Below, piece by piece: positions 1 to 64,000 of a stretch of 64,000 nt of DNA. The stretch is from positions 1 to 64,000 of the forward strand of contig NZ_JANQIM010000003.1 of assembly GCF_028282165.1 (NCBI RefSeq), in the 5' to 3' direction. The position numbers and the translations under genes are program-made. The DNA is from Winogradskyella sp. Lineage in GTDB: Bacteria; Bacteroidota; Bacteroidia; Flavobacteriales; Flavobacteriaceae. Under the pieces are notes generated by a model, which was not told the origin of the DNA, ran no database searches, and saw nothing but the letters and a program-made list of their open reading frames with translations. Position 1 is the stretch's first letter. The number at the start of each line of letters is the position of its first letter.

Positions 1-1
1 A

Positions 2-1267
2 AGATCGGGGAGCTATGGCCATGACGGCCAGTTTTGGATGGGTGCAGAAGTAGGTTTGGGATTGCAGATGTTTAGCCATCCCGAGGGCTATGTAGAGCGT
101 AACGGCTCGGAATACGATTATGTTTACCAATATAAGGACCACTTGGGTAACATTAGGTTGACCTACATGGATAATAATGGTAGCCTGGATATTATTGAGG
201 AGCATAACTACTATCCCTTTGGCGGGCTTCATAAAGGTTACAACGATGTCGTGTCGGCAAACGTTAATAGTGTTGCGCAGAAATATGGTTTTAATGGACA
301 GCCTTACGAGGAATCTTTGGGGTTAAATGTACAAGAGATGACATTTAGGCATTATGAGCCTAATTTAGGTAGATTTTTTGGTATTGATCCAGCTGCGGAA
401 ATGGCTCATAACTGGACACCTTATCGCTTTGGGTTCAATAACCCTATATTATTTAGTGACCCAACGGGTTTATGGGAAAGGACTGCTGATGGAAGTTGGA
501 CTACTAATGACACTAAGGATATTGAGAGATTTATGAATATGTTGGGATTTGAAGAGTTAAACAATGGAGAGAAAGCTTCAATTGCTCAGATTGACATATT
601 CATTTCTGAAGAATTTAACGGAACTGGCGGAAGGCTAAGTGATGGTAGTATATTGCTAGATGAGGAGACAATAGTCACTGGTAGAAATGGAAATTCTAAT
701 GGTTTTAGCGCTAGGCAAGCAAACAACATTAAAGGTCAAGTAGAGAATTATGGTTCTAATCCTTGGAATGAAAAATCTGCATTCTACTCTGATTTATTTT
801 ATTCATATAAATACTTTAGAGAAAGAAGTTGGCATCAAAATGGAAGTTCGTTTCCTGGTGTGAAATTAGGGTTTTTTGCTGGTAAATATGCTCAAAATCT
901 TTTGTATAATCCAGGTAACTGGTGGTTTTCGACTAAAACGAAAAAGTTCTATGATTGGAAGTTTAATGGAAATGGGTATACGGGAGGACGAGATGGTTAT
1001 ATCGGAAAGTTATCTAAAAAATATAGTAGTATAGCAGGTAATGCAGGTAAATTAGTAGGCGTATATGGTCTTTATAGTACATATGGAGAGTATGCCGAAG
1101 GTAATCTTACAGCCCTTGGTGCCAGCTATATTGGAGGTGTAGATGGTGGAGCTATTGCAAGTAAAAATATTTATGTTGCAGGATGGTCACTGGGTACTGG
1201 AATAGGTAAATCAATAGTTGAAAGCAATTTGTATTTCAATACTTTTCAAAATGCAGCAAATTGGTAA
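2..1267 (+). CDS. Rhs-core C-terminal fragment (module A) with unknown C-terminal toxin-like domain; frame open to window start, 5' truncated
   Basis: Frame 2 is open from base 2 (..RSGSYGHDGQFWMGAEVG). Rhs core motif YQYKDHLGNIRLTYMDNNGSLDIIEEHNYYPFGG, then NWTPYRFGFNNPILFSDPTGLWE boundary. C-terminus is Gly/Ala/hydrophobic-rich (NAGKLVGVYGLYSTYGEYAEGNLTALGASYIGGVDGG). Confidence 0.8.
   Translation, partial: RSGSYGHDGQFWMGAEVGLGLQMFSHPEGYVERNGSEYDYVYQYKDHLGNIRLTYMDNNGSLDIIEEHNYYPFGGLHKGYNDVVSANVNSVAQKYGFNGQPYEESLGLNVQEMTFRHYEPNLGRFFGIDPAAEMAHNWTPYRFGFNNPILFSDPTGLWERTADGSWTTNDTKDIERFMNMLGFEELNNGEKASIAQIDIFISEEFNGTGGRLSDGSILLDEETIVTGRNGNSNGFSARQANNIKGQVENYGSNPWNEKSAFYSDLFYSYKYFRERSWHQNGSSFPGVKLGFFAGKYAQNLLYNPGNWWFSTKTKKFYDWKFNGNGYTGGRDGYIGKLSKKYSSIAGNAGKLVGVYGLYSTYGEYAEGNLTALGASYIGGVDGGAIASKNIYVAGWSLGTGIGKSIVESNLYFNTFQNAANW
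84..282 (+). repeat. Rhs core direct repeat copy A
   Basis: Near-identical by eye to 7757-7957 and strongly similar to 3471-3690 and 5204-5430. Confidence 0.8.
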
Positions 1268-1270
1268 ATT

Positions 1271-1657
1271 ATGATTTATAAAAGATTCTTTTGGTTTTTA
1301 TATTCATATTACAAAAAGGGTAATGTGGATATGTTATTCTCATCAGTATGTGCCATAGTTGGATTACAGGTTTTAAATCTCATATTCATACAAGGTTTTA
1401 TCTTTTTTCATTTAATGAATAGACGAGATTTATCATTTACACCGATTCTTGGAGGAGTTATTATTACACTATTGCTCATAATAAATTATTTGTATTTTAA
1501 ATCTTGTGATATAAAAGCTATAGAAAATGACTATAATGGTTTAAGTAAAGAAGAGAAAAGAGCACATTCTATTTTTTACTTCTTGTATATTGCTATTTCA
1601 ATAATTCTAGCGGTATTAATGGCAGTATCGATAAAAAACAATTTTAAATGGGTATAG
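1271..1657 (+). CDS. Small multi-TM membrane protein, candidate immunity protein for module A
   Basis: Starts 4 nt after module A stop; several hydrophobic stretches (VCAIVGLQVLNLIFIQGFIFFHL, PILGGVIITLLLIINYLYF, IFYFLYIAISIILAVLMAVSI). Confidence 0.65.
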   Translation: MIYKRFFWFLYSYYKKGNVDMLFSSVCAIVGLQVLNLIFIQGFIFFHLMNRRDLSFTPILGGVIITLLLIINYLYFKSCDIKAIENDYNGLSKEEKRAHSIFYFLYIAISIILAVLMAVSIKNNFKWV

Positions 1658-1660
1658 AAG

Positions 1661-1713
1661 GTAGTGTTGTAAAAAAGGGCATGGACTAAAACACTATTTT
1701 AAATAATTGAAAA
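1661..1713 (+). repeat. Intergenic repeat copy R1 (consensus GTARTGTWGTAAAAAAGGNCATGG..TAAA..ATTTTAAAYAATTGAAAA)
   Basis: By-eye similarity to 7405-7457 and 9384-9437. Confidence 0.6.
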
Positions 1714-1776
1714 TCCCGTGGGCTATGAGGAAAAAACGGTGCAGATTATGGTTATGCCTATCAATATAAGGACCAC

Positions 1777-2853
1777 TTGGGTAACGTACGACTTACATAC
1801 GCGGATAGTGATAAAAATGGCTCTATCAATGCTAATACTGAGATAATCTCTGAGAAAAATTATTACCCTTTCGGCCTTTTGCAAAAGGGCTATAACAACA
1901 TAATGAGCGCAAACGCCAACTCTGTAGCCGAAAAGTTTGGCTTTGGGAACAAAGAGTTTAACGATGAACTTGGACTGGATATGTACGATTACGGCGCAAG
2001 AATGTTAGATCCTGCTATAGCAAGATGGTTTAATATAGATGCTAAGGCAGAATTGTATTTTAATTCTACACCTTATAATTACGTTAGAAATTCACCTATC
2101 ATGCGAATAGATCCTAACGGAAACTGGGATATTACTGTACATGTTGCTAAAAATAGAGAAGAAAACGGATATGGTGTAGCCGTAGTTACCAATAGGCATG
2201 GTAAAGAAATTTATAGATTTAAAGTTCGTGTTGAAGGTACTGGAGGTAGAGATAGAATGAAAACCAACGCAGATACCCCTTTAGGCTCTTATGATATTCC
2301 AAATAAAAATATGTGGATAAAAGCTAGCGCTTCTGGCGAAAAAAGAAAATCATATGGACCAAATGATAGGTTAATATTATCCCCGCTTTCAGGTGAAATC
2401 AAGGATAGTGGGAGAACCCTTATAAGAGTTCATGGAGGTAGACAAGAAGTTTATAATAAGGCAACAGGACTTTGGGAAAAAGTAAAGAATCCTAAACTAA
2501 TAAAAACGCACGGCTGTCTAAGATGTTCAGATAATGATGTTTTAACATTAAAAACTTTGGTAGAGCGATTAATGGGAGATGACCCAGATGAATATGGAGG
2601 TGTTTTAAAAGTAATTGATGACTTAGATCAATTTAATTCAAGAGAGAATGAAATACAAGAAATTTTTAAGGGTTTGCTTGCAGACCAATATCCTAATGGT
2701 TTTCCAGTTTTTTCAGAAGCTATGATTTTGTCCGAATTAAGGGCTGAAGCAGAAAACATTTATGCTAAAAGGATGGAAATACTTCAGAAACATTTAGATA
2801 ATGCTATTGAAGCATATGAAGATTATTTGAATGGTAAATCACAAAACTACTAA
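1777..2853 (+). CDS. Rhs-core fragment (module B) with L,D-transpeptidase (YkuD)-like C-terminal domain
   Basis: Core GNVRLTYADSDKNGSINANTEIISEKNYYPFGLLQKGYNN; C-terminal TPLGSYDIPNK...LILSPLSG...TLIRVHGGR...LIKTHGCLRCSDNDV matches the YkuD H...[ST]HGChR catalytic pattern. ORF starts with TTG. Confidence 0.75.
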   Translation: MGNVRLTYADSDKNGSINANTEIISEKNYYPFGLLQKGYNNIMSANANSVAEKFGFGNKEFNDELGLDMYDYGARMLDPAIARWFNIDAKAELYFNSTPYNYVRNSPIMRIDPNGNWDITVHVAKNREENGYGVAVVTNRHGKEIYRFKVRVEGTGGRDRMKTNADTPLGSYDIPNKNMWIKASASGEKRKSYGPNDRLILSPLSGEIKDSGRTLIRVHGGRQEVYNKATGLWEKVKNPKLIKTHGCLRCSDNDVLTLKTLVERLMGDDPDEYGGVLKVIDDLDQFNSRENEIQEIFKGLLADQYPNGFPVFSEAMILSELRAEAENIYAKRMEILQKHLDNAIEAYEDYLNGKSQNY

Positions 2854-2863
2854 TAAATTAAAA

Positions 2864-3424
2864 ATGAAAATAATTTTAATAATATTTATGCTAATCAATA
2901 CTTTTTCATGTATTGAGAAAGAAAAGAATGTCAAGTCTTCTGAAGACCAATATCAATGTAAAGTAGACATCGAACAAATTACTAATCAAGAATATTTAAG
3001 GAAGAAGTTAGTTGATTTTAATTCAGAAGAATCAGATTGTTTAGAAGCTCTATTTTCTTATAGTAAAGTTGCATTTAATGAAAAGGGGGAAAAGACACAA
3101 AACAATTATCTAAAAGCTGTAGAATTTATTTATAATAATTCGAATAGCTTATCATCTACTTTGATTCAAGGTTCAGTATTTAATGATATATTTTATGATA
3201 ATATATATATTGTTACTAAATATTTATTTAATAATAAGGGAAGTTCTTTAGGTAAAGCTTTGCAACTAGGTATAGCATTGGATTTTGTTGTCTTTGAAGG
3301 AAAAGAAAGAGAGGAAAAATATAATGCATTGTATAAAAAGGTTACCAATGAAGTGAAAGATGAAAACCAAAGAAATTATATAGTTAAACTCTTAGATAGT
3401 ATAGATAGAACTTTGTACGATTAA
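2864..3424 (+). CDS. Lipoprotein, candidate immunity protein for module B
   Basis: Likely start at 2864: MKIILIIFMLINTFSC, a lipoprotein signal peptide with lipobox Cys; starts 10 nt after module B stop. The ORF track begins upstream at 2831. Confidence 0.65.
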   Translation: MKIILIIFMLINTFSCIEKEKNVKSSEDQYQCKVDIEQITNQEYLRKKLVDFNSEESDCLEALFSYSKVAFNEKGEKTQNNYLKAVEFIYNNSNSLSSTLIQGSVFNDIFYDNIYIVTKYLFNNKGSSLGKALQLGIALDFVVFEGKEREEKYNALYKKVTNEVKDENQRNYIVKLLDSIDRTLYD

Positions 3425-3470
3425 AACGCGTAATGAGATAGACCAAGGCCTACAAATACTCTCCCTACCC

Positions 3471-3690
3471 GAGGGCTATGTGCAGCGTAACGGCCCTGGT
3501 AGTTATAACTATGCCTATCAATACAAGGACCACTTGGGGAACATTAGGTTGACCTACATGGACAATAATGGCAGCTTGGATATTATCGAGGAACATAACT
3601 ACTATCCCTTTGGCCTAAAGCATAAAGGGTATAATGACGTGGTGTCTGCTAATGTGAATAGTGTGGCGAATAGGTTCAAATATAATGGAA
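3471..3690 (+). repeat. Rhs core direct repeat copy C
   Basis: Shares tayaaggaccacttggggaacattaggttgacctacatggacaataatggcagcttggatattatcgaggaacataactactatccctttgg with other copies. Confidence 0.8.
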
Positions 3691-4592
3691 AAGAGTTGCA
3701 AGATGAGTTAGGATTAACCCTGTATCATTATGGGGCTCGTTTCTACGACCAGTTTACAGCAAGATTTATAAGTATTGACCCAATGTCAGAAGAGTTCCAT
3801 TTTCAGTCACCTTATGTATATGCTGCAAATAACCCAGTTTACTTTGAAGAGAAAAATGGTGAATCACCTGACCCACCAGAAGTTCTTGCATCTGCTCAAT
3901 CTTTTCTTGGAACAATGTACGAATGGGGTGGTAAAAATCCTGAAGATGATTTAGTGGGAACATATAACGATGCAACTGTCGGTGCAGCAAGTGTTAGCCC
4001 GGAAATACAAGGGCGAGGAACAACTAGAGGTGAATTGCAGCAAACTTCAAAAAATCTTAGAAGTTATTACTATGATGGGAAAGGCTCTACACAAGCAGTT
4101 TATGATAAATTTAATGTATCCAATGGCTCCTCTTTTGGAATTGACTGCTCTGGTTTAGCATCAGAAGCCTTTAATTCTGACACTGATAAATTAATGGGTG
4201 ATTTAAGAGTTGGTACAGCTCATGACCAAAGACAACAATTCGCTGACGCTATGCAAGAAGGAACAGGGTTTTTACATGAAAATGCTAATTTAATTGGGAT
4301 GGGAGACTTAGTGTTTTATGAAAATAGTGGAGGAAGAATTACTCATGTAATGGTAGCTACAGGTAAAGTTCAAAAAGATAAAGATGGGAATGTAACAAGA
4401 TTTCAAATAATACATGCACCTCAAAGTGGAGGAAAAGTTGAATATGCTTGGAGAACATTTAGACAAGGGAGGCACTCAGTTGGTCATACTCATAGAAAAG
4501 GAGAAGAAAATAATACAACTAATGTCTGGACTTGGCTATCAAATTTTCTGAGCAATTTTGAAAATTTCACTGAAAACTATCAAAATGAATAA
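3480..4592 (+). CDS. Rhs-core fragment (module C) with NlpC/P60-like cysteine peptidase C-terminal domain
   Basis: Core YQYKDHLGNIRLTYMDNNGSLDIIEEHNYYPFGLKHKGYND; C-terminal YEWGGKNPEDD...FGIDCSGLASEAF...MGDLVFYENSGGRITHVMVATG...FQIIHAPQSGG, the YxWGG/DCSG/GDLVF/HV/IIHA pattern of NlpC/P60. GTG start in track. Confidence 0.82.
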   Translation: MQRNGPGSYNYAYQYKDHLGNIRLTYMDNNGSLDIIEEHNYYPFGLKHKGYNDVVSANVNSVANRFKYNGKELQDELGLTLYHYGARFYDQFTARFISIDPMSEEFHFQSPYVYAANNPVYFEEKNGESPDPPEVLASAQSFLGTMYEWGGKNPEDDLVGTYNDATVGAASVSPEIQGRGTTRGELQQTSKNLRSYYYDGKGSTQAVYDKFNVSNGSSFGIDCSGLASEAFNSDTDKLMGDLRVGTAHDQRQQFADAMQEGTGFLHENANLIGMGDLVFYENSGGRITHVMVATGKVQKDKDGNVTRFQIIHAPQSGGKVEYAWRTFRQGRHSVGHTHRKGEENNTTNVWTWLSNFLSNFENFTENYQNE

Positions 4593-4595
4593 TTT

Positions 4596-5168
4596 ATGAA
4601 AACAAGAATCTTTATATTTTTATTATTATCCGTTTTTTCATGTAGAAACTTTAATGATAAAAACGATGAAAATAGTGTAACTAATAAATCAGCTATAGAC
4701 GACAAAAAAGAAATTACTAATTGTAGTCGCCACAAAAGTCATTTTGACTCAATACCATATGAGGAGAAGTTAGACTTTAAAGTTTCTTTTGATATTATTA
4801 AATGTCAATTAACGAAAAAAATTAATCTGAATAAGTATAACTATGCGGAATTATTATCAAAATATAACTATAAGGAATATAGTATCTATTTATATAGATT
4901 AAACTGCATAGCAGGTGGAGGGTGCGGAGATTATCTTATGTCAGTTATTAATAGAAGTTTGGAAGTTACAGAATCAAAAATTATAGCAAGTGAAATTTCA
5001 GAGGGAGAGAATAACATTACAGTAACTAATTTTAAATTTAATAAAGGAAAATTTAGTTTTGAAATATCATCCGAGTATTATAGTGAAGAATTAGACGATT
5101 ATGTGGAAAGCTCCAAGTCTGAAAGTTATTTAGTTACTGATTTAGGACAAATACAGACAAGCAACTAA
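4596..5168 (+). CDS. Lipoprotein, candidate immunity protein for module C
   Basis: MKTRIFIFLLLSVFSCRNFNDKND: lipoprotein signal; begins 4 nt after module C stop. Confidence 0.68.
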   Translation: MKTRIFIFLLLSVFSCRNFNDKNDENSVTNKSAIDDKKEITNCSRHKSHFDSIPYEEKLDFKVSFDIIKCQLTKKINLNKYNYAELLSKYNYKEYSIYLYRLNCIAGGGCGDYLMSVINRSLEVTESKIIASEISEGENNITVTNFKFNKGKFSFEISSEYYSEELDDYVESSKSESYLVTDLGQIQTSN

Positions 5169-5203
5169 AGTAGTTTAATTAAGAAGGTAAAGCTAAAAAT
5201 CCC

Positions 5204-5430
5204 AAGGGTAATGTGGAAAAAAATGACTCGGAATACGACTATGTTTACCAATATAAGGACCATTTGGGGAACATTAGGTTGACCTACATGGACAATAATG
5301 GCAGCTTGGATATTATCGAGGAGCATAACTACTATCCCTTTGGGTTAGAGCATAAAGGGTATAATGACATGGTAAGTGCGAATGTGAACTCGGTGGCGAG
5401 CAGGTTTAAGTATAATGACAGAGAGTTTGA
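5204..5430 (+). repeat. Rhs core direct repeat copy D
   Basis: Same core DNA segment as copies A, C and E. Confidence 0.8.
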
Positions 5431-6337
5431 AGAAGCGTTAGGTCTGAATCTTAATGAAATGGACTTTAGGCAGTATGATAATGTATTAGGTAAATTTATG
5501 GCTGTTGACCCATTAGCTGAAAACTACCATAACTGGACACCTTATAGATTTGGGTTTAATAATCCAATTTTTTATTCTGATCCTCTAGGGTTGATTGAAG
5601 AAAGTGTTTTATTGGATGTATTTAATCGAAGTTCTCATGGAACGAAATGGTATAATGATGGATTCTCAGGTTTTTATACTAATGATGGTGGTTACGTTGG
5701 CTACATGAGTAATGACAGATCTTTTAACTCTTCACCTGAAAGTACTACAGTGTTGCCAGAAGTAACAGTGAAAAAAGATGATCCATTAAGTACGCAAGAG
5801 GCAGCTTGGCTAATTGAAATGAACATTTATAAGACTCATTATTATACTTATGAAACTATTGTAGGTCAAAGAAAACCACACAATATATGGGAAAGATGGT
5901 CATTTTCTGATAATTTTGTAGCAAATTTTTCATATAATGTAGCAAGTGATTTATTTCAAGTTGTACAAGTATTTGATTTTGATTTAATACCGAGTAGAAC
6001 AAATCCTTTGACTGGCGGAAAAGCTTTTATTAATATTGATGGCTCTGCTAATTACAAACCTACAGAAGGTGTTGTCAGTACAGCTACCTTCGGGCTACCT
6101 TTTGGGACAGGAAGTAAGGCATATAGTTCAATTGCACCTAAAGGCCTGGGGTATTTGAAAAAATTCAATGCTGCACAATTTTCTAAACTTTTTAAAGGTA
6201 ATCTAAGTCGCCTTAGTCCTAAAAACAGAGGTTTACTTAATCGTGGTTTAAATAAAGGAGTTGATGCATACAATAATCAAATTCCTAATGGGATGATAGT
6301 GTTAAAATCTATTTGGTTAGATAGTGATGAAGATTAA
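5213..6337 (+). CDS. Rhs-core fragment (module D) with unknown C-terminal toxin-like domain
   Basis: Core EKNDSEYDYVYQYKDHLGNIRLTYMDNNGSLDIIEEHNYYPFGLEHKGYND; boundary NWTPYRFGFNNPIFYSDPLGLIEE; linker STTVLPEVTVKK; basic C-terminus (GYLKKFNAAQFSKLFKGNLSRLSPKNRGLLNRGLNKG). GTG start. Confidence 0.78.
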   Translation: MEKNDSEYDYVYQYKDHLGNIRLTYMDNNGSLDIIEEHNYYPFGLEHKGYNDMVSANVNSVASRFKYNDREFEEALGLNLNEMDFRQYDNVLGKFMAVDPLAENYHNWTPYRFGFNNPIFYSDPLGLIEESVLLDVFNRSSHGTKWYNDGFSGFYTNDGGYVGYMSNDRSFNSSPESTTVLPEVTVKKDDPLSTQEAAWLIEMNIYKTHYYTYETIVGQRKPHNIWERWSFSDNFVANFSYNVASDLFQVVQVFDFDLIPSRTNPLTGGKAFINIDGSANYKPTEGVVSTATFGLPFGTGSKAYSSIAPKGLGYLKKFNAAQFSKLFKGNLSRLSPKNRGLLNRGLNKGVDAYNNQIPNGMIVLKSIWLDSDED

Positions 6338-6340
6338 ATT

Positions 6341-6568
6341 ATGGAAGCAATATTTCAAATATTGATTGAGTCAATTTTGGTAAATTTTTTAGGATTGAAT
6401 ACTCGATATTATTTTTTTAAATTGATAGGAATGAAAAAATCAAAAAAAGACCTATCTCTAAAACCCCAAAAGCGAAGTAATAACTTCATTTCTCAATATA
6501 TGCTAAATTTTGCGGTTGGTCTAATAGTTTTTTTAGGATTAGGTTTTGTAATTTCTTTACTTTTCTAA
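6341..6568 (+). CDS. Small membrane protein downstream of module D
   Basis: 75 aa, C-terminal TM-like segment MLNFAVGLIVFLGLGFVISLLF; 4 nt after module D stop. Confidence 0.5.
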   Translation: MEAIFQILIESILVNFLGLNTRYYFFKLIGMKKSKKDLSLKPQKRSNNFISQYMLNFAVGLIVFLGLGFVISLLF

Positions 6569-6586
6569 AAATTAAAAACTCAAAAA

Positions 6587-7394
6587 ATGAAAAAGTATTT
6601 TTTTTATTTTATCGTTCTAGCATTAATAATTACCACTAGTAATGCTCAAGACATGGTTAAAGTAAACTATTATAATGAAGTTTATATCAAAGAAGCTGGA
6701 AACATTTATAATAATTTTAAAGAAGGTCTTTGGGTTTATTTTGGTGAAAATGGTGCATTTGATAGATATTCTTTTTTTTTCAGAAGGAATTGAAACTAAA
6801 AGTGATGACCTTAAAATTATCTATTATGAGAACAATAATCTTAAAGAAATTGGATTACTAAAACATGGTATGAAATCTGGTATATGGTTTAAGTTTAGAC
6901 AAAATGAATCATTAGAATCGATTGAGAATTACGTTGATAATAATTTAAATGGTATTCGTAATGTGTTTTACCCTGACGGTCAGCTATTTATAACTGAATT
7001 TTATATTGAAGGAAAAAGAGATGGCGATTTCAAAGAATATCATTTTGGTGGATCATTGCATACTATTACTAGATTTGAAAAGGATGTATTAAAAGATGGC
7101 TTACAGACTTATTATTTTCCAAACGGAAATAAGAAAATTGTTCAAAATTATTTAAATGGAAAGTTTTATGGTGAATATTTAACTTTTTACCATTCAGGGA
7201 ATATAAAAATTAAAGGACAATATAATTCAAAAGGCCTTAAGGAAGGAATTTGGTATGAGTATTATGAAAATGGAAATATAAAAGAGAAATATTCTGTGAG
7301 AGATGGCTTATGGCATGGGAAATATGAAGTTTTTGACGAAAAAGGAAAAATTATTAAATCAGAAATTTATAATAAAGACAAAAAGATTGGGTAG
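6587..7394 (+). pseudogene. MORN-repeat / YwqK-type antitoxin-like secreted protein interrupted by a frameshift at a T9 run
   Basis: ORF 6587-6793 has a signal peptide (MKKYFFYFIVLALIITTSNAQ) and first repeat (GLWVYFGENGAFDRYSFFF). ORF 6675-7394 continues in another frame (SEGIETKSDD...GIWFKFRQNESL...GIWYEYYENGNIKEKYSVRDGLWHGKYEVFDEKGK). Frames join at T9 (6772-6780). Confidence 0.75.
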
Positions 7395-7404
7395 TGGATA
7401 ACGG

Positions 7405-7457
7405 GTAATGTAGTAAAAAAGGTCATAGATTAAAATATGATTTTAAACAATTGAAAA
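7405..7457 (+). repeat. Intergenic repeat copy R2
   Basis: gtaatgtagtaaaaaaggtcatagattaaaatatgattttaaacaattgaaaa; similar to R1 and R3. Confidence 0.6.
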
Positions 7458-7460
7458 CCA

Positions 7461-8744
7461 ATGGTTAGCGTAAAATCTAATTGTTACGCGGATAACATAT
7501 CCGCGCTATCTGGATATAACCATCTCAATCTACCAACGCTAGTGGAGATCAATGGGCCCTTGTTTACCAGTGACGACGATAACGGTGTTATAGAATATGT
7601 GTACGATGCCACGGGCACAAAACTGGAGAAGAAGGTCTCCGAGTATTATTCCAAGAGCATCCGCAGTGTAGAATGCACCCGGTACGCAGGCCATTTTGTA
7701 TATGTAAAAAGGGGAAACCTTCAGTCGCCCTTTAAACTCTCCTTCTTCAACCAGCCCGAAGGTTATGTAGAGCGTAACGGCTCGGAATACGATTATGTTT
7801 ACCAATATAAGGACCACTTGGGTAACATTAGGTTGACCTATATGGACAATAATGGCAGCTTGGATATTATCGAGGAGCATAACTACTATCCTTTTGGCGG
7901 GCTTCATAAAGGTTACAACGATGTCGTGTCGGCAAACGTTAATAGTGTGGCGCAGAAGTTCAAGTATAATGGCAAGGAGTTAGAAGAATCTTTAGGTTAT
8001 GGAATGTACGAATACGAAGCGAGACATTACGACCCTTGGACAGCAAGGTTCGTAACGATTGACCCATTGGCAGAAGACTATAATTTCCAGTCGACTTATG
8101 CGTATGCAATTAATAATCCAATATTCTTTATAGATAAACTTGGTATGGGGCCATGGATACCAAATGGTGATGGTACTTGGACTGCTGAAGCTGGAGATAG
8201 TGCATCAACCTTATCAAGAGATGCTGGAATTTCTTTTGAGAGAGCTAAAGAAATAATGGCCAGTACACCAAAAGAAAACTCATCTTTAGGAAACATGGGT
8301 ACGTATATCGACACTAAAGATGGTGTGGAAAAATCAGCGGTTGATCCAGGAGATATAGTTGCAATACCCGAGCAAGTAGAGGAACATCAAGAAATCGCAT
8401 CAATAATAGATAATAGTTCTTTTTCTGCTAAGGAAATGACTAAGGATATGGTACAAGCAACCGACAATGATGAGGCTAAAGAAGATATGGTTAATTGGGA
8501 GCCAGAGAAGCCAGATATTAGTTTGAAAGGTGTTGTTAAAGGGATGGGCGGCTCAGGCTTTTCTCCATTTAATTGCCCAATGTGTCCACCATCAAATGCT
8601 GGTCCTTCAGGTATAGGTTATAACACATATAGAATAATTCTCATTGAAACTCACAAAAGAGATCATGTACCGGTTTTAAAAAGAATACAAGATTCGATAA
8701 ATAATGATAAAGCAACCAAAAGGGAAGAAGAAGAAAATGACTAA
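7461..8744 (+). CDS. Rhs-core fragment (module E), longest core, with unknown C-terminal domain preceded by a LysM-like segment
   Basis: SGYNHLNLPTLVEI...VIEYVYDATGTKLEKKVSEYY...YVYQYKDHLGNIRLTYMDNNGSLDIIEEHNYYPFGGLHKGYND; then DGTWTAEAGDSASTLSRDAGISFERAKEIM (LysM-like) and an unknown tail with CPMC. Confidence 0.8.
   Translation: MVSVKSNCYADNISALSGYNHLNLPTLVEINGPLFTSDDDNGVIEYVYDATGTKLEKKVSEYYSKSIRSVECTRYAGHFVYVKRGNLQSPFKLSFFNQPEGYVERNGSEYDYVYQYKDHLGNIRLTYMDNNGSLDIIEEHNYYPFGGLHKGYNDVVSANVNSVAQKFKYNGKELEESLGYGMYEYEARHYDPWTARFVTIDPLAEDYNFQSTYAYAINNPIFFIDKLGMGPWIPNGDGTWTAEAGDSASTLSRDAGISFERAKEIMASTPKENSSLGNMGTYIDTKDGVEKSAVDPGDIVAIPEQVEEHQEIASIIDNSSFSAKEMTKDMVQATDNDEAKEDMVNWEPEKPDISLKGVVKGMGGSGFSPFNCPMCPPSNAGPSGIGYNTYRIILIETHKRDHVPVLKRIQDSINNDKATKREEEEND
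7757..7957 (+). repeat. Rhs core direct repeat copy E
   Basis: Near-identical to copy A (84-282), including GGLHKGYNDVVSANVNSVAQK. Confidence 0.8.
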
Positions 8745-9375
8745 AAAGACAATTTTATACCTTTTAACCTTACTTTTATTCTATATTTTAGAATACGTTT
8801 TGGGCTTTTTTTTAACAAAAGGGTTTACTAACTTATTACTAAAAATAGAACCCAAAAATTATCTTTTAAATTTTAATATAAGTCTTATATTATCTAAGTT
8901 ATTGATATTTTTTTTGGTACTATTTTTAATTTCAAAAATTAAGATTAAGAATTTAATTAGATATTCAAAAATTGACTATAAACTAGTAATCTTTAGTCTT
9001 GTTATAGGTTTAGGTTATTTTATAATAAATAGATATATTTTCGATGCAAATTTCAAGATGAATATTAAACCTGACGCATATAATAGTTCGTTGCTATATT
9101 TAAGTGGTGCAATAGTTATTGGACCTATATATGAAGAGGTTTTATATAGGGGAATTGGTTTTGAATTTTTAAAATCTACTGGCATATCGGATGCAGTAAT
9201 AATAATTTTCACTTCTCTTGTATTTGGCTTGATTCATTTGCCAGATTTAGATGCGGTTTTTGGAACTTTTGCTTTAGGTCTGATTTGCTCAATTTGCTAT
9301 TTAAAGACAAGAAATATCATTTACCCTATTTGTATACATGCATTTTATAACTTTCTTATGTTTAACATAATCTAG
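8737..9375 (+). CDS. CPBP (Abi/CAAX-like) family intramembrane protease-like protein, candidate immunity for module E
   Basis: Likely ATG at 8737 overlapping module E stop by 8 nt. Motifs EEVLYRG, FGLIHLPD, YPICIHAFYNFL and multiple TM segments. ORF track starts upstream at 8704. Confidence 0.82.
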   Translation: MTKKTILYLLTLLLFYILEYVLGFFLTKGFTNLLLKIEPKNYLLNFNISLILSKLLIFFLVLFLISKIKIKNLIRYSKIDYKLVIFSLVIGLGYFIINRYIFDANFKMNIKPDAYNSSLLYLSGAIVIGPIYEEVLYRGIGFEFLKSTGISDAVIIIFTSLVFGLIHLPDLDAVFGTFALGLICSICYLKTRNIIYPICIHAFYNFLMFNII

Positions 9376-9383
9376 GTTGTTAG

Positions 9384-9437
9384 GGTAGTGTTTTAAAATA
9401 GGACACGACACCATATAAGAGCTTAAATAATTGAAAA
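9384..9437 (+). repeat. Intergenic repeat copy R3
   Basis: ggtagtgttttaaaataggacacgacaccatataagagcttaaataattgaaaa; similar to R1/R2. Confidence 0.5.
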
Positions 9438-9571
9438 ACAGTAATTAACCGAAATGGCAGTCGCTGTTTTTCTTTGTTCATTGATATATTGGCAAAAGAG
9501 AAAATCCTTTAGAACCTGTAAAATAAGGGTTTGTAAAACCGTTATGTTTTAAATTAGGACATGGAGGTGAA

Positions 9572-9660
9572 AAGCGTTAGGGATGGCAGCGGCATCCCAA
9601 GACAGCATCGTCTGGGATACAGCGTACAGCCCGACTCTACGAAGTATTTACGTAGTAGGG
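9572..9660. repeat. REP-like palindromic element (three adjacent hairpins)
   Basis: GGGATG-gcagcgg-CATCCC (9580-9598); ATCCCAAGAC-agcatc-GTCTGGGAT (bulged); CTACG-aagtattta-CGTAG (9637-9655). Confidence 0.5.
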
Positions 9661-9673
9661 GAACGCCCAAAAA

Positions 9674-9721
9674 CAAAGGGCTATAACCATCTCAATCTAC
9701 CAACGGTAGTGGAGATCAATA
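9674..9721 (+). pseudogene. Relic of Rhs core (GYNHLNLPTVVEIN)
   Basis: ggctataaccatctcaatctaccaacggtagtggagatcaat nearly matches 7510-7552 inside module E. Confidence 0.7.
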
Positions 9722-9819
9722 GATCCCGACCGCATGGATTTATTCATTAAACGCTATTGTTATAAATTGGAATTCATCCATTCCCTTCATTTAGATGGAA
9801 TCCGTGTAATCTAAGGGTG

Positions 9820-10809
9820 TCATTTTTCCTTTAATAATATTTTTATAGCATCGACAATTACATCAGGTTCATCAACATGTATATAATGCCCACTATTAGA
9901 TGCAACGATATGAGTGCTATTAGACGATAACCCTAGTAATAACTTCTGTAGATTTTGAGAATGTTCTATCAATTCATCAGTACTCCAATTATCGTCCCCT
10001 TCGGGGTTATCTTTATTGTCAGCGGAAATAACAATTAATGGAATATCTCCAAGATTGTAGTTGTCATAATTAGAATACATTCGTTGAAATATTTCCGCTT
10101 CATATGTGTTTCCCTGCCCTTTAACATAGGTCCAAGGCCTTTCATTGTAAATCCAATGAAATAGTTTTTTATCGCTTTCAGAGAATTTATTTAACATATC
10201 CCCAAAATCCCTTTTTGGCTGAAACGATTTAACTTCGGGGATTGAGCTTAACGGTGTTTTTTTAACTTCTGGAATAGTATCATTTGCTGTTAATCTCATT
10301 TTTTTCCACTCCATTTTCTTAGCGGACTTATTGTAAATTTTTAATACTATATCTGGGTGAGTTGCATCGACCAATACTACACCTGAAACATCATCCTTAT
10401 ATTCTGAAGCAAACAAATTAGCCAGTATCCCGCCTAAGGAATGCCCAACAACTATGTACGGTGGTTTTAATCCTGCCATTTTTAAGGCCTGGTGGCTATC
10501 AAAAACTTGTTGGTCTAACGACATTCCATAACCATGATCACTCCATCCTTCACCTGCATGATCAATGGCCACAGCAGTAGCAAAACTCCCTACCTTAGGT
10601 AATACGAGATTCCAAATCAATGCGATATCTCCGGCACCATGAAAGAAGACAACGGTCGGACCAGATGTATCTTCTCCCTGTACAATTAAGTGAATGTTGT
10701 AACCTCCAATATCAACAAGCTTCCCTGGGGCTGGGTATTGTTTTTCTTGAGAAAAACAATTAATGGCTACAAATAATACAATAAGTGTAATTATTTTTTT
10801 CGTTTTCAT
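9820..10809 (-). CDS. Alpha/beta hydrolase, secreted
   Basis: Signal peptide, FFHGAGD, VVGHSLGGILANLFASEY, C-terminal SNSGHYIHVDEP. Confidence 0.85.
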   Translation of the reverse strand: MKTKKIITLIVLFVAINCFSQEKQYPAPGKLVDIGGYNIHLIVQGEDTSGPTVVFFHGAGDIALIWNLVLPKVGSFATAVAIDHAGEGWSDHGYGMSLDQQVFDSHQALKMAGLKPPYIVVGHSLGGILANLFASEYKDDVSGVVLVDATHPDIVLKIYNKSAKKMEWKKMRLTANDTIPEVKKTPLSSIPEVKSFQPKRDFGDMLNKFSESDKKLFHWIYNERPWTYVKGQGNTYEAEIFQRMYSNYDNYNLGDIPLIVISADNKDNPEGDDNWSTDELIEHSQNLQKLLLGLSSNSTHIVASNSGHYIHVDEPDVIVDAIKILLKEK

Positions 10810-10979
10810 TTGCCCTGTTCAAAGTTGATAATTCTTTTATTTATCAATATGGTGTTTATGTTACCTGTAATAGATTGAATTCGTAAAGCACTTTATCCAA
10901 ATATAAAAAATAATCTATAAGATAATAGTAAACTTTTAGGCCTTAAACGAATCATCTTATCCATTTTAATATTACATCA

Positions 10980-11639
10980 TTAGATAAACCCTTTTTGTCT
11001 AGCGCTAGCTAATAATTGTTGGTCATTTCCTTTAAAAATACCAAATACGTCTTTCAACTTGCGTTTTCTGTTTTCTACAGCACTTTTAGATAAATGAACC
11101 AGATGGGGTAATTCTGTTGTTTTTTTACCCAACGAAAGGTAGTGAAGGATTGCTTTATCTACCTTATCAATTTGAATGCCGCTAGCAATACTATTTCTTA
11201 AATATTGTAATACTGTTTTACTGTAATATGGTGAAGCATTAAGTACTGTTTTTATAGCATTGACCAATTCAGAATAATCGACATCACTTCTTATGATAAG
11301 ACTCTCTGGATTAATTGTATTTAAAAGGGTATGGATTTGAATGCTACATGTGCTTGACGAAAACAAAATAAGCTTCACGTCTGGAAATTGAACTTTTAAT
11401 TTTGAAATAATATCTTCTATGTATAATAATTTCTTATTTCTATACAATGGAATTCCAATGTTAATTAATGCCAGTTCCATAACTACACTATTATTGATTA
11501 TTTCTAAAGTTTCGTCACCGGATCTCGAAGTTTTTATCTGATATGAACCCTCATGATAAAGTGATCTAATCGCATTTTTTAGAATATCAATAATTAAAAG
11601 TTCATTTTCAACAATAAGGATATTCGTGGGTTTTAACAT
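10980..11639 (-). CDS. Response regulator transcription factor (receiver + LuxR-type HTH)
   Basis: ILIVENELLIIDILKNAI receiver-like start; C-terminal HYLSLGKKTTELPHLVHLSKSAVENRKRKLKDVFGI HTH. Confidence 0.7.
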   Translation of the reverse strand: MLKPTNILIVENELLIIDILKNAIRSLYHEGSYQIKTSRSGDETLEIINNSVVMELALINIGIPLYRNKKLLYIEDIISKLKVQFPDVKLILFSSSTCSIQIHTLLNTINPESLIIRSDVDYSELVNAIKTVLNASPYYSKTVLQYLRNSIASGIQIDKVDKAILHYLSLGKKTTELPHLVHLSKSAVENRKRKLKDVFGIFKGNDQQLLASARQKGFI

Positions 11640-11867
11640 GTATTAATAGTTTGAATGATTGGTGTGTCCGTTTATAAAAGGATGCCATTTTTAAAAAAAG
11701 GTTGCGTACCATTATAGTTGAAACTCAAATTTAGAGGTTCTATTAGATAGTGTTTTTAATTGGCACTTTTTAAAACGGAAACCATCACACATCTGAGTAC
11801 ATAAACTTCCAAATAAGAAGTTCCACTCTTGCAAAGGCTCGAAGTTTCGTTAAAAAATAAAAGGCCA

Positions 11868-11904
11868 TAACACCAGATAGGTATGTTATAGCCTTTCTAT
11901 GACG
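11868..11904 (-). terminator. Rho-independent terminator of the 11972-12244 minus gene
   Basis: On minus strand AAGGCTATAACA...TGTTATGGCCTTTTATTTTTT. Confidence 0.7.
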
Positions 11905-11971
11905 ATGCCAAAAGCATCCAAATCAAATGTTTTGTTCTTATCTATAGGTCAACAACTCAATAATGCCATCG

Positions 11972-12244
11972 CTAGAGTAAAAAAAAAGCGTATACCAAAC
12001 CTAAAAACAGAAGAATTGTAACTACTATTATTTTGGTCATTCTTATCCTATGCTCTTCCTTTAAGCGCTTGGCTAAGGCTTTTAGTTCCTTAGTTGTTGC
12101 TTTAGGCAGGTTGTATTCCGTCTTTGTATTAGAATCATAACCACCCAGCCTATTTCTTAGACCAAGTCTATCTTTTACTTTCTTACGATTAGACAATAAA
12201 TTCAAATTATTTCTAATACTGGTCATCATTGAACTGGCGCTCAT
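11972..12244 (-). CDS. Small membrane-anchored hypothetical protein
   Basis: Likely start at internal Met (MSASSMMTSIRNNLN...); C-terminal TM TKIIVVTILLFLGLVYAFFLL. ORF track starts at 12292. Confidence 0.5.
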   Translation of the reverse strand: MSASSMMTSIRNNLNLLSNRKKVKDRLGLRNRLGGYDSNTKTEYNLPKATTKELKALAKRLKEEHRIRMTKIIVVTILLFLGLVYAFFLL

Positions 12245-12368
12245 AACTTTAAAGTGTTTATTGAAAAATGAAAATAAAATCCAAGGCAACATAAATTTAC
12301 ATTGCGAATTGTATAAAAGACACTTTTAGAGTACCAGTTAAAAGTTCAGAAAATCTAGCCTTTCTCTT

Positions 12369-12617
12369 TTAGAATATGATAATTAAGGCTATGGCAAATA
12401 CAGACAGTTTTAGGATAGCAGCTGTATGGTTAATTCTATTGAATTGTGAAGATTTAATACGTTGTCTAATTCCAAATACAGAGGTTGGTCTCGGTGCACT
12501 AAAATTTTGTTTCACAATTGATTTGTAATTAGAATTCAACAGTCCATTGGTGGTATAATGAGACACCGTCTCGGGTTCTGGTAAAGCTTCTAATTCTTGA
12601 TTTAATACTAATTCCAT
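12369..12617 (-). CDS. Small hypothetical protein with C-terminal TM
   Basis: 82 aa ORF, C-terminal LKLSVFAIALIIIF. Confidence 0.45.
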   Translation of the reverse strand: MELVLNQELEALPEPETVSHYTTNGLLNSNYKSIVKQNFSAPRPTSVFGIRQRIKSSQFNRINHTAAILKLSVFAIALIIIF

Positions 12618-12786
12618 GATGGTTAATTTTTAATTGGTTACGCTAATATGACGCAGCACAATAAAAAATGTTACACGCTGTGTTACAACTATAGCGTACG
12701 ATTGAAGACATTAACCTTAAAAAACACCAGTAAAAATATAGGCTGGCTAAATTTTAAAAAATCCAAAAAAAATTTAAACTAGGAGG

Positions 12787-14208
12787 TCATTGACCACTTC
12801 CAAACACCAAATTAAGACCAAATTGTATCGAATTACTTTGTGATCTTGCCAAATTTTGATACTCTAATACATTATCGGCTAGGACATATAGATTTAAGGG
12901 TCCCAAATCTGCCGAAATACCTAACCCAACATTAGTAAATGAAAATGAATCTATCGTATAGGTGGCTTTAAACTGCAACCCCTCAAAAAGACGTCGGTAA
13001 TAAAATGCCGTTAATGCCAACTGTGGTGCCCTAGGTCGGCGTACAGCAAATAATTGTGCTCCAACAGCATTTAAATAACCACTATCCTCAGCAAGACAAT
13101 TGCAGTCTTTGGAAATTCGCTCACCAAAGCTGTAGCGTACGGCCGCATTAAACTTGGTGGGACGCCAAGTGGTATATTTGGTCGCTGTGGTATCTATTTC
13201 AAACAACTCTTCAAAATTATCGGCCACCTCGTTCCAGTAATCTTCTGCAGTTTGCCCATTTGGTACTTCAGGGAATAACGGATTAATCCCCTCGTAGACA
13301 TAGCTTCCGTTAACAGCATAGTTATCTAAATCTTTGGAATGTCTTATAAAACCTACATCCAACAAACTGGCTTCGATAGTCCATTGATCTGTGGGGAAGT
13401 ACGTAAAACCAAAGTCTAAGCCCAAACCTAGATTACCTCCAAAAAGTAAGCGTCTGCGAAGCGTTCTTATATCATCTGAAACCTCGGAATTATCATCTTC
13501 TGCAAGACTTCTAATGCCAGATGTATTGTACGTAAAATCTAGATTAAATGTATGAATCAATAAATTGTTTTGTCCTTCTTGTGTTAAAAAAGAACCTCTA
13601 TTATTGGTAGAGTTTATATTAAAAACACTAGAATAAATCTTACCCCTTGCTCCTATCGTAAACTTGTCGTTAACCTTTTTGGTGAGACCAACATGGAATA
13701 CAGAAACCATTTCTCCACTTAAGTTAAAGTCGCTAACATCGAACACACGCCCAATGTTAGTGGCATTGCCTTCATAAGCTAAAATGGCATAATCCTTAGG
13801 ATGATAAGCAATAACATCCGTTTCAAGATACATCCCAAAGGACAAATACCTATCTTTTTCTATACCTCTACCAAATGCAAACCCACCACTAAAGATATCG
13901 AGTTGTTGGGTTGCCGTGAAAAAATCGCTTCGGTCCAACTGAAATATAACGCTTTGCAACTTATCATTAAAATCTCTACCGTCATCTGCAAAAAGATCGA
14001 AAGTACTTATCCCTGAAGATCCAAAGTTAAAATGAAAATGAGAGAGTAACGGAACACCGACAAACCAATCATTGTCTAAAGTCGTGCTCGGATTAATCAA
14101 AACCGATTGCGGAATATCATTAAACCCAAATAGAAGCTGTTTATTCTGAGAGAATAAGTGCTTTACTGTTAGCATCAGGATTACAATAACTAACCTTTTG
14201 CTAAACAT
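12787..14208 (-). CDS. Outer membrane beta-barrel protein (DUF5723-like)
   Basis: Signal peptide; alternating hydrophobic strands (DKFTIGARGKIYSSVFNI, LFGGNLGLGLDFGFTYF), ends in SIQFGLNLVFG. Confidence 0.65.
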   Translation of the reverse strand: MFSKRLVIVILMLTVKHLFSQNKQLLFGFNDIPQSVLINPSTTLDNDWFVGVPLLSHFHFNFGSSGISTFDLFADDGRDFNDKLQSVIFQLDRSDFFTATQQLDIFSGGFAFGRGIEKDRYLSFGMYLETDVIAYHPKDYAILAYEGNATNIGRVFDVSDFNLSGEMVSVFHVGLTKKVNDKFTIGARGKIYSSVFNINSTNNRGSFLTQEGQNNLLIHTFNLDFTYNTSGIRSLAEDDNSEVSDDIRTLRRRLLFGGNLGLGLDFGFTYFPTDQWTIEASLLDVGFIRHSKDLDNYAVNGSYVYEGINPLFPEVPNGQTAEDYWNEVADNFEELFEIDTTATKYTTWRPTKFNAAVRYSFGERISKDCNCLAEDSGYLNAVGAQLFAVRRPRAPQLALTAFYYRRLFEGLQFKATYTIDSFSFTNVGLGISADLGPLNLYVLADNVLEYQNLARSQSNSIQFGLNLVFGSGQ

Positions 14209-14777
14209 TACACTGGTATATTGAGATAAAAGAAGCCTTTAGACCTAAGGGTTATGTTCCCTGTAGAGTTTTCATCAAGGATCGAACCATCCATACTGGG
14301 ATAGAGTCTTAATGTAATAACCATCTTTACAGTCAATTTAAGGGCTTCTTGGCTGTCACCCTCAAAGACATGAGTGCTTTCGGTAACGACCTCGCTACCG
14401 TCATTTGAAGGCTGGGCATCAAAAGATAATGTATGAAGAAGTTCGTCAGAATTGCTTAAAAAATCAACTTGTAAGCCAAATGTACGATTAATGGTGTTTG
14501 TAGCTTCAAAGATTAATTCTGTTCGAACTAAATTATCGATGACAAATTCTTCGGTAAATATCTCAATATTGGCAATAGTGTCACTCACCTGTTCCAATTC
14601 TATTCCATTTTCGGAAAAGCGAGAGGCTTCGACATCTGTATAAACCACACTTGAGGCAACAACGGGAGTGAGCGTTAGATCTTCGGCTTGGTCAAAGTCT
14701 ACATCTTCTACACAAGACATAATGGTTAAGACAAAAATGAAAAAACAGAGTCTATTTTTTGACTTACTTTTCAACAT
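14208..14777 (-). CDS. Lipoprotein of unknown function
   Basis: LCFFIFVLTIMSCVEDVDFDQ lipobox; abuts upstream of the 12787-14208 gene. Confidence 0.6.
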   Translation of the reverse strand: MLKSKSKNRLCFFIFVLTIMSCVEDVDFDQAEDLTLTPVVASSVVYTDVEASRFSENGIELEQVSDTIANIEIFTEEFVIDNLVRTELIFEATNTINRTFGLQVDFLSNSDELLHTLSFDAQPSNDGSEVVTESTHVFEGDSQEALKLTVKMVITLRLYPSMDGSILDENSTGNITLRSKGFFYLNIPV

Positions 14778-14835
14778 GCGTTTGGGTATTATTACATGCT
14801 AAAATAACGTATTAAACCAAGAACATATTGCAAAA

Positions 14836-16338
14836 CTATCGATTTCTCCAGAAGAATGGTGTTAACAAAATTAAAACCGTAAAAAGCTCAAGCCTACCCA
14901 ATAACATCATAAATGATGCCCACCATTTCCCTAAAGCTGGTAGTGCAGCATAGTTATTTACAGGCCCAAAATCTCCTAATGCTGGCCCAACGTTTCCTAA
15001 ACTTGAGGCCGAAAGACCTATCGCGGAAGTAAAATCGATCTGAAACATAGAGAATACTAGTGCTCCTATAATAAAGGATAACATATAGAGTATAAAAAAG
15101 CCTAAGACATTAAACACAATATCCTTAGAAACCGATTTGGTATTATATCTAACGGGTAAAATGGCATTGGGATGCAAGGATCTCTTAAACTCTAGAAAAC
15201 CATTTTTGATGAGAATAAGATGCCTTACCACTTTTACACCACCAGATGTACTCCCTGCAGAACCACCTAAGAACATGAGCCCAAAAAAGAAAACCGTTAA
15301 AAATGGTGTCCACATGGTATAATCTGCCGTAACAAAACCTGTGGTAGTAACTATAGCCAATACTTGGAACAAGCCATGTCTAACAGCACTTTCCCCTTCG
15401 CCTAAAACCATTGGGTGAGTCACAGAAGATTGCGATACATCTGCCCTAAAGTATATTAAAAGTGCGGCAACAATAGTAAATGCAGTAATAAACTTAAAAT
15501 AAAGCTTAAACTCATCATCCTTTACAATCTTAGTAACATTACCTTTAAACAAATAATAACTTAGTACAAAATTGGTCCCTGCCAAAAACATAAAGAACAT
15601 AATGATATACTGAACTGCCGGGTTGTCATTCCAATATGCGATGCTAGCATTCTTGGTTGAAAAACCCCCTGTCGATAAAGTGCTTAAAGCATGATTTATG
15701 GCATCAAAAAAAGACATGCCTGCTACTTGTAGCAAAATGGTCTCTGCTATAGTATAACCAAAATAAATAAGCCATAAACGCTTTGCCGTATCGGTAATTC
15801 TTGGATGTAATTTATCGCCTCCTGGACCTGGAGCCTCTGCCGCAAACAACTGCATACCACCTACTCCTAGTAATGGAAGAATTGCTATGGCCAAGACTAT
15901 AATTCCCATTCCACCAATCCAATGTGTCATACTCCTCCAAAACAAAACGCCTTCTGGGAGTATTTCTATATCATTAAGAATACTAGCTCCTGTAGTAGTA
16001 TATCCAGACATCGTCTCAAAAAATGCCTCGGTAAACGATGGTATCGTTTCGGTAGCTAAATATGGAAGGGTTCCCGTGAGTGACATAACAATCCAGCCAA
16101 AAGCTACAACAATATAGCCTTCTCGCTTGTTCATTTCCTTACGATGCTTTTTAGTGCCATACATCGCCACTGCTCCCATAAGCAATGTTGCCATACTTGC
16201 CAAAAACAAATTAAAGGTGACTCCATCCTTATAGATCAAACTAATTAAAGTTGCAAGTAGCATAAAGCCTCCGTTGAATAGCAACAGTAATCCAAAAAAA
16301 TGGAAAATGATCTTATAATTGAGATGTATTCGGGACAT
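14836..16338 (-). CDS. trkH: TrkH-family K+ transporter subunit
   Basis: ETMSGYTTTGASIL, LSTLSTGGFSTKNASI, VTTTGFVTADY, GGSAGSTSGGVKVVR selectivity-filter repeats. Confidence 0.93.
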   Translation of the reverse strand: MSRIHLNYKIIFHFFGLLLLFNGGFMLLATLISLIYKDGVTFNLFLASMATLLMGAVAMYGTKKHRKEMNKREGYIVVAFGWIVMSLTGTLPYLATETIPSFTEAFFETMSGYTTTGASILNDIEILPEGVLFWRSMTHWIGGMGIIVLAIAILPLLGVGGMQLFAAEAPGPGGDKLHPRITDTAKRLWLIYFGYTIAETILLQVAGMSFFDAINHALSTLSTGGFSTKNASIAYWNDNPAVQYIIMFFMFLAGTNFVLSYYLFKGNVTKIVKDDEFKLYFKFITAFTIVAALLIYFRADVSQSSVTHPMVLGEGESAVRHGLFQVLAIVTTTGFVTADYTMWTPFLTVFFFGLMFLGGSAGSTSGGVKVVRHLILIKNGFLEFKRSLHPNAILPVRYNTKSVSKDIVFNVLGFFILYMLSFIIGALVFSMFQIDFTSAIGLSASSLGNVGPALGDFGPVNNYAALPALGKWWASFMMLLGRLELFTVLILLTPFFWRNR

Positions 16339-16346
16339 AATAGCAA

Positions 16347-17696
16347 TTATGAGAAAAAGGCTTCTACTTCAGAAATTGAACGTGGCAAACAGCATACCAC
16401 CACGCGGTCACCAGCTTCTATCTTAAAACTACCTAAAGGTATTAAACCCTTTCCGTTTCTTATAACACCACCAAAAATTGCCGACCTAGGAAAGTCTAGA
16501 TCCTTTATAGTCTTGTTTGTAATTTTAGAATTGGGTTTTACAACAAATTCTAAAAGTTCGGCATTCATATTTGTAAGCTTGGTCATAGCTACAACTTCTC
16601 CTTTTCTAATGTATCTAAATATGTTATTCGCCGCCAAAAGTTTCTTGTTAATGAGAGTGTCTATGCCTATAGATTGCGACAACTGGTAGTAATCCATATT
16701 CTCAACCAAAGCTATAGTTTTTCTAACGCCTTTAGATTTGGCCAATAAGCACGACATAATATTGGTTTCAGAATTTCCAGTAACAGATATAAAGGCATCC
16801 ATATCAGCAATATTTTCTTCCTCCAAAATCTCAACATTTCTACCATCACCACATATAACTAAAGCATTTGGTAATCTATCTGCAAGATCCTCGGCCATAG
16901 ACTGCCTACTCTCGACCAGCTTTACGTTAAATTTACTTTTGCACAAATCCCTAGCGGTTTTAAATCCTATTTTACTACCACCAAGAATCATTACATTTTT
17001 TATCTGGCTTTTTACTTTGCCAGATAAATCAAACAATTCTGCATCACCCCCCTTTGAGGTCATAAACACCACTTTATCGCCTTCCTTAAACTGTGTATCT
17101 CCCCTTGGAATTATAGTATATTGGGTTGCATAGCGCTGAATAGCTATTGGGATAAAATGAAGTTCTGAGTAGATCTCGGCAGCTTCGCTTACTGTTTTAC
17201 CTACAAAGGTAGCCGTTCGGGACAAGCGCAAACCCAACATCGTTAAGGCGCCACCTTCAAACTCATAGGTGTCGTTAAATCCATATTGGTTGAGTAGTAA
17301 TTCTATTTCCGAAGCGGCTAAAGACTCTGGCGATATAAGTTCATCAATACCAAATTGAGAAAATCCAATGGTTTCCTTTTCGTCAATAAATTCTGTATTA
17401 GAAATTCTTGCAATAGTACGTTGGGCACCTAATTGCTTGGCAAGTACACAGGCCGTAATATTAGTAGTTTCGGATGACGTAACCGCTATAAAGAGTGCTG
17501 CAGATTCTATTCGGGCGTCTCTAAGGATTGAAATTGAGGTAGCATCACCTTTTATGGTCTTTATATCTAAGTGCTCCCCCGCATAAGAAAGGCTATCTTT
17601 TTTTGTATCTATTAGGGTAATTTCTTGCGACTCGTAGGATAACAGTTTTGCTAAATGAAACCCTACCTCTCCTGCTCCTGCGATAATTATTTTCAT
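16347..17696 (-). CDS. trkA: Trk system K+ transporter peripheral protein TrkA
   Basis: Likely start MKIIIAGAGEVGFHLAKLL at 17696; second Rossmann VMILGGSKIGFKTARDL; TrkA-C-like domains; adjacent to trkH. Confidence 0.93.
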   Translation of the reverse strand: MKIIIAGAGEVGFHLAKLLSYESQEITLIDTKKDSLSYAGEHLDIKTIKGDATSISILRDARIESAALFIAVTSSETTNITACVLAKQLGAQRTIARISNTEFIDEKETIGFSQFGIDELISPESLAASEIELLLNQYGFNDTYEFEGGALTMLGLRLSRTATFVGKTVSEAAEIYSELHFIPIAIQRYATQYTIIPRGDTQFKEGDKVVFMTSKGGDAELFDLSGKVKSQIKNVMILGGSKIGFKTARDLCKSKFNVKLVESRQSMAEDLADRLPNALVICGDGRNVEILEEENIADMDAFISVTGNSETNIMSCLLAKSKGVRKTIALVENMDYYQLSQSIGIDTLINKKLLAANNIFRYIRKGEVVAMTKLTNMNAELLEFVVKPNSKITNKTIKDLDFPRSAIFGGVIRNGKGLIPLGSFKIEAGDRVVVCCLPRSISEVEAFFS

Positions 17697-17870
17697 CGTG
17701 AGTTGTTCATAATAAACATGCAAATATAGTAAGAAGTTCCTAGTTGGGAAGCGACCAGAGTGTTTAATGTTAGTAATAGATGCCAAAGGTTTAGGATTTT
17801 TACTAAGTATTTAAGATAAACTTTCATATACTTTAAACATCTGTGGCTTCATGTACTTATATGTTATCCT

Positions 17871-17878
17871 TATATTTG
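17871..17878 (+). promoter_or_regulatory. Bacteroidetes -7 box (TATATTTG) upstream of ubiE
   Basis: TAnnTTTG consensus 14 nt before ATG at 17892. Confidence 0.5.
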
Positions 17879-17891
17879 CCAAAAATTTTTA

Positions 17892-18623
17892 ATGGCTGAA
17901 AAAGTAAAACCATACAAGAATAGTGAGGCGTCCAAGAAAGATCAGGTGACGGAGATGTTTGATACCATTTCTAATGAATATGATGGCCTTAACCGTGTTA
18001 TTTCTTTAGGCATTGATGTAAAATGGCGACAAAAAGTTGTTAAAATAGTTTCTGAAAAAAAGCCCGAAAATATTTTAGATATAGCTACAGGGACTGGTGA
18101 TTTGGCCATAAATCTTGCATCGACCAATGCTAAGGAAATTATTGGTTTGGATATTAGTAATGGTATGCTAGAGGTTGGAAGAAAAAAAGTGACTTCAAAA
18201 AAACTAGATAACACCATTTCAATGGTTATCGGTGATTCTGAAGACTTACCATTTGAAAAAAATACCTTTGATGCTATTACAGTAGCTTTTGGAGTACGAA
18301 ACTTTGAAAACTTAGAAAAAGGTCTGACTGAAATATTAAGGGTTTTAAAACCCGACGGTATTTTTGTGATATTGGAAACCTCTGTACCGACAAATCCAAT
18401 TTATAGGTTCGGATATAATTTGTATTCGAAATTTGTTTTGCCAACTATAGGAAAACTATTTTCTAAAGATAAGATCGCTTATAGTTATCTTAGTGAATCA
18501 GCTTCAGTATTTCCTTATGGTGAGACACTAAACAATATTTTGAGAAAAATTGGGTTTATTAAAGTCAAAGATAGGCCACAAACCATGGGTGTGGCTACTA
18601 TATATACAGCATCTAAAGCTTAA
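17892..18623 (+). CDS. ubiE: Demethylmenaquinone/ubiquinone methyltransferase
   Basis: [64 protein letters not shown]. Confidence 0.95.
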
Positions 18624-18625
18624 TT

Positions 18626-19342
18626 ATGAAGAAAATCATAGTTTTAATAGCATTTTCGTTGGTATTTCAAAGTGTATCAGCCCAACTGTTTACCAAAGAA
18701 AAAGTAGCCAATAATATTGATAATCTCGACAAAAAGTTTTTGTCATGGGGCTATTTTCTAGGCTTCAATCAATACGATTTCAAGTTTAATTATAACGAGG
18801 ATTTAAAAGACATATTAGTAGACAAAACCTTTGGCTTTCATTTAGGCCTTATTGGTGATATGCGTATCAATAATTACATGAACCTAAGGTTAGAGCCAGG
18901 TGTCTTTTTCACCACAAGAAACTTGATGTACGACGAAAGTTATTTTGCGGGTCAAGATTTTAGTGCTTCTGACTTATTGAGGGAAGTAAGATCTACATAC
19001 ATTCATGTTCCATTATTGTTAAAGATTTCCACCAAGCGTATCAATAATTTTAAGCCATTTATTATTGGTGGATTCTCTACAGCTTTGAATCTATCGAGTA
19101 ATGAGGACAACCCAGATGATAATAGCGGAGGAGAGTTTAGAATGAAAAGAAATACCTATTTCTACGAAATAGGTTTCGGTATAGACCTTTATCTACTCTA
19201 TTTTAAGTTTACTCCTTCGATTCGTGCTATTTTTTCCATGAATAATGAAATTGTATTAGACGAAGACCCAAATAGTCCATGGACAGGTAATGTTGCAAGT
19301 ATGCAAACCAGAGGCATCTTCATCAACTTCACGTTTCAATAG
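18626..19342 (+). CDS. porT: PorT-like outer membrane beta-barrel protein (type IX secretion/gliding associated)
   Basis: Signal peptide + beta-barrel pattern, GYFLGFNQYDFKFNY; immediately after ubiE as in other Bacteroidetes. Confidence 0.8.
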   Translation: MKKIIVLIAFSLVFQSVSAQLFTKEKVANNIDNLDKKFLSWGYFLGFNQYDFKFNYNEDLKDILVDKTFGFHLGLIGDMRINNYMNLRLEPGVFFTTRNLMYDESYFAGQDFSASDLLREVRSTYIHVPLLLKISTKRINNFKPFIIGGFSTALNLSSNEDNPDDNSGGEFRMKRNTYFYEIGFGIDLYLLYFKFTPSIRAIFSMNNEIVLDEDPNSPWTGNVASMQTRGIFINFTFQ

Positions 19343-20063
19343 ACCGTCTACTAAACTCACTTAGAACAATCGCTGTGGCAGTTGCTACATTGAGGCTTTC
19401 GGTTTTTTTATGGGCTCCGAATTGTGGAATAGTTAATCGCTCATTAACATTTTGGGTGATAGACTCTGAGATACCATTCGCTTCATTTCCTAGTATAACC
19501 ATACCTGAATCTGGTAGTTGAGCCGTATAGATGTTTTCACCATTCATATAGGTTCCAAATACAAGCCCTTTATAATCCAAAACAAAACGTTCTAAGTCTA
19601 AATACACTACGTTGACCCGAGTTATTGAACCCATGGTAGCCTGAACAACTTTAGGGTTAAAACAGTCTACTGTATTACTACTACACACCAAATCCTTAAT
19701 ACCGTACCAATCGCAAAGCCTAATGATAGTACCTAAATTCCCCGGATCCCTAATCGCATCTAATGCCACAATCAATCTATCGATGTCTATGTCCTTGGGC
19801 TTTGGTATATAAAAAATTGCTAAAGCTGTATTTGGATTCATAAAAGCTGAAATCTTTTTGAGCTCAACTTCCGAAATTTCAACCTCAAGGTCTTTGTCAA
19901 TATTAAAAATAGATTTTGTGGTATATAATGTATGAAGCCTAACATCCGAATTTAGAAATTCGTTAATCCCTTTTACACCTTCAACAATGAACAGGCCTAA
20001 TTGTTGTCTGTATTTTTTTTGGGCTAAACTTTTAATTAACTTTATTTGATTCTTTGATAACAT
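19329..20063 (-). CDS. TrmH-family (SpoU) RNA 2'-O-methyltransferase
   Basis: MLSKNQIKLIKSLAQKKYRQQLGLFIVEG; LDAIRDPGNLGTIIRLCDWYGI; VILGNEANGIS; LNVATATAIVLSEF. Track start 20138 likely too long. Confidence 0.9.
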   Translation of the reverse strand: MLSKNQIKLIKSLAQKKYRQQLGLFIVEGVKGINEFLNSDVRLHTLYTTKSIFNIDKDLEVEISEVELKKISAFMNPNTALAIFYIPKPKDIDIDRLIVALDAIRDPGNLGTIIRLCDWYGIKDLVCSSNTVDCFNPKVVQATMGSITRVNVVYLDLERFVLDYKGLVFGTYMNGENIYTAQLPDSGMVILGNEANGISESITQNVNERLTIPQFGAHKKTESLNVATATAIVLSEFSRRSIET

Positions 20064-20165
20064 TAAAATGTCTTTACTTTTGTTAGCGTTATTACAAAGT
20101 AAACCTTTTTGGACTAATTTTTGTTTTAAGCAATCCATATCAAAAAAAACGTAGATCTTTTAAGT

Positions 20166-22751
20166 TTGAAAGTTCACTTCACAATACTATTTAAAAATCG
20201 TAAGATCATATACAAGACTTGCTTATTGATTTTTGTTGTGATCTTAAGCTCCTGTGATGTGGTAAAAAGAGTTAAAGCCAACGAACATTTAATAACTAAA
20301 AATACCATAATAGTTGACGACAAGGTTAACAAGGAAGAGCGCGTAAATAACTTGGTTGTTCAAAAAACCAATCTAGGTATGGAAGGCTTGTTCGGATTTC
20401 CCCTTCGACTTCATGTATATAATTTAGCTAGACCAAATATAGACTCAATTCTAAATGCCAATATTTTAAGTGATAGCCTTAAGGTAAAGCGCAAAGAGAG
20501 ATTGCTTTCCAAAAAGCAATTTGATCGGTATATTCAATCCAAACGCAATTTTAATAGTTGGCTAAAACGTACTGGAGAAGCACCTACCCTACTAGATGAA
20601 GACAAAACCATAAAGACTGCCAATAGACTAAGAAAATACTACTATACTAAAGGCTGGTTTGACAACACGGTAGACTATGAAATACAAAAAGACACCAATA
20701 AAAGAGCTGAGGTAACGTATAAAGTAACAAAGAATACACCTTACATATTAGATTCTATAAAACCGATAATAAGCAGTCCTGCTATAGATTCCCTATACTA
20801 TAAGTTTAGTAGAGCCTCACTTTTGAAGAAAGGAGAACAATATGACGAGAAAAATTTCGAGGACGAACGCGAACGCATTAACACCTACCTTCGTAATAAT
20901 GGATTCTATCATTTCGGACAAGATTATATCAGATTTGTTACAGATACCATTGGCACAAATCATAATGTAAATACAGAGCTAATCATTGCTGACCGTGTCA
21001 TTAGAACAGATGATTCTACTTATGCACAACCCTTTAAAGCTTATAAAATTAAAGAGGTTAACATTTTTACAGACGATAATTTTGAGAATCAATTCAAAGC
21101 CATTTCAGACACTACCATTTACAAAGACTATACTCTTTACAGTAAGGATAAACTAAGATTTAGACCAAAAGCTTTAACTGATGCAGTATTTATTAACAAA
21201 GGAGATATCTACAGCGATTTAGCACGCAGCAGAACATCACGTTATCTAAATGATCTACAAATGTTTAGGTATCCAAGAATTGAATATTTAGAAAATAGTA
21301 ATGACACAACGTTAACAGCAAATATCTATTTAGAACCTAAGAAGAAATATGCCCTGAGTTTAGATCTGGATGTGTCACAAAGTAATATTCAAACCATTGG
21401 ATTTTCGGTAACACCAGGTTTAAAAATCAGAAATATTTTTAGAGGTGCTGAAACCCTAGAACTAAGTGGTATCGCTGCCATTGGAGCTTCGGAGGATGGC
21501 AATGATAATGACGAAACCTTCTTTGACATTAATGAGTTTGGTGGAAACTTAAGGTTAACGATTCCACGTCTATTTACGCCTTTTAATACCGATAGTATTA
21601 TACCAAAATATATGTCGCCAAGTACAGCGATAAACCTCTCAATAACTGGCCAACAAAATATTGGTTTAGATAAACAAACCTTATCTGGACTTTTGAGTTA
21701 TAATTGGTCACCATCTAGAACCGTGACCAATATTCTAGAACTATTTAATGTACAGTTTGTAAAAAATCTAAACACCAATAACTATTTTGGAGTCTATTCT
21801 AATTCATTTAACCGTTTAGATGATATTGCGAGAAGCATCGATTATATTGATGAAGACGAAACTCTTAGAGATGACACCCTACTAAACAACAGATTCGCTC
21901 CGGCAGATGAGTTTATTGATGATGTTTTAACCGGAAATACCAGCTTAAGCCCTGGTGATGATGATTTTATTGCCGTAAATAATATTGAAGAACGTAAAGA
22001 ACGATTAACAGAAAACAACCTCATCTTTTCATCTAGTTTTGACTATATAAAAGATAAGCGTGCCAATATTTTTGATAATAGTTTTTCGATTTTTAAGTGG
22101 CGTATTGAGCTTGCAGGAAACCTTTTGTCAAACTTATCCGAAGTATTAGGGTCTCCAAAAAATGAGGATGGTAACTACGAAGTTTTTGGAGTTGTTTTTT
22201 CACAATACTTCAAAACAGAAATTGATTATATAAAATATTTCGATTTAGGGAACAAAAATGTTTTAGCCTTTAGAAGTTATGCTGGCATTGCCATTCCTTA
22301 TGGCAATTCTAACAGTATTCCTTTTGCTGAGAGTTTCTTTGCTGGTGGACCAAATGATAATAGAGCCTGGACCGCATATAACCTAGGTCCTGGAAGTTCT
22401 ACAACTACTAACGAATTTAATGAAGCTAACTTCAAAATTCACTTAAGTGCAGAACAACGCTTCGGTCTTTTTGGTAATTTACGGGGAGCACTTTTTGTAG
22501 ATGTCGGCAATATCTGGAATGTTCTAGACAATGTAGAGGACGACAGAGCAACATTTACGGGTTTTGATTCTTTGGAGGATATTGCTGTGGGATCAGGTTT
22601 TGGGCTTCGATATGACTTCGATTTTTTTGTCCTACGTTTTGATACTGGCTTTAAAACCTACGAACCATCACTACCAGAAGGGAGCCGATGGTTGAAAAAT
22701 TACAATTTCAGAAATGCGGTTTACAACATAGGAATTAACTATCCGTTTTAA
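20166..22751 (+). CDS. BamA/TamA-family outer membrane assembly protein (Omp85)
   Basis: Lipoprotein-like N-term (VILSSCDVVKRVKANEHL), POTRA-like region, C-terminal surface-antigen barrel (FFAGGPNDNRAWTAYNLGPG, GSGFGLRYDFDFFVLRFDTGFKTY). Confidence 0.88.
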   Translation: MKVHFTILFKNRKIIYKTCLLIFVVILSSCDVVKRVKANEHLITKNTIIVDDKVNKEERVNNLVVQKTNLGMEGLFGFPLRLHVYNLARPNIDSILNANILSDSLKVKRKERLLSKKQFDRYIQSKRNFNSWLKRTGEAPTLLDEDKTIKTANRLRKYYYTKGWFDNTVDYEIQKDTNKRAEVTYKVTKNTPYILDSIKPIISSPAIDSLYYKFSRASLLKKGEQYDEKNFEDERERINTYLRNNGFYHFGQDYIRFVTDTIGTNHNVNTELIIADRVIRTDDSTYAQPFKAYKIKEVNIFTDDNFENQFKAISDTTIYKDYTLYSKDKLRFRPKALTDAVFINKGDIYSDLARSRTSRYLNDLQMFRYPRIEYLENSNDTTLTANIYLEPKKKYALSLDLDVSQSNIQTIGFSVTPGLKIRNIFRGAETLELSGIAAIGASEDGNDNDETFFDINEFGGNLRLTIPRLFTPFNTDSIIPKYMSPSTAINLSITGQQNIGLDKQTLSGLLSYNWSPSRTVTNILELFNVQFVKNLNTNNYFGVYSNSFNRLDDIARSIDYIDEDETLRDDTLLNNRFAPADEFIDDVLTGNTSLSPGDDDFIAVNNIEERKERLTENNLIFSSSFDYIKDKRANIFDNSFSIFKWRIELAGNLLSNLSEVLGSPKNEDGNYEVFGVVFSQYFKTEIDYIKYFDLGNKNVLAFRSYAGIAIPYGNSNSIPFAESFFAGGPNDNRAWTAYNLGPGSSTTTNEFNEANFKIHLSAEQRFGLFGNLRGALFVDVGNIWNVLDNVEDDRATFTGFDSLEDIAVGSGFGLRYDFDFFVLRFDTGFKTYEPSLPEGSRWLKNYNFRNAVYNIGINYPF

Positions 22752-22840
22752 AAATGATATAGGTTTAAAGGCGATATCGTTTTCGATATTTTATGTGCCA
22801 TTAATCCACAAAAACTGCCCTAAAGATGTTCAAAATTATG

Positions 22841-22848
22841 TATTTTTG
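22841..22848 (+). promoter_or_regulatory. Bacteroidetes -7 box (TATTTTTG) upstream of fba
   Basis: TAnnTTTG motif ~26 nt before ATG at 22874. Confidence 0.45.
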
Positions 22849-22873
22849 AAATCTAATTTTCAATCATAAAATT

Positions 22874-23941
22874 ATGAGTCACAATATCAAACCTGGCGTT
22901 GCAACAGGTAGAGAAGTTCAGGAAATTTTCAAATTAGCTAAAGAAAAAAGGTTTGCCCTACCAGCGGTTAATGTTATAGGTTCAAACTCTATTAACGGTG
23001 TCTTAGAAACCGCTAAGGCGTTAAACGCACCTGTAATCATTCAGTTTTCTAATGGAGGCGCACAATTTAACGCTGGTAAAGGATTAGGAAATGAAGACCA
23101 AAAAGGTGCTATTACTGGTGCTATAGCTGGTGCAAAACATGTACATGATATGGCTGAAGCTTATGGTGTTCCGGTTATTTTGCACACAGATCACTGTGCA
23201 AAGAAATTATTGCCTTGGATAGATGGTTTATTAGAGGCTAGTGAAAAACATTTTGAAGAAACAGGTAAGCCACTCTACAGTTCCCATATGATTGATCTAT
23301 CTGAGGAACCAATAGAAGAAAATATTGAAATCTGTAAAAACTATTTAGCTCGAATGAGTAAAATGGGAATGACATTAGAGATAGAACTGGGTATTACAGG
23401 TGGTGAGGAAGACGGTGTAGATAATTCTGATGTTGATGCCTCAAAATTATATACTCAACCAGAAGAAGTGGCTTATGCCTATGAAGAATTAAGCAAAGTG
23501 AGTGATCAATTTACTATTGCTGCGGCCTTTGGTAATGTTCATGGTGTTTACAGACCTGGTAATGTAAAATTAACACCAAAGATTTTAAAAAATTCTCAAG
23601 AATACATCACCGAAAAATACAATGTTGGCAACAACCATATTGATTTTGTATTCCATGGTGGCTCTGGTTCTACGGTGGAGGAAATAAGGGAAGCGATTGG
23701 ATATGGTGTGATAAAAATGAACATTGATACCGACATGCAATGGGCATTTTTAAGTGGTGTTAGAGACTATGTACAGGATAAGAGTGACTACCTTCAAACT
23801 CAAATTGGTAATCCAGAAGGTGATGACGCTCCAAATAAAAAGTATTATGACCCTAGGGTTTGGTTAAGAAAAGGAGAGCAAGCTTTTGTAGAAAGACTTA
23901 AAAAAGCTTTTGAAGATCTTAATAATGTAAATACATTATAA
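22874..23941 (+). CDS. fbaA: Class II fructose-bisphosphate aldolase
   Basis: FALPAVNVIGSNSINGVLE, VILHTDHCAKKLLPW, FHGGSGSTVEEI, KMNIDTDMQWAF. Confidence 0.95.
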   Translation: MSHNIKPGVATGREVQEIFKLAKEKRFALPAVNVIGSNSINGVLETAKALNAPVIIQFSNGGAQFNAGKGLGNEDQKGAITGAIAGAKHVHDMAEAYGVPVILHTDHCAKKLLPWIDGLLEASEKHFEETGKPLYSSHMIDLSEEPIEENIEICKNYLARMSKMGMTLEIELGITGGEEDGVDNSDVDASKLYTQPEEVAYAYEELSKVSDQFTIAAAFGNVHGVYRPGNVKLTPKILKNSQEYITEKYNVGNNHIDFVFHGGSGSTVEEIREAIGYGVIKMNIDTDMQWAFLSGVRDYVQDKSDYLQTQIGNPEGDDAPNKKYYDPRVWLRKGEQAFVERLKKAFEDLNNVNTL

Positions 23942-23961
23942 TATATAACAACCTATTAATA

Positions 23962-24009
23962 ACAAACCTATCGGAGCTAAAAACTAAGTTTCGATAGGTT
24001 TGTGCTTTT
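23962..24009 (+). terminator. Terminator after fba
   Basis: ACAAACCTATCGG ... TCGATAGGTTTGT followed by T-rich run. Confidence 0.7.
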
Positions 24010-24130
24010 AACAATTACATATCCTTACTACTTTTGAGTTTAATTAATAAGTAGTAATTTTGCTCTAACTAACTAAAACACCAATTATAATTATACATCT
24101 GTAATTATATATCCAAAATCGTATACTAAT

Positions 24131-24988
24131 ATGGCTTGGTTTAAGAGAAAAGACAAAGGAATTCAAACGTCCACAGAAGAAAAAAAAGATACGCCCAAAG
24201 GGCTTTGGTATAAATCACCTACGGGAAAAATCATTGACACCAAAGAACTTGAACAAAATTTTTATGTAAGCCCTGAAGATGGTTACCATGTAAGAATTGG
24301 AAGCAAAGAATATTTTGAGATTCTTTTTGACGATAATGAGTTTAAAGAATTGGATACTAATCTCACATCTAAAGATCCATTAAAATTTGTAGATACTAAA
24401 AAATATCCTGATCGTTTAAAAGCAGCGCAATCCAAAACCAATCTTAAGGACGCTGTACGCACAGCTGTAGGCAAATCATACGGACAAGATTTGGTTATAG
24501 CATGCATGGATTTTAGCTTTATCGGTGGCTCCATGGGTAGCGTTGTTGGTGAAAAAATAGCCCGTGCTGCCGATTATGCTTTAAAGCATAACACGCCTTT
24601 TATGATTATTAGCAAATCTGGTGGAGCACGTATGATGGAAGCTGCATTATCATTGATGCAATTGGCAAAAACTTCAGCAAAACTAGCTCAATTGGCCGAA
24701 GCTAAGATTCCATATATTTCGTTATGTACTGATCCAACAACAGGTGGAACAACAGCCTCTTTCGCCATGCTTGGTGATATTAATATTGCAGAACCAGGTG
24801 CTTTAATTGGATTTGCAGGACCAAGGGTTGTAAGAGATACGACTGGTCAGGAACTTCCTGAAGGCTTCCAAACTTCAGAGTTTTTACTAGAACATGGTTT
24901 CTTGGATTTTATATCGCATAGAAAAGATTTAAAGAAAAAGATTAATCTCTATATAGATTTAATAAAAAACCAACCCTTAAGGGCATAA
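24131..24988 (+). CDS. accD: Acetyl-CoA carboxylase carboxyltransferase subunit beta
   Basis: [81 protein letters not shown]. Confidence 0.95.
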
Positions 24989-24992
24989 AAAA

Positions 24993-25032
24993 GCGAGCCT
25001 AATTTGACTACACTAAAGGCTCGCATTTTTTC
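24993..25032. terminator. Bidirectional terminator between convergent accD and lipoprotein gene
   Basis: GCGAGCCT-...-AGGCTCGC followed by ATTTTTTC; A-rich on the other side. Confidence 0.75.
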
Positions 25033-25061
25033 TTCAATCAAACTAAAACTAAATAACAATC

Positions 25062-25907
25062 CTAGTTTAAAGTTATAGGAATTTCTGTACCATTGTTAAA
25101 GGTAAAGGTAGCTTGGTTATCACAATTACCTTCTCCATAATCAAAAAGACCACCAAAGTTAGTGCGTTGTACATCAAAAGAACCACTTACAAAAAACGCA
25201 CAAATGACTTCTCTTCTTAAAGGCTCAATGACCTCATAAATATGTGTATTACCATTAACGAATGTAGCCGTCCAGTCCCCGGTAATTTCAAAAACATTAT
25301 CACTAAATACACCAGTACCAAAACCTTCCACCCATTCTCTAATTCTAGTACCCTCTCTAGACGCTTGTACACCATTTGGCCAAACAACTGTTATAGTTAA
25401 ATCGTGCGTAAATTGTGGATTACCATTTTCATTAGATAGTTCTCTTAGAATAGAACGACTTGCAATGACGTGCTTTGCATCAAAATAAAAGTCAAATAAA
25501 TTATAATTAATCTCTATTTGCTGCGCTTCTGGATCTCTCGTGTAATCAATAACAATTTGCCCTTGAATAAGATGTCCATTGACTATACAACCTTCTGTGC
25601 CAAAATCCAAGGTTAATTCTCTGTAACCTTGCTCAGCAACTAAGGTAACGGTAACACATTCTGGGATACCACTTGTGTAAACACCTTTACCAGATTCACT
25701 CAATTCTTGGCCCTCATAGGCATCGACAACCATATCCCCTAAAATGTTATCGACTTGATCAATCTCTGCTGAACGTTGAACCTCAGTCGTATCCTGTCCC
25801 AAATCTCCTGTACCAGAAGTTTCATCATTATCACTACATGATGTAAAGACCAAACCTAAAACCACGAGACAAAAAATTCCTTTTTTAAACACATTTAAAT
25901 TTTTCAT
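25062..25907 (-). CDS. Lipoprotein of unknown function
   Basis: MKNLNVFKKGIFCLVVLGLVFTSCSDNDETSG lipobox. Confidence 0.7.
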   Translation of the reverse strand: MKNLNVFKKGIFCLVVLGLVFTSCSDNDETSGTGDLGQDTTEVQRSAEIDQVDNILGDMVVDAYEGQELSESGKGVYTSGIPECVTVTLVAEQGYRELTLDFGTEGCIVNGHLIQGQIVIDYTRDPEAQQIEINYNLFDFYFDAKHVIASRSILRELSNENGNPQFTHDLTITVVWPNGVQASREGTRIREWVEGFGTGVFSDNVFEITGDWTATFVNGNTHIYEVIEPLRREVICAFFVSGSFDVQRTNFGGLFDYGEGNCDNQATFTFNNGTEIPITLN

Positions 25908-26020
25908 GATTACTTTTTTATTGTTAATACAGTGTTAAGACCATGACGATTAAGAAAGGTTTAATTTGAATCTAAAAAATAAAAGCATATTATTCTTAGT
26001 ACTTAATATTTAAATTTTCC

Positions 26021-26028
26021 TATATTTG
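26021..26028 (+). promoter_or_regulatory. Bacteroidetes -7 box (TATATTTG) upstream of rpsO
   Basis: TAnnTTTG consensus ~55 nt before likely ATG at 26084. Confidence 0.55.
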
Positions 26029-26083
26029 CTGCTTGAAAGAAGGCCTTTCAAAGTACATAACAATCATTTACAACAATATTAGA

Positions 26084-26353
26084 ATGTATTTAACTAAAGA
26101 AAAGAAAGAAGAAATCTTCTCAAAATACGGTAAAGGAAAAAATGATACCGGTTCTGCAGAAGGACAAATCGCGTTATTCACGCTAAGGATTAACCATTTA
26201 ACTGAGCACTTAAAGAACAATCGTAAAGATTATAATACTGAACGCTCGTTAGTAAAATTGGTTGGTAAACGTCGCGCGTTGCTAGATTATTTAACCAAGA
26301 AAGATATCTTAAGATATCGTGCTATCGTTAAAGAACTAGGATTAAGAAAATAA
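26084..26353 (+). CDS. rpsO: 30S ribosomal protein S15
   Basis: MYLTKEKKEEIFSKYGKGKNDTGSAEGQIALFTLRINHLTEHLKNNRKDYNTERSLVKLVGKRRALLDYL. Track start 26033 is upstream of the conserved start. Confidence 0.97.
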   Translation: MYLTKEKKEEIFSKYGKGKNDTGSAEGQIALFTLRINHLTEHLKNNRKDYNTERSLVKLVGKRRALLDYLTKKDILRYRAIVKELGLRK

Positions 26354-26357
26354 AAAG

Positions 26358-26381
26358 AACCACGCTTTTAGCGTGGTTTTT
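26358..26381 (+). terminator. Terminator after rpsO
   Basis: AACCACGC-tttta-GCGTGGTTTTT. Confidence 0.8.
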
Positions 26382-26556
26382 CATTATATATAACGCAACC
26401 GAAAGCGTCTAAAATTCGGATTGAAAATAGCAGATAAGATCCCAAGACGTTTGGGACTACGGTTTTTCATTGGTCATAACAACTACACACAACAACACAA
26501 CGACCATTGTTTAACGCAACTTTGTTATGATTATATCAAAGTGAGAAAAAAAATTT

Positions 26557-28800
26557 ATGATTCCAAAAACTTACAAAGAGGTCATTGACCTTGGTGATGG
26601 TAGAGAAATATCTATCGAGACCGGAAAATTAGCCAAACAAGCGCATGGTAGCGTTGTGGTGCAATCAGGAAACTGTATGCTATTGTGTACGGTTGTTTCT
26701 AATTATCATTCAGCAGATGTAGACTTTTTACCTTTAACTGTAGATTACAGAGAGAAGTTTGCTGCAGCAGGTCGTTATCCTGGTGGATTCTTTAAAAGAG
26801 AAGCAAGACCAAGCGATGGTGAAGTATTAACCATGCGATTGGTTGATAGATGTCTTCGTCCATTGTTCCCAAAGGATTATCATGCAGAAACCCAGGTTAT
26901 GATTCAGTTGATGTCTCACGATTCTGATGTGATGCCAGACGCTATGGCAGGTTTAGCAGCATCAGCAGCGATACAATTATCAGACATTCCTTTTGAAACA
27001 GCTATATCCGAAGTAAGAGTTGGCCGTATAAATGGTGAGTTTATCATCAATCCTTCGCTGACACAATTAGAAGAATCTGATATCGATATGATGATTGGCG
27101 CTTCGGCAGATTCAGTAATGATGGTTGAAGGTGAAATGAATGAGATTTCAGAAGAAGAAATGGTAGAAGCTATCAAATTTGCGCATGAGGCCATTAAGAT
27201 TCAATGCGATGCACAATCAAAACTAGCAGAAGCCTTCGGCAAAAAAGAAACACGAGAGTACGACCCTGAAATTGAGGACGAAGATTTGGCTAAAAAGATT
27301 CATGATATGGTTTATGACAAAACCTATGAAATAGCTAAAGCTGGTTCTTCAAAACATGAAAGAGGTGCTGCATTTAGTGAAATTAAGGAAGGTGTTTTTG
27401 AATCTTTTACGGAAGAAGAGCAGGATGAATTAGGAAAACTGATTCACAAATACGTAGCAAAATCCCAAAAAGAAGCCATTAGAAACTTAACCTTGGATGA
27501 AGGTTTACGTTTAGACGGCCGAAAAACTGATGAAATACGACCTATTTGGTGCGAGGTGGATTATTTACCTTCTACTCATGGTTCCGCTATTTTTACCAGA
27601 GGTGAAACTCAAGCTTTAGCTACAGTAACTTTAGGTACAAGTAGAGAAGCAAATGTTATAGACATGCCATCTTACGAAGGTGAAGAACGTTTCTATCTAC
27701 ATTACAATTTTCCACCATTTTCGACAGGGGAAGCTCGCCCAATCCGTGGTACATCTCGTAGAGAAGTTGGTCATGGTAATTTAGCGCAACGTGCCTTAAA
27801 AGGTATGGTTCCCGACGATTGTCCTTACACGGTAAGAGTGGTTTCAGAAGTATTAGAATCTAATGGCTCCTCTTCTATGGCTACGGTATGTTCTGGTACA
27901 ATGGCTTTAATGGATGCTGGTGTTCAACTCAAAAAACCAGTTTCTGGTATCGCTATGGGATTAATCTCTGATGGCGATAAATACGCAGTACTTTCAGATA
28001 TTTTAGGGGACGAAGATCACTTAGGTGATATGGATTTTAAAGTTACCGGAACTGCTGAAGGCATTACGGCAACCCAAATGGATATTAAGATCAAGGGGTT
28101 GTCTTACGAAATTTTGGTAAAGGCCTTGATGCAAGCTAAAGAAGGTCGCTTACACATCCTAGAGAAGTTAACGGATACTATTGAAGAGCCAAATGCAGAA
28201 GTTAAAGCACACGCGCCTAAGATTATTACCAAGATTATTCCTGGAGAGTATATAGGAGCAGTGATTGGTTCTGGTGGTAAAGTGATTCAAGAATTACAAA
28301 AAGAAACCAACACCACTATTGTTATTAATGAAGATCCTGTAACCGAAAAAGGTATTGTTGAGATTTTAGGTACAGATCAAGCCGGTATCGATAAGGTTAT
28401 TGCTACAATTGAAGCTGTAATGTTTAAACCAGAAGTTGGTAGCATTTATGAGGTAAAGGTGATAAAAGTATTAGAATTTGGAGCTGTTGTAGAGTATACT
28501 GAAGCACCTGGTAATGAAGTCTTATTGCACGTTAGTGAATTGGCATGGGAACGTACCGAAAATGTAACTGACGTTGTGAATATGGGAGATGTGTTTGACG
28601 TGAAATATTTTGGTATTGATCCAAAAACGCGCAAGGAAAAAGTATCTCGTAAAGCTATTTTACCAAAGCCAGAAGGTTGGCAACCACGTCCAAAACGCGA
28701 TAATAACAATCGCGGAGGCAATAACAGAGGTAGAGATAATCGTAATAGGGATAACCGAAGAAACGACAGAAAACCTAGAGAAGATAGAAAAGAGGAATAA
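26557..28800 (+). CDS. pnp: Polyribonucleotide nucleotidyltransferase (PNPase)
   Basis: [52 protein letters not shown] domain [22 protein letters not shown]1 domain, Arg/Asn-rich tail. Confidence 0.97.
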
Positions 28801-28825
28801 ACAGTTTGCTATATAAATAATTTAG

Positions 28826-28857
28826 AAAGCCCAAATGGAATATTCATTTGGGCTTTT
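28826..28857 (+). terminator. Terminator after pnp
   Basis: AAAGCCCAAATG-gaatatt-CATTTGGGCTTTT. Confidence 0.8.
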
Positions 28858-28869
28858 GTATTTAATAAG

Positions 28870-29268
28870 TTATGGTGGTGTTAGCTCTGCTACAGTGCGA
28901 CCGACACCAACAAAGATCATTACAATAGCAATCATACCTCCAGTACACAAGAGCGCAACAACAGTGAGTATTGGAGAAAGCACTTTATTATGTAACCTTA
29001 TTGAATATATATTTCTTTCTAAAAGAAGGGTTTTGGTCTTACCTTTTAAACCATAAAATTGATTACTGTCCTTAATTATTTGTTTGTATTTAAAAGTCTG
29101 GCCATTCTTAGTTTTAATTTTAACGCGTTTTCTAGCTGCAACCGCACGATCAAGAGAAACACTATCATAATGGTATACGCGACAACTCTGAAACATAACT
29201 AGAACGGCAAACAAAAAACTTACGAATTGCATTCGAGTTTTGACAATTTGAACATAGTTTCGACTCAT
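28870..29268 (-). CDS. Putative membrane/lipoprotein, unknown
   Basis: FVSFLFAVLVMFQSCRVYHYDSV; C-terminal hydrophobic segment LSPILTVVALLCTGGMIAIVMIFVGVG. Confidence 0.55.
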   Translation of the reverse strand: MSRNYVQIVKTRMQFVSFLFAVLVMFQSCRVYHYDSVSLDRAVAARKRVKIKTKNGQTFKYKQIIKDSNQFYGLKGKTKTLLLERNIYSIRLHNKVLSPILTVVALLCTGGMIAIVMIFVGVGRTVAELTPP

Positions 29269-29553
29269 ACTTAATAAGTTATTTCATACACTAAAAATAG
29301 ACAAATGCTTTCATATATATTCAAAAAATCTAGATGTTAGTTTACTAAGCACCTCCAATCAAATAATAAATTGAAAAAAGACTACAGAAGATATAGCTTC
29401 TGAATTAGCATGAGCAAAACGAGCCGAAAATTGATCATAAATCTATTCTTTAAAAGAGATAAAATCCTTGTCTTTTTTAACGAATTACAGACTAGAAAAG
29501 CTAAAAGCGTGAATTCAAATAGAAAACAAGATTTTTATTCTTGCAATTGTCTG

Positions 29554-31239
29554 CTAAAAATTCATGAGTAAGCTTGCCGATAGCCCTGTCGCTTCTGGCA
29601 CAAATCGACATACACCACCAACACAGACCAGACCAGCTCTCTGTCTACCGTAGTTGAGGGATACACGTGTAGTTCCTTTATTAAAGCTACCTCCAAAATT
29701 ATAATAATGATTTTCTGATGTACTACTATCATCACCACTATTATAAATATCATTGACGTAAAATGACAGCCTTGGACTAACGTTATACTCCAATGTTCCT
29801 CCAACCCAATTGTGATTATCTGAATTAGACCATAGTCTTTGCAACTCCAATCTAACTGATTGACCAATTCTTCCAAATTTATAAAAGGTTTCGCCTACAA
29901 CAATATTGGCTTGAATTTGCTCTCCAGAAAAATTATCTTCAATAATTCTTTGGTTATAGTATTGATTGACATAATAAAAAATAGAGTTCCATTTTTTATT
30001 CCACTTTTTGCGTATTTCTAAGCTTATATCTGAAAAATATTTTTCACCAAAACCAAAATAGTCAACATCATAAGACAATTCACCAAAATCATAGTCTCCT
30101 TTTAAGCCTGCCCAATAAGACGCATTAAAAGCCAGTTTTGTACCATATTTACCGCCTAAAGGTGTCCCCTTTTTAATGTTATAAAACACATCGATTTGCC
30201 CGCCTATTTCACCAGCCTCCATAAGCTGTGGATCTACAAAAACTACTTGCGATTGTGCTTGATAAACAAATATATTAGTCAACAGATAATCATGCTGCTT
30301 GGTAAGGGCTGGAGTGAAATTGATATTATTTTCCAGAAAAACATTACCTGTCGTTTCACGCTCAGAGAAGAAGCCCATATTTTCTAAACGTCTAAAAGTA
30401 GCATCTACACCAAATCCTTTTGTAGAAAAACCTGTATTAAATAGTAAAGCACTACCTGGTTCTACAAAATCATTAATCAATTGACCTGCTAACACAACAA
30501 CATCATCTGATTTTGCTACATATTCTGCACTGGCATAGAAGCTGTTTTTGGAAAAATTAACACGTCCCGAAAAAACATTTGTTAAATCATCAAAATTTGG
30601 TTCTTCAATATCGGTTTCTTCTTCACGTCCTACGTAGCTAAATCCTAGACTTAGAGACGAATCTTCAATATTAAAAATTGAAAAAATATCTACTACGGCA
30701 TTAAAGCCATAAATATCACCCTCTGAGGTTTTAAAACCAACACGTTGCTTACCGTAAAGCCCAGTAAGCGACAAATAATCCGTTGGCATGTATATTGCGC
30801 GTCCACCTAAAAGTGCGTTATTTAGTCCCAATTGCCGATCTTCCCAATTTCTCAGTACCAAGCCACTTCCAAATTGTTCATAATAATGACCGGCATTAAC
30901 TTCTAGTTTAGAATTTTTGTAGTTCAACGAATAAATTCCTAAATCGGTACCATCAAAATTAGGCGAGTAATTCAATAATGGTAATGGTTCGTAAGATTCT
31001 ACTTGAACCGTCGCTGTGAAGTTCTTTAGAAAATCGTAATCTAATTTTAAATAGGAGTTTACCCTTACATGTTCATCGCCATCATTATTATCGCCATCAA
31101 AGAAGGGTCCTGTTCTTTTGTCATCATTATACCAAGCCATATTAGATTCGAGGCCAACCCTAAGGTTATCTAAAATTTGACTAGAGGCTTGATGTAATGA
31201 TAGACAAAATACTAATAGTAGTATTAGCTTTTTCATCAA
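29554..31239 (-). CDS. Outer membrane beta-barrel protein (DUF6029-like)
   Basis: Signal peptide; HYYEQFGSGLVLRNWEDRQLGLNNALLGGRAIYMPTDYLSLTGLYGKQR; barrel-like repeats to C-term. Confidence 0.7.
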   Translation of the reverse strand: MMKKLILLLVFCLSLHQASSQILDNLRVGLESNMAWYNDDKRTGPFFDGDNNDGDEHVRVNSYLKLDYDFLKNFTATVQVESYEPLPLLNYSPNFDGTDLGIYSLNYKNSKLEVNAGHYYEQFGSGLVLRNWEDRQLGLNNALLGGRAIYMPTDYLSLTGLYGKQRVGFKTSEGDIYGFNAVVDIFSIFNIEDSSLSLGFSYVGREEETDIEEPNFDDLTNVFSGRVNFSKNSFYASAEYVAKSDDVVVLAGQLINDFVEPGSALLFNTGFSTKGFGVDATFRRLENMGFFSERETTGNVFLENNINFTPALTKQHDYLLTNIFVYQAQSQVVFVDPQLMEAGEIGGQIDVFYNIKKGTPLGGKYGTKLAFNASYWAGLKGDYDFGELSYDVDYFGFGEKYFSDISLEIRKKWNKKWNSIFYYVNQYYNQRIIEDNFSGEQIQANIVVGETFYKFGRIGQSVRLELQRLWSNSDNHNWVGGTLEYNVSPRLSFYVNDIYNSGDDSSTSENHYYNFGGSFNKGTTRVSLNYGRQRAGLVCVGGVCRFVPEATGLSASLLMNF

Positions 31240-31290
31240 AAGTTGTGATTAATTTAGTTAGAATGAGTTAGAATGTTTAGATTTTTTAGG

Positions 31291-31773
31291 CTACTTTTTA
31301 TAATGTGCCTTGACCACCTCATAGAGTTCTTCTTCACTACCAGGGGTGTAGCCAGTTCGGGTATGAATAATTTCACCATCTTTTACAACAATGACATAGG
31401 GCAACACATTAATGTTTAGAGCTCTTTTTAGATCTTGATTATCGTCTAATAAAATTTGGTATTCCCAATCTTTTCCATTCACAAGTGGAATGACTCGCTT
31501 TTTTGTTCTGGCATCATCCGTGGATACGGCAATAACTTCAACATTGGTTTCATCTTGCCATTCTTCGTACAAATCCGCAATAGCATCCAATTCATTAATA
31601 CATGGCACGCACCATGTTGCCCAAAAACTAAAAATTTTGATGTTTTCTGAACTCGCTAGGTCTTGTATTGAAATGGTTTCGCCCTCTAAATTGTTAAGTG
31701 ATACGTCAGGTAAATCTTGTCCACTAACAAAATAGGTGCCCATTAATAGAACGGTCATAAATAGGTTTTTCAT
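31291..31773 (-). CDS. TlpA-family thioredoxin-like protein
   Basis: Signal peptide; FSFWATWCVPCINELDAIADLYEEW; LPYVIVVKDGEIIHTRTGY. Confidence 0.9.
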   Translation of the reverse strand: MKNLFMTVLLMGTYFVSGQDLPDVSLNNLEGETISIQDLASSENIKIFSFWATWCVPCINELDAIADLYEEWQDETNVEVIAVSTDDARTKKRVIPLVNGKDWEYQILLDDNQDLKRALNINVLPYVIVVKDGEIIHTRTGYTPGSEEELYEVVKAHYKK

Positions 31774-31899
31774 AAAGTTGTTGTTTTTATATTTTTCTTA
31801 ATATTTTGCAATAATAATACCAGTTTTTTAAAAAAATAGTATAATTTGCATTTTTTTACAGAAAAATACTATTAAACTTTAATTAAATCTTTCAATGTT

Positions 31900-32994
31900 A
31901 TGAAAACAAAAAACTTAATTCATTCTCTTTTTATTTGCCTAGCTTTTTGCTTTAGTTCGTGCAGCAGCGATAGTGATGGTGATGGAAACGGAAATGGTAA
32001 TGGAAACGGAAATGGAACTAATGACATTACAAGTATCTCCGTTGAAATATCGAACTCAGTAGAATGTGGCATCTATGTAGGTGATATTATCAGCTTTTCA
32101 GTAAAAGGCAACAATAATACTGATGTTACCAATTCAGCTACGATTTCTGTTAACGGTACTGCCATAAGTGGTAATACTTATACCACAACCGAAGCAGGAT
32201 CATTGCAAGTTACAGCTACTTATGAAGATATTAGTACAAGCGGTAATCTAAATGTAAATGTAGCAGAAGATTATGCTAAATTTACTAAGCATGTGTTAAT
32301 AGAGGACTATACAGGTACTTGGTGTCCTTTTTGCCCAAGAGTGTCTTACGCTATTGAGTTAACAAAGGAACAAACGGATCAACTTGCAATAGTTGCTATA
32401 CACTGGGATGATGAATTTTCAGCTCCTGAATCGAATAGTATGGTATCAACTTTTAACATCTCAGGTTTCCCAACAGTAAAAATCGATAGAAACACTGACT
32501 GGGCATTCCCAGAACCAAATAATGTTGACCAAGTCGTTGACAAAACACTATGTGATAATTCTCCTTTAGGATTGGCGTTAGCACCAACCATTAACGGTAA
32601 TACCATGACCATTGATGTTGAAGCTAAATTTAGTGAAGACTTTAGCTTCAACAATACAAGACTTGTATTAATGGTTGTTGAAGATGGGTTAATTGCAGAC
32701 CAAGAGAACAATCAAAGTTATTATGGAGGCCAAAACCCTATTCCGGATTTTGTGCATGATCACGTACTAAGAGCAAGCTTAACAGATTTTACTGGTGATG
32801 CTATATCGGCTAGTGAGGTTACTAACGGCATGTACAACAGAACATTTACAGCTAATCTTCCTTCTAATGTAGCTGACGCCTCAAATGTAAGTTTTGTGGC
32901 ATTTATTTCTAATGATGATTTTACGGATTCTCCTGTTGTCATTAATGCAAGAGTCGCTCATTTTGGTGATGACCAGTCATTTGAAGAGAACTAG
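31900..32994 (+). CDS. Omp28-related outer membrane lipoprotein with thioredoxin-like CxxC motif
   Basis: Lipobox FSSCSSDSDG, GNGNGNGN linker, LIEDYTGTWCPFCPRVSYAIE, FNISGFPTVKIDRN. Confidence 0.85.
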   Translation: MKTKNLIHSLFICLAFCFSSCSSDSDGDGNGNGNGNGNGTNDITSISVEISNSVECGIYVGDIISFSVKGNNNTDVTNSATISVNGTAISGNTYTTTEAGSLQVTATYEDISTSGNLNVNVAEDYAKFTKHVLIEDYTGTWCPFCPRVSYAIELTKEQTDQLAIVAIHWDDEFSAPESNSMVSTFNISGFPTVKIDRNTDWAFPEPNNVDQVVDKTLCDNSPLGLALAPTINGNTMTIDVEAKFSEDFSFNNTRLVLMVVEDGLIADQENNQSYYGGQNPIPDFVHDHVLRASLTDFTGDAISASEVTNGMYNRTFTANLPSNVADASNVSFVAFISNDDFTDSPVVINARVAHFGDDQSFEEN

Positions 32995-33035
32995 TCTATA
33001 AACTATTATCATTGACCAATTATCGGTTATGATAA

Positions 33036-33076
33036 ACAAACCTCTTATCAAATATGATTGATAAGAGGTTTGTTGT
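33036..33076 (+). terminator. Terminator after Omp28-like gene
   Basis: AACAAACCTCTTATCA-...-TGATAAGAGGTTTGTTGTTTT. Confidence 0.75.
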
Positions 33077-33254
33077 TTTATCGAATAAAATTTAACGCAG
33101 ATAAGAGTTATTGTATTAACGTATTCTATTAAGGTTCATTGACTTAAGCGAGTTTTAAAACTTTTTTACATTATTCTGTAACATTTTATCTATATATAAC
33201 GTATAATAAGGAGCAACCTGTTGTTGCGAAAAATTGCACAAATCTTAAAATTAC

Positions 33255-34118
33255 ATGAGACAACTTAAAATTACCAAGCAGGTAACCAACCGCGAGACCG
33301 CATCATTAGACAAGTATTTACAAGAAATCGGTAAAGTAGATCTAATAACAGCGGATGAGGAAGTTGAGTTAGCCCAGCGTATCAAAGCTGGTGACCAAGT
33401 TGCTTTAGAAAAGCTAACTAAAGCCAATTTACGTTTTGTAGTTTCTGTCGCCAAACAATATCAAAATCAAGGGTTAACGTTGCCAGATTTAATTAACGAA
33501 GGTAATCTTGGTTTGATTAAAGCTGCACAACGTTTTGATGAAACCCGCGGTTTTAAATTCATCTCTTATGCGGTATGGTGGATTCGCCAATCTATATTGC
33601 AAGCACTGGCAGAACAATCTCGTATTGTGCGTTTACCGTTGAACAAGATTGGTTCTATAAATAAAATCAACAAAACCTTTGCATTTTTAGAGCAAAGTCA
33701 TGAGAGACCACCTTCTGCCGAGGAGATAGCAAAGGAGTTGGATATGACGATTAACGACGTTAAAGAGTCCATGAAAAATTCTGGACGCCATGTATCCATG
33801 GATGCTCCTTTAGTTGAAGGTGAGGATTCTAACTTGTATGATGTATTACGAAGTGGTGAATCTCCAAATCCCGATAAGGATTTATTACATGAATCTTTAC
33901 GTACAGAGATTGAGCGTGCCCTTGAGACACTAACTCCTCGTGAAGCTGATGTGATTCGTTTATATTTTGGATTGGGAAATCAACATCCTATGACTTTAGA
34001 AGAAATTGGTGAAACGTTTGATTTAACACGTGAACGTGTAAGACAGATTAAAGAAAAAGCAATTCGTAGATTAAAACATACATCACGCAGTAAAATATTA
34101 AAGACCTATTTAGGATAA
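33255..34118 (+). CDS. rpoD: Primary sigma factor RpoD/SigA
   Basis: [82 protein letters not shown]. Confidence 0.96.
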
Positions 34119-34204
34119 GGTTAGTTTTTTGTATATTTAACGACCAACCTAATAAAGGTAACAACAGTTACAAAACATAACTGTTCGTTTTTTGATTGAT
34201 GAAA

Positions 34205-34239
34205 GAACCTCCGGCTGATTACCGGAGGTTCACTTTTTT
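34205..34239 (+). terminator. Terminator after rpoD
   Basis: GAACCTCCGG-ctgatta-CCGGAGGTTC followed by ACTTTTTT. Confidence 0.8.
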
Positions 34240-34275
34240 ATACTATATTAGAAGTGTATCTACACGACTTTTATA

Positions 34276-34686
34276 ATGAAAGCAATTTGTTATATAAGTA
34301 ACTTTGCAAAAGGTTTAAGTCATAAAACTATTAACGAGTTAATAGAAAATGTTAATTCAAATAATACTCAAGAACATATTACTGGTTTGTTAATTCTTAA
34401 AAACAAACATTTCTTTCAGATTATAGAAGGCGAATCCCAAAAAATTGATACATTATTTCAAAAAATAAAAAAAGACAAAAGGCACAAGGGTATCATCAAA
34501 TTATTGGATACAGATATTGAAGGTAAAATCTTTAATGACTACAATGGCGGAAAATTCGAGATTTTTCAGAAATATGCCGATATGAAAAAGCTATATTTGT
34601 ACTTTAATTGGATAAAAAATGCTAACTATTTACCTGCTGAAAAATTAATCCATTTAACGACAAATTTCTTAAAACACAACACATGA
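34276..34686 (+). CDS. BLUF-domain protein (blue-light FAD sensor)
   Basis: ICYISNFAKGLSHKTINELIENVNSNNTQEHITGLLILKNKHFFQIIEGESQKIDTLFQKIKKDKRHKGII; Tyr6, Asn30 and Gln48 fit the BLUF flavin network positions. Confidence 0.85.
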   Translation: MKAICYISNFAKGLSHKTINELIENVNSNNTQEHITGLLILKNKHFFQIIEGESQKIDTLFQKIKKDKRHKGIIKLLDTDIEGKIFNDYNGGKFEIFQKYADMKKLYLYFNWIKNANYLPAEKLIHLTTNFLKHNT

Positions 34687-35348
34687 GTAAATGCTTAATC
34701 GCACCATCAATGTTAGCTGCCGATTTTGGCAATCTTCAACGCGACACAGAAATGGTAAATCTTAGTGAAGCAGACTGGTTTCATATTGATGTTATGGATG
34801 GTCATTTTGTACCAAACATCTCATATGGCATGCCTGTAATTGCTGCTATTAAAAAACATGCTACCAAACCTTTAGATGTTCACTTAATGATAGAAAAGCC
34901 AGAGCGATATATTGAAGAATTTGCAAAAGTTGGTGCCGATATTATTACGGTTCACTACGAATCAACAGTTCATTTACACAGAACCTTAAGACAGATAAAG
35001 GACGTAGGGTGCAAGGCAGGTATTGTTTTAAATATAACCACACCAATAAATGTCTTAGAGGATATACTTCCGGAGTGCTACATGGTTTTGTTAATGTCAA
35101 TCAACCCAGGTTTTGGAGGTCAAAAATTTGAAGATGTGACTTACCAGCGTATAAAAAAACTACGCCAAATGGCAAATGACCAAAATCTTACGACGAGAAT
35201 AGAAGTTGATGGTGGTGTTACCGATAAGAATATTAAGCAACTTGCCGAAGCTGGTGCTGATACTTTTGTGGCTGGTAGCCATGTGTTTAAAAGTGACAAC
35301 CCAGCCCTTACCATAGAAAACTTAAAAGCTTTGGCTAATTCATTATAA
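34683..35348 (+). CDS. rpe: Ribulose-phosphate 3-epimerase
   Basis: IAPSMLAADFGNLQRD, FHIDVMDGHFVPNISYG, MSINPGFGGQKF, EVDGGVTDKNIKQLAEAGADTFVAGSHVF. Confidence 0.96.
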   Translation: MSKCLIAPSMLAADFGNLQRDTEMVNLSEADWFHIDVMDGHFVPNISYGMPVIAAIKKHATKPLDVHLMIEKPERYIEEFAKVGADIITVHYESTVHLHRTLRQIKDVGCKAGIVLNITTPINVLEDILPECYMVLLMSINPGFGGQKFEDVTYQRIKKLRQMANDQNLTTRIEVDGGVTDKNIKQLAEAGADTFVAGSHVFKSDNPALTIENLKALANSL

Positions 35349-35374
35349 AAAGCGCCAAAAGGGCGCTTTTTTTA
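35347..35374. terminator. Terminator between convergent rpe and CBS gene
   Basis: AAAAGCGCC-aaaa-GGGCGCTTTTTTT. Confidence 0.8.
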
Positions 35375-35791
35375 TAATTGTTTCAAGAGATAATTTATTA
35401 AATCTGTTGTAGTGACTATACCTACAAGTCGCCCATTGTCTACAACTGGCAGCGCATGAAACTCATTCTCTGATAATATCTTGGCTACCTCTTTTATTGT
35501 TGCCGTAGAAGGGACTGTGACTACATTTTTAACCATCACTTGGTCAATTGTAAACATATTGTATACTAACGTATCAACATCTTCGTCTGTGTCGTAAACT
35601 GCATCAGCAAAACTAATTCGTAACAAATCTGAGTAACTGAGCATTCCAAGAATTACTTCTCCCGCTACTACTGGTATATGTCTTATTTTATTACGCTTAA
35701 AAAGTAACTCTGCTGTTTCTAAATCATCATCTCTATTAAGAGCGATGATATTTCTGGTCATTATTTCTGAAATTGGTGGAACATATCTCAT
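35372..35791 (-). CDS. CBS-domain-pair protein
   Basis: ISEIMTRNIIALNRDDDLETAELLFKRNKIRHIPVV...VMVKNVVTVPSTATIKEVAKILSENEFHALPVVDNGRLVGIVTTTDLI. Confidence 0.88.
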   Translation of the reverse strand: MRYVPPISEIMTRNIIALNRDDDLETAELLFKRNKIRHIPVVAGEVILGMLSYSDLLRISFADAVYDTDEDVDTLVYNMFTIDQVMVKNVVTVPSTATIKEVAKILSENEFHALPVVDNGRLVGIVTTTDLINYLLKQL

Positions 35792-35908
35792 GACTATCCG
35801 TTTTATAATTCACTATTAAAAGTAGTGTATAATACCGATAGAAATTATGATAAATATCATGTGTCTAAATGTAAAACTGGCTTATGGTACTAGGGTACTT
35901 AATCGTTA

Positions 35909-38248
35909 TTAGTCTTTTTTGCTCCCATAACCATAATTATAACCATAATTATAGCTATAACCATAAGATTTACTAGCACCAACACTATTGATTACATAGG
36001 CCATATTTTTAAGTTTTCCAGTTTCGTGGAGTTCTTTAGAATATTTTAATAGATTTTTTTCTGTATAATTTGCCCTTACTAGATAAATTGTAGCATCTGC
36101 CAATTGAGAAATCAACATTGTATCCGTAACCAAAATCGTAGGTGCAGTATCGACAACGACATAATCATAGACTTTTCTGGCCTCTTCAATAAGTTTTTTA
36201 AAACGTCCGTTAGTCAATAAATGTGCAGGATTAGGCGGAATACTTCCAGATAAAATGATATGATGGTTAGGATGCTTATCAAAACCACTAATCAATGCAT
36301 CCTTCCAATCGAAATCAATATCGTGGAGATAGTTAGAAAGGCCTGGTTTTTGTTTGTCTTCACTTATATGTGTATGAATTTGCGGGTTTCTTAAATCTGC
36401 TCCTATAAGCAATACACTTTTGTTTATACTTGAAAGTGCTAGAGACAGATTAAGGCTTACATAGGTTTTCCCTTCACCTTTAATAGTGGATGTACAATAA
36501 ACTACCTTTCCCACTTTGTTTTCATTCCCAATAGGCAATATATAATCTACATTAGAACTCAAAATCCTAAACGACTCAGCTAATGGTGAGCGGTCATTTG
36601 GATCCTTAAAAATGATATTCTTAGTCTTTTTTAGATTAGGGATCTCACCTATTACTGGAACTTGAGAAGATACTTTAATAATATCTTCTTTGCTATGAAG
36701 TTTAGTGTCTAACATAAACATGAAGTACAAAATACCAAAGGGAATCAACAATCCTCCTAGTAAAGCACCTGCATAAACAATATTGGATTTTGGTGAAATA
36801 GGTTTAGACCCTGATAAAGCATTCTCGACAACTTTTATAGAAGGCTCTGTGATAGCTAGATTTATAGCAGCTTCTTCTCGTTTTTGAAGTAATAACAAGT
36901 ATAGGCTCTCTTTTATTTTCTGTTGTCTCTGGATAGCTTTGAACAATCGTTCTTGCTCTGGTATCTGGGAAACTCGCCCCGCAAATTTTTGGTTTCTGTT
37001 CTCCAATTGGTCTAAAGAAGACTCCAATTGATCGGTATAATTTCTTAATGACCTATTTATGTTAGTCTTTAAACCTTCTACTTGTTGTTTTACCAACCTT
37101 ACACTTGGGTTATTAGAACCTCCACTTGCACTGAGTCTGTCCCTATTGATTACAGCTAAATTATATTCACTTATAAGTGCATTAATACCATTGTTATCTA
37201 TACCAATATTAGCTGGGAGCAAATCGGATTCCGAATTTGTATTCAATGCGTTTTCCAATAATTTAGAAATCGTAAGTTGGTTTTTTAATTTAAAAAGAGC
37301 TTCTTCTGATTGCGCACGTTGTTCGAGACCTAATTCAGCATCAGTTGCTATATCAACAATGTTGTTTTTTTCCTTGAAGACCTCTTGATCAATCTCGATC
37401 GAGTCTAACTCCTCTGCCAAAAAAACAAACCGCTCATCAATAAAGTCTAGTGTGCGTTTAGAAACTAATTGCCTATCATTAATACCATCGTCATTAAAAA
37501 CATCCATTAAGGTGTTCAATATGCTTTCTGATAGCTTGGCACTTTCACCTTTTATACTAATCTTAAGTAAATCACTTTGTTCACCGATAGCTTCTACCTT
37601 TATCTTACTCTTTAGTGCCAAAGCTTCATTTTTAATGGGCCTAAAAGATATAATATATGTTGTATTGATAAGTTCTTTTCTTGCTATGTCGCTAATCATA
37701 ACATCAAAAGGTAAACGATGAGCTTTGTCTTTCGTTGAAAAACTTGCAAACGAGAATACTTTTTCAGTTAATAAATTAGTAATCTCGAGATCTTTATCTG
37801 AAATTCTGATTTTGTAAGATAAATTTCGAACAATACTGTCCGGTACTATAATCTGTTCAAAATCAAAAGGAAGCATATCTATTTGTGAGGTTTGAATAGT
37901 TCCCTCTTCATAAAAGCTAGTATTTAAATTTAACTCTCTGACTACACGATTCATAATGAGATAGGAAGTCAAAATTTCTATCTCATTTTCCAGGTTTATA
38001 TTAGTACGCTTAAATATAAATGCTGAAGTGGGCAATTCGAGCCCTTCCGATTCGTCTAAAATTTTAATTTTAGCATAGGTTTCATAAATGCGTGGTGAGA
38101 ACCTTAAATACACATATGCACTAAAAAGTGCTACTACTAACATTAGAATAAACCAAGGCCAGTAACGCAAATAACGTCTAAACTCTTGTTTAAGATCTAA
38201 ACTGTCCTCATCGTTTAGGACAAAATTATTCTGAAACTGATTCTCCAT
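35909..38248 (-). CDS. Wzc-like polysaccharide co-polymerase / tyrosine autokinase
   Basis: Wzz N-term, VVYCTSTIKGEGKTYVSLNLSLAL Walker A, VLLIGADLRNPQIH, DYVVVDTAPT, Tyr-rich C-terminus GYSYNYGYNYGYGSKKD. Confidence 0.93.
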   Translation of the reverse strand: MENQFQNNFVLNDEDSLDLKQEFRRYLRYWPWFILMLVVALFSAYVYLRFSPRIYETYAKIKILDESEGLELPTSAFIFKRTNINLENEIEILTSYLIMNRVVRELNLNTSFYEEGTIQTSQIDMLPFDFEQIIVPDSIVRNLSYKIRISDKDLEITNLLTEKVFSFASFSTKDKAHRLPFDVMISDIARKELINTTYIISFRPIKNEALALKSKIKVEAIGEQSDLLKISIKGESAKLSESILNTLMDVFNDDGINDRQLVSKRTLDFIDERFVFLAEELDSIEIDQEVFKEKNNIVDIATDAELGLEQRAQSEEALFKLKNQLTISKLLENALNTNSESDLLPANIGIDNNGINALISEYNLAVINRDRLSASGGSNNPSVRLVKQQVEGLKTNINRSLRNYTDQLESSLDQLENRNQKFAGRVSQIPEQERLFKAIQRQQKIKESLYLLLLQKREEAAINLAITEPSIKVVENALSGSKPISPKSNIVYAGALLGGLLIPFGILYFMFMLDTKLHSKEDIIKVSSQVPVIGEIPNLKKTKNIIFKDPNDRSPLAESFRILSSNVDYILPIGNENKVGKVVYCTSTIKGEGKTYVSLNLSLALSSINKSVLLIGADLRNPQIHTHISEDKQKPGLSNYLHDIDFDWKDALISGFDKHPNHHIILSGSIPPNPAHLLTNGRFKKLIEEARKVYDYVVVDTAPTILVTDTMLISQLADATIYLVRANYTEKNLLKYSKELHETGKLKNMAYVINSVGASKSYGYSYNYGYNYGYGSKKD

Positions 38249-38252
38249 TAGG

Positions 38253-39014
38253 TTATCTTGTCAATAAAATAGTTACACTCAAAGCTAACGATGCTATAGT
38301 TAATACTGTTCCAATATTACCAATGAAGCCAGCATTTTTAACTCTAGGATCGTTAGGATTTACCACGATTACATCGTTTGGCTTAATAAAATAAAATTCT
38401 CCATCCATAAAGGAAGTAGATGTTAAGTCAATATGGGTAATTTTTCTTATGCCGTCTACTTCTCTTGTGATAAGGATATCATCACGCTTTCCATTTATGG
38501 TCAAATCCCCCGCATAACCTAAGGCCTGAAGTATAGTAATATTTTGTTCAGTAAAGGTATAGGTTCCCGGTTGATTAACCTCTCCCAATACAGTTACTTT
38601 AGCATTGATAAGTCTTACATTTACTGTAGGATTGACCAAATGGCCCTCTGAAATTAACTTGTTTTTGATAACTTCTCTTAGTTGATCGGTAGTGAGACCA
38701 GAAGTAGATATTTCACCTAAAACAGGAAATTCTATAGTATTTTCTAGAGATACCAAATAACCATCTAATTGTAAAATTTGGATATTTTGTGGCAGCACAC
38801 CTTGAGTACTATTCTTATTATAAGGTAAAGCGGCTTCTGGTGCCATGCTTTCAACAGTTATTTTAAGGATATCGTTAGGTTGTATAGCAGAGCTTTCATA
38901 GTTCACTGCCCCTGAGCCATTTGTCATTGCATCTTGCATGTAGAGCACTTCTTTCTTGGTTGCGCACGATACTGCTAACACAAATACAAGAAAAATAATA
39001 AATTTAGGATTCAT
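38253..39014 (-). CDS. Wza-like polysaccharide export lipoprotein
   Basis: VFVLAVSCATKKEVLYMQD lipobox; LQLDGYLVSLENTIEFPVLGEISTSGLT; VTVLGEVNQPGTYTF; SLBB-like. Confidence 0.92.
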   Translation of the reverse strand: MNPKFIIFLVFVLAVSCATKKEVLYMQDAMTNGSGAVNYESSAIQPNDILKITVESMAPEAALPYNKNSTQGVLPQNIQILQLDGYLVSLENTIEFPVLGEISTSGLTTDQLREVIKNKLISEGHLVNPTVNVRLINAKVTVLGEVNQPGTYTFTEQNITILQALGYAGDLTINGKRDDILITREVDGIRKITHIDLTSTSFMDGEFYFIKPNDVIVVNPNDPRVKNAGFIGNIGTVLTIASLALSVTILLTR

Positions 39015-39104
39015 TAAGATTAATTATAAGTAAAGCAAATATAACGGCATTTAAAAGACTTGCAAAAGCATTCACGTGATTTAAACCACAAATAGATTTA
39101 AATT

Positions 39105-40196
39105 TCAACCTGGCAATATTTTTTTAATTAAAAAGGGTATCATGTAAAGACCCGAGCCATAAAGCAATAAGCAAATAATTTGGGTATTTAAATTAAGGTG
39201 TAAAAGATTAAATGCAATACAAATAATAATAACGTTGATACCAGAAATTAAAATGGTAGTCATTAAATGACTATAACCTATTCTAATAAACTTATGGTGA
39301 ATATGATTTTTATCTGCTTTAAATGGACTTGTCTTGTGGATTACGATTCTAATAAAAAAGATCCTAAGGGTATCTATTAAAGGGTAGAATAACAATGCAA
39401 ATGCCAATGCAGGAGAAGCTCTATAGTAACTTGACGACTCATCAATTTGCGCCATATTTATAAAACTAATTGTAAAAAAAGCCAATAAAAATCCTACGAT
39501 CATAGAGCCAGTATCGCCCATAAATATTTTCTTGGTTTCTGAAAAATTCCATCTTAAAAAAGCTAATAGAGCGCCAGCAAGTGCTACAGAAATAGTTGCC
39601 AGACTTATAGAATCATTCCTTACAAATAAAATAGCGAATACGATACAGGCAGATAGAGCTATAGTACCTGCCAATCCATCTACACCATCAATAAGGTTAT
39701 AAGCATTGATAATTAACACATAAACAAAAAGCGTAAACACGATTGAAAACCAATATGGCAATTCATTAATGTCTAAAATATCAGAAAAACTTATAATTCG
39801 GGTATCAGTAAAGAATATTAATAATAATGCTGTAATTAATTGTCCGGAAAATTTTCTTCCTGGTGCCAAAACAGTTAAATCGTCCTTAAGTCCCAGAAAA
39901 AAAAGTATGGTTAACCCACCCATGGATAAAAGCAAAATCTTAGTATTTAAATACGCTCCAACTAATGTAATAACTACAACTAGACTAATAAATATGCCTA
40001 CACCACCGAAAGTAGGTGTTCTTTTACTATGAACACTTCTTACATCTGGCTCGTCCATTAAATGCTTTGTATGTGAAATGAAAAGAATCGTCGGGAATGT
40101 TCTATAGGCGATGTAAAATGACAATAAAAATGCGCCTATTAGCCAAAATTCTAAGTGATCTTTAGGAGAAAAATTATCAAGTAATGTTTTAATCAT
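39105..40196 (-). CDS. WecA/TagO/MraY-family undecaprenyl-phosphate glycosyl-1-phosphate transferase
   Basis: HSKRTPTFGGVGIFIS, GLKDDLTVLAPGRKFSGQL, NAYNLIDGVDGLAGTIAL, FMGDTGSMIVGFLLA, KNHIHHKFI. Confidence 0.93.
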   Translation of the reverse strand: MIKTLLDNFSPKDHLEFWLIGAFLLSFYIAYRTFPTILFISHTKHLMDEPDVRSVHSKRTPTFGGVGIFISLVVVITLVGAYLNTKILLLSMGGLTILFFLGLKDDLTVLAPGRKFSGQLITALLLIFFTDTRIISFSDILDINELPYWFSIVFTLFVYVLIINAYNLIDGVDGLAGTIALSACIVFAILFVRNDSISLATISVALAGALLAFLRWNFSETKKIFMGDTGSMIVGFLLAFFTISFINMAQIDESSSYYRASPALAFALLFYPLIDTLRIFFIRIVIHKTSPFKADKNHIHHKFIRIGYSHLMTTILISGINVIIICIAFNLLHLNLNTQIICLLLYGSGLYMIPFLIKKILPG

Positions 40197-40634
40197 ATAA
40201 TTTGATTTTAAAACATCTTAGTGAAATGATTAATATACAAAAAATATAAACGAAGTCTAAGAGTGTTTTGCAAAGTAACTACTTTGATGTTATGTTAGTG
40301 TTAAGTCTTAAATATGGGATATCATTCTTCTTCTTAAGGTTTTATCTTTTGATTATTCTAGGGAATTTTAAATTGTTCAAAAAAGCTATGCGATATATTT
40401 TCCTCATAATATTGTTTTGTTTTTTACAAACGATATGCAACAGTTTATTCTAATTTTTAGCTAAATATGGATAAACTATTTTTAGGAAATTTAATCTTTA
40501 TACCACAAAAATTATTACTCAAAACTCCTAGCCTTTTTAGCCGATAAAAATAGATATTTGGTTCTAAAAACAGCCATATTAGAAACTAAAATCGTTAAAA
40601 TACAAGTTTATTTCCGACATTTATGTCTCCTTAT

Positions 40635-41345
40635 TCATCCTAAAACTTTGGTTTTAAGTACTTCAAAAATAAAACTTGGTGTAGAAACTAGGTTTCGCTT
40701 GGCCAAACGTCTTGGTTCCTTTAAAAAACGAGGTAGCCACTCCAAACCTAACGAAATCCAAAATTGACTACTGCGTTTTATGTTTCCTGCATAAAAATCG
40801 AATACCGCCCCTATAGAACAAATTGTTGTTGCTTCAAGTCTGTTTTTATTATTATGCACCCATTTTTCTTGTTTAGGAGCTGTCATGCCCACAAAAAGGA
40901 CATCTGGCCTTAATTTATTGACTTCATCACACATTTGCATTGATTCTTCTTCGGTAAAACTTGGCCTATAGGGTGGTGAGTAACTCTTTACTTTAACATT
41001 GGGGTAATCAACAGAAAGCTTATTTTCAATTTTTGACAGTGTTTCTTCAGATGCGCCTAAGAAGAAACAACTGCCTGATGTTTCATTCAAATGGTTCATA
41101 AGAAATATAAATAAATCGTAACCCGCTATTCTATTGATCTTTCTTCCATTTAAAACACGTTCTGCCCATACAATCCCAATACCATCGGGTAAAAGCACAT
41201 CGGATTCCTTAAGTGCTTTCATAAATTCATCATCTTTCTTAGCGGTACAATAGCTATGTGGGTTGATGGTATTAATTGTTTTTGTGCTCTTTAAATCCAA
41301 AACGTCTAACGAATCGCTGTATATATCATATCCTAATAGTGCCAT
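40635..41345 (-). CDS. WecG/TagA/CpsF-family glycosyltransferase
   Basis: VLLPDGIGIVWAERVLNG, CFFLGASEETLSKIE, VLFVGMTAPKQEKWVHNNK, CSIGAVFDFYAGNIKRSSQFWISLGLEWLPRFLKEPRRLAKRNL. Confidence 0.92.
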   Translation of the reverse strand: MALLGYDIYSDSLDVLDLKSTKTINTINPHSYCTAKKDDEFMKALKESDVLLPDGIGIVWAERVLNGRKINRIAGYDLFIFLMNHLNETSGSCFFLGASEETLSKIENKLSVDYPNVKVKSYSPPYRPSFTEEESMQMCDEVNKLRPDVLFVGMTAPKQEKWVHNNKNRLEATTICSIGAVFDFYAGNIKRSSQFWISLGLEWLPRFLKEPRRLAKRNLVSTPSFIFEVLKTKVLG

Positions 41346-41349
41346 TTAA

Positions 41350-42234
41350 TTACCTGGTTTTTAAAAATGAAATAAGTTGGTCTGTAATTTTCTTTTGTCC
41401 TTGTGGATTTAAATGAATCGGATCGAAAAATAATTCGTATCTATGAGACCATGGTTCTTGAAAATTTAGAAAAGTAATATCGCCGTTTGTTTGACTTTTA
41501 AATATTTGAATGGTTTCATCAAATTCCTCTTTTTGAATGGTTTCTAACATGTCTATTGTAGGGACATAAAGCAATACTACCTTAATATCATTAGCCATTA
41601 ATAGCGCCATAGTTTCCTTAAAGACCGTAATATTGGCTTCATTGTTTGCGATTTTTCTATAGTTCCCCTTGTCAATTTCCATCTTTAATTTTAAAGTATC
41701 CAATTCACCAAATTTAAGGTTGTCCCATTTATTAAAATAGCCACGCACCGCACCTGCCAAAAGAAGTTCGTTATAACGACTAGACTTAATGTGCTTCTTG
41801 GTTAGATACTCTAACTTCTCGGAATTATTGTAGACATATTCATCAATATTAGGACTATCTAAAAAAGGATAAAATAATTTGTATGAATTATCACTTAAGC
41901 CCTCTCCTGTAAAGGTCCATGCATCTACTCCATAAATAACGGTTTTTAAGTTAGGGTTTTCATCTATTAATTGTCTCACCATAACTAACCTATCATTAAC
42001 ATTTACACCTTCTCTCGTATATTTAGAAATTCCTTTATCCAGTGCTTTCTCTAAACGGACCTTATCTAATCCAAGCATCAAATGAGAATGCCCGACTAGG
42101 GCAATTTCATTAGGCTCATCAATTCCATAATATTGATTTAACCCTTTGATTAAAACCTTGTGTAATACTTGGTCACCAGTAATAAACAAGCCTAAAAACA
42201 AAACAATATAAAGCGCAAAGGATTTTTTAGACAT
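41350..42234 (-). CDS. SGNH-like / AlgJ-AlgX-DltD-like accessory protein of polysaccharide O-acylation
   Basis: IALVGHSHLMLGLDKVRLEKAL; C-terminal FDPIHLNPQGQKKITDQ (SGNH block V-like DxxH); next to MBOAT gene. Confidence 0.6.
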   Translation of the reverse strand: MSKKSFALYIVLFLGLFITGDQVLHKVLIKGLNQYYGIDEPNEIALVGHSHLMLGLDKVRLEKALDKGISKYTREGVNVNDRLVMVRQLIDENPNLKTVIYGVDAWTFTGEGLSDNSYKLFYPFLDSPNIDEYVYNNSEKLEYLTKKHIKSSRYNELLLAGAVRGYFNKWDNLKFGELDTLKLKMEIDKGNYRKIANNEANITVFKETMALLMANDIKVVLLYVPTIDMLETIQKEEFDETIQIFKSQTNGDITFLNFQEPWSHRYELFFDPIHLNPQGQKKITDQLISFLKTR

Positions 42235-42239
42235 ATCGA

Positions 42240-43673
42240 TTAAAATTGAAAATAGATAAAAGCATTAGAACTTACACCTAGCATAGAGACAGATAGTAAG
42301 AGAAAAACATACCATAGCAATTGACCTATAGAGTGTATTTTGGACTTAGAAAAATACAATGAAACCACTTTATTATATTGTAGAATCTGCACAAAAACGA
42401 GAACTATAATTAAAAGTATGCAAAGCACAAAAGATACGGTAGATGCTCCTAAGTATAAATTTCCGCTCCAATCGAAAATAAGTTTATTACTTATAATGTA
42501 GGCATCTGAAATACTGGAGGCTCTAAAAAATATCCAGGCATAGCAAACTAATATAAATACAACAATCATCTTAGAGATTCTGTACCCGTTAAATTGTTTT
42601 ATCCGAGTTTGTTTAGCCCAATTAAGTACTTTATCACCCCAGCTTTCAATAACATAATATAAGGCATGCAAGAAACCCCAAATGATAAAGGTCCAATTTG
42701 CTCCATGCCAAAATCCACTTACCAAGAACACAATAAAAATATTTAATAACCATCTTGAATATACGACCCTATTTCCACCGAGTGGTTTATATAAATAATC
42801 TGAAAACCAAGTAGACAAAGAAATATGCCATCTTCTCCAAAACTCGGCTATAGATCTTGAGAGATAAGGGAGATTAAAATTTTGCATAAGATTAAATCCC
42901 AATATTTTGGCGGTCCCTATGGCCATATCCGAATATCCACTAAAATCACAGTAAATTTGAATTGCAAAAAATAGCGTTGCTACCGCAAGTGTAGGCCCAT
43001 TATATACATCGGGATTCTCATATATTCTATCTACATAAATAGCCAACCTATCTGCTATAACTACTTTTTTAAACAGACCCCAAATAAACAGCTTTGAGCC
43101 CTCAATAAAATCATGCCTGTTAAAGTTATGCTTCTCTCTAAATTGTCCCAATAAATTTGACGAACGCTCTATCGGACCTGCAACAAGTTGAGGAAAAAAA
43201 GCGACAAAGACTGCAAAATTAACCACATTGTGTTCGACTTTTGTCTTGCCAAAATATACATCTAACGAGTAGCTTAAAGCTTGAAAAGTAAAAAAGGATA
43301 TACCTACTGGTAAGATAACCTCGAGCAAGGTCAACCTGGATTGTGAGTCAAAAATTTCCGAGACATTATTAATATTGCCTATGAAGAAATTTGCATATTT
43401 TAAATACAATAAAGGAATTAGGGATAAAACAATAGACAGCCAAAGGTAATTTCGTTTCTTTTTTATTGTTTTTGATTCATTAATCTTAAGACCACCATAA
43501 TAGTTAACGAGAGTGACGCCCAGCATTACGAAAGCGAAATCCCATCGCCAAGAAATATAAAATATATAAGAACTAATAAGTAATAATGACGACCTGTATT
43601 TATAAGGTAAATTAAAGTACAGTAGGCAAGTACTAATAAATAAACCGATAAACTCCCATGAATTAAATAGCAT
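42240..43673 (-). CDS. MBOAT-family O-acyltransferase (AlgI-like)
   Basis: LPVGISFFTFQALSYSLDVYFGKTKVE, FFPQLVAGPIERSSNLLGQF, YSDMAIGTAKILGFNLMQNFNLPYLSRSIAEFWRRWHISLSTWFSDYLYKPLGGNR, GFWHGANWTFIIWG. Confidence 0.94.
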   Translation of the reverse strand: MLFNSWEFIGLFISTCLLYFNLPYKYRSSLLLISSYIFYISWRWDFAFVMLGVTLVNYYGGLKINESKTIKKKRNYLWLSIVLSLIPLLYLKYANFFIGNINNVSEIFDSQSRLTLLEVILPVGISFFTFQALSYSLDVYFGKTKVEHNVVNFAVFVAFFPQLVAGPIERSSNLLGQFREKHNFNRHDFIEGSKLFIWGLFKKVVIADRLAIYVDRIYENPDVYNGPTLAVATLFFAIQIYCDFSGYSDMAIGTAKILGFNLMQNFNLPYLSRSIAEFWRRWHISLSTWFSDYLYKPLGGNRVVYSRWLLNIFIVFLVSGFWHGANWTFIIWGFLHALYYVIESWGDKVLNWAKQTRIKQFNGYRISKMIVVFILVCYAWIFFRASSISDAYIISNKLIFDWSGNLYLGASTVSFVLCILLIIVLVFVQILQYNKVVSLYFSKSKIHSIGQLLWYVFLLLSVSMLGVSSNAFIYFQF

Positions 43674-43678
43674 ATGTA

Positions 43679-44842
43679 TTAAATCACGCTTTTATAAACA
43701 TTCAACAAATTGTTATATACACTTTTTTCAGTATACAAGGCATTGGCTTTTTCTAAGCCAGCCAATCCATACTTTTTACACAACGATTTATCATAATATA
43801 GTTGGTTAATTGCCTGTGCTAATGCTTCAGCATCACCAGGGGGCACTAGCAATCCATTTTCCTTATGGTCAATTATTGATGCCATCGCTCCCAGATCACT
43901 AGTTATTACAGGTTTTCCGTGCTTCATAGCTCTAGTAATAACATTTGGAAAACCTTCATACCATTTACCTGGCACAACAATAACTCTTGAATTACTGTAT
44001 AATTGATCTAGCTTATTGCCCGAAACAAATCCCATCCATTCTACATTAGAAGAAGACGATTCTTTAAGTAGCTGATAGTCTTTAGAGTAACTACCAATCA
44101 CCTTAAACCCAATATCAGGCAATTGCCTGGCCGCTTCAATGAACTCTCGTATACCTTTCTCTTCGCTTACTCTACCTACATAAGAAACCATAGGCTCTCC
44201 CTCGTTTTCAAAATTCTGTATTATTTTTGGGGTGAGGCCAGGAACTATCACTAATTTCTCGGATGGTATACCGTTTTCAATAAATTTCTGTTTTTGAAAC
44301 TCTGATTGAACGATATAGGCATCAACAATTTTGGTGATTCCCCAATACTTTCTTGCTATAAAATTTCTTAAGGCATAACCTAGGCTTTTAAACCTATTAT
44401 TTTCACAATTCTTAATTACACAGTTTAGCTCTCTTACACCAGACAGACATTGCTCACAAATATTTCCTTTACCGTCCAAGTGTAACCCGGTTGGGCAAAA
44501 AAGCCTGTAATTTGGACATCTCATTACAATAGGAATTTTTAGCTTTTTTCCTAATCTAATGACAGCAGGAGAAATAAATGGATATACATTTTGAATTTGA
44601 ATAATATCGGGCTGAAAATCTAATATTTTCTTTTTTAATTGTTTTACCGCTGTTGGATTATATACCCCCAAAAGAAATGCGGCTATTTTCATTTTAAAAG
44701 AGTTATTTATGATATCAGAACTTTTTCTGTACCATTCCACAACGTGACCGTTTTTTGCTAATAAATCTGCCAGCCCTTGAGACGCATGCTCTTCGCCACT
44801 ATTATTGCTTGCGTAATTGTTGTGTACAAATAAGATTTTCAA
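43679..44842 (-). CDS. Family 4-like glycosyltransferase
   Basis: SYVGRVSEEKGIREFIEAARQLPDI, YEGFPNVITRAMKHGKPVITSDLGAM, GLLVPPGDAEALAQAI. Confidence 0.92.
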   Translation of the reverse strand: MKILFVHNNYASNNSGEEHASQGLADLLAKNGHVVEWYRKSSDIINNSFKMKIAAFLLGVYNPTAVKQLKKKILDFQPDIIQIQNVYPFISPAVIRLGKKLKIPIVMRCPNYRLFCPTGLHLDGKGNICEQCLSGVRELNCVIKNCENNRFKSLGYALRNFIARKYWGITKIVDAYIVQSEFQKQKFIENGIPSEKLVIVPGLTPKIIQNFENEGEPMVSYVGRVSEEKGIREFIEAARQLPDIGFKVIGSYSKDYQLLKESSSSNVEWMGFVSGNKLDQLYSNSRVIVVPGKWYEGFPNVITRAMKHGKPVITSDLGAMASIIDHKENGLLVPPGDAEALAQAINQLYYDKSLCKKYGLAGLEKANALYTEKSVYNNLLNVYKSVI

Positions 44843-46059
44843 CTTACTTTTTTTGAGGTTATTTTTAAATTAATGAATTTATATCTCAAACCAAGAATTA
44901 AGGTTAATAAAAACACACTTGGTATCCAAGCTCCATAAACCCTACTTCCAATTCCAGGTGCTGCCATATTAATGACAAATACCATAATGGTTGTGCTCAT
45001 AATAGCGGGCAACCATTTTTTTCTTGGAAAGACTTTACTAAAGGAGTTTTTAATAGTATATAAAAAATATATCAAAATTAACATAAAACCAAGTATCCCG
45101 TTATTTACAAAAGCCGACATAAAACTATTATGAGAATTAATAGCTCCTTCCCAAGCAGAGCTTGCCAATAAATCAACTTCTCCAGCAACAAACCCATGGC
45201 CTAAAAAAGGCTTTTTTAAACCTTCTTTATATAAGTAGGACCATATTTGGTTTCGCCCCGAAGAATCTTCCAAACCAATAGAATCCCTGCCATAATAAAC
45301 CGTATTTAACAATAAGTCTTCTAAGCCCAGATACATGTATGACAACAAAACAATAAATGCAATAAAACCAAAATAAAATTTGTATTTAAAATCACTAAAA
45401 AGTAAAGCAATCAACCCAGCAGAAATACCAAAATAAATTTTATTGGATACCCCTAAAATTGCAAATGACAACATTAAAATTTTCAGAATCTTGTTCTTTG
45501 TTAAAAAAAGAAACAGAAAAAAGAATAATGGAAAAAATAATCTACTAGCGGTGAAAGGTAGTGCTAAAAAGTCCAAACCGACCATTTTAACATTGAATAA
45601 TATATCAACCACTAAATTCCACACCGCATAGAATATTGCCCATCTTAATATGTCTTCTGGTCCATATTTCGAAATTAATATAAAAACTATAGCATGTATG
45701 ATAACTAAAAATGATAAATTCTCAATCGCTCTAAACACTGACAGCGATGGGTTAGAACTCCATAAAGCGCTGATAAATCCTAGAATAATAAAAAGGAATA
45801 AGAATAATGATGGCCCCTTTAAAATAAATGCTTTAAATGCCCTTTTGCCTTTATTAACAAAAAATATAAAACCAAAAAAAAGGCATAATAAAACATAGAT
45901 AATCTGTATGCTAGCAGATACATCAACTTCTGCTGCTTGGGACATTGATCTTTTTCTTGTAATTATCAATAGCAGGATTGGATATAATAGTAATAACACA
46001 CCAGGCATCCCAGCACCCCAAAACAGTTTATTTAATAAGCGTAAGTATCTCATTAACAA
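44839..46059 (-). CDS. O-antigen polymerase/ligase-like membrane protein (Wzy)
   Basis: Polytopic; SALWSSNPSLSVFRAIENL, HNSFMSAFVNNGILGFMLILIYFL. Confidence 0.75.
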   Translation of the reverse strand: MLMRYLRLLNKLFWGAGMPGVLLLLYPILLLIITRKRSMSQAAEVDVSASIQIIYVLLCLFFGFIFFVNKGKRAFKAFILKGPSLFLFLFIILGFISALWSSNPSLSVFRAIENLSFLVIIHAIVFILISKYGPEDILRWAIFYAVWNLVVDILFNVKMVGLDFLALPFTASRLFFPLFFFLFLFLTKNKILKILMLSFAILGVSNKIYFGISAGLIALLFSDFKYKFYFGFIAFIVLLSYMYLGLEDLLLNTVYYGRDSIGLEDSSGRNQIWSYLYKEGLKKPFLGHGFVAGEVDLLASSAWEGAINSHNSFMSAFVNNGILGFMLILIYFLYTIKNSFSKVFPRKKWLPAIMSTTIMVFVINMAAPGIGSRVYGAWIPSVFLLTLILGLRYKFINLKITSKKVS

Positions 46060-46060
46060 A

Positions 46061-47956
46061 TTAATTAATCTCCCATTTCTCTTGCCAAGCCTGATAAACG
46101 AGTATAAACCATAATTTCCTGTGTAATCCTCTTATATTCTTGTTATTTTCGAGTAAATCTTTATAAACCTTTATTTCATCAAAGTTAAAGACGGAAGATG
46201 TTTTTATTTTATCCTCGCTTAGGTAATAATCATAATATTCTTTTAACTCCTTACGCATCCATTGCCCTATAGGCACATCAAAGCCTCTCTTAGGTCTATT
46301 GAACTGGTATTGCGGCATATATTTTCTCAATATTTCTTTTAAAATCCACTTTTGATTTTTCCGGTAGATATTAAGTTTAGATGGTATTTGCTGAGCAATT
46401 TCAACTAATCTATGATCTAAAAAAGGCTCTCTGCTTTCTATGGAAGTACTCATAGTAGCCCTATCTACTTTTACCAAAATGTCTTCCAACAAATAATTCT
46501 CTATGTCTATTAGCTGCAGTTCTCTTACAAAATCGTCGGTATAGTTAATAAACTTAGATGTATCTTCTTTAGTCCAATTAATCTTTAAAAGAGGATTGAT
46601 TTCCATACTAGAAAATGGACCATTAATTGCATCGCTCATTTTTAGATATTGCTTAGACTCTAAGATATTTAAAACCACAATGAGCATTGATGCGGTTTTG
46701 TTATTTCTATATCCACTAATTAGACGCCTAAAGTATTTTGCTACTGTAGGCCTTAGTCTACCAGGCACTTTAAAGGCATGCTTTAAATACGAATTAACTA
46801 GTTTATAGGAAGGGTAACCAGCAAATAACTCATCGCCTCCATCAGCTGACAAAACTACTTTTAAATGATTTGAGGCAATGCGACTAAGCATAATCATTGG
46901 TAACGCTGAATTATCACCAAAAGGCTCATCATAAATATATACCAAATCAGGAAAAACATTATAGGCATCCTTAACTGAACAATACTCTTCTATGTGATTG
47001 GTATTAAAATACTGCGACACTTCCCTTGCATATTTAGCTTCATCATACTTTTTTTCATTAAACCCTATAGTAAAAGTGGTTAGTTCTCTATCCTTATTTT
47101 GTGACAGTATAGCTGTTAGTAAAGAGCTATCTACACCTCCACTTAAGAATACACCAACGGGTACATCAGAGACCATTCTATAGTTAAACGCAGATTTCAT
47201 TATTGGTTCTAGCGTTTCAATAATCTCTCCTATGGAATTGAATGATGACAGTGCCCTAACATCCTTTAATTGCCAAAATGGTCGTAGACTATTAGTCTTG
47301 CTTGATACATCATAAATAAGCCAATGACCAGGTTTTAACTTCTTAACATTCTTGTATATACTTTTATGAGGAGTAACGTAACCCGTCTGCAAGTAATTGG
47401 ATAAGGATTCTTGGTTGATCTCTTTATGAAATTGAGCATTTTTATGGAAACTTTTAAGTTCTGAAGCAAACATTAAAATATTATCATTTTCGTAATAATA
47501 AAGTGGCTTAACCCCTAAGCGATCCCTGCACAAAAAAAGTTTGTTTTTTGTTTTATCAAAAATTGCAAAAGCGAACATCCCAATGAAATGTTCTGCGCAT
47601 GATTCTCCCCAATGCCTAAATGCATTTAATATGACCTCTGTATCTGAAGACGATTTAAATGTATAACCTAAATTGAGTAGTTCTTGCCTTACTTCTTTAT
47701 AATTATATATTTCCCCATTAAAAACAATGTTCAGATCTTTAGATTCATCAGTCATGGGTTGATGCCCAGATGAAGATAAATCTATTATGGATAATCTTCT
47801 ATGCCCTAAACCTACAACTGCATTATCAGTATTTGCAATCATATAACCTTCATCATCTGGACCTCTATGGGAAATCACGTCGGTCATATCCTTAAGGGTT
47901 TTCTGAGGATCCAATATACTATTATTAAAACTACAAAATCCAGTTATTCCGCACAT
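46061..47956 (-). CDS. asnB: Glutamine-hydrolysing asparagine synthase-like amidotransferase
   Basis: MCGITGFCSFNNS, ISHRGPDDEGY, VFNGEIYNYKEVRQEL, VPVGVFLSGGVDSSLLTAIL, VDRATMSTSIESREPFLDHRLVE. Confidence 0.94.
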   Translation of the reverse strand: MCGITGFCSFNNSILDPQKTLKDMTDVISHRGPDDEGYMIANTDNAVVGLGHRRLSIIDLSSSGHQPMTDESKDLNIVFNGEIYNYKEVRQELLNLGYTFKSSSDTEVILNAFRHWGESCAEHFIGMFAFAIFDKTKNKLFLCRDRLGVKPLYYYENDNILMFASELKSFHKNAQFHKEINQESLSNYLQTGYVTPHKSIYKNVKKLKPGHWLIYDVSSKTNSLRPFWQLKDVRALSSFNSIGEIIETLEPIMKSAFNYRMVSDVPVGVFLSGGVDSSLLTAILSQNKDRELTTFTIGFNEKKYDEAKYAREVSQYFNTNHIEEYCSVKDAYNVFPDLVYIYDEPFGDNSALPMIMLSRIASNHLKVVLSADGGDELFAGYPSYKLVNSYLKHAFKVPGRLRPTVAKYFRRLISGYRNNKTASMLIVVLNILESKQYLKMSDAINGPFSSMEINPLLKINWTKEDTSKFINYTDDFVRELQLIDIENYLLEDILVKVDRATMSTSIESREPFLDHRLVEIAQQIPSKLNIYRKNQKWILKEILRKYMPQYQFNRPKRGFDVPIGQWMRKELKEYYDYYLSEDKIKTSSVFNFDEIKVYKDLLENNKNIRGLHRKLWFILVYQAWQEKWEIN

Positions 47957-47959
47957 TAT

Positions 47960-49111
47960 TCAATTTCGGTTTAATGCTAATTCACAAGATTTATAAACAC
48001 TCAAAGCAGCAGATTCTGGAGTATATCCATCTAATAACTGAAGGGATTTTTTTCCCATATTAGCAAAACTATGTCTCGCGTTATAACTTTGTTGTAACGT
48101 ATCGAGAAAATCCTTAGCATTTAACGGATCCATAACCCAGCCATTTTCTTTGGTAACTAACTCTGGATAACACCCATTGTATATAGATGTAATAATCGGT
48201 AAAGAACTAGCCATAGCTTCAGAAACAACCAAAGACCAATTGTCTTCTAAGGTCGGTAATATAAATATGTCTGCTTTAAGATAATATTTTGGAACCTCAT
48301 CATATTTAACTTCACCTTTAAACAAAATACTATTTTCATTCAATGTTTCCTTTTTAACATAATCCTCTAATTCACCGCCACCTATTATAGTTAATCTCGC
48401 ATTTACATTAGAATCTTGAACAAACTTCTTCCATGCGTCTATGAGTTGAACTATTCCTTTTAGCTCTATCAATCTGCCAACAAAAAGATAATCAATAACT
48501 TCCAATTCATCAACCTCTTCATTTTCATTTTCTTTATACCCTTCGGCCAAAAGATTTTTGTTAAATGCTTTTACGTCAGCTACCATAAAACCTTCTGTTA
48601 AAGGACCATCAAAACCTAGATAACGGACATATTCTTGACATAAAGACCCTGAACAACAGACAACATCAATCCATCTTAGAGCCAACTTACGATACAATGT
48701 TCTTATCTTCTGAGCATTTCGCTCCGTATGCATAGTTCTTTCGTAGCACATTACATGAGGTATTCCTTTTGTTGCCCTTAAAAAAAGTGTAGAATAAGAC
48801 CATTGAAAAAAACCATCACTCACCAATACATCTGGCTTTAAACTTTTTACCGTCTTGATTAATCCTGGCTGATACGGAATTCTAAAGCCTTTGTTTGCAA
48901 AACCATCAAACTCGGATTTACCAAAATACTTCTCGCCAGTCATTGGAATTACCCTATCGCCTAAAGCATTTTTTACTTTTTCATTAATCTTTTCTGAATT
49001 TGCGTCGGCACTGTAAACCAAATAAAAGTCCACCCCTTCAATTTTACTTAAAGCTTCAAAAACAGGTATTCTATAATCCGAAAACCAAAGGGTACTCCAA
49101 ACAATTCTCAT
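47960..49111 (-). CDS. Family 4-like glycosyltransferase
   Basis: DYLFVGRLIELKGIVQLIDAWKKF, ILPTLEDNWSLVVSEAMASSLPIITSIYNGC. Confidence 0.88.
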   Translation of the reverse strand: MRIVWSTLWFSDYRIPVFEALSKIEGVDFYLVYSADANSEKINEKVKNALGDRVIPMTGEKYFGKSEFDGFANKGFRIPYQPGLIKTVKSLKPDVLVSDGFFQWSYSTLFLRATKGIPHVMCYERTMHTERNAQKIRTLYRKLALRWIDVVCCSGSLCQEYVRYLGFDGPLTEGFMVADVKAFNKNLLAEGYKENENEEVDELEVIDYLFVGRLIELKGIVQLIDAWKKFVQDSNVNARLTIIGGGELEDYVKKETLNENSILFKGEVKYDEVPKYYLKADIFILPTLEDNWSLVVSEAMASSLPIITSIYNGCYPELVTKENGWVMDPLNAKDFLDTLQQSYNARHSFANMGKKSLQLLDGYTPESAALSVYKSCELALNRN

Positions 49112-49115
49112 TTTT

Positions 49116-50111
49116 TTATTTTAAGTTTAGTATTTGTTGTCTAGAAATCTGAAAATATCTTAATAAAGCCGCAAAAATAGTGAATGGCACTATACCTAAT
49201 CTCGCAAAAGCTCCATAAATTGAACTCAATTTGCTTTTAGGGAAATTATCTATTTTATTTAAGATTAAATGTCTTGCCTTTTTGTAATTACCTGCCATAA
49301 TATGGTTATATGTAAAATTGTAAGACACCCAGCCAACAACCTTATTAAAATCAAGCTTCTCAGCATCATTTAAATTGGCTAGCGACCTTTTTTCGAATTC
49401 TTCAATCCCTGGTGTGTTATTCCAACGGATTAAGTTTTTGGACAGCCAACCCCTATCTTTTGTAACTTGGCCACCATCACTGACAAATAAAATCTTAGGT
49501 ATAAATCCCCATTTTCCTAAGGTTCCCAGATAAGACCAATATTCAAGATCTTGACTTACCCTAAAACTTGTCAACTGTCCACCTGCATTTTTTACAACTT
49601 CGGTTTTAAAAACCACACTCCCAGTACAGATGTGTTTATGAACATACCAAAACCCAAAAAAATTCTCTAACACAAAAGGTGAAGTATCATGATTGGCTTG
49701 GGATAAGTAGTTAGGTAATACTACATCCTTCTTCCCTGGAATTTTATGTATCTGACCAACATTAACTGCAATAATTGATGTCTTAAGTTCTAAATAAGAA
49801 ATGGTTGTACTCAAAAATTCTGGCAACCAATAATCATCGGCATCCAAAAAAGCCAAAAACTTACCTGTTGCATTCTTAATTCCTATGTTTCGCGCTGCTG
49901 CTGGCCCTTTATTAGCTTGTTCATATATTTTTATATTTTTTGGGTATTCCCTTAAAATTTTAAGTGAACTGTCTGTTGAACCATCATCAATAGCTAAGAC
50001 TTCTATTTCACCATCAAAATCTTGGCTAAATATAGAATCTAAGCACCTTTTGAGTAGCTTCTCTGCGTTATAAACTGGTGTAACAACAGACACTTTAATT
50101 TTAGTATTCAT
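49116..50111 (-). CDS. Family 2 glycosyltransferase
   Basis: Likely start MNTKIKVSVVTPVYNAEKLLKRCLDSIFSQ; VLAIDDGSTDSSLKIL; FLAFLDADDYW. Track start is 50165. Confidence 0.92.
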   Translation of the reverse strand: MNTKIKVSVVTPVYNAEKLLKRCLDSIFSQDFDGEIEVLAIDDGSTDSSLKILREYPKNIKIYEQANKGPAAARNIGIKNATGKFLAFLDADDYWLPEFLSTTISYLELKTSIIAVNVGQIHKIPGKKDVVLPNYLSQANHDTSPFVLENFFGFWYVHKHICTGSVVFKTEVVKNAGGQLTSFRVSQDLEYWSYLGTLGKWGFIPKILFVSDGGQVTKDRGWLSKNLIRWNNTPGIEEFEKRSLANLNDAEKLDFNKVVGWVSYNFTYNHIMAGNYKKARHLILNKIDNFPKSKLSSIYGAFARLGIVPFTIFAALLRYFQISRQQILNLK

Positions 50112-51304
50112 TGTTTTATTGATGCTAGAATTAATTCTTTTTCTTTTTGAGCTCTTTCTTGCCAAGTTAAAAATGTTGATTGCGCCCTAAGTCTTATTTT
50201 CGATTTCATATCGCCACTCTTTTGTTCATCCTGTAAAACTTCAATGATTCTACTTGCTGCATTACTGACGAAATTTTTATCTTTCTTTATAGAAATTCCG
50301 GTCACACCGTCTTCAACCAGAAAACTTGTAGTGCCGTCGTCAAGGGTAAATATAAGAGCGCCCCTTAACGAAGCTTCTATTAAAACGTTGCCGAGATTAG
50401 ATAAATCGTACAAAGAAAAAACAATAGATGCGTTTTGCGTTAAGCTTCTTAAGCTTTTCGCATCTACTGCATCCATAAAAATTATGTTATCTGTAAGATT
50501 GTATTGTTTGGACTTTTGTTCTAAGGTATTTAAATATTCTTTATTGTATTGATGTCCGCAGAAAACCAACTTTATCGCTTTAGCATATTTTTTATTTATT
50601 TCATTTAAAATATCTATTGCTAAATCTTGACGTTTCCAAGGGTCATATCTCGCAGGATATAAAAAAATTGTGTCCGATTCCTTTATTCCATAAGATTTTA
50701 ATAGTTCGCTATAATTAGTATTAGCTTCAATTTTCTCGTTTTTCTCAACACCATTTAACCAAAAGTTGAATGTATACAACTTCTTTAAAACACATAATTT
50801 TTGGTATACCAAATCCCCTTTCGTCCCATCGTTAGTAATTAGCATAAACTTTTTTGGAATGTTATAGGTAACAGTAGCCAGCAAATTCCTCATTGCAAAA
50901 CGCAAATAACTATCATTTAAATGTCTCGCCAAGAACGTACCATAATAGCGTATTCCAAAAGGTGTTTTAGTCAGTATACAAGCTATGTTACCCCATCCAC
51001 CGGCTTCTCCCTGTCCATACACAAAATCATATTTGCCAGATGTTATGATCTTGCGTAATGCAAATATCTTAAGAAAAGACTTATTATTTACCCAAAAGAA
51101 ATTTGATCGTTTTAACCAATCTACGTTAATATTCAAATCCCTTTTGTCTTTACCAATTACTACAAAATCTATGTCAAGTTCCTCACTTTCTAAAAAATAC
51201 TTTAATGGCTTCATAAACGATGGCATACCAGTAATCTCGGTTTTTCCATTTACGATAAAATCCTCAAAACCACTCCACAGTTCAGTTACATATAAAATCT
51301 TCAT
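50108..51304 (-). CDS. Family 4-like glycosyltransferase
   Basis: FLYPARYDPWKRQDLAIDIL, IVFSLYDLSNLGNVLIEASLRGALIFTLDDG. Confidence 0.8.
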   Translation of the reverse strand: MKILYVTELWSGFEDFIVNGKTEITGMPSFMKPLKYFLESEELDIDFVVIGKDKRDLNINVDWLKRSNFFWVNNKSFLKIFALRKIITSGKYDFVYGQGEAGGWGNIACILTKTPFGIRYYGTFLARHLNDSYLRFAMRNLLATVTYNIPKKFMLITNDGTKGDLVYQKLCVLKKLYTFNFWLNGVEKNEKIEANTNYSELLKSYGIKESDTIFLYPARYDPWKRQDLAIDILNEINKKYAKAIKLVFCGHQYNKEYLNTLEQKSKQYNLTDNIIFMDAVDAKSLRSLTQNASIVFSLYDLSNLGNVLIEASLRGALIFTLDDGTTSFLVEDGVTGISIKKDKNFVSNAASRIIEVLQDEQKSGDMKSKIRLRAQSTFLTWQERAQKEKELILASIKQ

Positions 51305-51305
51305 T

Positions 51306-52748
51306 CTATTTTATGATTTTTATTAGTTTCTTGCCCACATCATTAAACCTTATTAGGTAGAAATAATAGCCTAACGACGCTATAATTATAAAGATGAATA
51401 AAATGATTTCCTTTTCAATAAGAACCCTAAGAAGTATTATCGGACCAATAAATAAAAGTGCATATAGGAATTGACGCTTCAAATCTTTAAATACTGCATA
51501 GAATTTTTCGTTGGATATCTTAAAAAGTAAGAATATCATATAAACATAAAGAAGCAAGCCTAATATGGAAAATGACAGTAATACAATCCTATAGTTTAAT
51601 TGAAATGTTTGAAACATAACATATAATAGCGATAACCTAGAAAGCATTGCTATGGTGCTAAACCTAAGTAGTAATTTTTGCTTACCATGTACAAGAAACA
51701 AGGTACTTAAGGTAGATCCCAAAAACCTAACAAAAACCCATGGCATTAAAATTTGAGCGATTACGCCAGCTTCAAGCCACTCTGACCCTAGCACTATAGG
51801 CATTAATATATCTCCAGCAATTAATACCAATAAAGCAGGAAACAAGCCAGCGACAAAAAGAACTAAAAACGTTTGCCTAAACAACGTATTGAGATCTTTT
51901 TCTTGATTAAAATACTCTACTGCCTTTTGGTAAAATACTTGCGAAACGGCTCCTCCTATAAAAATTAAGGGCAACTGTATTAACTTAAGCCCTTGAGAAT
52001 AATAACCAACCACTGAAGCTGTAGTAAAAAATGCTAAAATTACTGGTATTAATTGCGTTGAAAGCGTATTGAAAAAGGTAGACCAAACATCATAAAGTGG
52101 AAACTTTTTGTTTTCTAGCAATAACCTTTTTATTTCAAGCAAGTTGATCTTGAAAAACTCCTTTATCAACTTAACTCTGGTCATTTTAGTGACTGCCATT
52201 AAGAACTCACCCAATAAGTGAACTACAATGAGAGTAAAAGGATTATTATAACCAATGTAGCCAAACAATATCGAATTTACTCTATTAAATATAGATCCTC
52301 CTATATTAATTACAGAATTTGACTTAAACTTAGCGAGCTTGTTTAATAACAAGTGAAATACTTCATTGCTCTTAATTACAATTATTAAAACTGGTATAGC
52401 AAATAATAAATAAGTTCTATCTTCAAAAATCTTGTAAACAAATGTTGAGTCGGTTATAAAATAAGAAATAAAAAAAATCAGAGCTGAGAGCACTAACGCA
52501 AAAAACAAGGAAATCTTTGCTAAATTTATGGAGTCTTCGAATTTTTCTGGTAGCATAATGGCTTGCTCATACCTTAAAGAAGCAACACCAATAAAAATAT
52601 AAGATATTGAAATAGCCGTTGTGTAAAACCCTAAATCGGCCGGTGAGTAGATACGGGTTAAAATGGGTACAGTAATAATTGAAATTAACTGTACTAAAAC
52701 CGTTGAACTCCCTATTATTCCAACATTCTTAAAGAAGCTTTTATCCAT
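51306..52748 (-). CDS. Wzx-like polysaccharide flippase
   Basis: 12+ hydrophobic segments; ISIITVPILTRIYSPADLGFYTTAISI typical of MATE/Wzx-type flippases. Confidence 0.88.
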   Translation of the reverse strand: MDKSFFKNVGIIGSSTVLVQLISIITVPILTRIYSPADLGFYTTAISISYIFIGVASLRYEQAIMLPEKFEDSINLAKISLFFALVLSALIFFISYFITDSTFVYKIFEDRTYLLFAIPVLIIVIKSNEVFHLLLNKLAKFKSNSVINIGGSIFNRVNSILFGYIGYNNPFTLIVVHLLGEFLMAVTKMTRVKLIKEFFKINLLEIKRLLLENKKFPLYDVWSTFFNTLSTQLIPVILAFFTTASVVGYYSQGLKLIQLPLIFIGGAVSQVFYQKAVEYFNQEKDLNTLFRQTFLVLFVAGLFPALLVLIAGDILMPIVLGSEWLEAGVIAQILMPWVFVRFLGSTLSTLFLVHGKQKLLLRFSTIAMLSRLSLLYVMFQTFQLNYRIVLLSFSILGLLLYVYMIFLLFKISNEKFYAVFKDLKRQFLYALLFIGPIILLRVLIEKEIILFIFIIIASLGYYFYLIRFNDVGKKLIKIIK

Positions 52749-53841
52749 TAAGCATAAGTTCGAGCATTAAGCTGGCACTGTCGCCATTGCCAAAATGCTT
52801 GTTTTCAAAAGATAATTTGGTTGAAGCTTTAACGGCAGCATCTAATAAATCCTTATCGCTACCAACTAAAAAATTACAACCGCTATTAACTGTTTCTACC
52901 CACTCCGTTTGATCTCTTAATGTAATACATTTTCTTTTTGCAAAATAAGCTTCCTTTTGTAGTCCACCAGAGTCCGTTACTATAAAATCACACATTTTCA
53001 TTAAAACCAGCATATCAAAATACCCAACTGGTTTTATTACGTTTATATTCTCGGAGAACTGCAAACCAAATTTATTCATTTGTTTGATTGTTCTAGGATG
53101 CGCCGGATAGATGGCCTTACAATCCAATGCGTTCAGGGCATCAAGTATTTGTGTTAGCCGTTCTTTGCTATCGGTATTTTCTGCTCTATGAATTGTGAGC
53201 AGAAAGAACTTTTCATTTGTATTAACTGTTTTTATGTTGTTTTCTGACAACAATTTCTCAAAAAGCTCTATATAGTTTGATTCTATTTTTTTATTGTAAT
53301 AAACAAAAGCATCAAACATAATATCACCAACATTATGAACGCCGTTGGTGAGACCTTCCTTAAGCAAATTCCTAACAGCCGTATCAGTAGGACAAAATAA
53401 AAAATCACTTAGATGGTCTGAACATATTCGATTTTGTTCTTCGGGCATTGCTTTCCAAAAACTACGCAACCCAGCCTCAACATGAATCAATTTAATATGG
53501 AGCTTACTCGCTGCCAATGCCGCAGCCAAGGTAGAGTTGGTATCGCCATATATTAAAACAAAATCCGGTTTTTCGTTAATTAAAACCTCCTCTATTTTTA
53601 TTAGCATTTCACCAGTCATTTTTCCATGAGTCCCAGACCCTATATTTAAATTATAGTCTGGTTTGGGAATCTCCATCTCTTCAAAAAAGACATCAGACAT
53701 ACCATAATCATAATGTTGACCTGTATGAACAAGAACTTCAGAAAATTTGTCATTCCATTTATCTGAGCGAATCAATCTACTTAGAACTGCTGCTTTTACA
53801 AATTGAGGTCTCGCACCTACGACCGTAATAATTTTTTTCAT
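52741..53841 (-). CDS. wecB: UDP-GlcNAc 2-epimerase family (WecB/WbpI-like)
   Basis: VVGARPQFVKAAVLSR, LVHTGQHYDYGMSDVFF, LIYGDTNSTLAAALAA, HVEAGLRSF, VTDSGGLQKEAYF. Confidence 0.93.
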   Translation of the reverse strand: MKKIITVVGARPQFVKAAVLSRLIRSDKWNDKFSEVLVHTGQHYDYGMSDVFFEEMEIPKPDYNLNIGSGTHGKMTGEMLIKIEEVLINEKPDFVLIYGDTNSTLAAALAASKLHIKLIHVEAGLRSFWKAMPEEQNRICSDHLSDFLFCPTDTAVRNLLKEGLTNGVHNVGDIMFDAFVYYNKKIESNYIELFEKLLSENNIKTVNTNEKFFLLTIHRAENTDSKERLTQILDALNALDCKAIYPAHPRTIKQMNKFGLQFSENINVIKPVGYFDMLVLMKMCDFIVTDSGGLQKEAYFAKRKCITLRDQTEWVETVNSGCNFLVGSDKDLLDAAVKASTKLSFENKHFGNGDSASLMLELMLNG

Positions 53842-53842
53842 A

Positions 53843-54412
53843 CTATTCTTTTACTACAGTACCTTTTAATAAAGTATATTTTTCATTAGTTTCTGGACAG
53901 TAAGCGATACCATCTTTAAAATTTAGCTTATGCCCGCTAATACTTACCCAACCTATCTGTCTCGATGGATTACCTACCACTAGTGCAAAATCCGGAATAT
54001 CTTTGATAACAACAGCCCCTGCTCCTATAAAAGCATATTGGCCAATGGTATTTCCACACACGATAGTTGCATTAGCGCCAATTGAGCAACCTTTTTTTAA
54101 AAGCGTATCCTTAAACTCATCCCGTCTCACGATAAAACTTCTAGGATTTATAACATTGGTAAAGACCATTGATGGGCCCAAAAAAACATCATCTTCAATT
54201 GTTACCCCTTTGTAAATAGATATATTATTTTGAACTTTAACACCATTGCCGATAGTCACTGAAGGACCGACTACACAGTTTTGACCGAAAGAACAGTTTT
54301 CACCAATGATGGTTTCTTTCATAATATGTGAAAAATGCCATATTTTGGTACCATTCCCAATACTAACATTGTCATCTACATAACTTGATTTGTGTACAAA
54401 AAAATCGCTCAT
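53843..54412 (-). CDS. WbpD-like N-acetyltransferase (left-handed beta-helix)
   Basis: Hexapeptide repeats [97 protein letters not shown]. Confidence 0.9.
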
Positions 54413-55368
54413 TGTTTAATTTTTTTACAAAATGGATGATACTCACCAACTAAGCCTACGGGCTGTAAATTTCTAATTTTTGAGACTATGTCAATGGAGT
54501 TATAAGCATCATCAATACCAAACCCATTACCGGCTAAAATTTGTTCATAGCTACGCGTATGTAACTCGGTAAACCCACCGCTAAATTCAATGGCCTCACC
54601 GTCTACAGTAATTGATCTAAAAGTTGTGAGCCCTCTATTCTTAACATCTTCTGGTATATAGTCATAACTTACTGATAAAAACCATCTAACATTTGCATTT
54701 TTTAATTTTAAGTAACCTGCGTTGGCGTCTGCAGTCTTAAGGTGGACTTTATTTTCTTCTACATCACCAAAAATCCAACACAACATATCAAAAAAATGAA
54801 CCCCAATATTGGAGGCTATACCTCCAGATTTGGATTCATTGCCTTTCCAAGACACAAAATACCACTTCCCTCTAGAGGTTAAATAAGTTAAATCGATATC
54901 ATAAACCTTATCGGGATTTTCTTTAAGCTCTTTAGATATCCTCCTTTTTAAATCGATGATAGAAGTATGCAAGCGTAGTTGAAGAATATTATTTATCTTT
55001 TGACCCGTTTCTTGCTCAATTAGTTTTAACTGGTCAATATTCCATGGGTTAAGCACTAATGGCTTTTCGCAGATAGCATCAGCACCATTTTTTAATGCAA
55101 ATCGAATATGTGAGTCATGTAAATAATTTGGTGAACATATAGATACGTACTCTATTTTATTACCACTATCGCGATGCCATTTATCTACAAAACGATCAAA
55201 TCTTTCGAATTCAGTAAAAAAACTGGCTTCAGGAAAATGGCTATCCATAATACCTATACCGTCATATGGGTCTAAGGCGGCTATTAGACGGTTGCCCGTA
55301 TCTCTGATCGCTTTCATGTGTCTTGGGGCTATATAACCAGAAGCACCAATTAAGGCAAAATTCTTCAT
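54409..55368 (-). CDS. Gfo/Idh/MocA oxidoreductase (WbpB-like)
   Basis: [70 protein letters not shown]. Confidence 0.9.
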
Positions 55369-55747
55369 ATTTTAATATTTTTCGCTAGGACTGAATATAT
55401 TTTAATTTCATTTTATAATTATTCAAAAAAGAAACTCAAAATTCGTTATCAATTATCTGTAAAACACGGTAAGTAGGACTGCTATATTAAAAACTTTAAA
55501 AGAGTATAATATTTAGAAACACTTTGTACGCCATAAGGAAATTTAAGCATAAACAATAATTTTCAACTTTATAGTTATTGATTTAAATACTAATGATCCA
55601 ACATAAAATTTTAGACCTAAAAGTACTTTAATATTAGACTATGCAAATCTAAAATAATTAGGCAATCTGAAAGGATTAAATCATTTTTATTGTATGCTAT
55701 TTTTCAACATAAAAAAAAGAGTAGGAAATCAACTACTATTTTTGTTA

Positions 55748-55756
55748 TATTTGTAG
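55748..55756 (+). promoter_or_regulatory. Possible Bacteroidetes -7 box (TATATTTG) in the 55.4-56.3 kb intergenic region
   Basis: ttgttatatttgtag; TAnnTTTG match; no clear downstream conserved gene until 56295. Confidence 0.35.
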
Positions 55757-56294
55757 AAATCAATCTTTTAATAATCAAATTCGCTCATTTAAGTTTTTGT
55801 AGTTACCGATTATGAAAAACAGACGAAAGTCTATAAATCACACTATAAACTTCAGCAATAGCTTAAAATCTATTGCCACCCCTTTCACCCCCTTATTTTC
55901 AGATTTTTACACACCTTATATCCTAGTTATCAAAAATCAGGGATGTAAGGAATCTTGCTATATATTAACAAAACAATTAAAAATCCCTCATGAAACCAGA
56001 AACTTAGAACAATTACATGACTAGACATTCATTAATTCTTGTGACTATTTCTTAATGTATGTGTCTTATACAACAGTTAACCCTTAAATAATAACATTGG
56101 AGATCCCTAAATTTTATGTGCTCCCTGACTTAACTGCACGTTAAAACCCCATAAAAATCCATTTTCAGTGTTGCATCTGCAGAATTAACAAATTCTAGCG
56201 GAAGTTCTTTGTGTGGTCATATCTGACCGTAAAAAGAGTAACCTTCAAACTATTCTGTTAATCCTGCTCAATTATTAAAATTCGAATAATAGCA

Positions 56295-59200
56295 ATGAAA
56301 ACGATTTTATTAACACTTGGATTATTTCTACTAAGCTTTACAGGATTTAGCCAAACAACAATTTACCTCGAAGATTTTGAAGGCCAGGCTGGTAAAGGCA
56401 CAGTTGGCCCAGGCGGTAGTAGCCCAACTGTAAACTTAACAGATGTCGATTGGACAATCGATATCAGTAATGTAAATCTTACGGCGACTACCGATTATTT
56501 TAATGTGCTAACCGTGAGCGGAAACGAATTATTGGAAGGTCGTGACCTAGACACCAACGCTACATGGTTTTCACCCATAATTGATATTTCCGATTATACT
56601 AATGTAGGCTTTACTATAGATGTTACGGAGTCTAACGGTACTGGCGGTAACAACCTAGAACCAACAGATACTGTAGTCATAGAATACCGCATCGATTCTG
56701 GTGCTTGGAATGTGGCCTCAATAAATGGAACCATCACAAATGATTACAATCTTACCGTTAGTGGCGAAACCGGCCTATTAGGCTCTACCTTAGAACTACG
56801 AGTTACCATGACCAATGATGGTGGAGGTGAGCGCCAGCGCATAGACAATATAGAAGTTACAGGAGTAGCTGATTGTAATACTGCTTTCTCTTTACCTTTT
56901 AATGAAGGGTTTGAAGGCAGCACTTTTCCACCAGATTGTTGGGAAACCTATAGAGGAACTAATAATTTGGGAACTAACAATGATTGGACAACCTCCACAC
57001 TTGTTGCTAATTCTGGAAATACATCTGCATTTGTAGAATTTGAAGTGGTTTCTGGTGAAAACGCCCAAGACTGGCTAGTAACACCAGCTATTGACTTAGG
57101 AACGGCGCAAGCGCAACTGCGTTTCTTTGCCAGAGAACAATTTACCATAGATTGGAATACAGAATACTCAATCAGGGTTTCGCAAACTTCTGCAACAGAT
57201 ATTTCAAGTTTTACAACAGTTCAAACCTATACCGAACCCGAATTAGGCAATACTTTCAATGAAAAAACCGTTGACCTTTCAGCCTATAGTGGTATCGTTT
57301 ACATTGCATTTGTAATGGAACAAAACGATGGCGACAATTGGTTTTTAGATGATGTGTCCGTTATTGAGATCCCACCATGCTCAATCCCTGAAGATGTTAC
57401 TAATGTCTCAGCAAACTATGACGGAAATGCCATAAATCTTAATTGGGCATTAAGCACTTGTTACGATGATATTTTAGTAGTTGCCAAAGAAGGTAGTGCT
57501 GTAACAGCAACACCCACAGGAGATGGCAGTATATACATTGCTGATTCGGTATTTGGAAATGGCACAGAAATCACCGCTGATGAATTTGTGATTTTTAATA
57601 GCATAGGAAGTGGTGCTGATATAACCAATGTTTTAATTGGCAATACCTATCACTTTGAAATTTTTACCAGAAAAGGAACTACATGGAGTGCAGGCGTACC
57701 AATAAGTATTACGGTAGATTACTGCACGGTAACAGGCGATACTTCTTTTGAGACCTCAATTACACTTGTTGACTTTGGTGCTATTAATAATGTTACGGGG
57801 CAGGGTTCTGGTTATGATGATTTTACATCACAATCTACAAATATTGCTAGAGGTGAATCTGAAGATTTAACCATAAATCTAAACACAGATGGCGATTTTA
57901 GAGTATACAGCTATGCATGGATCGACTGGAACAGAGATGGTGATTTTAACGATGTAGGTGAAACTTATGACCTTGGCGAAGCAGATAATACGCCCGATGG
58001 CCCAACATCCAATAGCCCTTTAACTATTACGGCTCCAGTAGATGCGGCTTTAGGCGATACAAGATTACGCGTATTGTGTCAATACTTTTCTTTCGCTGTT
58101 CCTACAAATGGCCCTTGTGATGGTTCTACAGATGGAGAAATAGAAGATTATACCGTCACAGTACTTCCTGGGACAACCTATACCTATGATGATGGTTGGT
58201 CGCCATCAGACCCTAATGGTGTAGCTACACTTGCCAATCCAATACAAGTTATAAGAGGTAATGCCATATTTTCTAGTTCTACACAATGTGAAAGCATAGT
58301 AGTTAATCCCGCGGCAAGTATAACGGTAAACAGTGGCGTTATGTTAGATATAGCAAACGATCTAGATTTAGAATCATCAAATATTGCATTTTCTAGTCTT
58401 ATTTTAGATGGTACAATAAATGGAAACATCAATTATTACAGACATGTTAATGCTGCCAGTGGTAATGGTACAACAACTGGAAATAACGACCTTATAAGTG
58501 CTCCTTTACAGGGACAAACATTTGGTGAATTGAGTGCCACCAACCCAAATATATTATCTGGAACCATTGGTGGAAACCCAGCCTTTTTATTTGGTCCATT
58601 TGACCCATCCACAAGTACTTATATTAATTACACGCCAGCTAATAACACGGATCCTTTAATGACAGGAATTGGATACCGCACAGGATCTACAGATAATGAC
58701 AGTTATGTATTTAATGGGAATGTTGAAACTGGCGCAGTGGAAATAAATGTTACGAGTGGTGGTGCAACGAATTGGAACCTTGTAGGAAACCCGTACCCGA
58801 GTTATATCAATGTACAAGCTGTACTAAATGAAACAACCAATAGAAATCGTTTTGACGAAAATGCCGTTGGTATTTATGGTTATGATGGAAGTGCAACTGA
58901 TGGCTGGACTATATTTAATTTAGCAACTACTAATGAGTCTACTATTATTGCACCAGGACAAGGCTTCTTCATTGATGCTGAAACCTCAGGTATTTTCAGG
59001 TTTACACCAGCCATGAGAACTACTGGTACTGCTGATGATTTTATTCAAGGAAGAAACTCTAACCCTCTAGTTTATCTTAAACTTAAGTTGAATAGCAACA
59101 GCAGTAGTTTTCATACTGACTTTTATTTTAATGATAATGCAAGTACGGGTTTGGATCAAGGTTATGATGCATCTGTTTGGAATAGCATTCCCGCAAACTT

Positions 59201-59753
59201 TTCGGTACATTCATATTTAGTAGACAATGATAATGGTAGAGCCATGGCTTTACAGGCATTGCATAGTGATGACGTTTCAAACATTACAGTTCCTTTAGGC
59301 GTTAATGCAAACCCCAGTGAAACTGTAACCTTTTCAATTTTAGAATCCACATTACCAAATGGTATTGAGGTATATTTAGAAGACACCTTATTAGAAACGG
59401 CAACACTACTTAATGATGAGAATCATAATGTGATACTAGACAATGCTGTAATTGGTAAAGGTCGTTTTTATCTAAGGTTTGTTAACCAAGCTTTAAGCAT
59501 TAATGAAAATACCTTAGACCAGTTACAAATTTTCACTAATCAAGAGCAAAGGACACTCGTTATCAAAGGTCAGCTTGCTAGTACATCTCAACTAAGGCTA
59601 TACGACTTACAAGGCCGACTCCTAAAAAACCTGAAATTAAAAGAAAACGCAAACTCCCAAGATATAGATTTAGCGCAACTCCCTTCAGGCATTTTTATAG
59701 TTGATATTCAAAGTGATAATGCTAACAAAACACAGAAGATCGTCCTTAATTAA
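56295..59753 (+). CDS. Large secreted multidomain protein with GEVED domain and T9SS C-terminal sorting domain
   Basis: Signal peptide MKTILLTLGLFLLSFTGFSQ; FPPDCWETYRG...WLVTPAIDLG adhesin-type domain; AWIDWNRDGDFNDVGETYDLGE...DGEIEDYTVTV GEVED; C-term LYDLQGRLLKNLKLKENANSQDIDLAQLPSGIFIVDIQSDNANKTQKIVLN. Confidence 0.9.
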   Translation: MKTILLTLGLFLLSFTGFSQTTIYLEDFEGQAGKGTVGPGGSSPTVNLTDVDWTIDISNVNLTATTDYFNVLTVSGNELLEGRDLDTNATWFSPIIDISDYTNVGFTIDVTESNGTGGNNLEPTDTVVIEYRIDSGAWNVASINGTITNDYNLTVSGETGLLGSTLELRVTMTNDGGGERQRIDNIEVTGVADCNTAFSLPFNEGFEGSTFPPDCWETYRGTNNLGTNNDWTTSTLVANSGNTSAFVEFEVVSGENAQDWLVTPAIDLGTAQAQLRFFAREQFTIDWNTEYSIRVSQTSATDISSFTTVQTYTEPELGNTFNEKTVDLSAYSGIVYIAFVMEQNDGDNWFLDDVSVIEIPPCSIPEDVTNVSANYDGNAINLNWALSTCYDDILVVAKEGSAVTATPTGDGSIYIADSVFGNGTEITADEFVIFNSIGSGADITNVLIGNTYHFEIFTRKGTTWSAGVPISITVDYCTVTGDTSFETSITLVDFGAINNVTGQGSGYDDFTSQSTNIARGESEDLTINLNTDGDFRVYSYAWIDWNRDGDFNDVGETYDLGEADNTPDGPTSNSPLTITAPVDAALGDTRLRVLCQYFSFAVPTNGPCDGSTDGEIEDYTVTVLPGTTYTYDDGWSPSDPNGVATLANPIQVIRGNAIFSSSTQCESIVVNPAASITVNSGVMLDIANDLDLESSNIAFSSLILDGTINGNINYYRHVNAASGNGTTTGNNDLISAPLQGQTFGELSATNPNILSGTIGGNPAFLFGPFDPSTSTYINYTPANNTDPLMTGIGYRTGSTDNDSYVFNGNVETGAVEINVTSGGATNWNLVGNPYPSYINVQAVLNETTNRNRFDENAVGIYGYDGSATDGWTIFNLATTNESTIIAPGQGFFIDAETSGIFRFTPAMRTTGTADDFIQGRNSNPLVYLKLKLNSNSSSFHTDFYFNDNASTGLDQGYDASVWNSIPANFSVHSYLVDNDNGRAMALQALHSDDVSNITVPLGVNANPSETVTFSILESTLPNGIEVYLEDTLLETATLLNDENHNVILDNAVIGKGRFYLRFVNQALSINENTLDQLQIFTNQEQRTLVIKGQLASTSQLRLYDLQGRLLKNLKLKENANSQDIDLAQLPSGIFIVDIQSDNANKTQKIVLN

Positions 59754-59779
59754 ATAGAGTAAGGGTATGTATTTAAATT

Positions 59780-59806
59780 AGAGCGCACAGTAGTGCGCTT
59801 TTTTTG
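59780..59806 (+). terminator. Terminator between the two secreted-protein genes
   Basis: AGCGCAC-agta-GTGCGCTTTTTTT. Confidence 0.8.
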
Positions 59807-59895
59807 ATTCAATATTAGCCTGTTTTAAAATAAATCTTAAAATTAATATTAACGCTTTGTTAATATCTAAATGTATGTGAAGTGTATGGTTTTAC

Positions 59896-59903
59896 TATAT
59901 TTG
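59896..59903 (+). promoter_or_regulatory. Bacteroidetes -7 box (TATATTTG) upstream of second secreted-protein gene
   Basis: TAnnTTTG motif ~70 nt before ATG at 59974. Confidence 0.5.
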
Positions 59904-59973
59904 TCTCCCCTTTACTATCAAGTACTTAGGGAAATTTATTTTTTTATCGACAAAAAACATATTTTATAGACAT

Positions 59974-62900
59974 ATGAAACATTTTTACCCCTTTTTGTTT
60001 ACACTTTTAATAAGTAGCCTTGGTTTTAGTCAAACCACAATTTACACCCAAGATTTTGAAACACTCAATACAGGATATACTGCTTCTGCAACAGAAGGGT
60101 CTGGATTCATAGATGTTTTCAATAGAACTGTAGCTAATGTTGGAGGTAACACTACTAATGTCTGGGCTGTTGAGGACACCAATATAACTCCTGCAACAAT
60201 TACCTTAGACCAAATAGATGTTACAGGATTCTCAGATTTTACATTCTCTATCGATATGATCGCACATCATTTCAATGATTGGGATAATTCCGATACTTTC
60301 TCTATAACTTATTCATTAGATGGTGGTGCCTCACAAAACCTACTTTGGGTGCGTAACAATGGTGCTACTTTTAACCAACTACCTTCTTTAGACACTGATT
60401 TTGATGGCATTGGGGATTGTGGTGCAGGTACTTTACCTGCATTAACTACTGGGACTAGTGGGTGTAGTACAAGCAGTGATGTCTTTGCTACTTTTTCTTC
60501 TAGTACAATTGCTCTGAGTGGGAACTCTACTTTGGACATCACTCTGTCTTTTGAAGGGTTAGATGCAAATGATGAAGGCATATATTTAGATAATATTGAA
60601 GTAGTCGCTACATCAGCTTCGACTGATACAGAAGTCCAGTTCGCATCTGCATCTGCTTCGGTTTCAGAAGGTGACGGCACTTATAATTTAGAAGTAGCAA
60701 TAACAAATGAAGATACCAATCCAACTCAAGTTGAGGTTGCTTTAACTACTGGTGATGCTGCTGACATTAACAATTACACTACACAAACGGTTACTTTTCC
60801 TGCTAGTAGCTCTGCTAACGAAACTGTCGTTATCACCATCACTGATGATATGGTTTTTGAAAGCGACGAAACTCTAACCTTTACATTGCAAAATGTTTCG
60901 GGTGGCAACAATGCCCAAATTGGTGTACAAAATACATTCGATTTAACCATTACCAATAATGATCTTGCACCTCCCATAACACTTCCATATAATGAAGATT
61001 TTGCCGATTGTGGTGCAGCTGAATGGTTCACTTTTGACCAAGCTGGTGACGATGGAGATGTGTGGACCTGCGGTTCGGGAGAATACGCTATGAATGGTTT
61101 TGGTGGCTCTGTAGATGATATTGACTGGCTAATCTCTAATTTCAGAGTTGATTTTGATGCACAGTCTAACGAAACCATTGTGGTAGAAACACGCAATCGT
61201 TTCGGAAACTTAGTTAACGAAGCTGGTGAATTTGAGCTTCGTTATTCAACAGATTACGCAGGATCTGGCGATCCTACTTTGGCAACATGGACGCCTTTAA
61301 CTTTTGACCCGGCAAATACTTCAGACAATGCTACATTATCGGCAATCACAGCAACTAATGTAGATGCTTCAGGAATTACTGGAATTGCATATTTGGCCTT
61401 TGTTTATGATATGACAGGCGTTGGTGCTGAAGACTGGAGAGTTTCTGATGTATCAATTGTCTCTGGAACCCCTCCAACAGAAGTGGAATTTTTAATGACT
61501 TCCGCAACTGTTTCTGAAGGATCTGGAACTTATGATTTGGAGTTTACGATCACAAATGAAGATGCAATCAATGATACAACTTTCGATGTTGTTTTAACTT
61601 CAGGAACTGCAGTTGATATTGACAATTATACAACTCAGCTTGTGACATTTACTGGAGGTAGCTCAACAAACCAAATTGTTACTATCACTATAACAGACGA
61701 TGCCATTGAAGAATTAGACGAAATTTTCACCTTTGAAATTCAAAATGTCGCTGGTGGAAATAGCGCTGTTGTAGGTTCTAACAATTCATTCGACCTAACT
61801 ATCGCAGCTAACGACGCACCAGCTGTTCCGGCTGGGTGGCAAATTTCTACTTTAGACACAGCATTCATTATTGACTTTGAAGCCACAGTTACGGATGTTA
61901 ATGTGGATGCTTATGCAGGTACAGGATTTGAGTCATCACCTGCAAGTGGACAATTAGACTCTGATGCTTGGGCCGTGACAGGACTGTCTGATGGTTCATT
62001 GTCTTTTGGCGGAACGGGAACAAGTGGAGATTTCACAGGAGCTGACGATGGTGGTGTAACTGGTGGTGGATTGTATGACTTTGATACTGGCAGCGGTAAT
62101 AGCACATTTGGATTTCAACCTACTGGAGGTGATTTTACTCCTGGAACTATTACTTTGAGAGCACAAAACCAAACAGGAAGTACGGTGACTTCAGCTGACA
62201 TCGCTTATTTAATCTATGTATTTAACAACGAAGCTAGGTCGGGATCCTTTAACTTTTCTTATAGTACTGATGATATTTCATATACTGCAATTCCAGCCCT
62301 AGATTTTACCAGTGACGCAGCTGAAGATACGACACCTAATTGGGAGTCTAACTTCAGATCTACCGTGATAACAGGACTTTCTATTCTTAATGGTGAATAC
62401 CTATATTTAAGATGGACGTTTAATGATGTTTCAGGAAGTGGCAGTAGAGACGAATTTGCATTAGATGATATTTCTCTAAAGTTTAACCCTACATCTTTTA
62501 CTTACACCTATGATAATGCATGGTTCCCAAGTGACCCTAATGGTGTTTCTACAGGGGTTGACAATATTATTGTTAGTGCGGGAGATGCAATATTAACGAC
62601 CAACACAACATGTAACCAGTTTACAGTTTCAGAGGGCGCTAGCCTTACCATTAACTCTGGTGTGACCTTAACGGCCAGCACCTTGGATTTAGATTCAACC
62701 TCAGATGAGTTTGCCTCATTGATTTTAGATGGTACTTTAGCTGGTGGTACTGCAGGTAATGTCACTTACAGAAGATATATTAATGGTGCTGGTAGTGGTA
62801 CCACTGGAGGAAATGATTTGATTACGTCACCAGTAACAGGAGTGTCTTTCGTTGATTTTGTACAAGACCCAGAAAACGAATTTAACTTGTTTGGAAGTCC

Positions 62901-64000
62901 TGACAATGGTTCTACAAGTATTTTAGAGTACTTGTTTGGGCCTTTTGATAATGAATTAGCAGGCGACTATGTTACCTATTTTATTAACGACCCATTAAAT
63001 GGTGGGGCGCCAGTTGGTGATGGTGACGATGCATCTGAAACCATTGATCCTGTCAAGGGCTATAGAGCAGGTACTTTTGGTGGAACAACACTGGCCTTTA
63101 GAGGTGGTATAAATTCTGGTAGTGTCAGTACTTCTGATTTTAACGACTATGGATTCGATGCTCCAGATATTGAGATATGGAATTTAGTGGGTAACCCATA
63201 TCCTAGTTATTTAGATGCTCAAGCTTTTCTAACTACTAATGGTGGTGTCATAGACGAAACTGTTTTAGATCCTAATTTCAATGCCATTTATGCTTATAAT
63301 GATAATACGGATGGCGCTAGTAGATGGACCATCATCAATAGTGTGCAAAACAACACAAGAAATATTGCACCAGGTCAAGGCTTTTTTGTAGCTTCTAATG
63401 GAACTGGACAGCTAAGTTTCACACCTGCAATGCGAACTACTGTGGGTACGGATGATTTTATATTGGGCAGAAATACAAATGTCATTACACATTTAGGTTT
63501 AACCTTATCCAATGACCAAGAAATCTATGAAACAGATTTTTATTTTACATCAAATGCATCTACTAGTCTAGATCCTAGTTACGATGCTGGTGTTTATAGC
63601 GGTAATGCTTCAGGGTTCTCTTTGTATTCACATTTAGTTGAAGACAATCAAGGTATTCCTATGGCTATACAATCCCTTGGTGAAACAGACTATGATGACG
63701 TTGTTATACCTCTCGGTGTAAATTCTAATCAGGGTGAGCAAATCACCTTTAGTATTACAGATAATAACTTGCCGAGTTCGGTAAATGTGTATTTGGAAGA
63801 CAACGTTACTAATACATTTACACTATTAAATACTTCGGATTATATCTTAACACCAAATACGAATTTAGCAGGAACGGGAAGATTCTTTCTTCATTTCACC
63901 AATAGTCCACTTTCAGTAACTGATGACCCATTTTATAGTTTGACAATATATACTTCAAATCGCTCAATTAACATTGCTGGTGAAGTTGACGACAACACCA
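59974..64000 (+). CDS. Large secreted protein with two Calx-beta-like domains, paralogous to 56295-59753; 3' truncated by window end (not in ORF track)
   Basis: Open frame from ATG at 59974 (MKHFYPFLFTLLISSLGFSQTTIYTQDFE); Calx-beta-like EVQFASASASVSEGDGTYNLEVAITNED...ETLTFTLQNVSGG and EVEFLMTSATVSEGSGTYDLEFTITNED; C-terminal half homologous to the preceding protein. Confidence 0.88.
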   Translation, partial: MKHFYPFLFTLLISSLGFSQTTIYTQDFETLNTGYTASATEGSGFIDVFNRTVANVGGNTTNVWAVEDTNITPATITLDQIDVTGFSDFTFSIDMIAHHFNDWDNSDTFSITYSLDGGASQNLLWVRNNGATFNQLPSLDTDFDGIGDCGAGTLPALTTGTSGCSTSSDVFATFSSSTIALSGNSTLDITLSFEGLDANDEGIYLDNIEVVATSASTDTEVQFASASASVSEGDGTYNLEVAITNEDTNPTQVEVALTTGDAADINNYTTQTVTFPASSSANETVVITITDDMVFESDETLTFTLQNVSGGNNAQIGVQNTFDLTITNNDLAPPITLPYNEDFADCGAAEWFTFDQAGDDGDVWTCGSGEYAMNGFGGSVDDIDWLISNFRVDFDAQSNETIVVETRNRFGNLVNEAGEFELRYSTDYAGSGDPTLATWTPLTFDPANTSDNATLSAITATNVDASGITGIAYLAFVYDMTGVGAEDWRVSDVSIVSGTPPTEVEFLMTSATVSEGSGTYDLEFTITNEDAINDTTFDVVLTSGTAVDIDNYTTQLVTFTGGSSTNQIVTITITDDAIEELDEIFTFEIQNVAGGNSAVVGSNNSFDLTIAANDAPAVPAGWQISTLDTAFIIDFEATVTDVNVDAYAGTGFESSPASGQLDSDAWAVTGLSDGSLSFGGTGTSGDFTGADDGGVTGGGLYDFDTGSGNSTFGFQPTGGDFTPGTITLRAQNQTGSTVTSADIAYLIYVFNNEARSGSFNFSYSTDDISYTAIPALDFTSDAAEDTTPNWESNFRSTVITGLSILNGEYLYLRWTFNDVSGSGSRDEFALDDISLKFNPTSFTYTYDNAWFPSDPNGVSTGVDNIIVSAGDAILTTNTTCNQFTVSEGASLTINSGVTLTASTLDLDSTSDEFASLILDGTLAGGTAGNVTYRRYINGAGSGTTGGNDLITSPVTGVSFVDFVQDPENEFNLFGSPDNGSTSILEYLFGPFDNELAGDYVTYFINDPLNGGAPVGDGDDASETIDPVKGYRAGTFGGTTLAFRGGINSGSVSTSDFNDYGFDAPDIEIWNLVGNPYPSYLDAQAFLTTNGGVIDETVLDPNFNAIYAYNDNTDGASRWTIINSVQNNTRNIAPGQGFFVASNGTGQLSFTPAMRTTVGTDDFILGRNTNVITHLGLTLSNDQEIYETDFYFTSNASTSLDPSYDAGVYSGNASGFSLYSHLVEDNQGIPMAIQSLGETDYDDVVIPLGVNSNQGEQITFSITDNNLPSSVNVYLEDNVTNTFTLLNTSDYILTPNTNLAGTGRFFLHFTNSPLSVTDDPFYSLTIYTSNRSINIAGEVDDNT

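What the first reader, a model, noticed from the sequence alone, without database searches (positions are those of the whole stretch)
1777..3424. Rhs tip B: L,D-transpeptidase (YkuD)-like toxin paired with a lipoprotein
The tip has TPLGSYDIP, IRVHGG and THGCLRCSD, matching the YkuD catalytic H...[ST]HGChR pattern. YkuD-type folds serve as antibacterial effectors in the Tlde1 family. The downstream gene is a lipoprotein, suiting protection in the periplasm.
Basis: partly seen in the sequence, partly recalled or inferred. Interest (0 to 1): 0.75.

Follow-up and report, generated by a model that had tools for sequence, protein, structure and literature searches.

The report
Cell-wall-cutting Rhs toxin tip cassette
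This is a stored, interchangeable toxin tip that very probably attacks the peptidoglycan of rival bacteria using an L,D-transpeptidase-type enzyme, together with the small membrane-anchored protein that protects its owner; the kind was predicted in 2012, so it is a clear new example, not a new principle.

Summary
The frame containing TPLGSYDIP, IRVHGG and THGCLRCSD is present. The tip scores above Pfam's cut-off for YkuD (PF03734; 23.8-24.7 vs 23.4 bits), and it is fused to the end of an Rhs core. I found eight intact relatives, all Bacteroidota: one in a named genome (Hymenobacter) and seven in about 1,600 genome searches. The catalytic His, the Cys and the T-x-G-C-hydrophobic-R motif are kept in 9/9. 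The next gene encodes a protein with an N-terminal export signal in 9/9, with a clear or plausible lipoprotein cysteine in 8/9. In one relative the same domain ends a protein encoded in a T6SS-iii cluster. This supports an antibacterial, periplasm-acting role. Corrections: 1777 is not a gene start; the frame has no plausible start, so this is an orphan cassette in an array of Rhs tips. The toxin domain proper is 2122-2850 and the lipoprotein is best started at 2864. AlphaFold was uninformative (pLDDT 37-42, two sequences), so the fold rests on profile evidence. Rhs-linked L,D-peptidase toxins ("Tox-LD-peptidase", Bacteroidetes included) with secreted or membrane immunity proteins were described in 2012 (PMC3482391): new member of a known kind. 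It resembles Tlde1 in chemistry but not as a family.

The parts
1660..1713 (+). 54-nt intergenic repeat at the upstream border of the cassette, also at 7404-7457 and 9384-9437
   Evidence: the repeat finder family D5; also found by blastn, incl. contig C46
1735..1812 (+). Core repeat (QYKDHLGN[IV]RLTY) shared by all five tip cassettes of the window; probable recombination homology
   Evidence: the repeat finder family D2, 5 copies 74-97% identical to the reference copy; identical 33-bp stretch in C46
1729..2121 (+). Rhs-associated core fragment in frame with the toxin; no plausible start codon (stops at 1708 and 1726, first ATG 1903)
   Evidence: TIGR03696 1.7e-12; codon audit
2122..2628 (+). 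YkuD-type L,D-peptidase toxin domain, beginning just after the DPNG end of the Rhs core
   Evidence: PF03734 24.7 bits vs 23.4 cut-off; 8 intact relatives
2431..2433 (+). Predicted catalytic His (tip residue H104)
   Evidence: kept in all tips and in a bridging YkuD enzyme that aligns to the B. subtilis YkuD structure
2506..2523 (+). THGCLR motif; predicted nucleophile Cys132 at 2515-2517
   Evidence: T-x-G-C-hydrophobic-R in 9/9 tips
2629..2850 (+). C-terminal extension, predicted helical and not conserved; two relatives carry an SH3_3 domain here instead
   Evidence: alignment A3; helix 199-236 in the model; SH3_3 hits
2864..3424 (+). Putative immunity lipoprotein, lipobox TFSC with Cys16 at 2909-2911 (alternative start 2831)
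   Evidence: sequence and lipobox scan; exported partner gene in 9/9 loci

Best explanation
The locus is an orphan Rhs tip plus immunity cassette. When joined by recombination to a full-length Rhs gene, the tip would be delivered to the periplasm of a neighbouring bacterium. There a YkuD-type cysteine enzyme (His104, Cys132 of the tip) would attack the L-D bond (position 3 to D-Ala4) of peptidoglycan stem peptides. It would act as an L,D-carboxypeptidase, L,D-endopeptidase or D-amino-acid exchanger and so disturb wall synthesis. The lipoprotein encoded 10 nt downstream would be anchored in the owner's envelope and block the enzyme there. Shown: domain family, conserved catalytic residues, Rhs fusion, exported partner in every relative, absence of a plausible start codon, repeated core segments in the array. 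Inferred: toxicity, exact bond, neutralisation, recombination-based use, delivery route.
For: YkuD profile hit over the cut-off here and in L040, L043, L044 and L047. The tip profile finds an ordinary YkuD enzyme (L046, E=1.8e-4), which aligns to B. subtilis YkuD structures with His and Cys in register. Nine tips share H...T-x-G-C-[hydrophobic]-R. Partner gene exported in 9/9. One relative sits in a T6SS-iii cluster. SH3_3 domains on two tips and one partner. The neighbouring NlpC/P60 tip, another wall enzyme, also has a lipoprotein partner, while several other tips in the genome have partners without an export signal. Array of tips with shared core DNA. Rhs N-termini with signal peptides at contig ends C31 and C16.
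Against: The YkuD score only just passes the cut-off here, and one relative (L039) gives no YkuD hit at all. AlphaFold models had pLDDT 37-42 and say nothing about the fold. The H-to-T spacing is longer than the textbook motif. Partner proteins are barely alike (best pairs 20-28% over part of the length) and match no known immunity family, so the immunity role rests on position and export signal. No delivery system was identified in this genome: T6SS markers VipA and TssC gave no match. The cassette may be silent.
Confidence: 0.8

Rival explanations
1. Decayed leftover: the tip was displaced from a former Rhs gene and is never expressed; only the lipoprotein still matters, as protection against kin that carry the active toxin.
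For: No plausible start codon, no clear promoter above the shuffled background; array organisation at 1-9500.
Against: The frame is intact to the stop codon with every catalytic residue kept; shared core DNA would allow reuse. A truncated relative (L045) shows what decay looks like.
Confidence: 0.3
2. The YkuD domain is a modified or inactive version that binds peptidoglycan or serves another role, not a wall-damaging enzyme.
For: The His of HGC is W, Y, A or N in four of nine tips; borderline Pfam score.
Against: The catalytic His and Cys never vary. B. subtilis YkuD itself has SKGC at this place. In Tlde1a the H129A change at the corresponding position kept D-amino-acid exchange but reduced crosslinking (PMC9638812).
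Confidence: 0.1
3. A housekeeping L,D-transpeptidase (wall crosslinking) that happens to lie near Rhs genes.
For: Same Pfam family.
Against: Fused in frame to the Rhs core here and in most relatives, and part of a T6SS-cluster protein in another; patchy presence, at most a few genomes per 400 searched.
Confidence: 0.02

Closest known systems
Tox-LD-peptidase of polymorphic toxin systems (Zhang et al. 2012, PMC3482391)
   Same: L,D-peptidase domain at the C-terminus of RHS-repeat proteins, reported in Bacteroidetes among others; linked immunity genes, a subset of them secreted or membrane proteins
   Different: The partner here has no match to a named immunity family (the paper lists Imm16 and Imm57), and its likely lipoprotein form is not described there for this toxin
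Tlde1 / Tldi1 T6SS effector-immunity pair (PMC9638812)
   Same: L,D-transpeptidase motif with His and Cys, antibacterial periplasmic action with a partner immunity gene
   Different: Found by the YkuD profile PF03734 with no Tlde1-type hit; carried on Rhs; no T6SS found in this genome; the second His of the motif varies between relatives
B. subtilis YkuD (PDB 1y7m)
   Same: Catalytic His and Cys region, via a bridging sequence
   Different: Housekeeping enzyme, not fused to Rhs, no partner gene known to me
Orphan Rhs/CDI toxin-immunity modules
   Same: Start-less C-terminal tips with partner genes downstream of shared core DNA
   Different: Array in Bacteroidota, linked to DUF6443-type Rhs with Sec signal peptides

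Membership tests
YkuD L,D-transpeptidase domain (PF03734) | Profile score above the curated cut-off | tested here: met
   23.8 and 24.7 bits vs 23.4
YkuD L,D-transpeptidase domain (PF03734) | Catalytic His, and [ST]-x-G-C-hydrophobic with the Cys | tested here: met
   H104, T129, C132; conserved in 9/9
YkuD L,D-transpeptidase domain (PF03734) | 14-17 residues between the His and [ST]HGC | tested here: not met
   24 residues here; 14 in relative L044, 18 in L040, so a loop insertion rather than a different site (counted)
YkuD L,D-transpeptidase domain (PF03734) | Beta-rich YkuD fold | tested here: inconclusive
   AlphaFold pLDDT 42 and 37 with two sequences
YkuD L,D-transpeptidase domain (PF03734) | L,D-peptidase activity on peptidoglycan | not testable with these tools
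   needs a muropeptide assay
Tox-LD-peptidase polymorphic toxin | L,D-peptidase domain C-terminal to RHS repeats | tested here: met
   Rhs core plus YkuD in one frame here; full-length 1874-aa protein in Hymenobacter
Tox-LD-peptidase polymorphic toxin | Adjacent immunity gene, exported | tested here: met
   by position and export signal, 9/9 loci; neutralisation not tested
Tox-LD-peptidase polymorphic toxin | Partner belongs to Imm16 or Imm57 | tested here: inconclusive
   no such Pfam hit; partners too divergent to judge
Tlde1 | Matches the Tlde1 sequence family | tested here: not met
   only PF03734 hits, no Tlde1-type Pfam family
Tlde1 | Delivered by a T6SS | tested here: not met
   no VipA (PF05591) and no TssC (PF17541) in this genome, with positive controls; a relative in G947 is in a T6SS cluster
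Orphan Rhs tip cassette | Core fragment without its own start, shared core DNA with other cassettes, partner gene downstream | tested here: met

The most novel reading that the evidence does not exclude
A Bacteroidota toxin subfamily in which one L,D-peptidase tip, always with an exported (mostly lipoprotein) immunity partner, moves between Sec-exported Rhs proteins and T6SS-iii effectors, and in which loss of the second motif His in some members shifts the activity from crosslinking towards carboxypeptidase or D-amino-acid exchange.
Probability: 0.35. Interest if true: 0.45.

Novelty: new member of a known kind. Interest (0 to 1): 0.33.

Why it matters
It gives a testable effector-immunity pair for a toxin class predicted in 2012 (I found no test of a Rhs-borne member in the papers searched). 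The lipoprotein partners show where protection is needed. The same tip on Rhs and T6SS carriers points to a shared target compartment, and bears on how Sec-exported Rhs proteins of Bacteroidota reach rivals.

Tried and rejected
PDB sequence search with the tips found only the Rhs part or chance hits. No relatives in plasmids or viral contigs. T6SS in the own genome: none with two markers; T9SS genes were not searched. Same-genus genomes did not show an intact version of this array. Promoter scan not above background. Tlde1 membership and the housekeeping reading were rejected.

Full report
What is there. Its first part is an Rhs-associated core (TIGR03696, 1.7e-12) that ends in DPNG at about 2118. 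The rest, 2122-2850, matches the YkuD L,D-transpeptidase family at 24.7 bits against a cut-off of 23.4. The frame is open only from a TGA at 1726, with no ATG before 1903, and 1777 is a TTG inside the core. It is therefore a displaced tip, one of five in an array at 1-9500 that share core DNA (families D1-D4) and, in part, a 54-nt intergenic repeat (D5). Similar tips lie at the ends of contigs C46, C24, C39 and C7. Contigs C31 and C16 end inside Rhs genes that start with a signal peptide and DUF6443, so the assembly seems to break in near-identical Rhs bodies. Which tip is joined to a full body cannot be read here.

Relatives. Intact tips were found in Hymenobacter gummosus, as the end of an 1874-aa Rhs protein with signal peptide, LRRs and DUF6443, and in G244, G226, G533, G416, G947, G1299 and G1104. 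A truncated copy lies in G519. The family is rare and patchy: at most 2 to 3 carriers per 400 genomes beyond the window's own. The catalytic His and the T-x-G-C-hydrophobic-R motif are kept in all nine tips; the His of HGC is W, Y, A or N in four. A profile of four tips also found an ordinary YkuD enzyme (L046). That enzyme aligns to the B. subtilis YkuD structure with His and Cys in register, where the motif reads SKGC, so variation at that His is normal for the fold.

Partner gene. In all nine loci the next gene encodes a protein with an N-terminal export signal. Eight have a clear or plausible lipoprotein Cys, of which L047 is less typical; L043 is ambiguous. The partners are very divergent and match no named immunity family. 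In the same genome, the NlpC/P60 tip at 3480-4592 also has a lipoprotein partner, whereas partners of several other tips in C46, C24 and C39 lack an export signal. This fits a partner placed where the enzyme acts.

A second carrier. In G947 the domain is the C-terminus of a 734-aa protein in a T6SS-iii cluster, after TssC, three Hcp-like genes (one confirmed as TssD) and a DUF4280 PAAR-like gene, and before a lipoprotein with an SH3_3 domain. This is the strongest hint that the tip is an antibacterial effector. The window's own genome has no VipA or TssC match, so its Rhs proteins probably leave by another route, starting with Sec.

Known or new. Zhang et al. 2012 (PMC3482391) list Tox-LD-peptidase in RHS toxins, Bacteroidetes included, and note secreted or membrane immunity proteins for a subset. 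Tlde1 (PMC9638812) shows the chemistry: L,D-carboxypeptidase and D-amino-acid exchange leading to swelling and death. The finding is therefore a new member of a known kind. What is added here is a Bacteroidota subfamily with lipoprotein-type partners that occurs on two kinds of carrier.

Limits. The fold is not shown by structure prediction. Toxicity, bond specificity, immunity and use of the silent cassette are inferred.

Noticed in passing
3480-5168: Rhs tip with an NlpC/P60 domain (PF00877, 27.6 bits vs 23), a second likely wall-cutting toxin, followed by a lipoprotein.
   Followed up: partly
1660-1713, 7404-7457, 9384-9437: A 54-nt intergenic repeat ending in AATTGAAAA, after partner genes and before the next cassette; a copy also in contig C46 (L033 about 1762-1815).
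   Followed up: partly
7461-9375: Rhs tip followed by a CPBP/Rce1-like membrane protease (PF02517, 2.2e-21) in the immunity position.
   Followed up: no
1-1657: Tip A runs off the contig start in frame; its partner is a small membrane protein.
   Followed up: no
contigs C31 and C16 (L049, L050): Both contigs end within an Rhs gene with signal peptide and DUF6443; the missing bodies look like collapsed repeats.
   Followed up: partly
L053:9622-11826: T6SS-iii cluster protein that also seems to carry a lysozyme/transglycosylase-like stretch before the YkuD domain (seen by eye; no Pfam hit).
   Followed up: no
L040 and L044 tips: C-terminal SH3_3 domain after the YkuD domain, perhaps for peptidoglycan binding.
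   Followed up: no
L045 (G519): Truncated copy of the tip, with a stop about 20 residues into the toxin domain.
   Followed up: no

Follow-up and report, generated by a model that had tools for sequence, protein, structure and literature searches.

An NlpC/P60 Rhs tip with a candidate immunity lipoprotein in Winogradskyella, and the location of Rhs immunity proteins in Flavobacteriaceae

We identified in a Winogradskyella genome a displaced Rhs cassette in which a peptidase tip of the NlpC/P60 family, predicted to cut peptidoglycan, is followed by an envelope lipoprotein that probably acts as its immunity protein; we assign this reading a probability of about 0.8. The cassette lies in a window of 64 kb (the whole stretch of DNA analysed here), which forms the start of contig C6 of a draft genome (4.0 Mb, 48 contigs). 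Its peptidase family, catalytic residues, cassette anatomy, Rhs-fused form and conserved pairing are read from the sequence or from an exact counterpart in another genome. We propose that this displaced cassette is silent or in reserve, and that its tip would be delivered into a rival cell after fusion to a full-length Rhs protein. The NlpC/P60 cysteine peptidase would then cut the peptide bonds of peptidoglycan from the periplasmic side, and the lipoprotein, anchored in the envelope of the producer, would bind the toxin there and avert self-killing. The features discussed are:

1777-2853, + strand: Rhs tip of module B with a YkuD L,D-transpeptidase-like domain (PF03734, 23.8 bits; TIGR03696, 47.7 bits)
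2864-3424, + strand: module B lipoprotein, immunity candidate (MKIILIIFMLINTFSC), with a lipobox, directly after the tip; 2864 is the best start
3480-4592, + strand: displaced Rhs tip ORF of module C, an Rhs core followed by an NlpC/P60 domain
3480-3860, + strand: Rhs repeat-associated core fragment, the conserved part of the tip ORF (TIGR03696; DNA identity to neighbouring cores)
3861-3938, + strand: first NlpC/P60 segment (LGTMYEWGGKNP), an N-terminal helix and the Tyr-Gly-Gly strand (alignment with 22 NlpC/P60 domains)
3939-4127, + strand: variable insert of 63 residues (residues 154-216), from the WGG motif to the catalytic Cys (alignment; comparison with locus L276)
4128-4460, + strand: catalytic NlpC/P60 segment (PF00877, 23-sequence alignment, hhalign)
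4146-4148, 4344-4346 and 4413-4415, + strand: catalytic codons for Cys223, His289 and His312, matching the invariant C96, H162 and H185 of the tip domain
4596-5168, + strand: candidate cognate immunity lipoprotein, 190 aa, separated from the tip stop by 3 nt, with an orthologue in L276

The tip C ORF has neither a signal peptide of its own nor an Rhs shell, and contains an Rhs core of about 120 residues (TIGR03696, 58.9 bits, residues 41-127). The PF00877 (NLPC_P60) profile, with a cut-off of 23 bits, matches the whole ORF at 27.6 bits (E 3e-6) and the tip alone at 29.5 bits (E 7.6e-7). These scores are modest; when the tip, as a single sequence, was compared by hhalign with 18 ordinary Bacteroidota NlpC/P60 domains, the probability was 96%. 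The initial annotation had assigned the tip to this family from a handful of short motifs, all of which are present in the ORF, and the assignment stands. The motifs follow the order YxWGG, DCSG, GDLVF, as in cell-wall enzymes. When the tip was aligned with 22 ordinary NlpC/P60 domains (23 sequences), it kept the invariant residues Y20, G23, G24, D95, C96, S97, G98, G148-D149-L150, H162-V163 and H185 (tip-domain numbering). Retention of C96, H162 and H185 identifies Cys223, His289 and His312 of the tip ORF as the catalytic set.

The domain is not canonical, in that it departs from the compact, contiguous layout of about 105 residues that is usual for NlpC/P60 domains, if not strictly defining. 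An insert of 63 residues, present in none of the 22 comparison domains, lies between WGGKNP and FGIDCSG, and because it splits WGGKNP from DCSG the PF00877 match begins only at profile position 12. A long loop before His312 (VQKDKDGNVTRFQ) is, according to the alignment, likewise absent from ordinary peptidoglycan hydrolases. An AlphaFold model built with the 23-sequence alignment reached a mean pLDDT of 59.5 and a pTM of 0.52, with values of 70-90 confined to the core and low confidence in the insert; prediction from the sequence without an alignment gave a pLDDT of 35.5. The helix-strand order of the model fits a papain-like fold, with Foldseek E values not below 0.05: this middling model returned no Foldseek matches at E 0.001. 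Phage and bacterial cell-wall hydrolases ranked among the highest by probability, the best of them being PlyPy (0.92) and an NlpC/P60 enzyme from Thermus (0.75), at E 0.09-0.15. A flavodoxin, the top match in a sequence search of the PDB, was judged a chance hit; sensible alignment was limited to 6b8c, an NLP/P60 chain, at its WGG stretch.

The product of the gene that follows the tip opens with MKTRIFIFLLLSVFSC-RNFN..., a lipoprotein signal with the lipobox VFSC and Cys16 (by a home-made rule, not SignalP), as the initial annotation had proposed. Behind the lipobox cysteine, a variable linker (residues 17-45) leads to a conserved domain (46-190) in which other cysteines are also conserved; these would fit an oxidizing compartment. 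Profile searches matched this protein to no known family, including any known immunity family, and family-level sequence matches were all weak (E about 1e-3), some of them interrupted by stops. Judging from the sequence, the lipoprotein very probably protects against tip C. A surface-export (LES) signal was considered as a mark of immunity lipoproteins and rejected; lipoprotein C reads CRNFND from the lipobox cysteine, and acidic residues at positions +2 to +7 showed no difference between lipoproteins of the immunity set and the remainder (p 0.80).

When only the catalytic segment served as query, 11.3 million genome contigs yielded one relative of tip C, in the metagenome-assembled genome of Winogradskyella sp. 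DT_120 (locus L276). There an open Rhs frame, at least 1488 codons long, ends in the tip, which is fused to it in frame, so elsewhere this tip is used by a long Rhs protein. An orthologous lipoprotein begins 3 nt after the tip stop; it is 62% identical overall to lipoprotein C and has its own lipobox IYSC and signal MKTRIFILMLVCIYSC (by the same home-made rule), with the lipobox cysteine and four other cysteines common to both proteins. The recurrence of the same tip with an orthologous lipoprotein indicates that the cassette travels as a pair, a conservation that rests on two sequences with one close relative found. An earlier scan of genome contigs, for which the query was not the catalytic segment alone, found no relative of tip C; plasmid and phage collections contained no relatives of the tip domain, a scan of viral contigs was empty, and searches of whole genomes (300 from the family, 60 from the genus and 396 from the phylum) yielded nothing beyond chance matches and ordinary NlpC/P60 enzymes.

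Comparison of the two loci shows that the cassette does not change evenly. Protein identity is 86% in the catalytic segment, 81% in the N-terminal segment and 74% in the C-tail of the tip, and 36% in the insert, which also contains a 2-residue indel; the lipoprotein is 69% identical in its domain and 28% in its linker. The catalytic part (dN 0.07 vs dS 1.27) and the lipoprotein domain (dN 0.19 vs dS 1.91) retain far more synonymous than nonsynonymous change. For the insert, dN is 0.67 and dS 1.85, and its change at the protein level is about nine times faster than that of the catalytic part. Given that this dN/dS is below 1, we claim looser constraint or turnover and not positive selection. 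One guess is that the insert is a specificity or immunity-contact part, a lid or a binding surface.

The cassette is one of five consecutive modules in bases 1-9400 of the window, each composed of a short Rhs-core ORF without a signal peptide and then a small gene. Adjacent module cores share 73-95% DNA identity over their alignable parts and the tips are dissimilar; the core of the tip C ORF is 82-86% identical to those of modules A and D over about 200 bp and 75% identical to that of module E over 393 bp. G+C content falls from about 0.40 in the cores to 0.37 in tip C and 0.27 in lipoprotein C. Contig C6 begins within an Rhs core, and C46, C24, C39 and C7 likewise terminate in Rhs cores. With five contigs broken in this way, the full-length Rhs gene of the array was probably lost in an assembly gap, and the draft assembly seems to be without full-length Rhs genes 5' of its tip arrays, these having apparently been lost. 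A single-contig assembly (G145) shows the expected layout at locus L146, where several tip/immunity modules come after a full-length, 1419-codon Rhs gene. The movement of reserve toxin cassettes onto a long gene through recombination is established for Rhs and CDI systems, and the array in the window may similarly hold reserve cassettes transferable to a long Rhs gene.

Other parts of the array were also annotated. In module A (2-1657) a hydrophobic, Gly-rich tip adjoins a multi-pass membrane protein, a pairing that recurs at locus L234 (tips T002 and T104); as a toxin the tip could form pores or act on membranes. In module E (7461-9375) the gene after the Rhs tip, the putative immunity gene, encodes a CPBP/Rce1-like (PF02517) membrane protease. 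Between these, a MORN-repeat gene (6587-7394) is present as two overlapping ORFs, apparently frameshifted near a T run at about 6770, and is likely an additional, now broken, immunity gene belonging to module D. A short in-frame Rhs remnant at 9583-9750 (GYNHLNLPTVVEINRSR) marks the array's downstream edge.

With respect to delivery, the genome encodes the T9SS protein SprA, and a full-length Rhs ORF on contig C10 opens with a Sec-like signal. The T6SS sheath protein VipB (PF05943) was not found in the draft genome by a search with a positive E. coli control, one that could miss a divergent Bacteroidota T6SS. Together these observations suggest a Sec/T9SS route, which in this draft assembly appears more likely than delivery by a T6SS.

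The initial annotation had also pointed to two successive modules that each join a cell-wall toxin to a lipoprotein, and had suggested from them that the location of the immunity protein tracks the target of the toxin. The module next to that of tip C indeed pairs a lipoprotein with a YkuD domain that has the HG...THGC motif and scores only just over its cut-off (23.8 vs 23.4 bits). The wider suggestion was borne out in a survey of 146 tip/next-gene pairs, drawn from the genome of the window, 10 further species in its genus and 39 further genomes from the family. When location classes were assigned by a simple home-made signal rule with one start-codon correction, 56 of the 146 next genes encoded lipoproteins, 26 had several or internal membrane segments, 19 had a signal peptide or one N-terminal segment, and 45 looked cytosolic. 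Lipoproteins make up 14% of the other ORFs in the same loci, so that the position after the tip is enriched nearly fourfold (odds ratio 3.75, p 1e-9).

Most of the 146 tips are without a known family. Where Pfam families were matched, tips adjoining lipoproteins belonged to NlpC/P60, YkuD, M23, Lipase_3, Toxin-JAB1 and Peptidase_M91 (nine times), with no nuclease, NADase or ADP-ribosyltransferase match among them. Those adjoining cytosolic proteins included HNH (3), Tox-REase-9 (2), TNT, AHH, a Scabin/pertussis-like ADP-ribosyltransferase, a CDI restriction-like toxin, CdiA_C and one M91 (L100). The neighbour of this last tip, read from an internal ATG (MKKIIYSLLLLQIAFFGC), is also a lipoprotein, which brings M91 tips with lipoproteins to 10/10, some of the M91 matches scoring below Pfam's own cut-off; this suggests an envelope and not a cytoplasmic site of action for these zincins. 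Examples of such M91-type (HExxH) Rhs tips with lipoproteins are found at L091, L154, L177, L161, L219 and L100, and Rhs tips with Lipase_3 and Peptidase_M23 domains, both adjoining lipoproteins, at L147:10329-11072 and L190:3852-4634.

For the four envelope-type classes with a target clear beforehand (NlpC/P60, YkuD, M23 and Lipase_3), the neighbour was a lipoprotein in 4/4 cases, vs 0/10 for tips with nuclease, NADase or ADP-ribosyltransferase domains (Fisher p 0.001). The latter count disfavours the idea of lipoprotein immunity as a general surface gate that operates regardless of toxin type. Within tip families, 84 of 99 pairs agreed on having a lipoprotein neighbour or not, vs 52 in shuffles, and among pairs with no detectable relationship between their immunity proteins agreement was 72/85 vs 45 (p 0.0004), figures in which pairs from one family are non-independent and distant immunity homology may be missed. 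That related tips keep lipoprotein neighbours when the lipoproteins themselves show no detectable relationship might reflect repeated replacement of immunity genes from a pool of envelope lipoproteins. We tentatively entertain the broader scheme, on balance somewhat doubtful, that lipid anchoring is the commonest single immunity location in Flavobacteriaceae Rhs systems and is inherited with the toxin family and not with the immunity protein, that immunity is repeatedly replaced from the envelope-lipoprotein pool, and that the insert is the part that the lipoprotein reads.

Other explanations of the cassette were weighed against a peptidoglycan-cutting tip with an immunity lipoprotein. The tip might be an envelope peptidase with a target other than peptidoglycan, the lipoprotein still being protective in the periplasm. 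Some NlpC/P60-clade proteins act on substrates other than peptidoglycan, the insert at the active site and the loop before His312 set the tip apart from ordinary peptidoglycan hydrolases, and the zincin toxin VgrG2b is a published envelope peptidase toxin without demonstrated peptidoglycan cutting. Another substrate is nevertheless unlikely: the tip agrees with cell-wall enzymes in motif order and in the Cys-His-His triad, and it scores best with their profile. We consider it very unlikely that the lipoprotein is a surface or adhesion protein, or a partner that anchors the toxin, caught between modules: it matches no known immunity family and lipoproteins are common in this group, but in a second genome this tip is again followed by this lipoprotein, the slot after the tip is enriched for lipoproteins, and the kind of neighbour depends on the kind of toxin.

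It also seems improbable that the cassette is a dead leftover that now serves no function. Such a reading would account for a tip ORF lacking a signal peptide and Rhs shell and for its broken neighbours, namely the Rhs fragment and the frameshifted-looking MORN ORFs. Both frames of the cassette are intact, however, with the catalytic residues kept; dN is far below dS in the catalytic part and the lipoprotein domain, and the tip is used on the long Rhs ORF of L276.

Both the toxin class and the location principle have been published (PMC3482391, PMC6899460). Tox-NLPC/P60 was described in RHS proteins of Bacteroidetes with predicted cell-wall degradation and no immunity family assigned (Zhang 2012, PMC3482391); like tip C, it is a cysteine peptidase of the NlpC/P60 clade at the C-terminus of an RHS protein, and the pair in the window differs in its conserved lipoprotein partner and in the 63-residue insert before the catalytic Cys. 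The same study states the location principle for the immunity of L,D-peptidases, and its sole lipoprotein immunity family is Imm65 (PMC3482391). The Tox-JAB-1/Imm65 pair resembles ours in having an immunity protein with a signal peptide and lipobox, whereas the toxin, of the JAB fold, is unrelated to tip C. The envelope peptidase toxin VgrG2b and PA0261 (Tpe-Tpi) offer an experimentally shown case in which immunity reaches the periplasm by various anchors, the Tpi immunity protein of Salmonella arizonae being an outer-membrane lipoprotein (PMC6899460). Tpe-Tpi shares with the cassette an envelope-acting peptidase and a periplasm-exposed immunity protein with conserved cysteines, but is a zinc metallopeptidase delivered by a T6SS, and the genome of the window has no VipB match. 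LytE-type D,L-endopeptidases with the inhibitor IseA (PDB 8i2e) likewise combine an NlpC/P60 enzyme with a protein inhibitor; they differ as a cell's own wall enzyme and its regulator, with no toxin pair, and the Foldseek fold match is not significant. The new findings are that an NlpC/P60 Rhs tip has a conserved lipoprotein partner and carries a variable insert, and how widespread lipoprotein immunity is among Flavobacteriaceae.

An NlpC/P60 Rhs toxin thereby gains a conserved lipoprotein partner where the 2012 catalogue gives no immunity protein, and what began as a hunch from two modules has been counted, with lipoproteins in 56 of 146 neighbouring positions vs one lipoprotein immunity family in the 2012 survey. 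If the relationship holds, the location of an immunity protein would predict the site of action of Rhs toxins of unknown function, and the M91 zincin tips would be predicted to act in the envelope.
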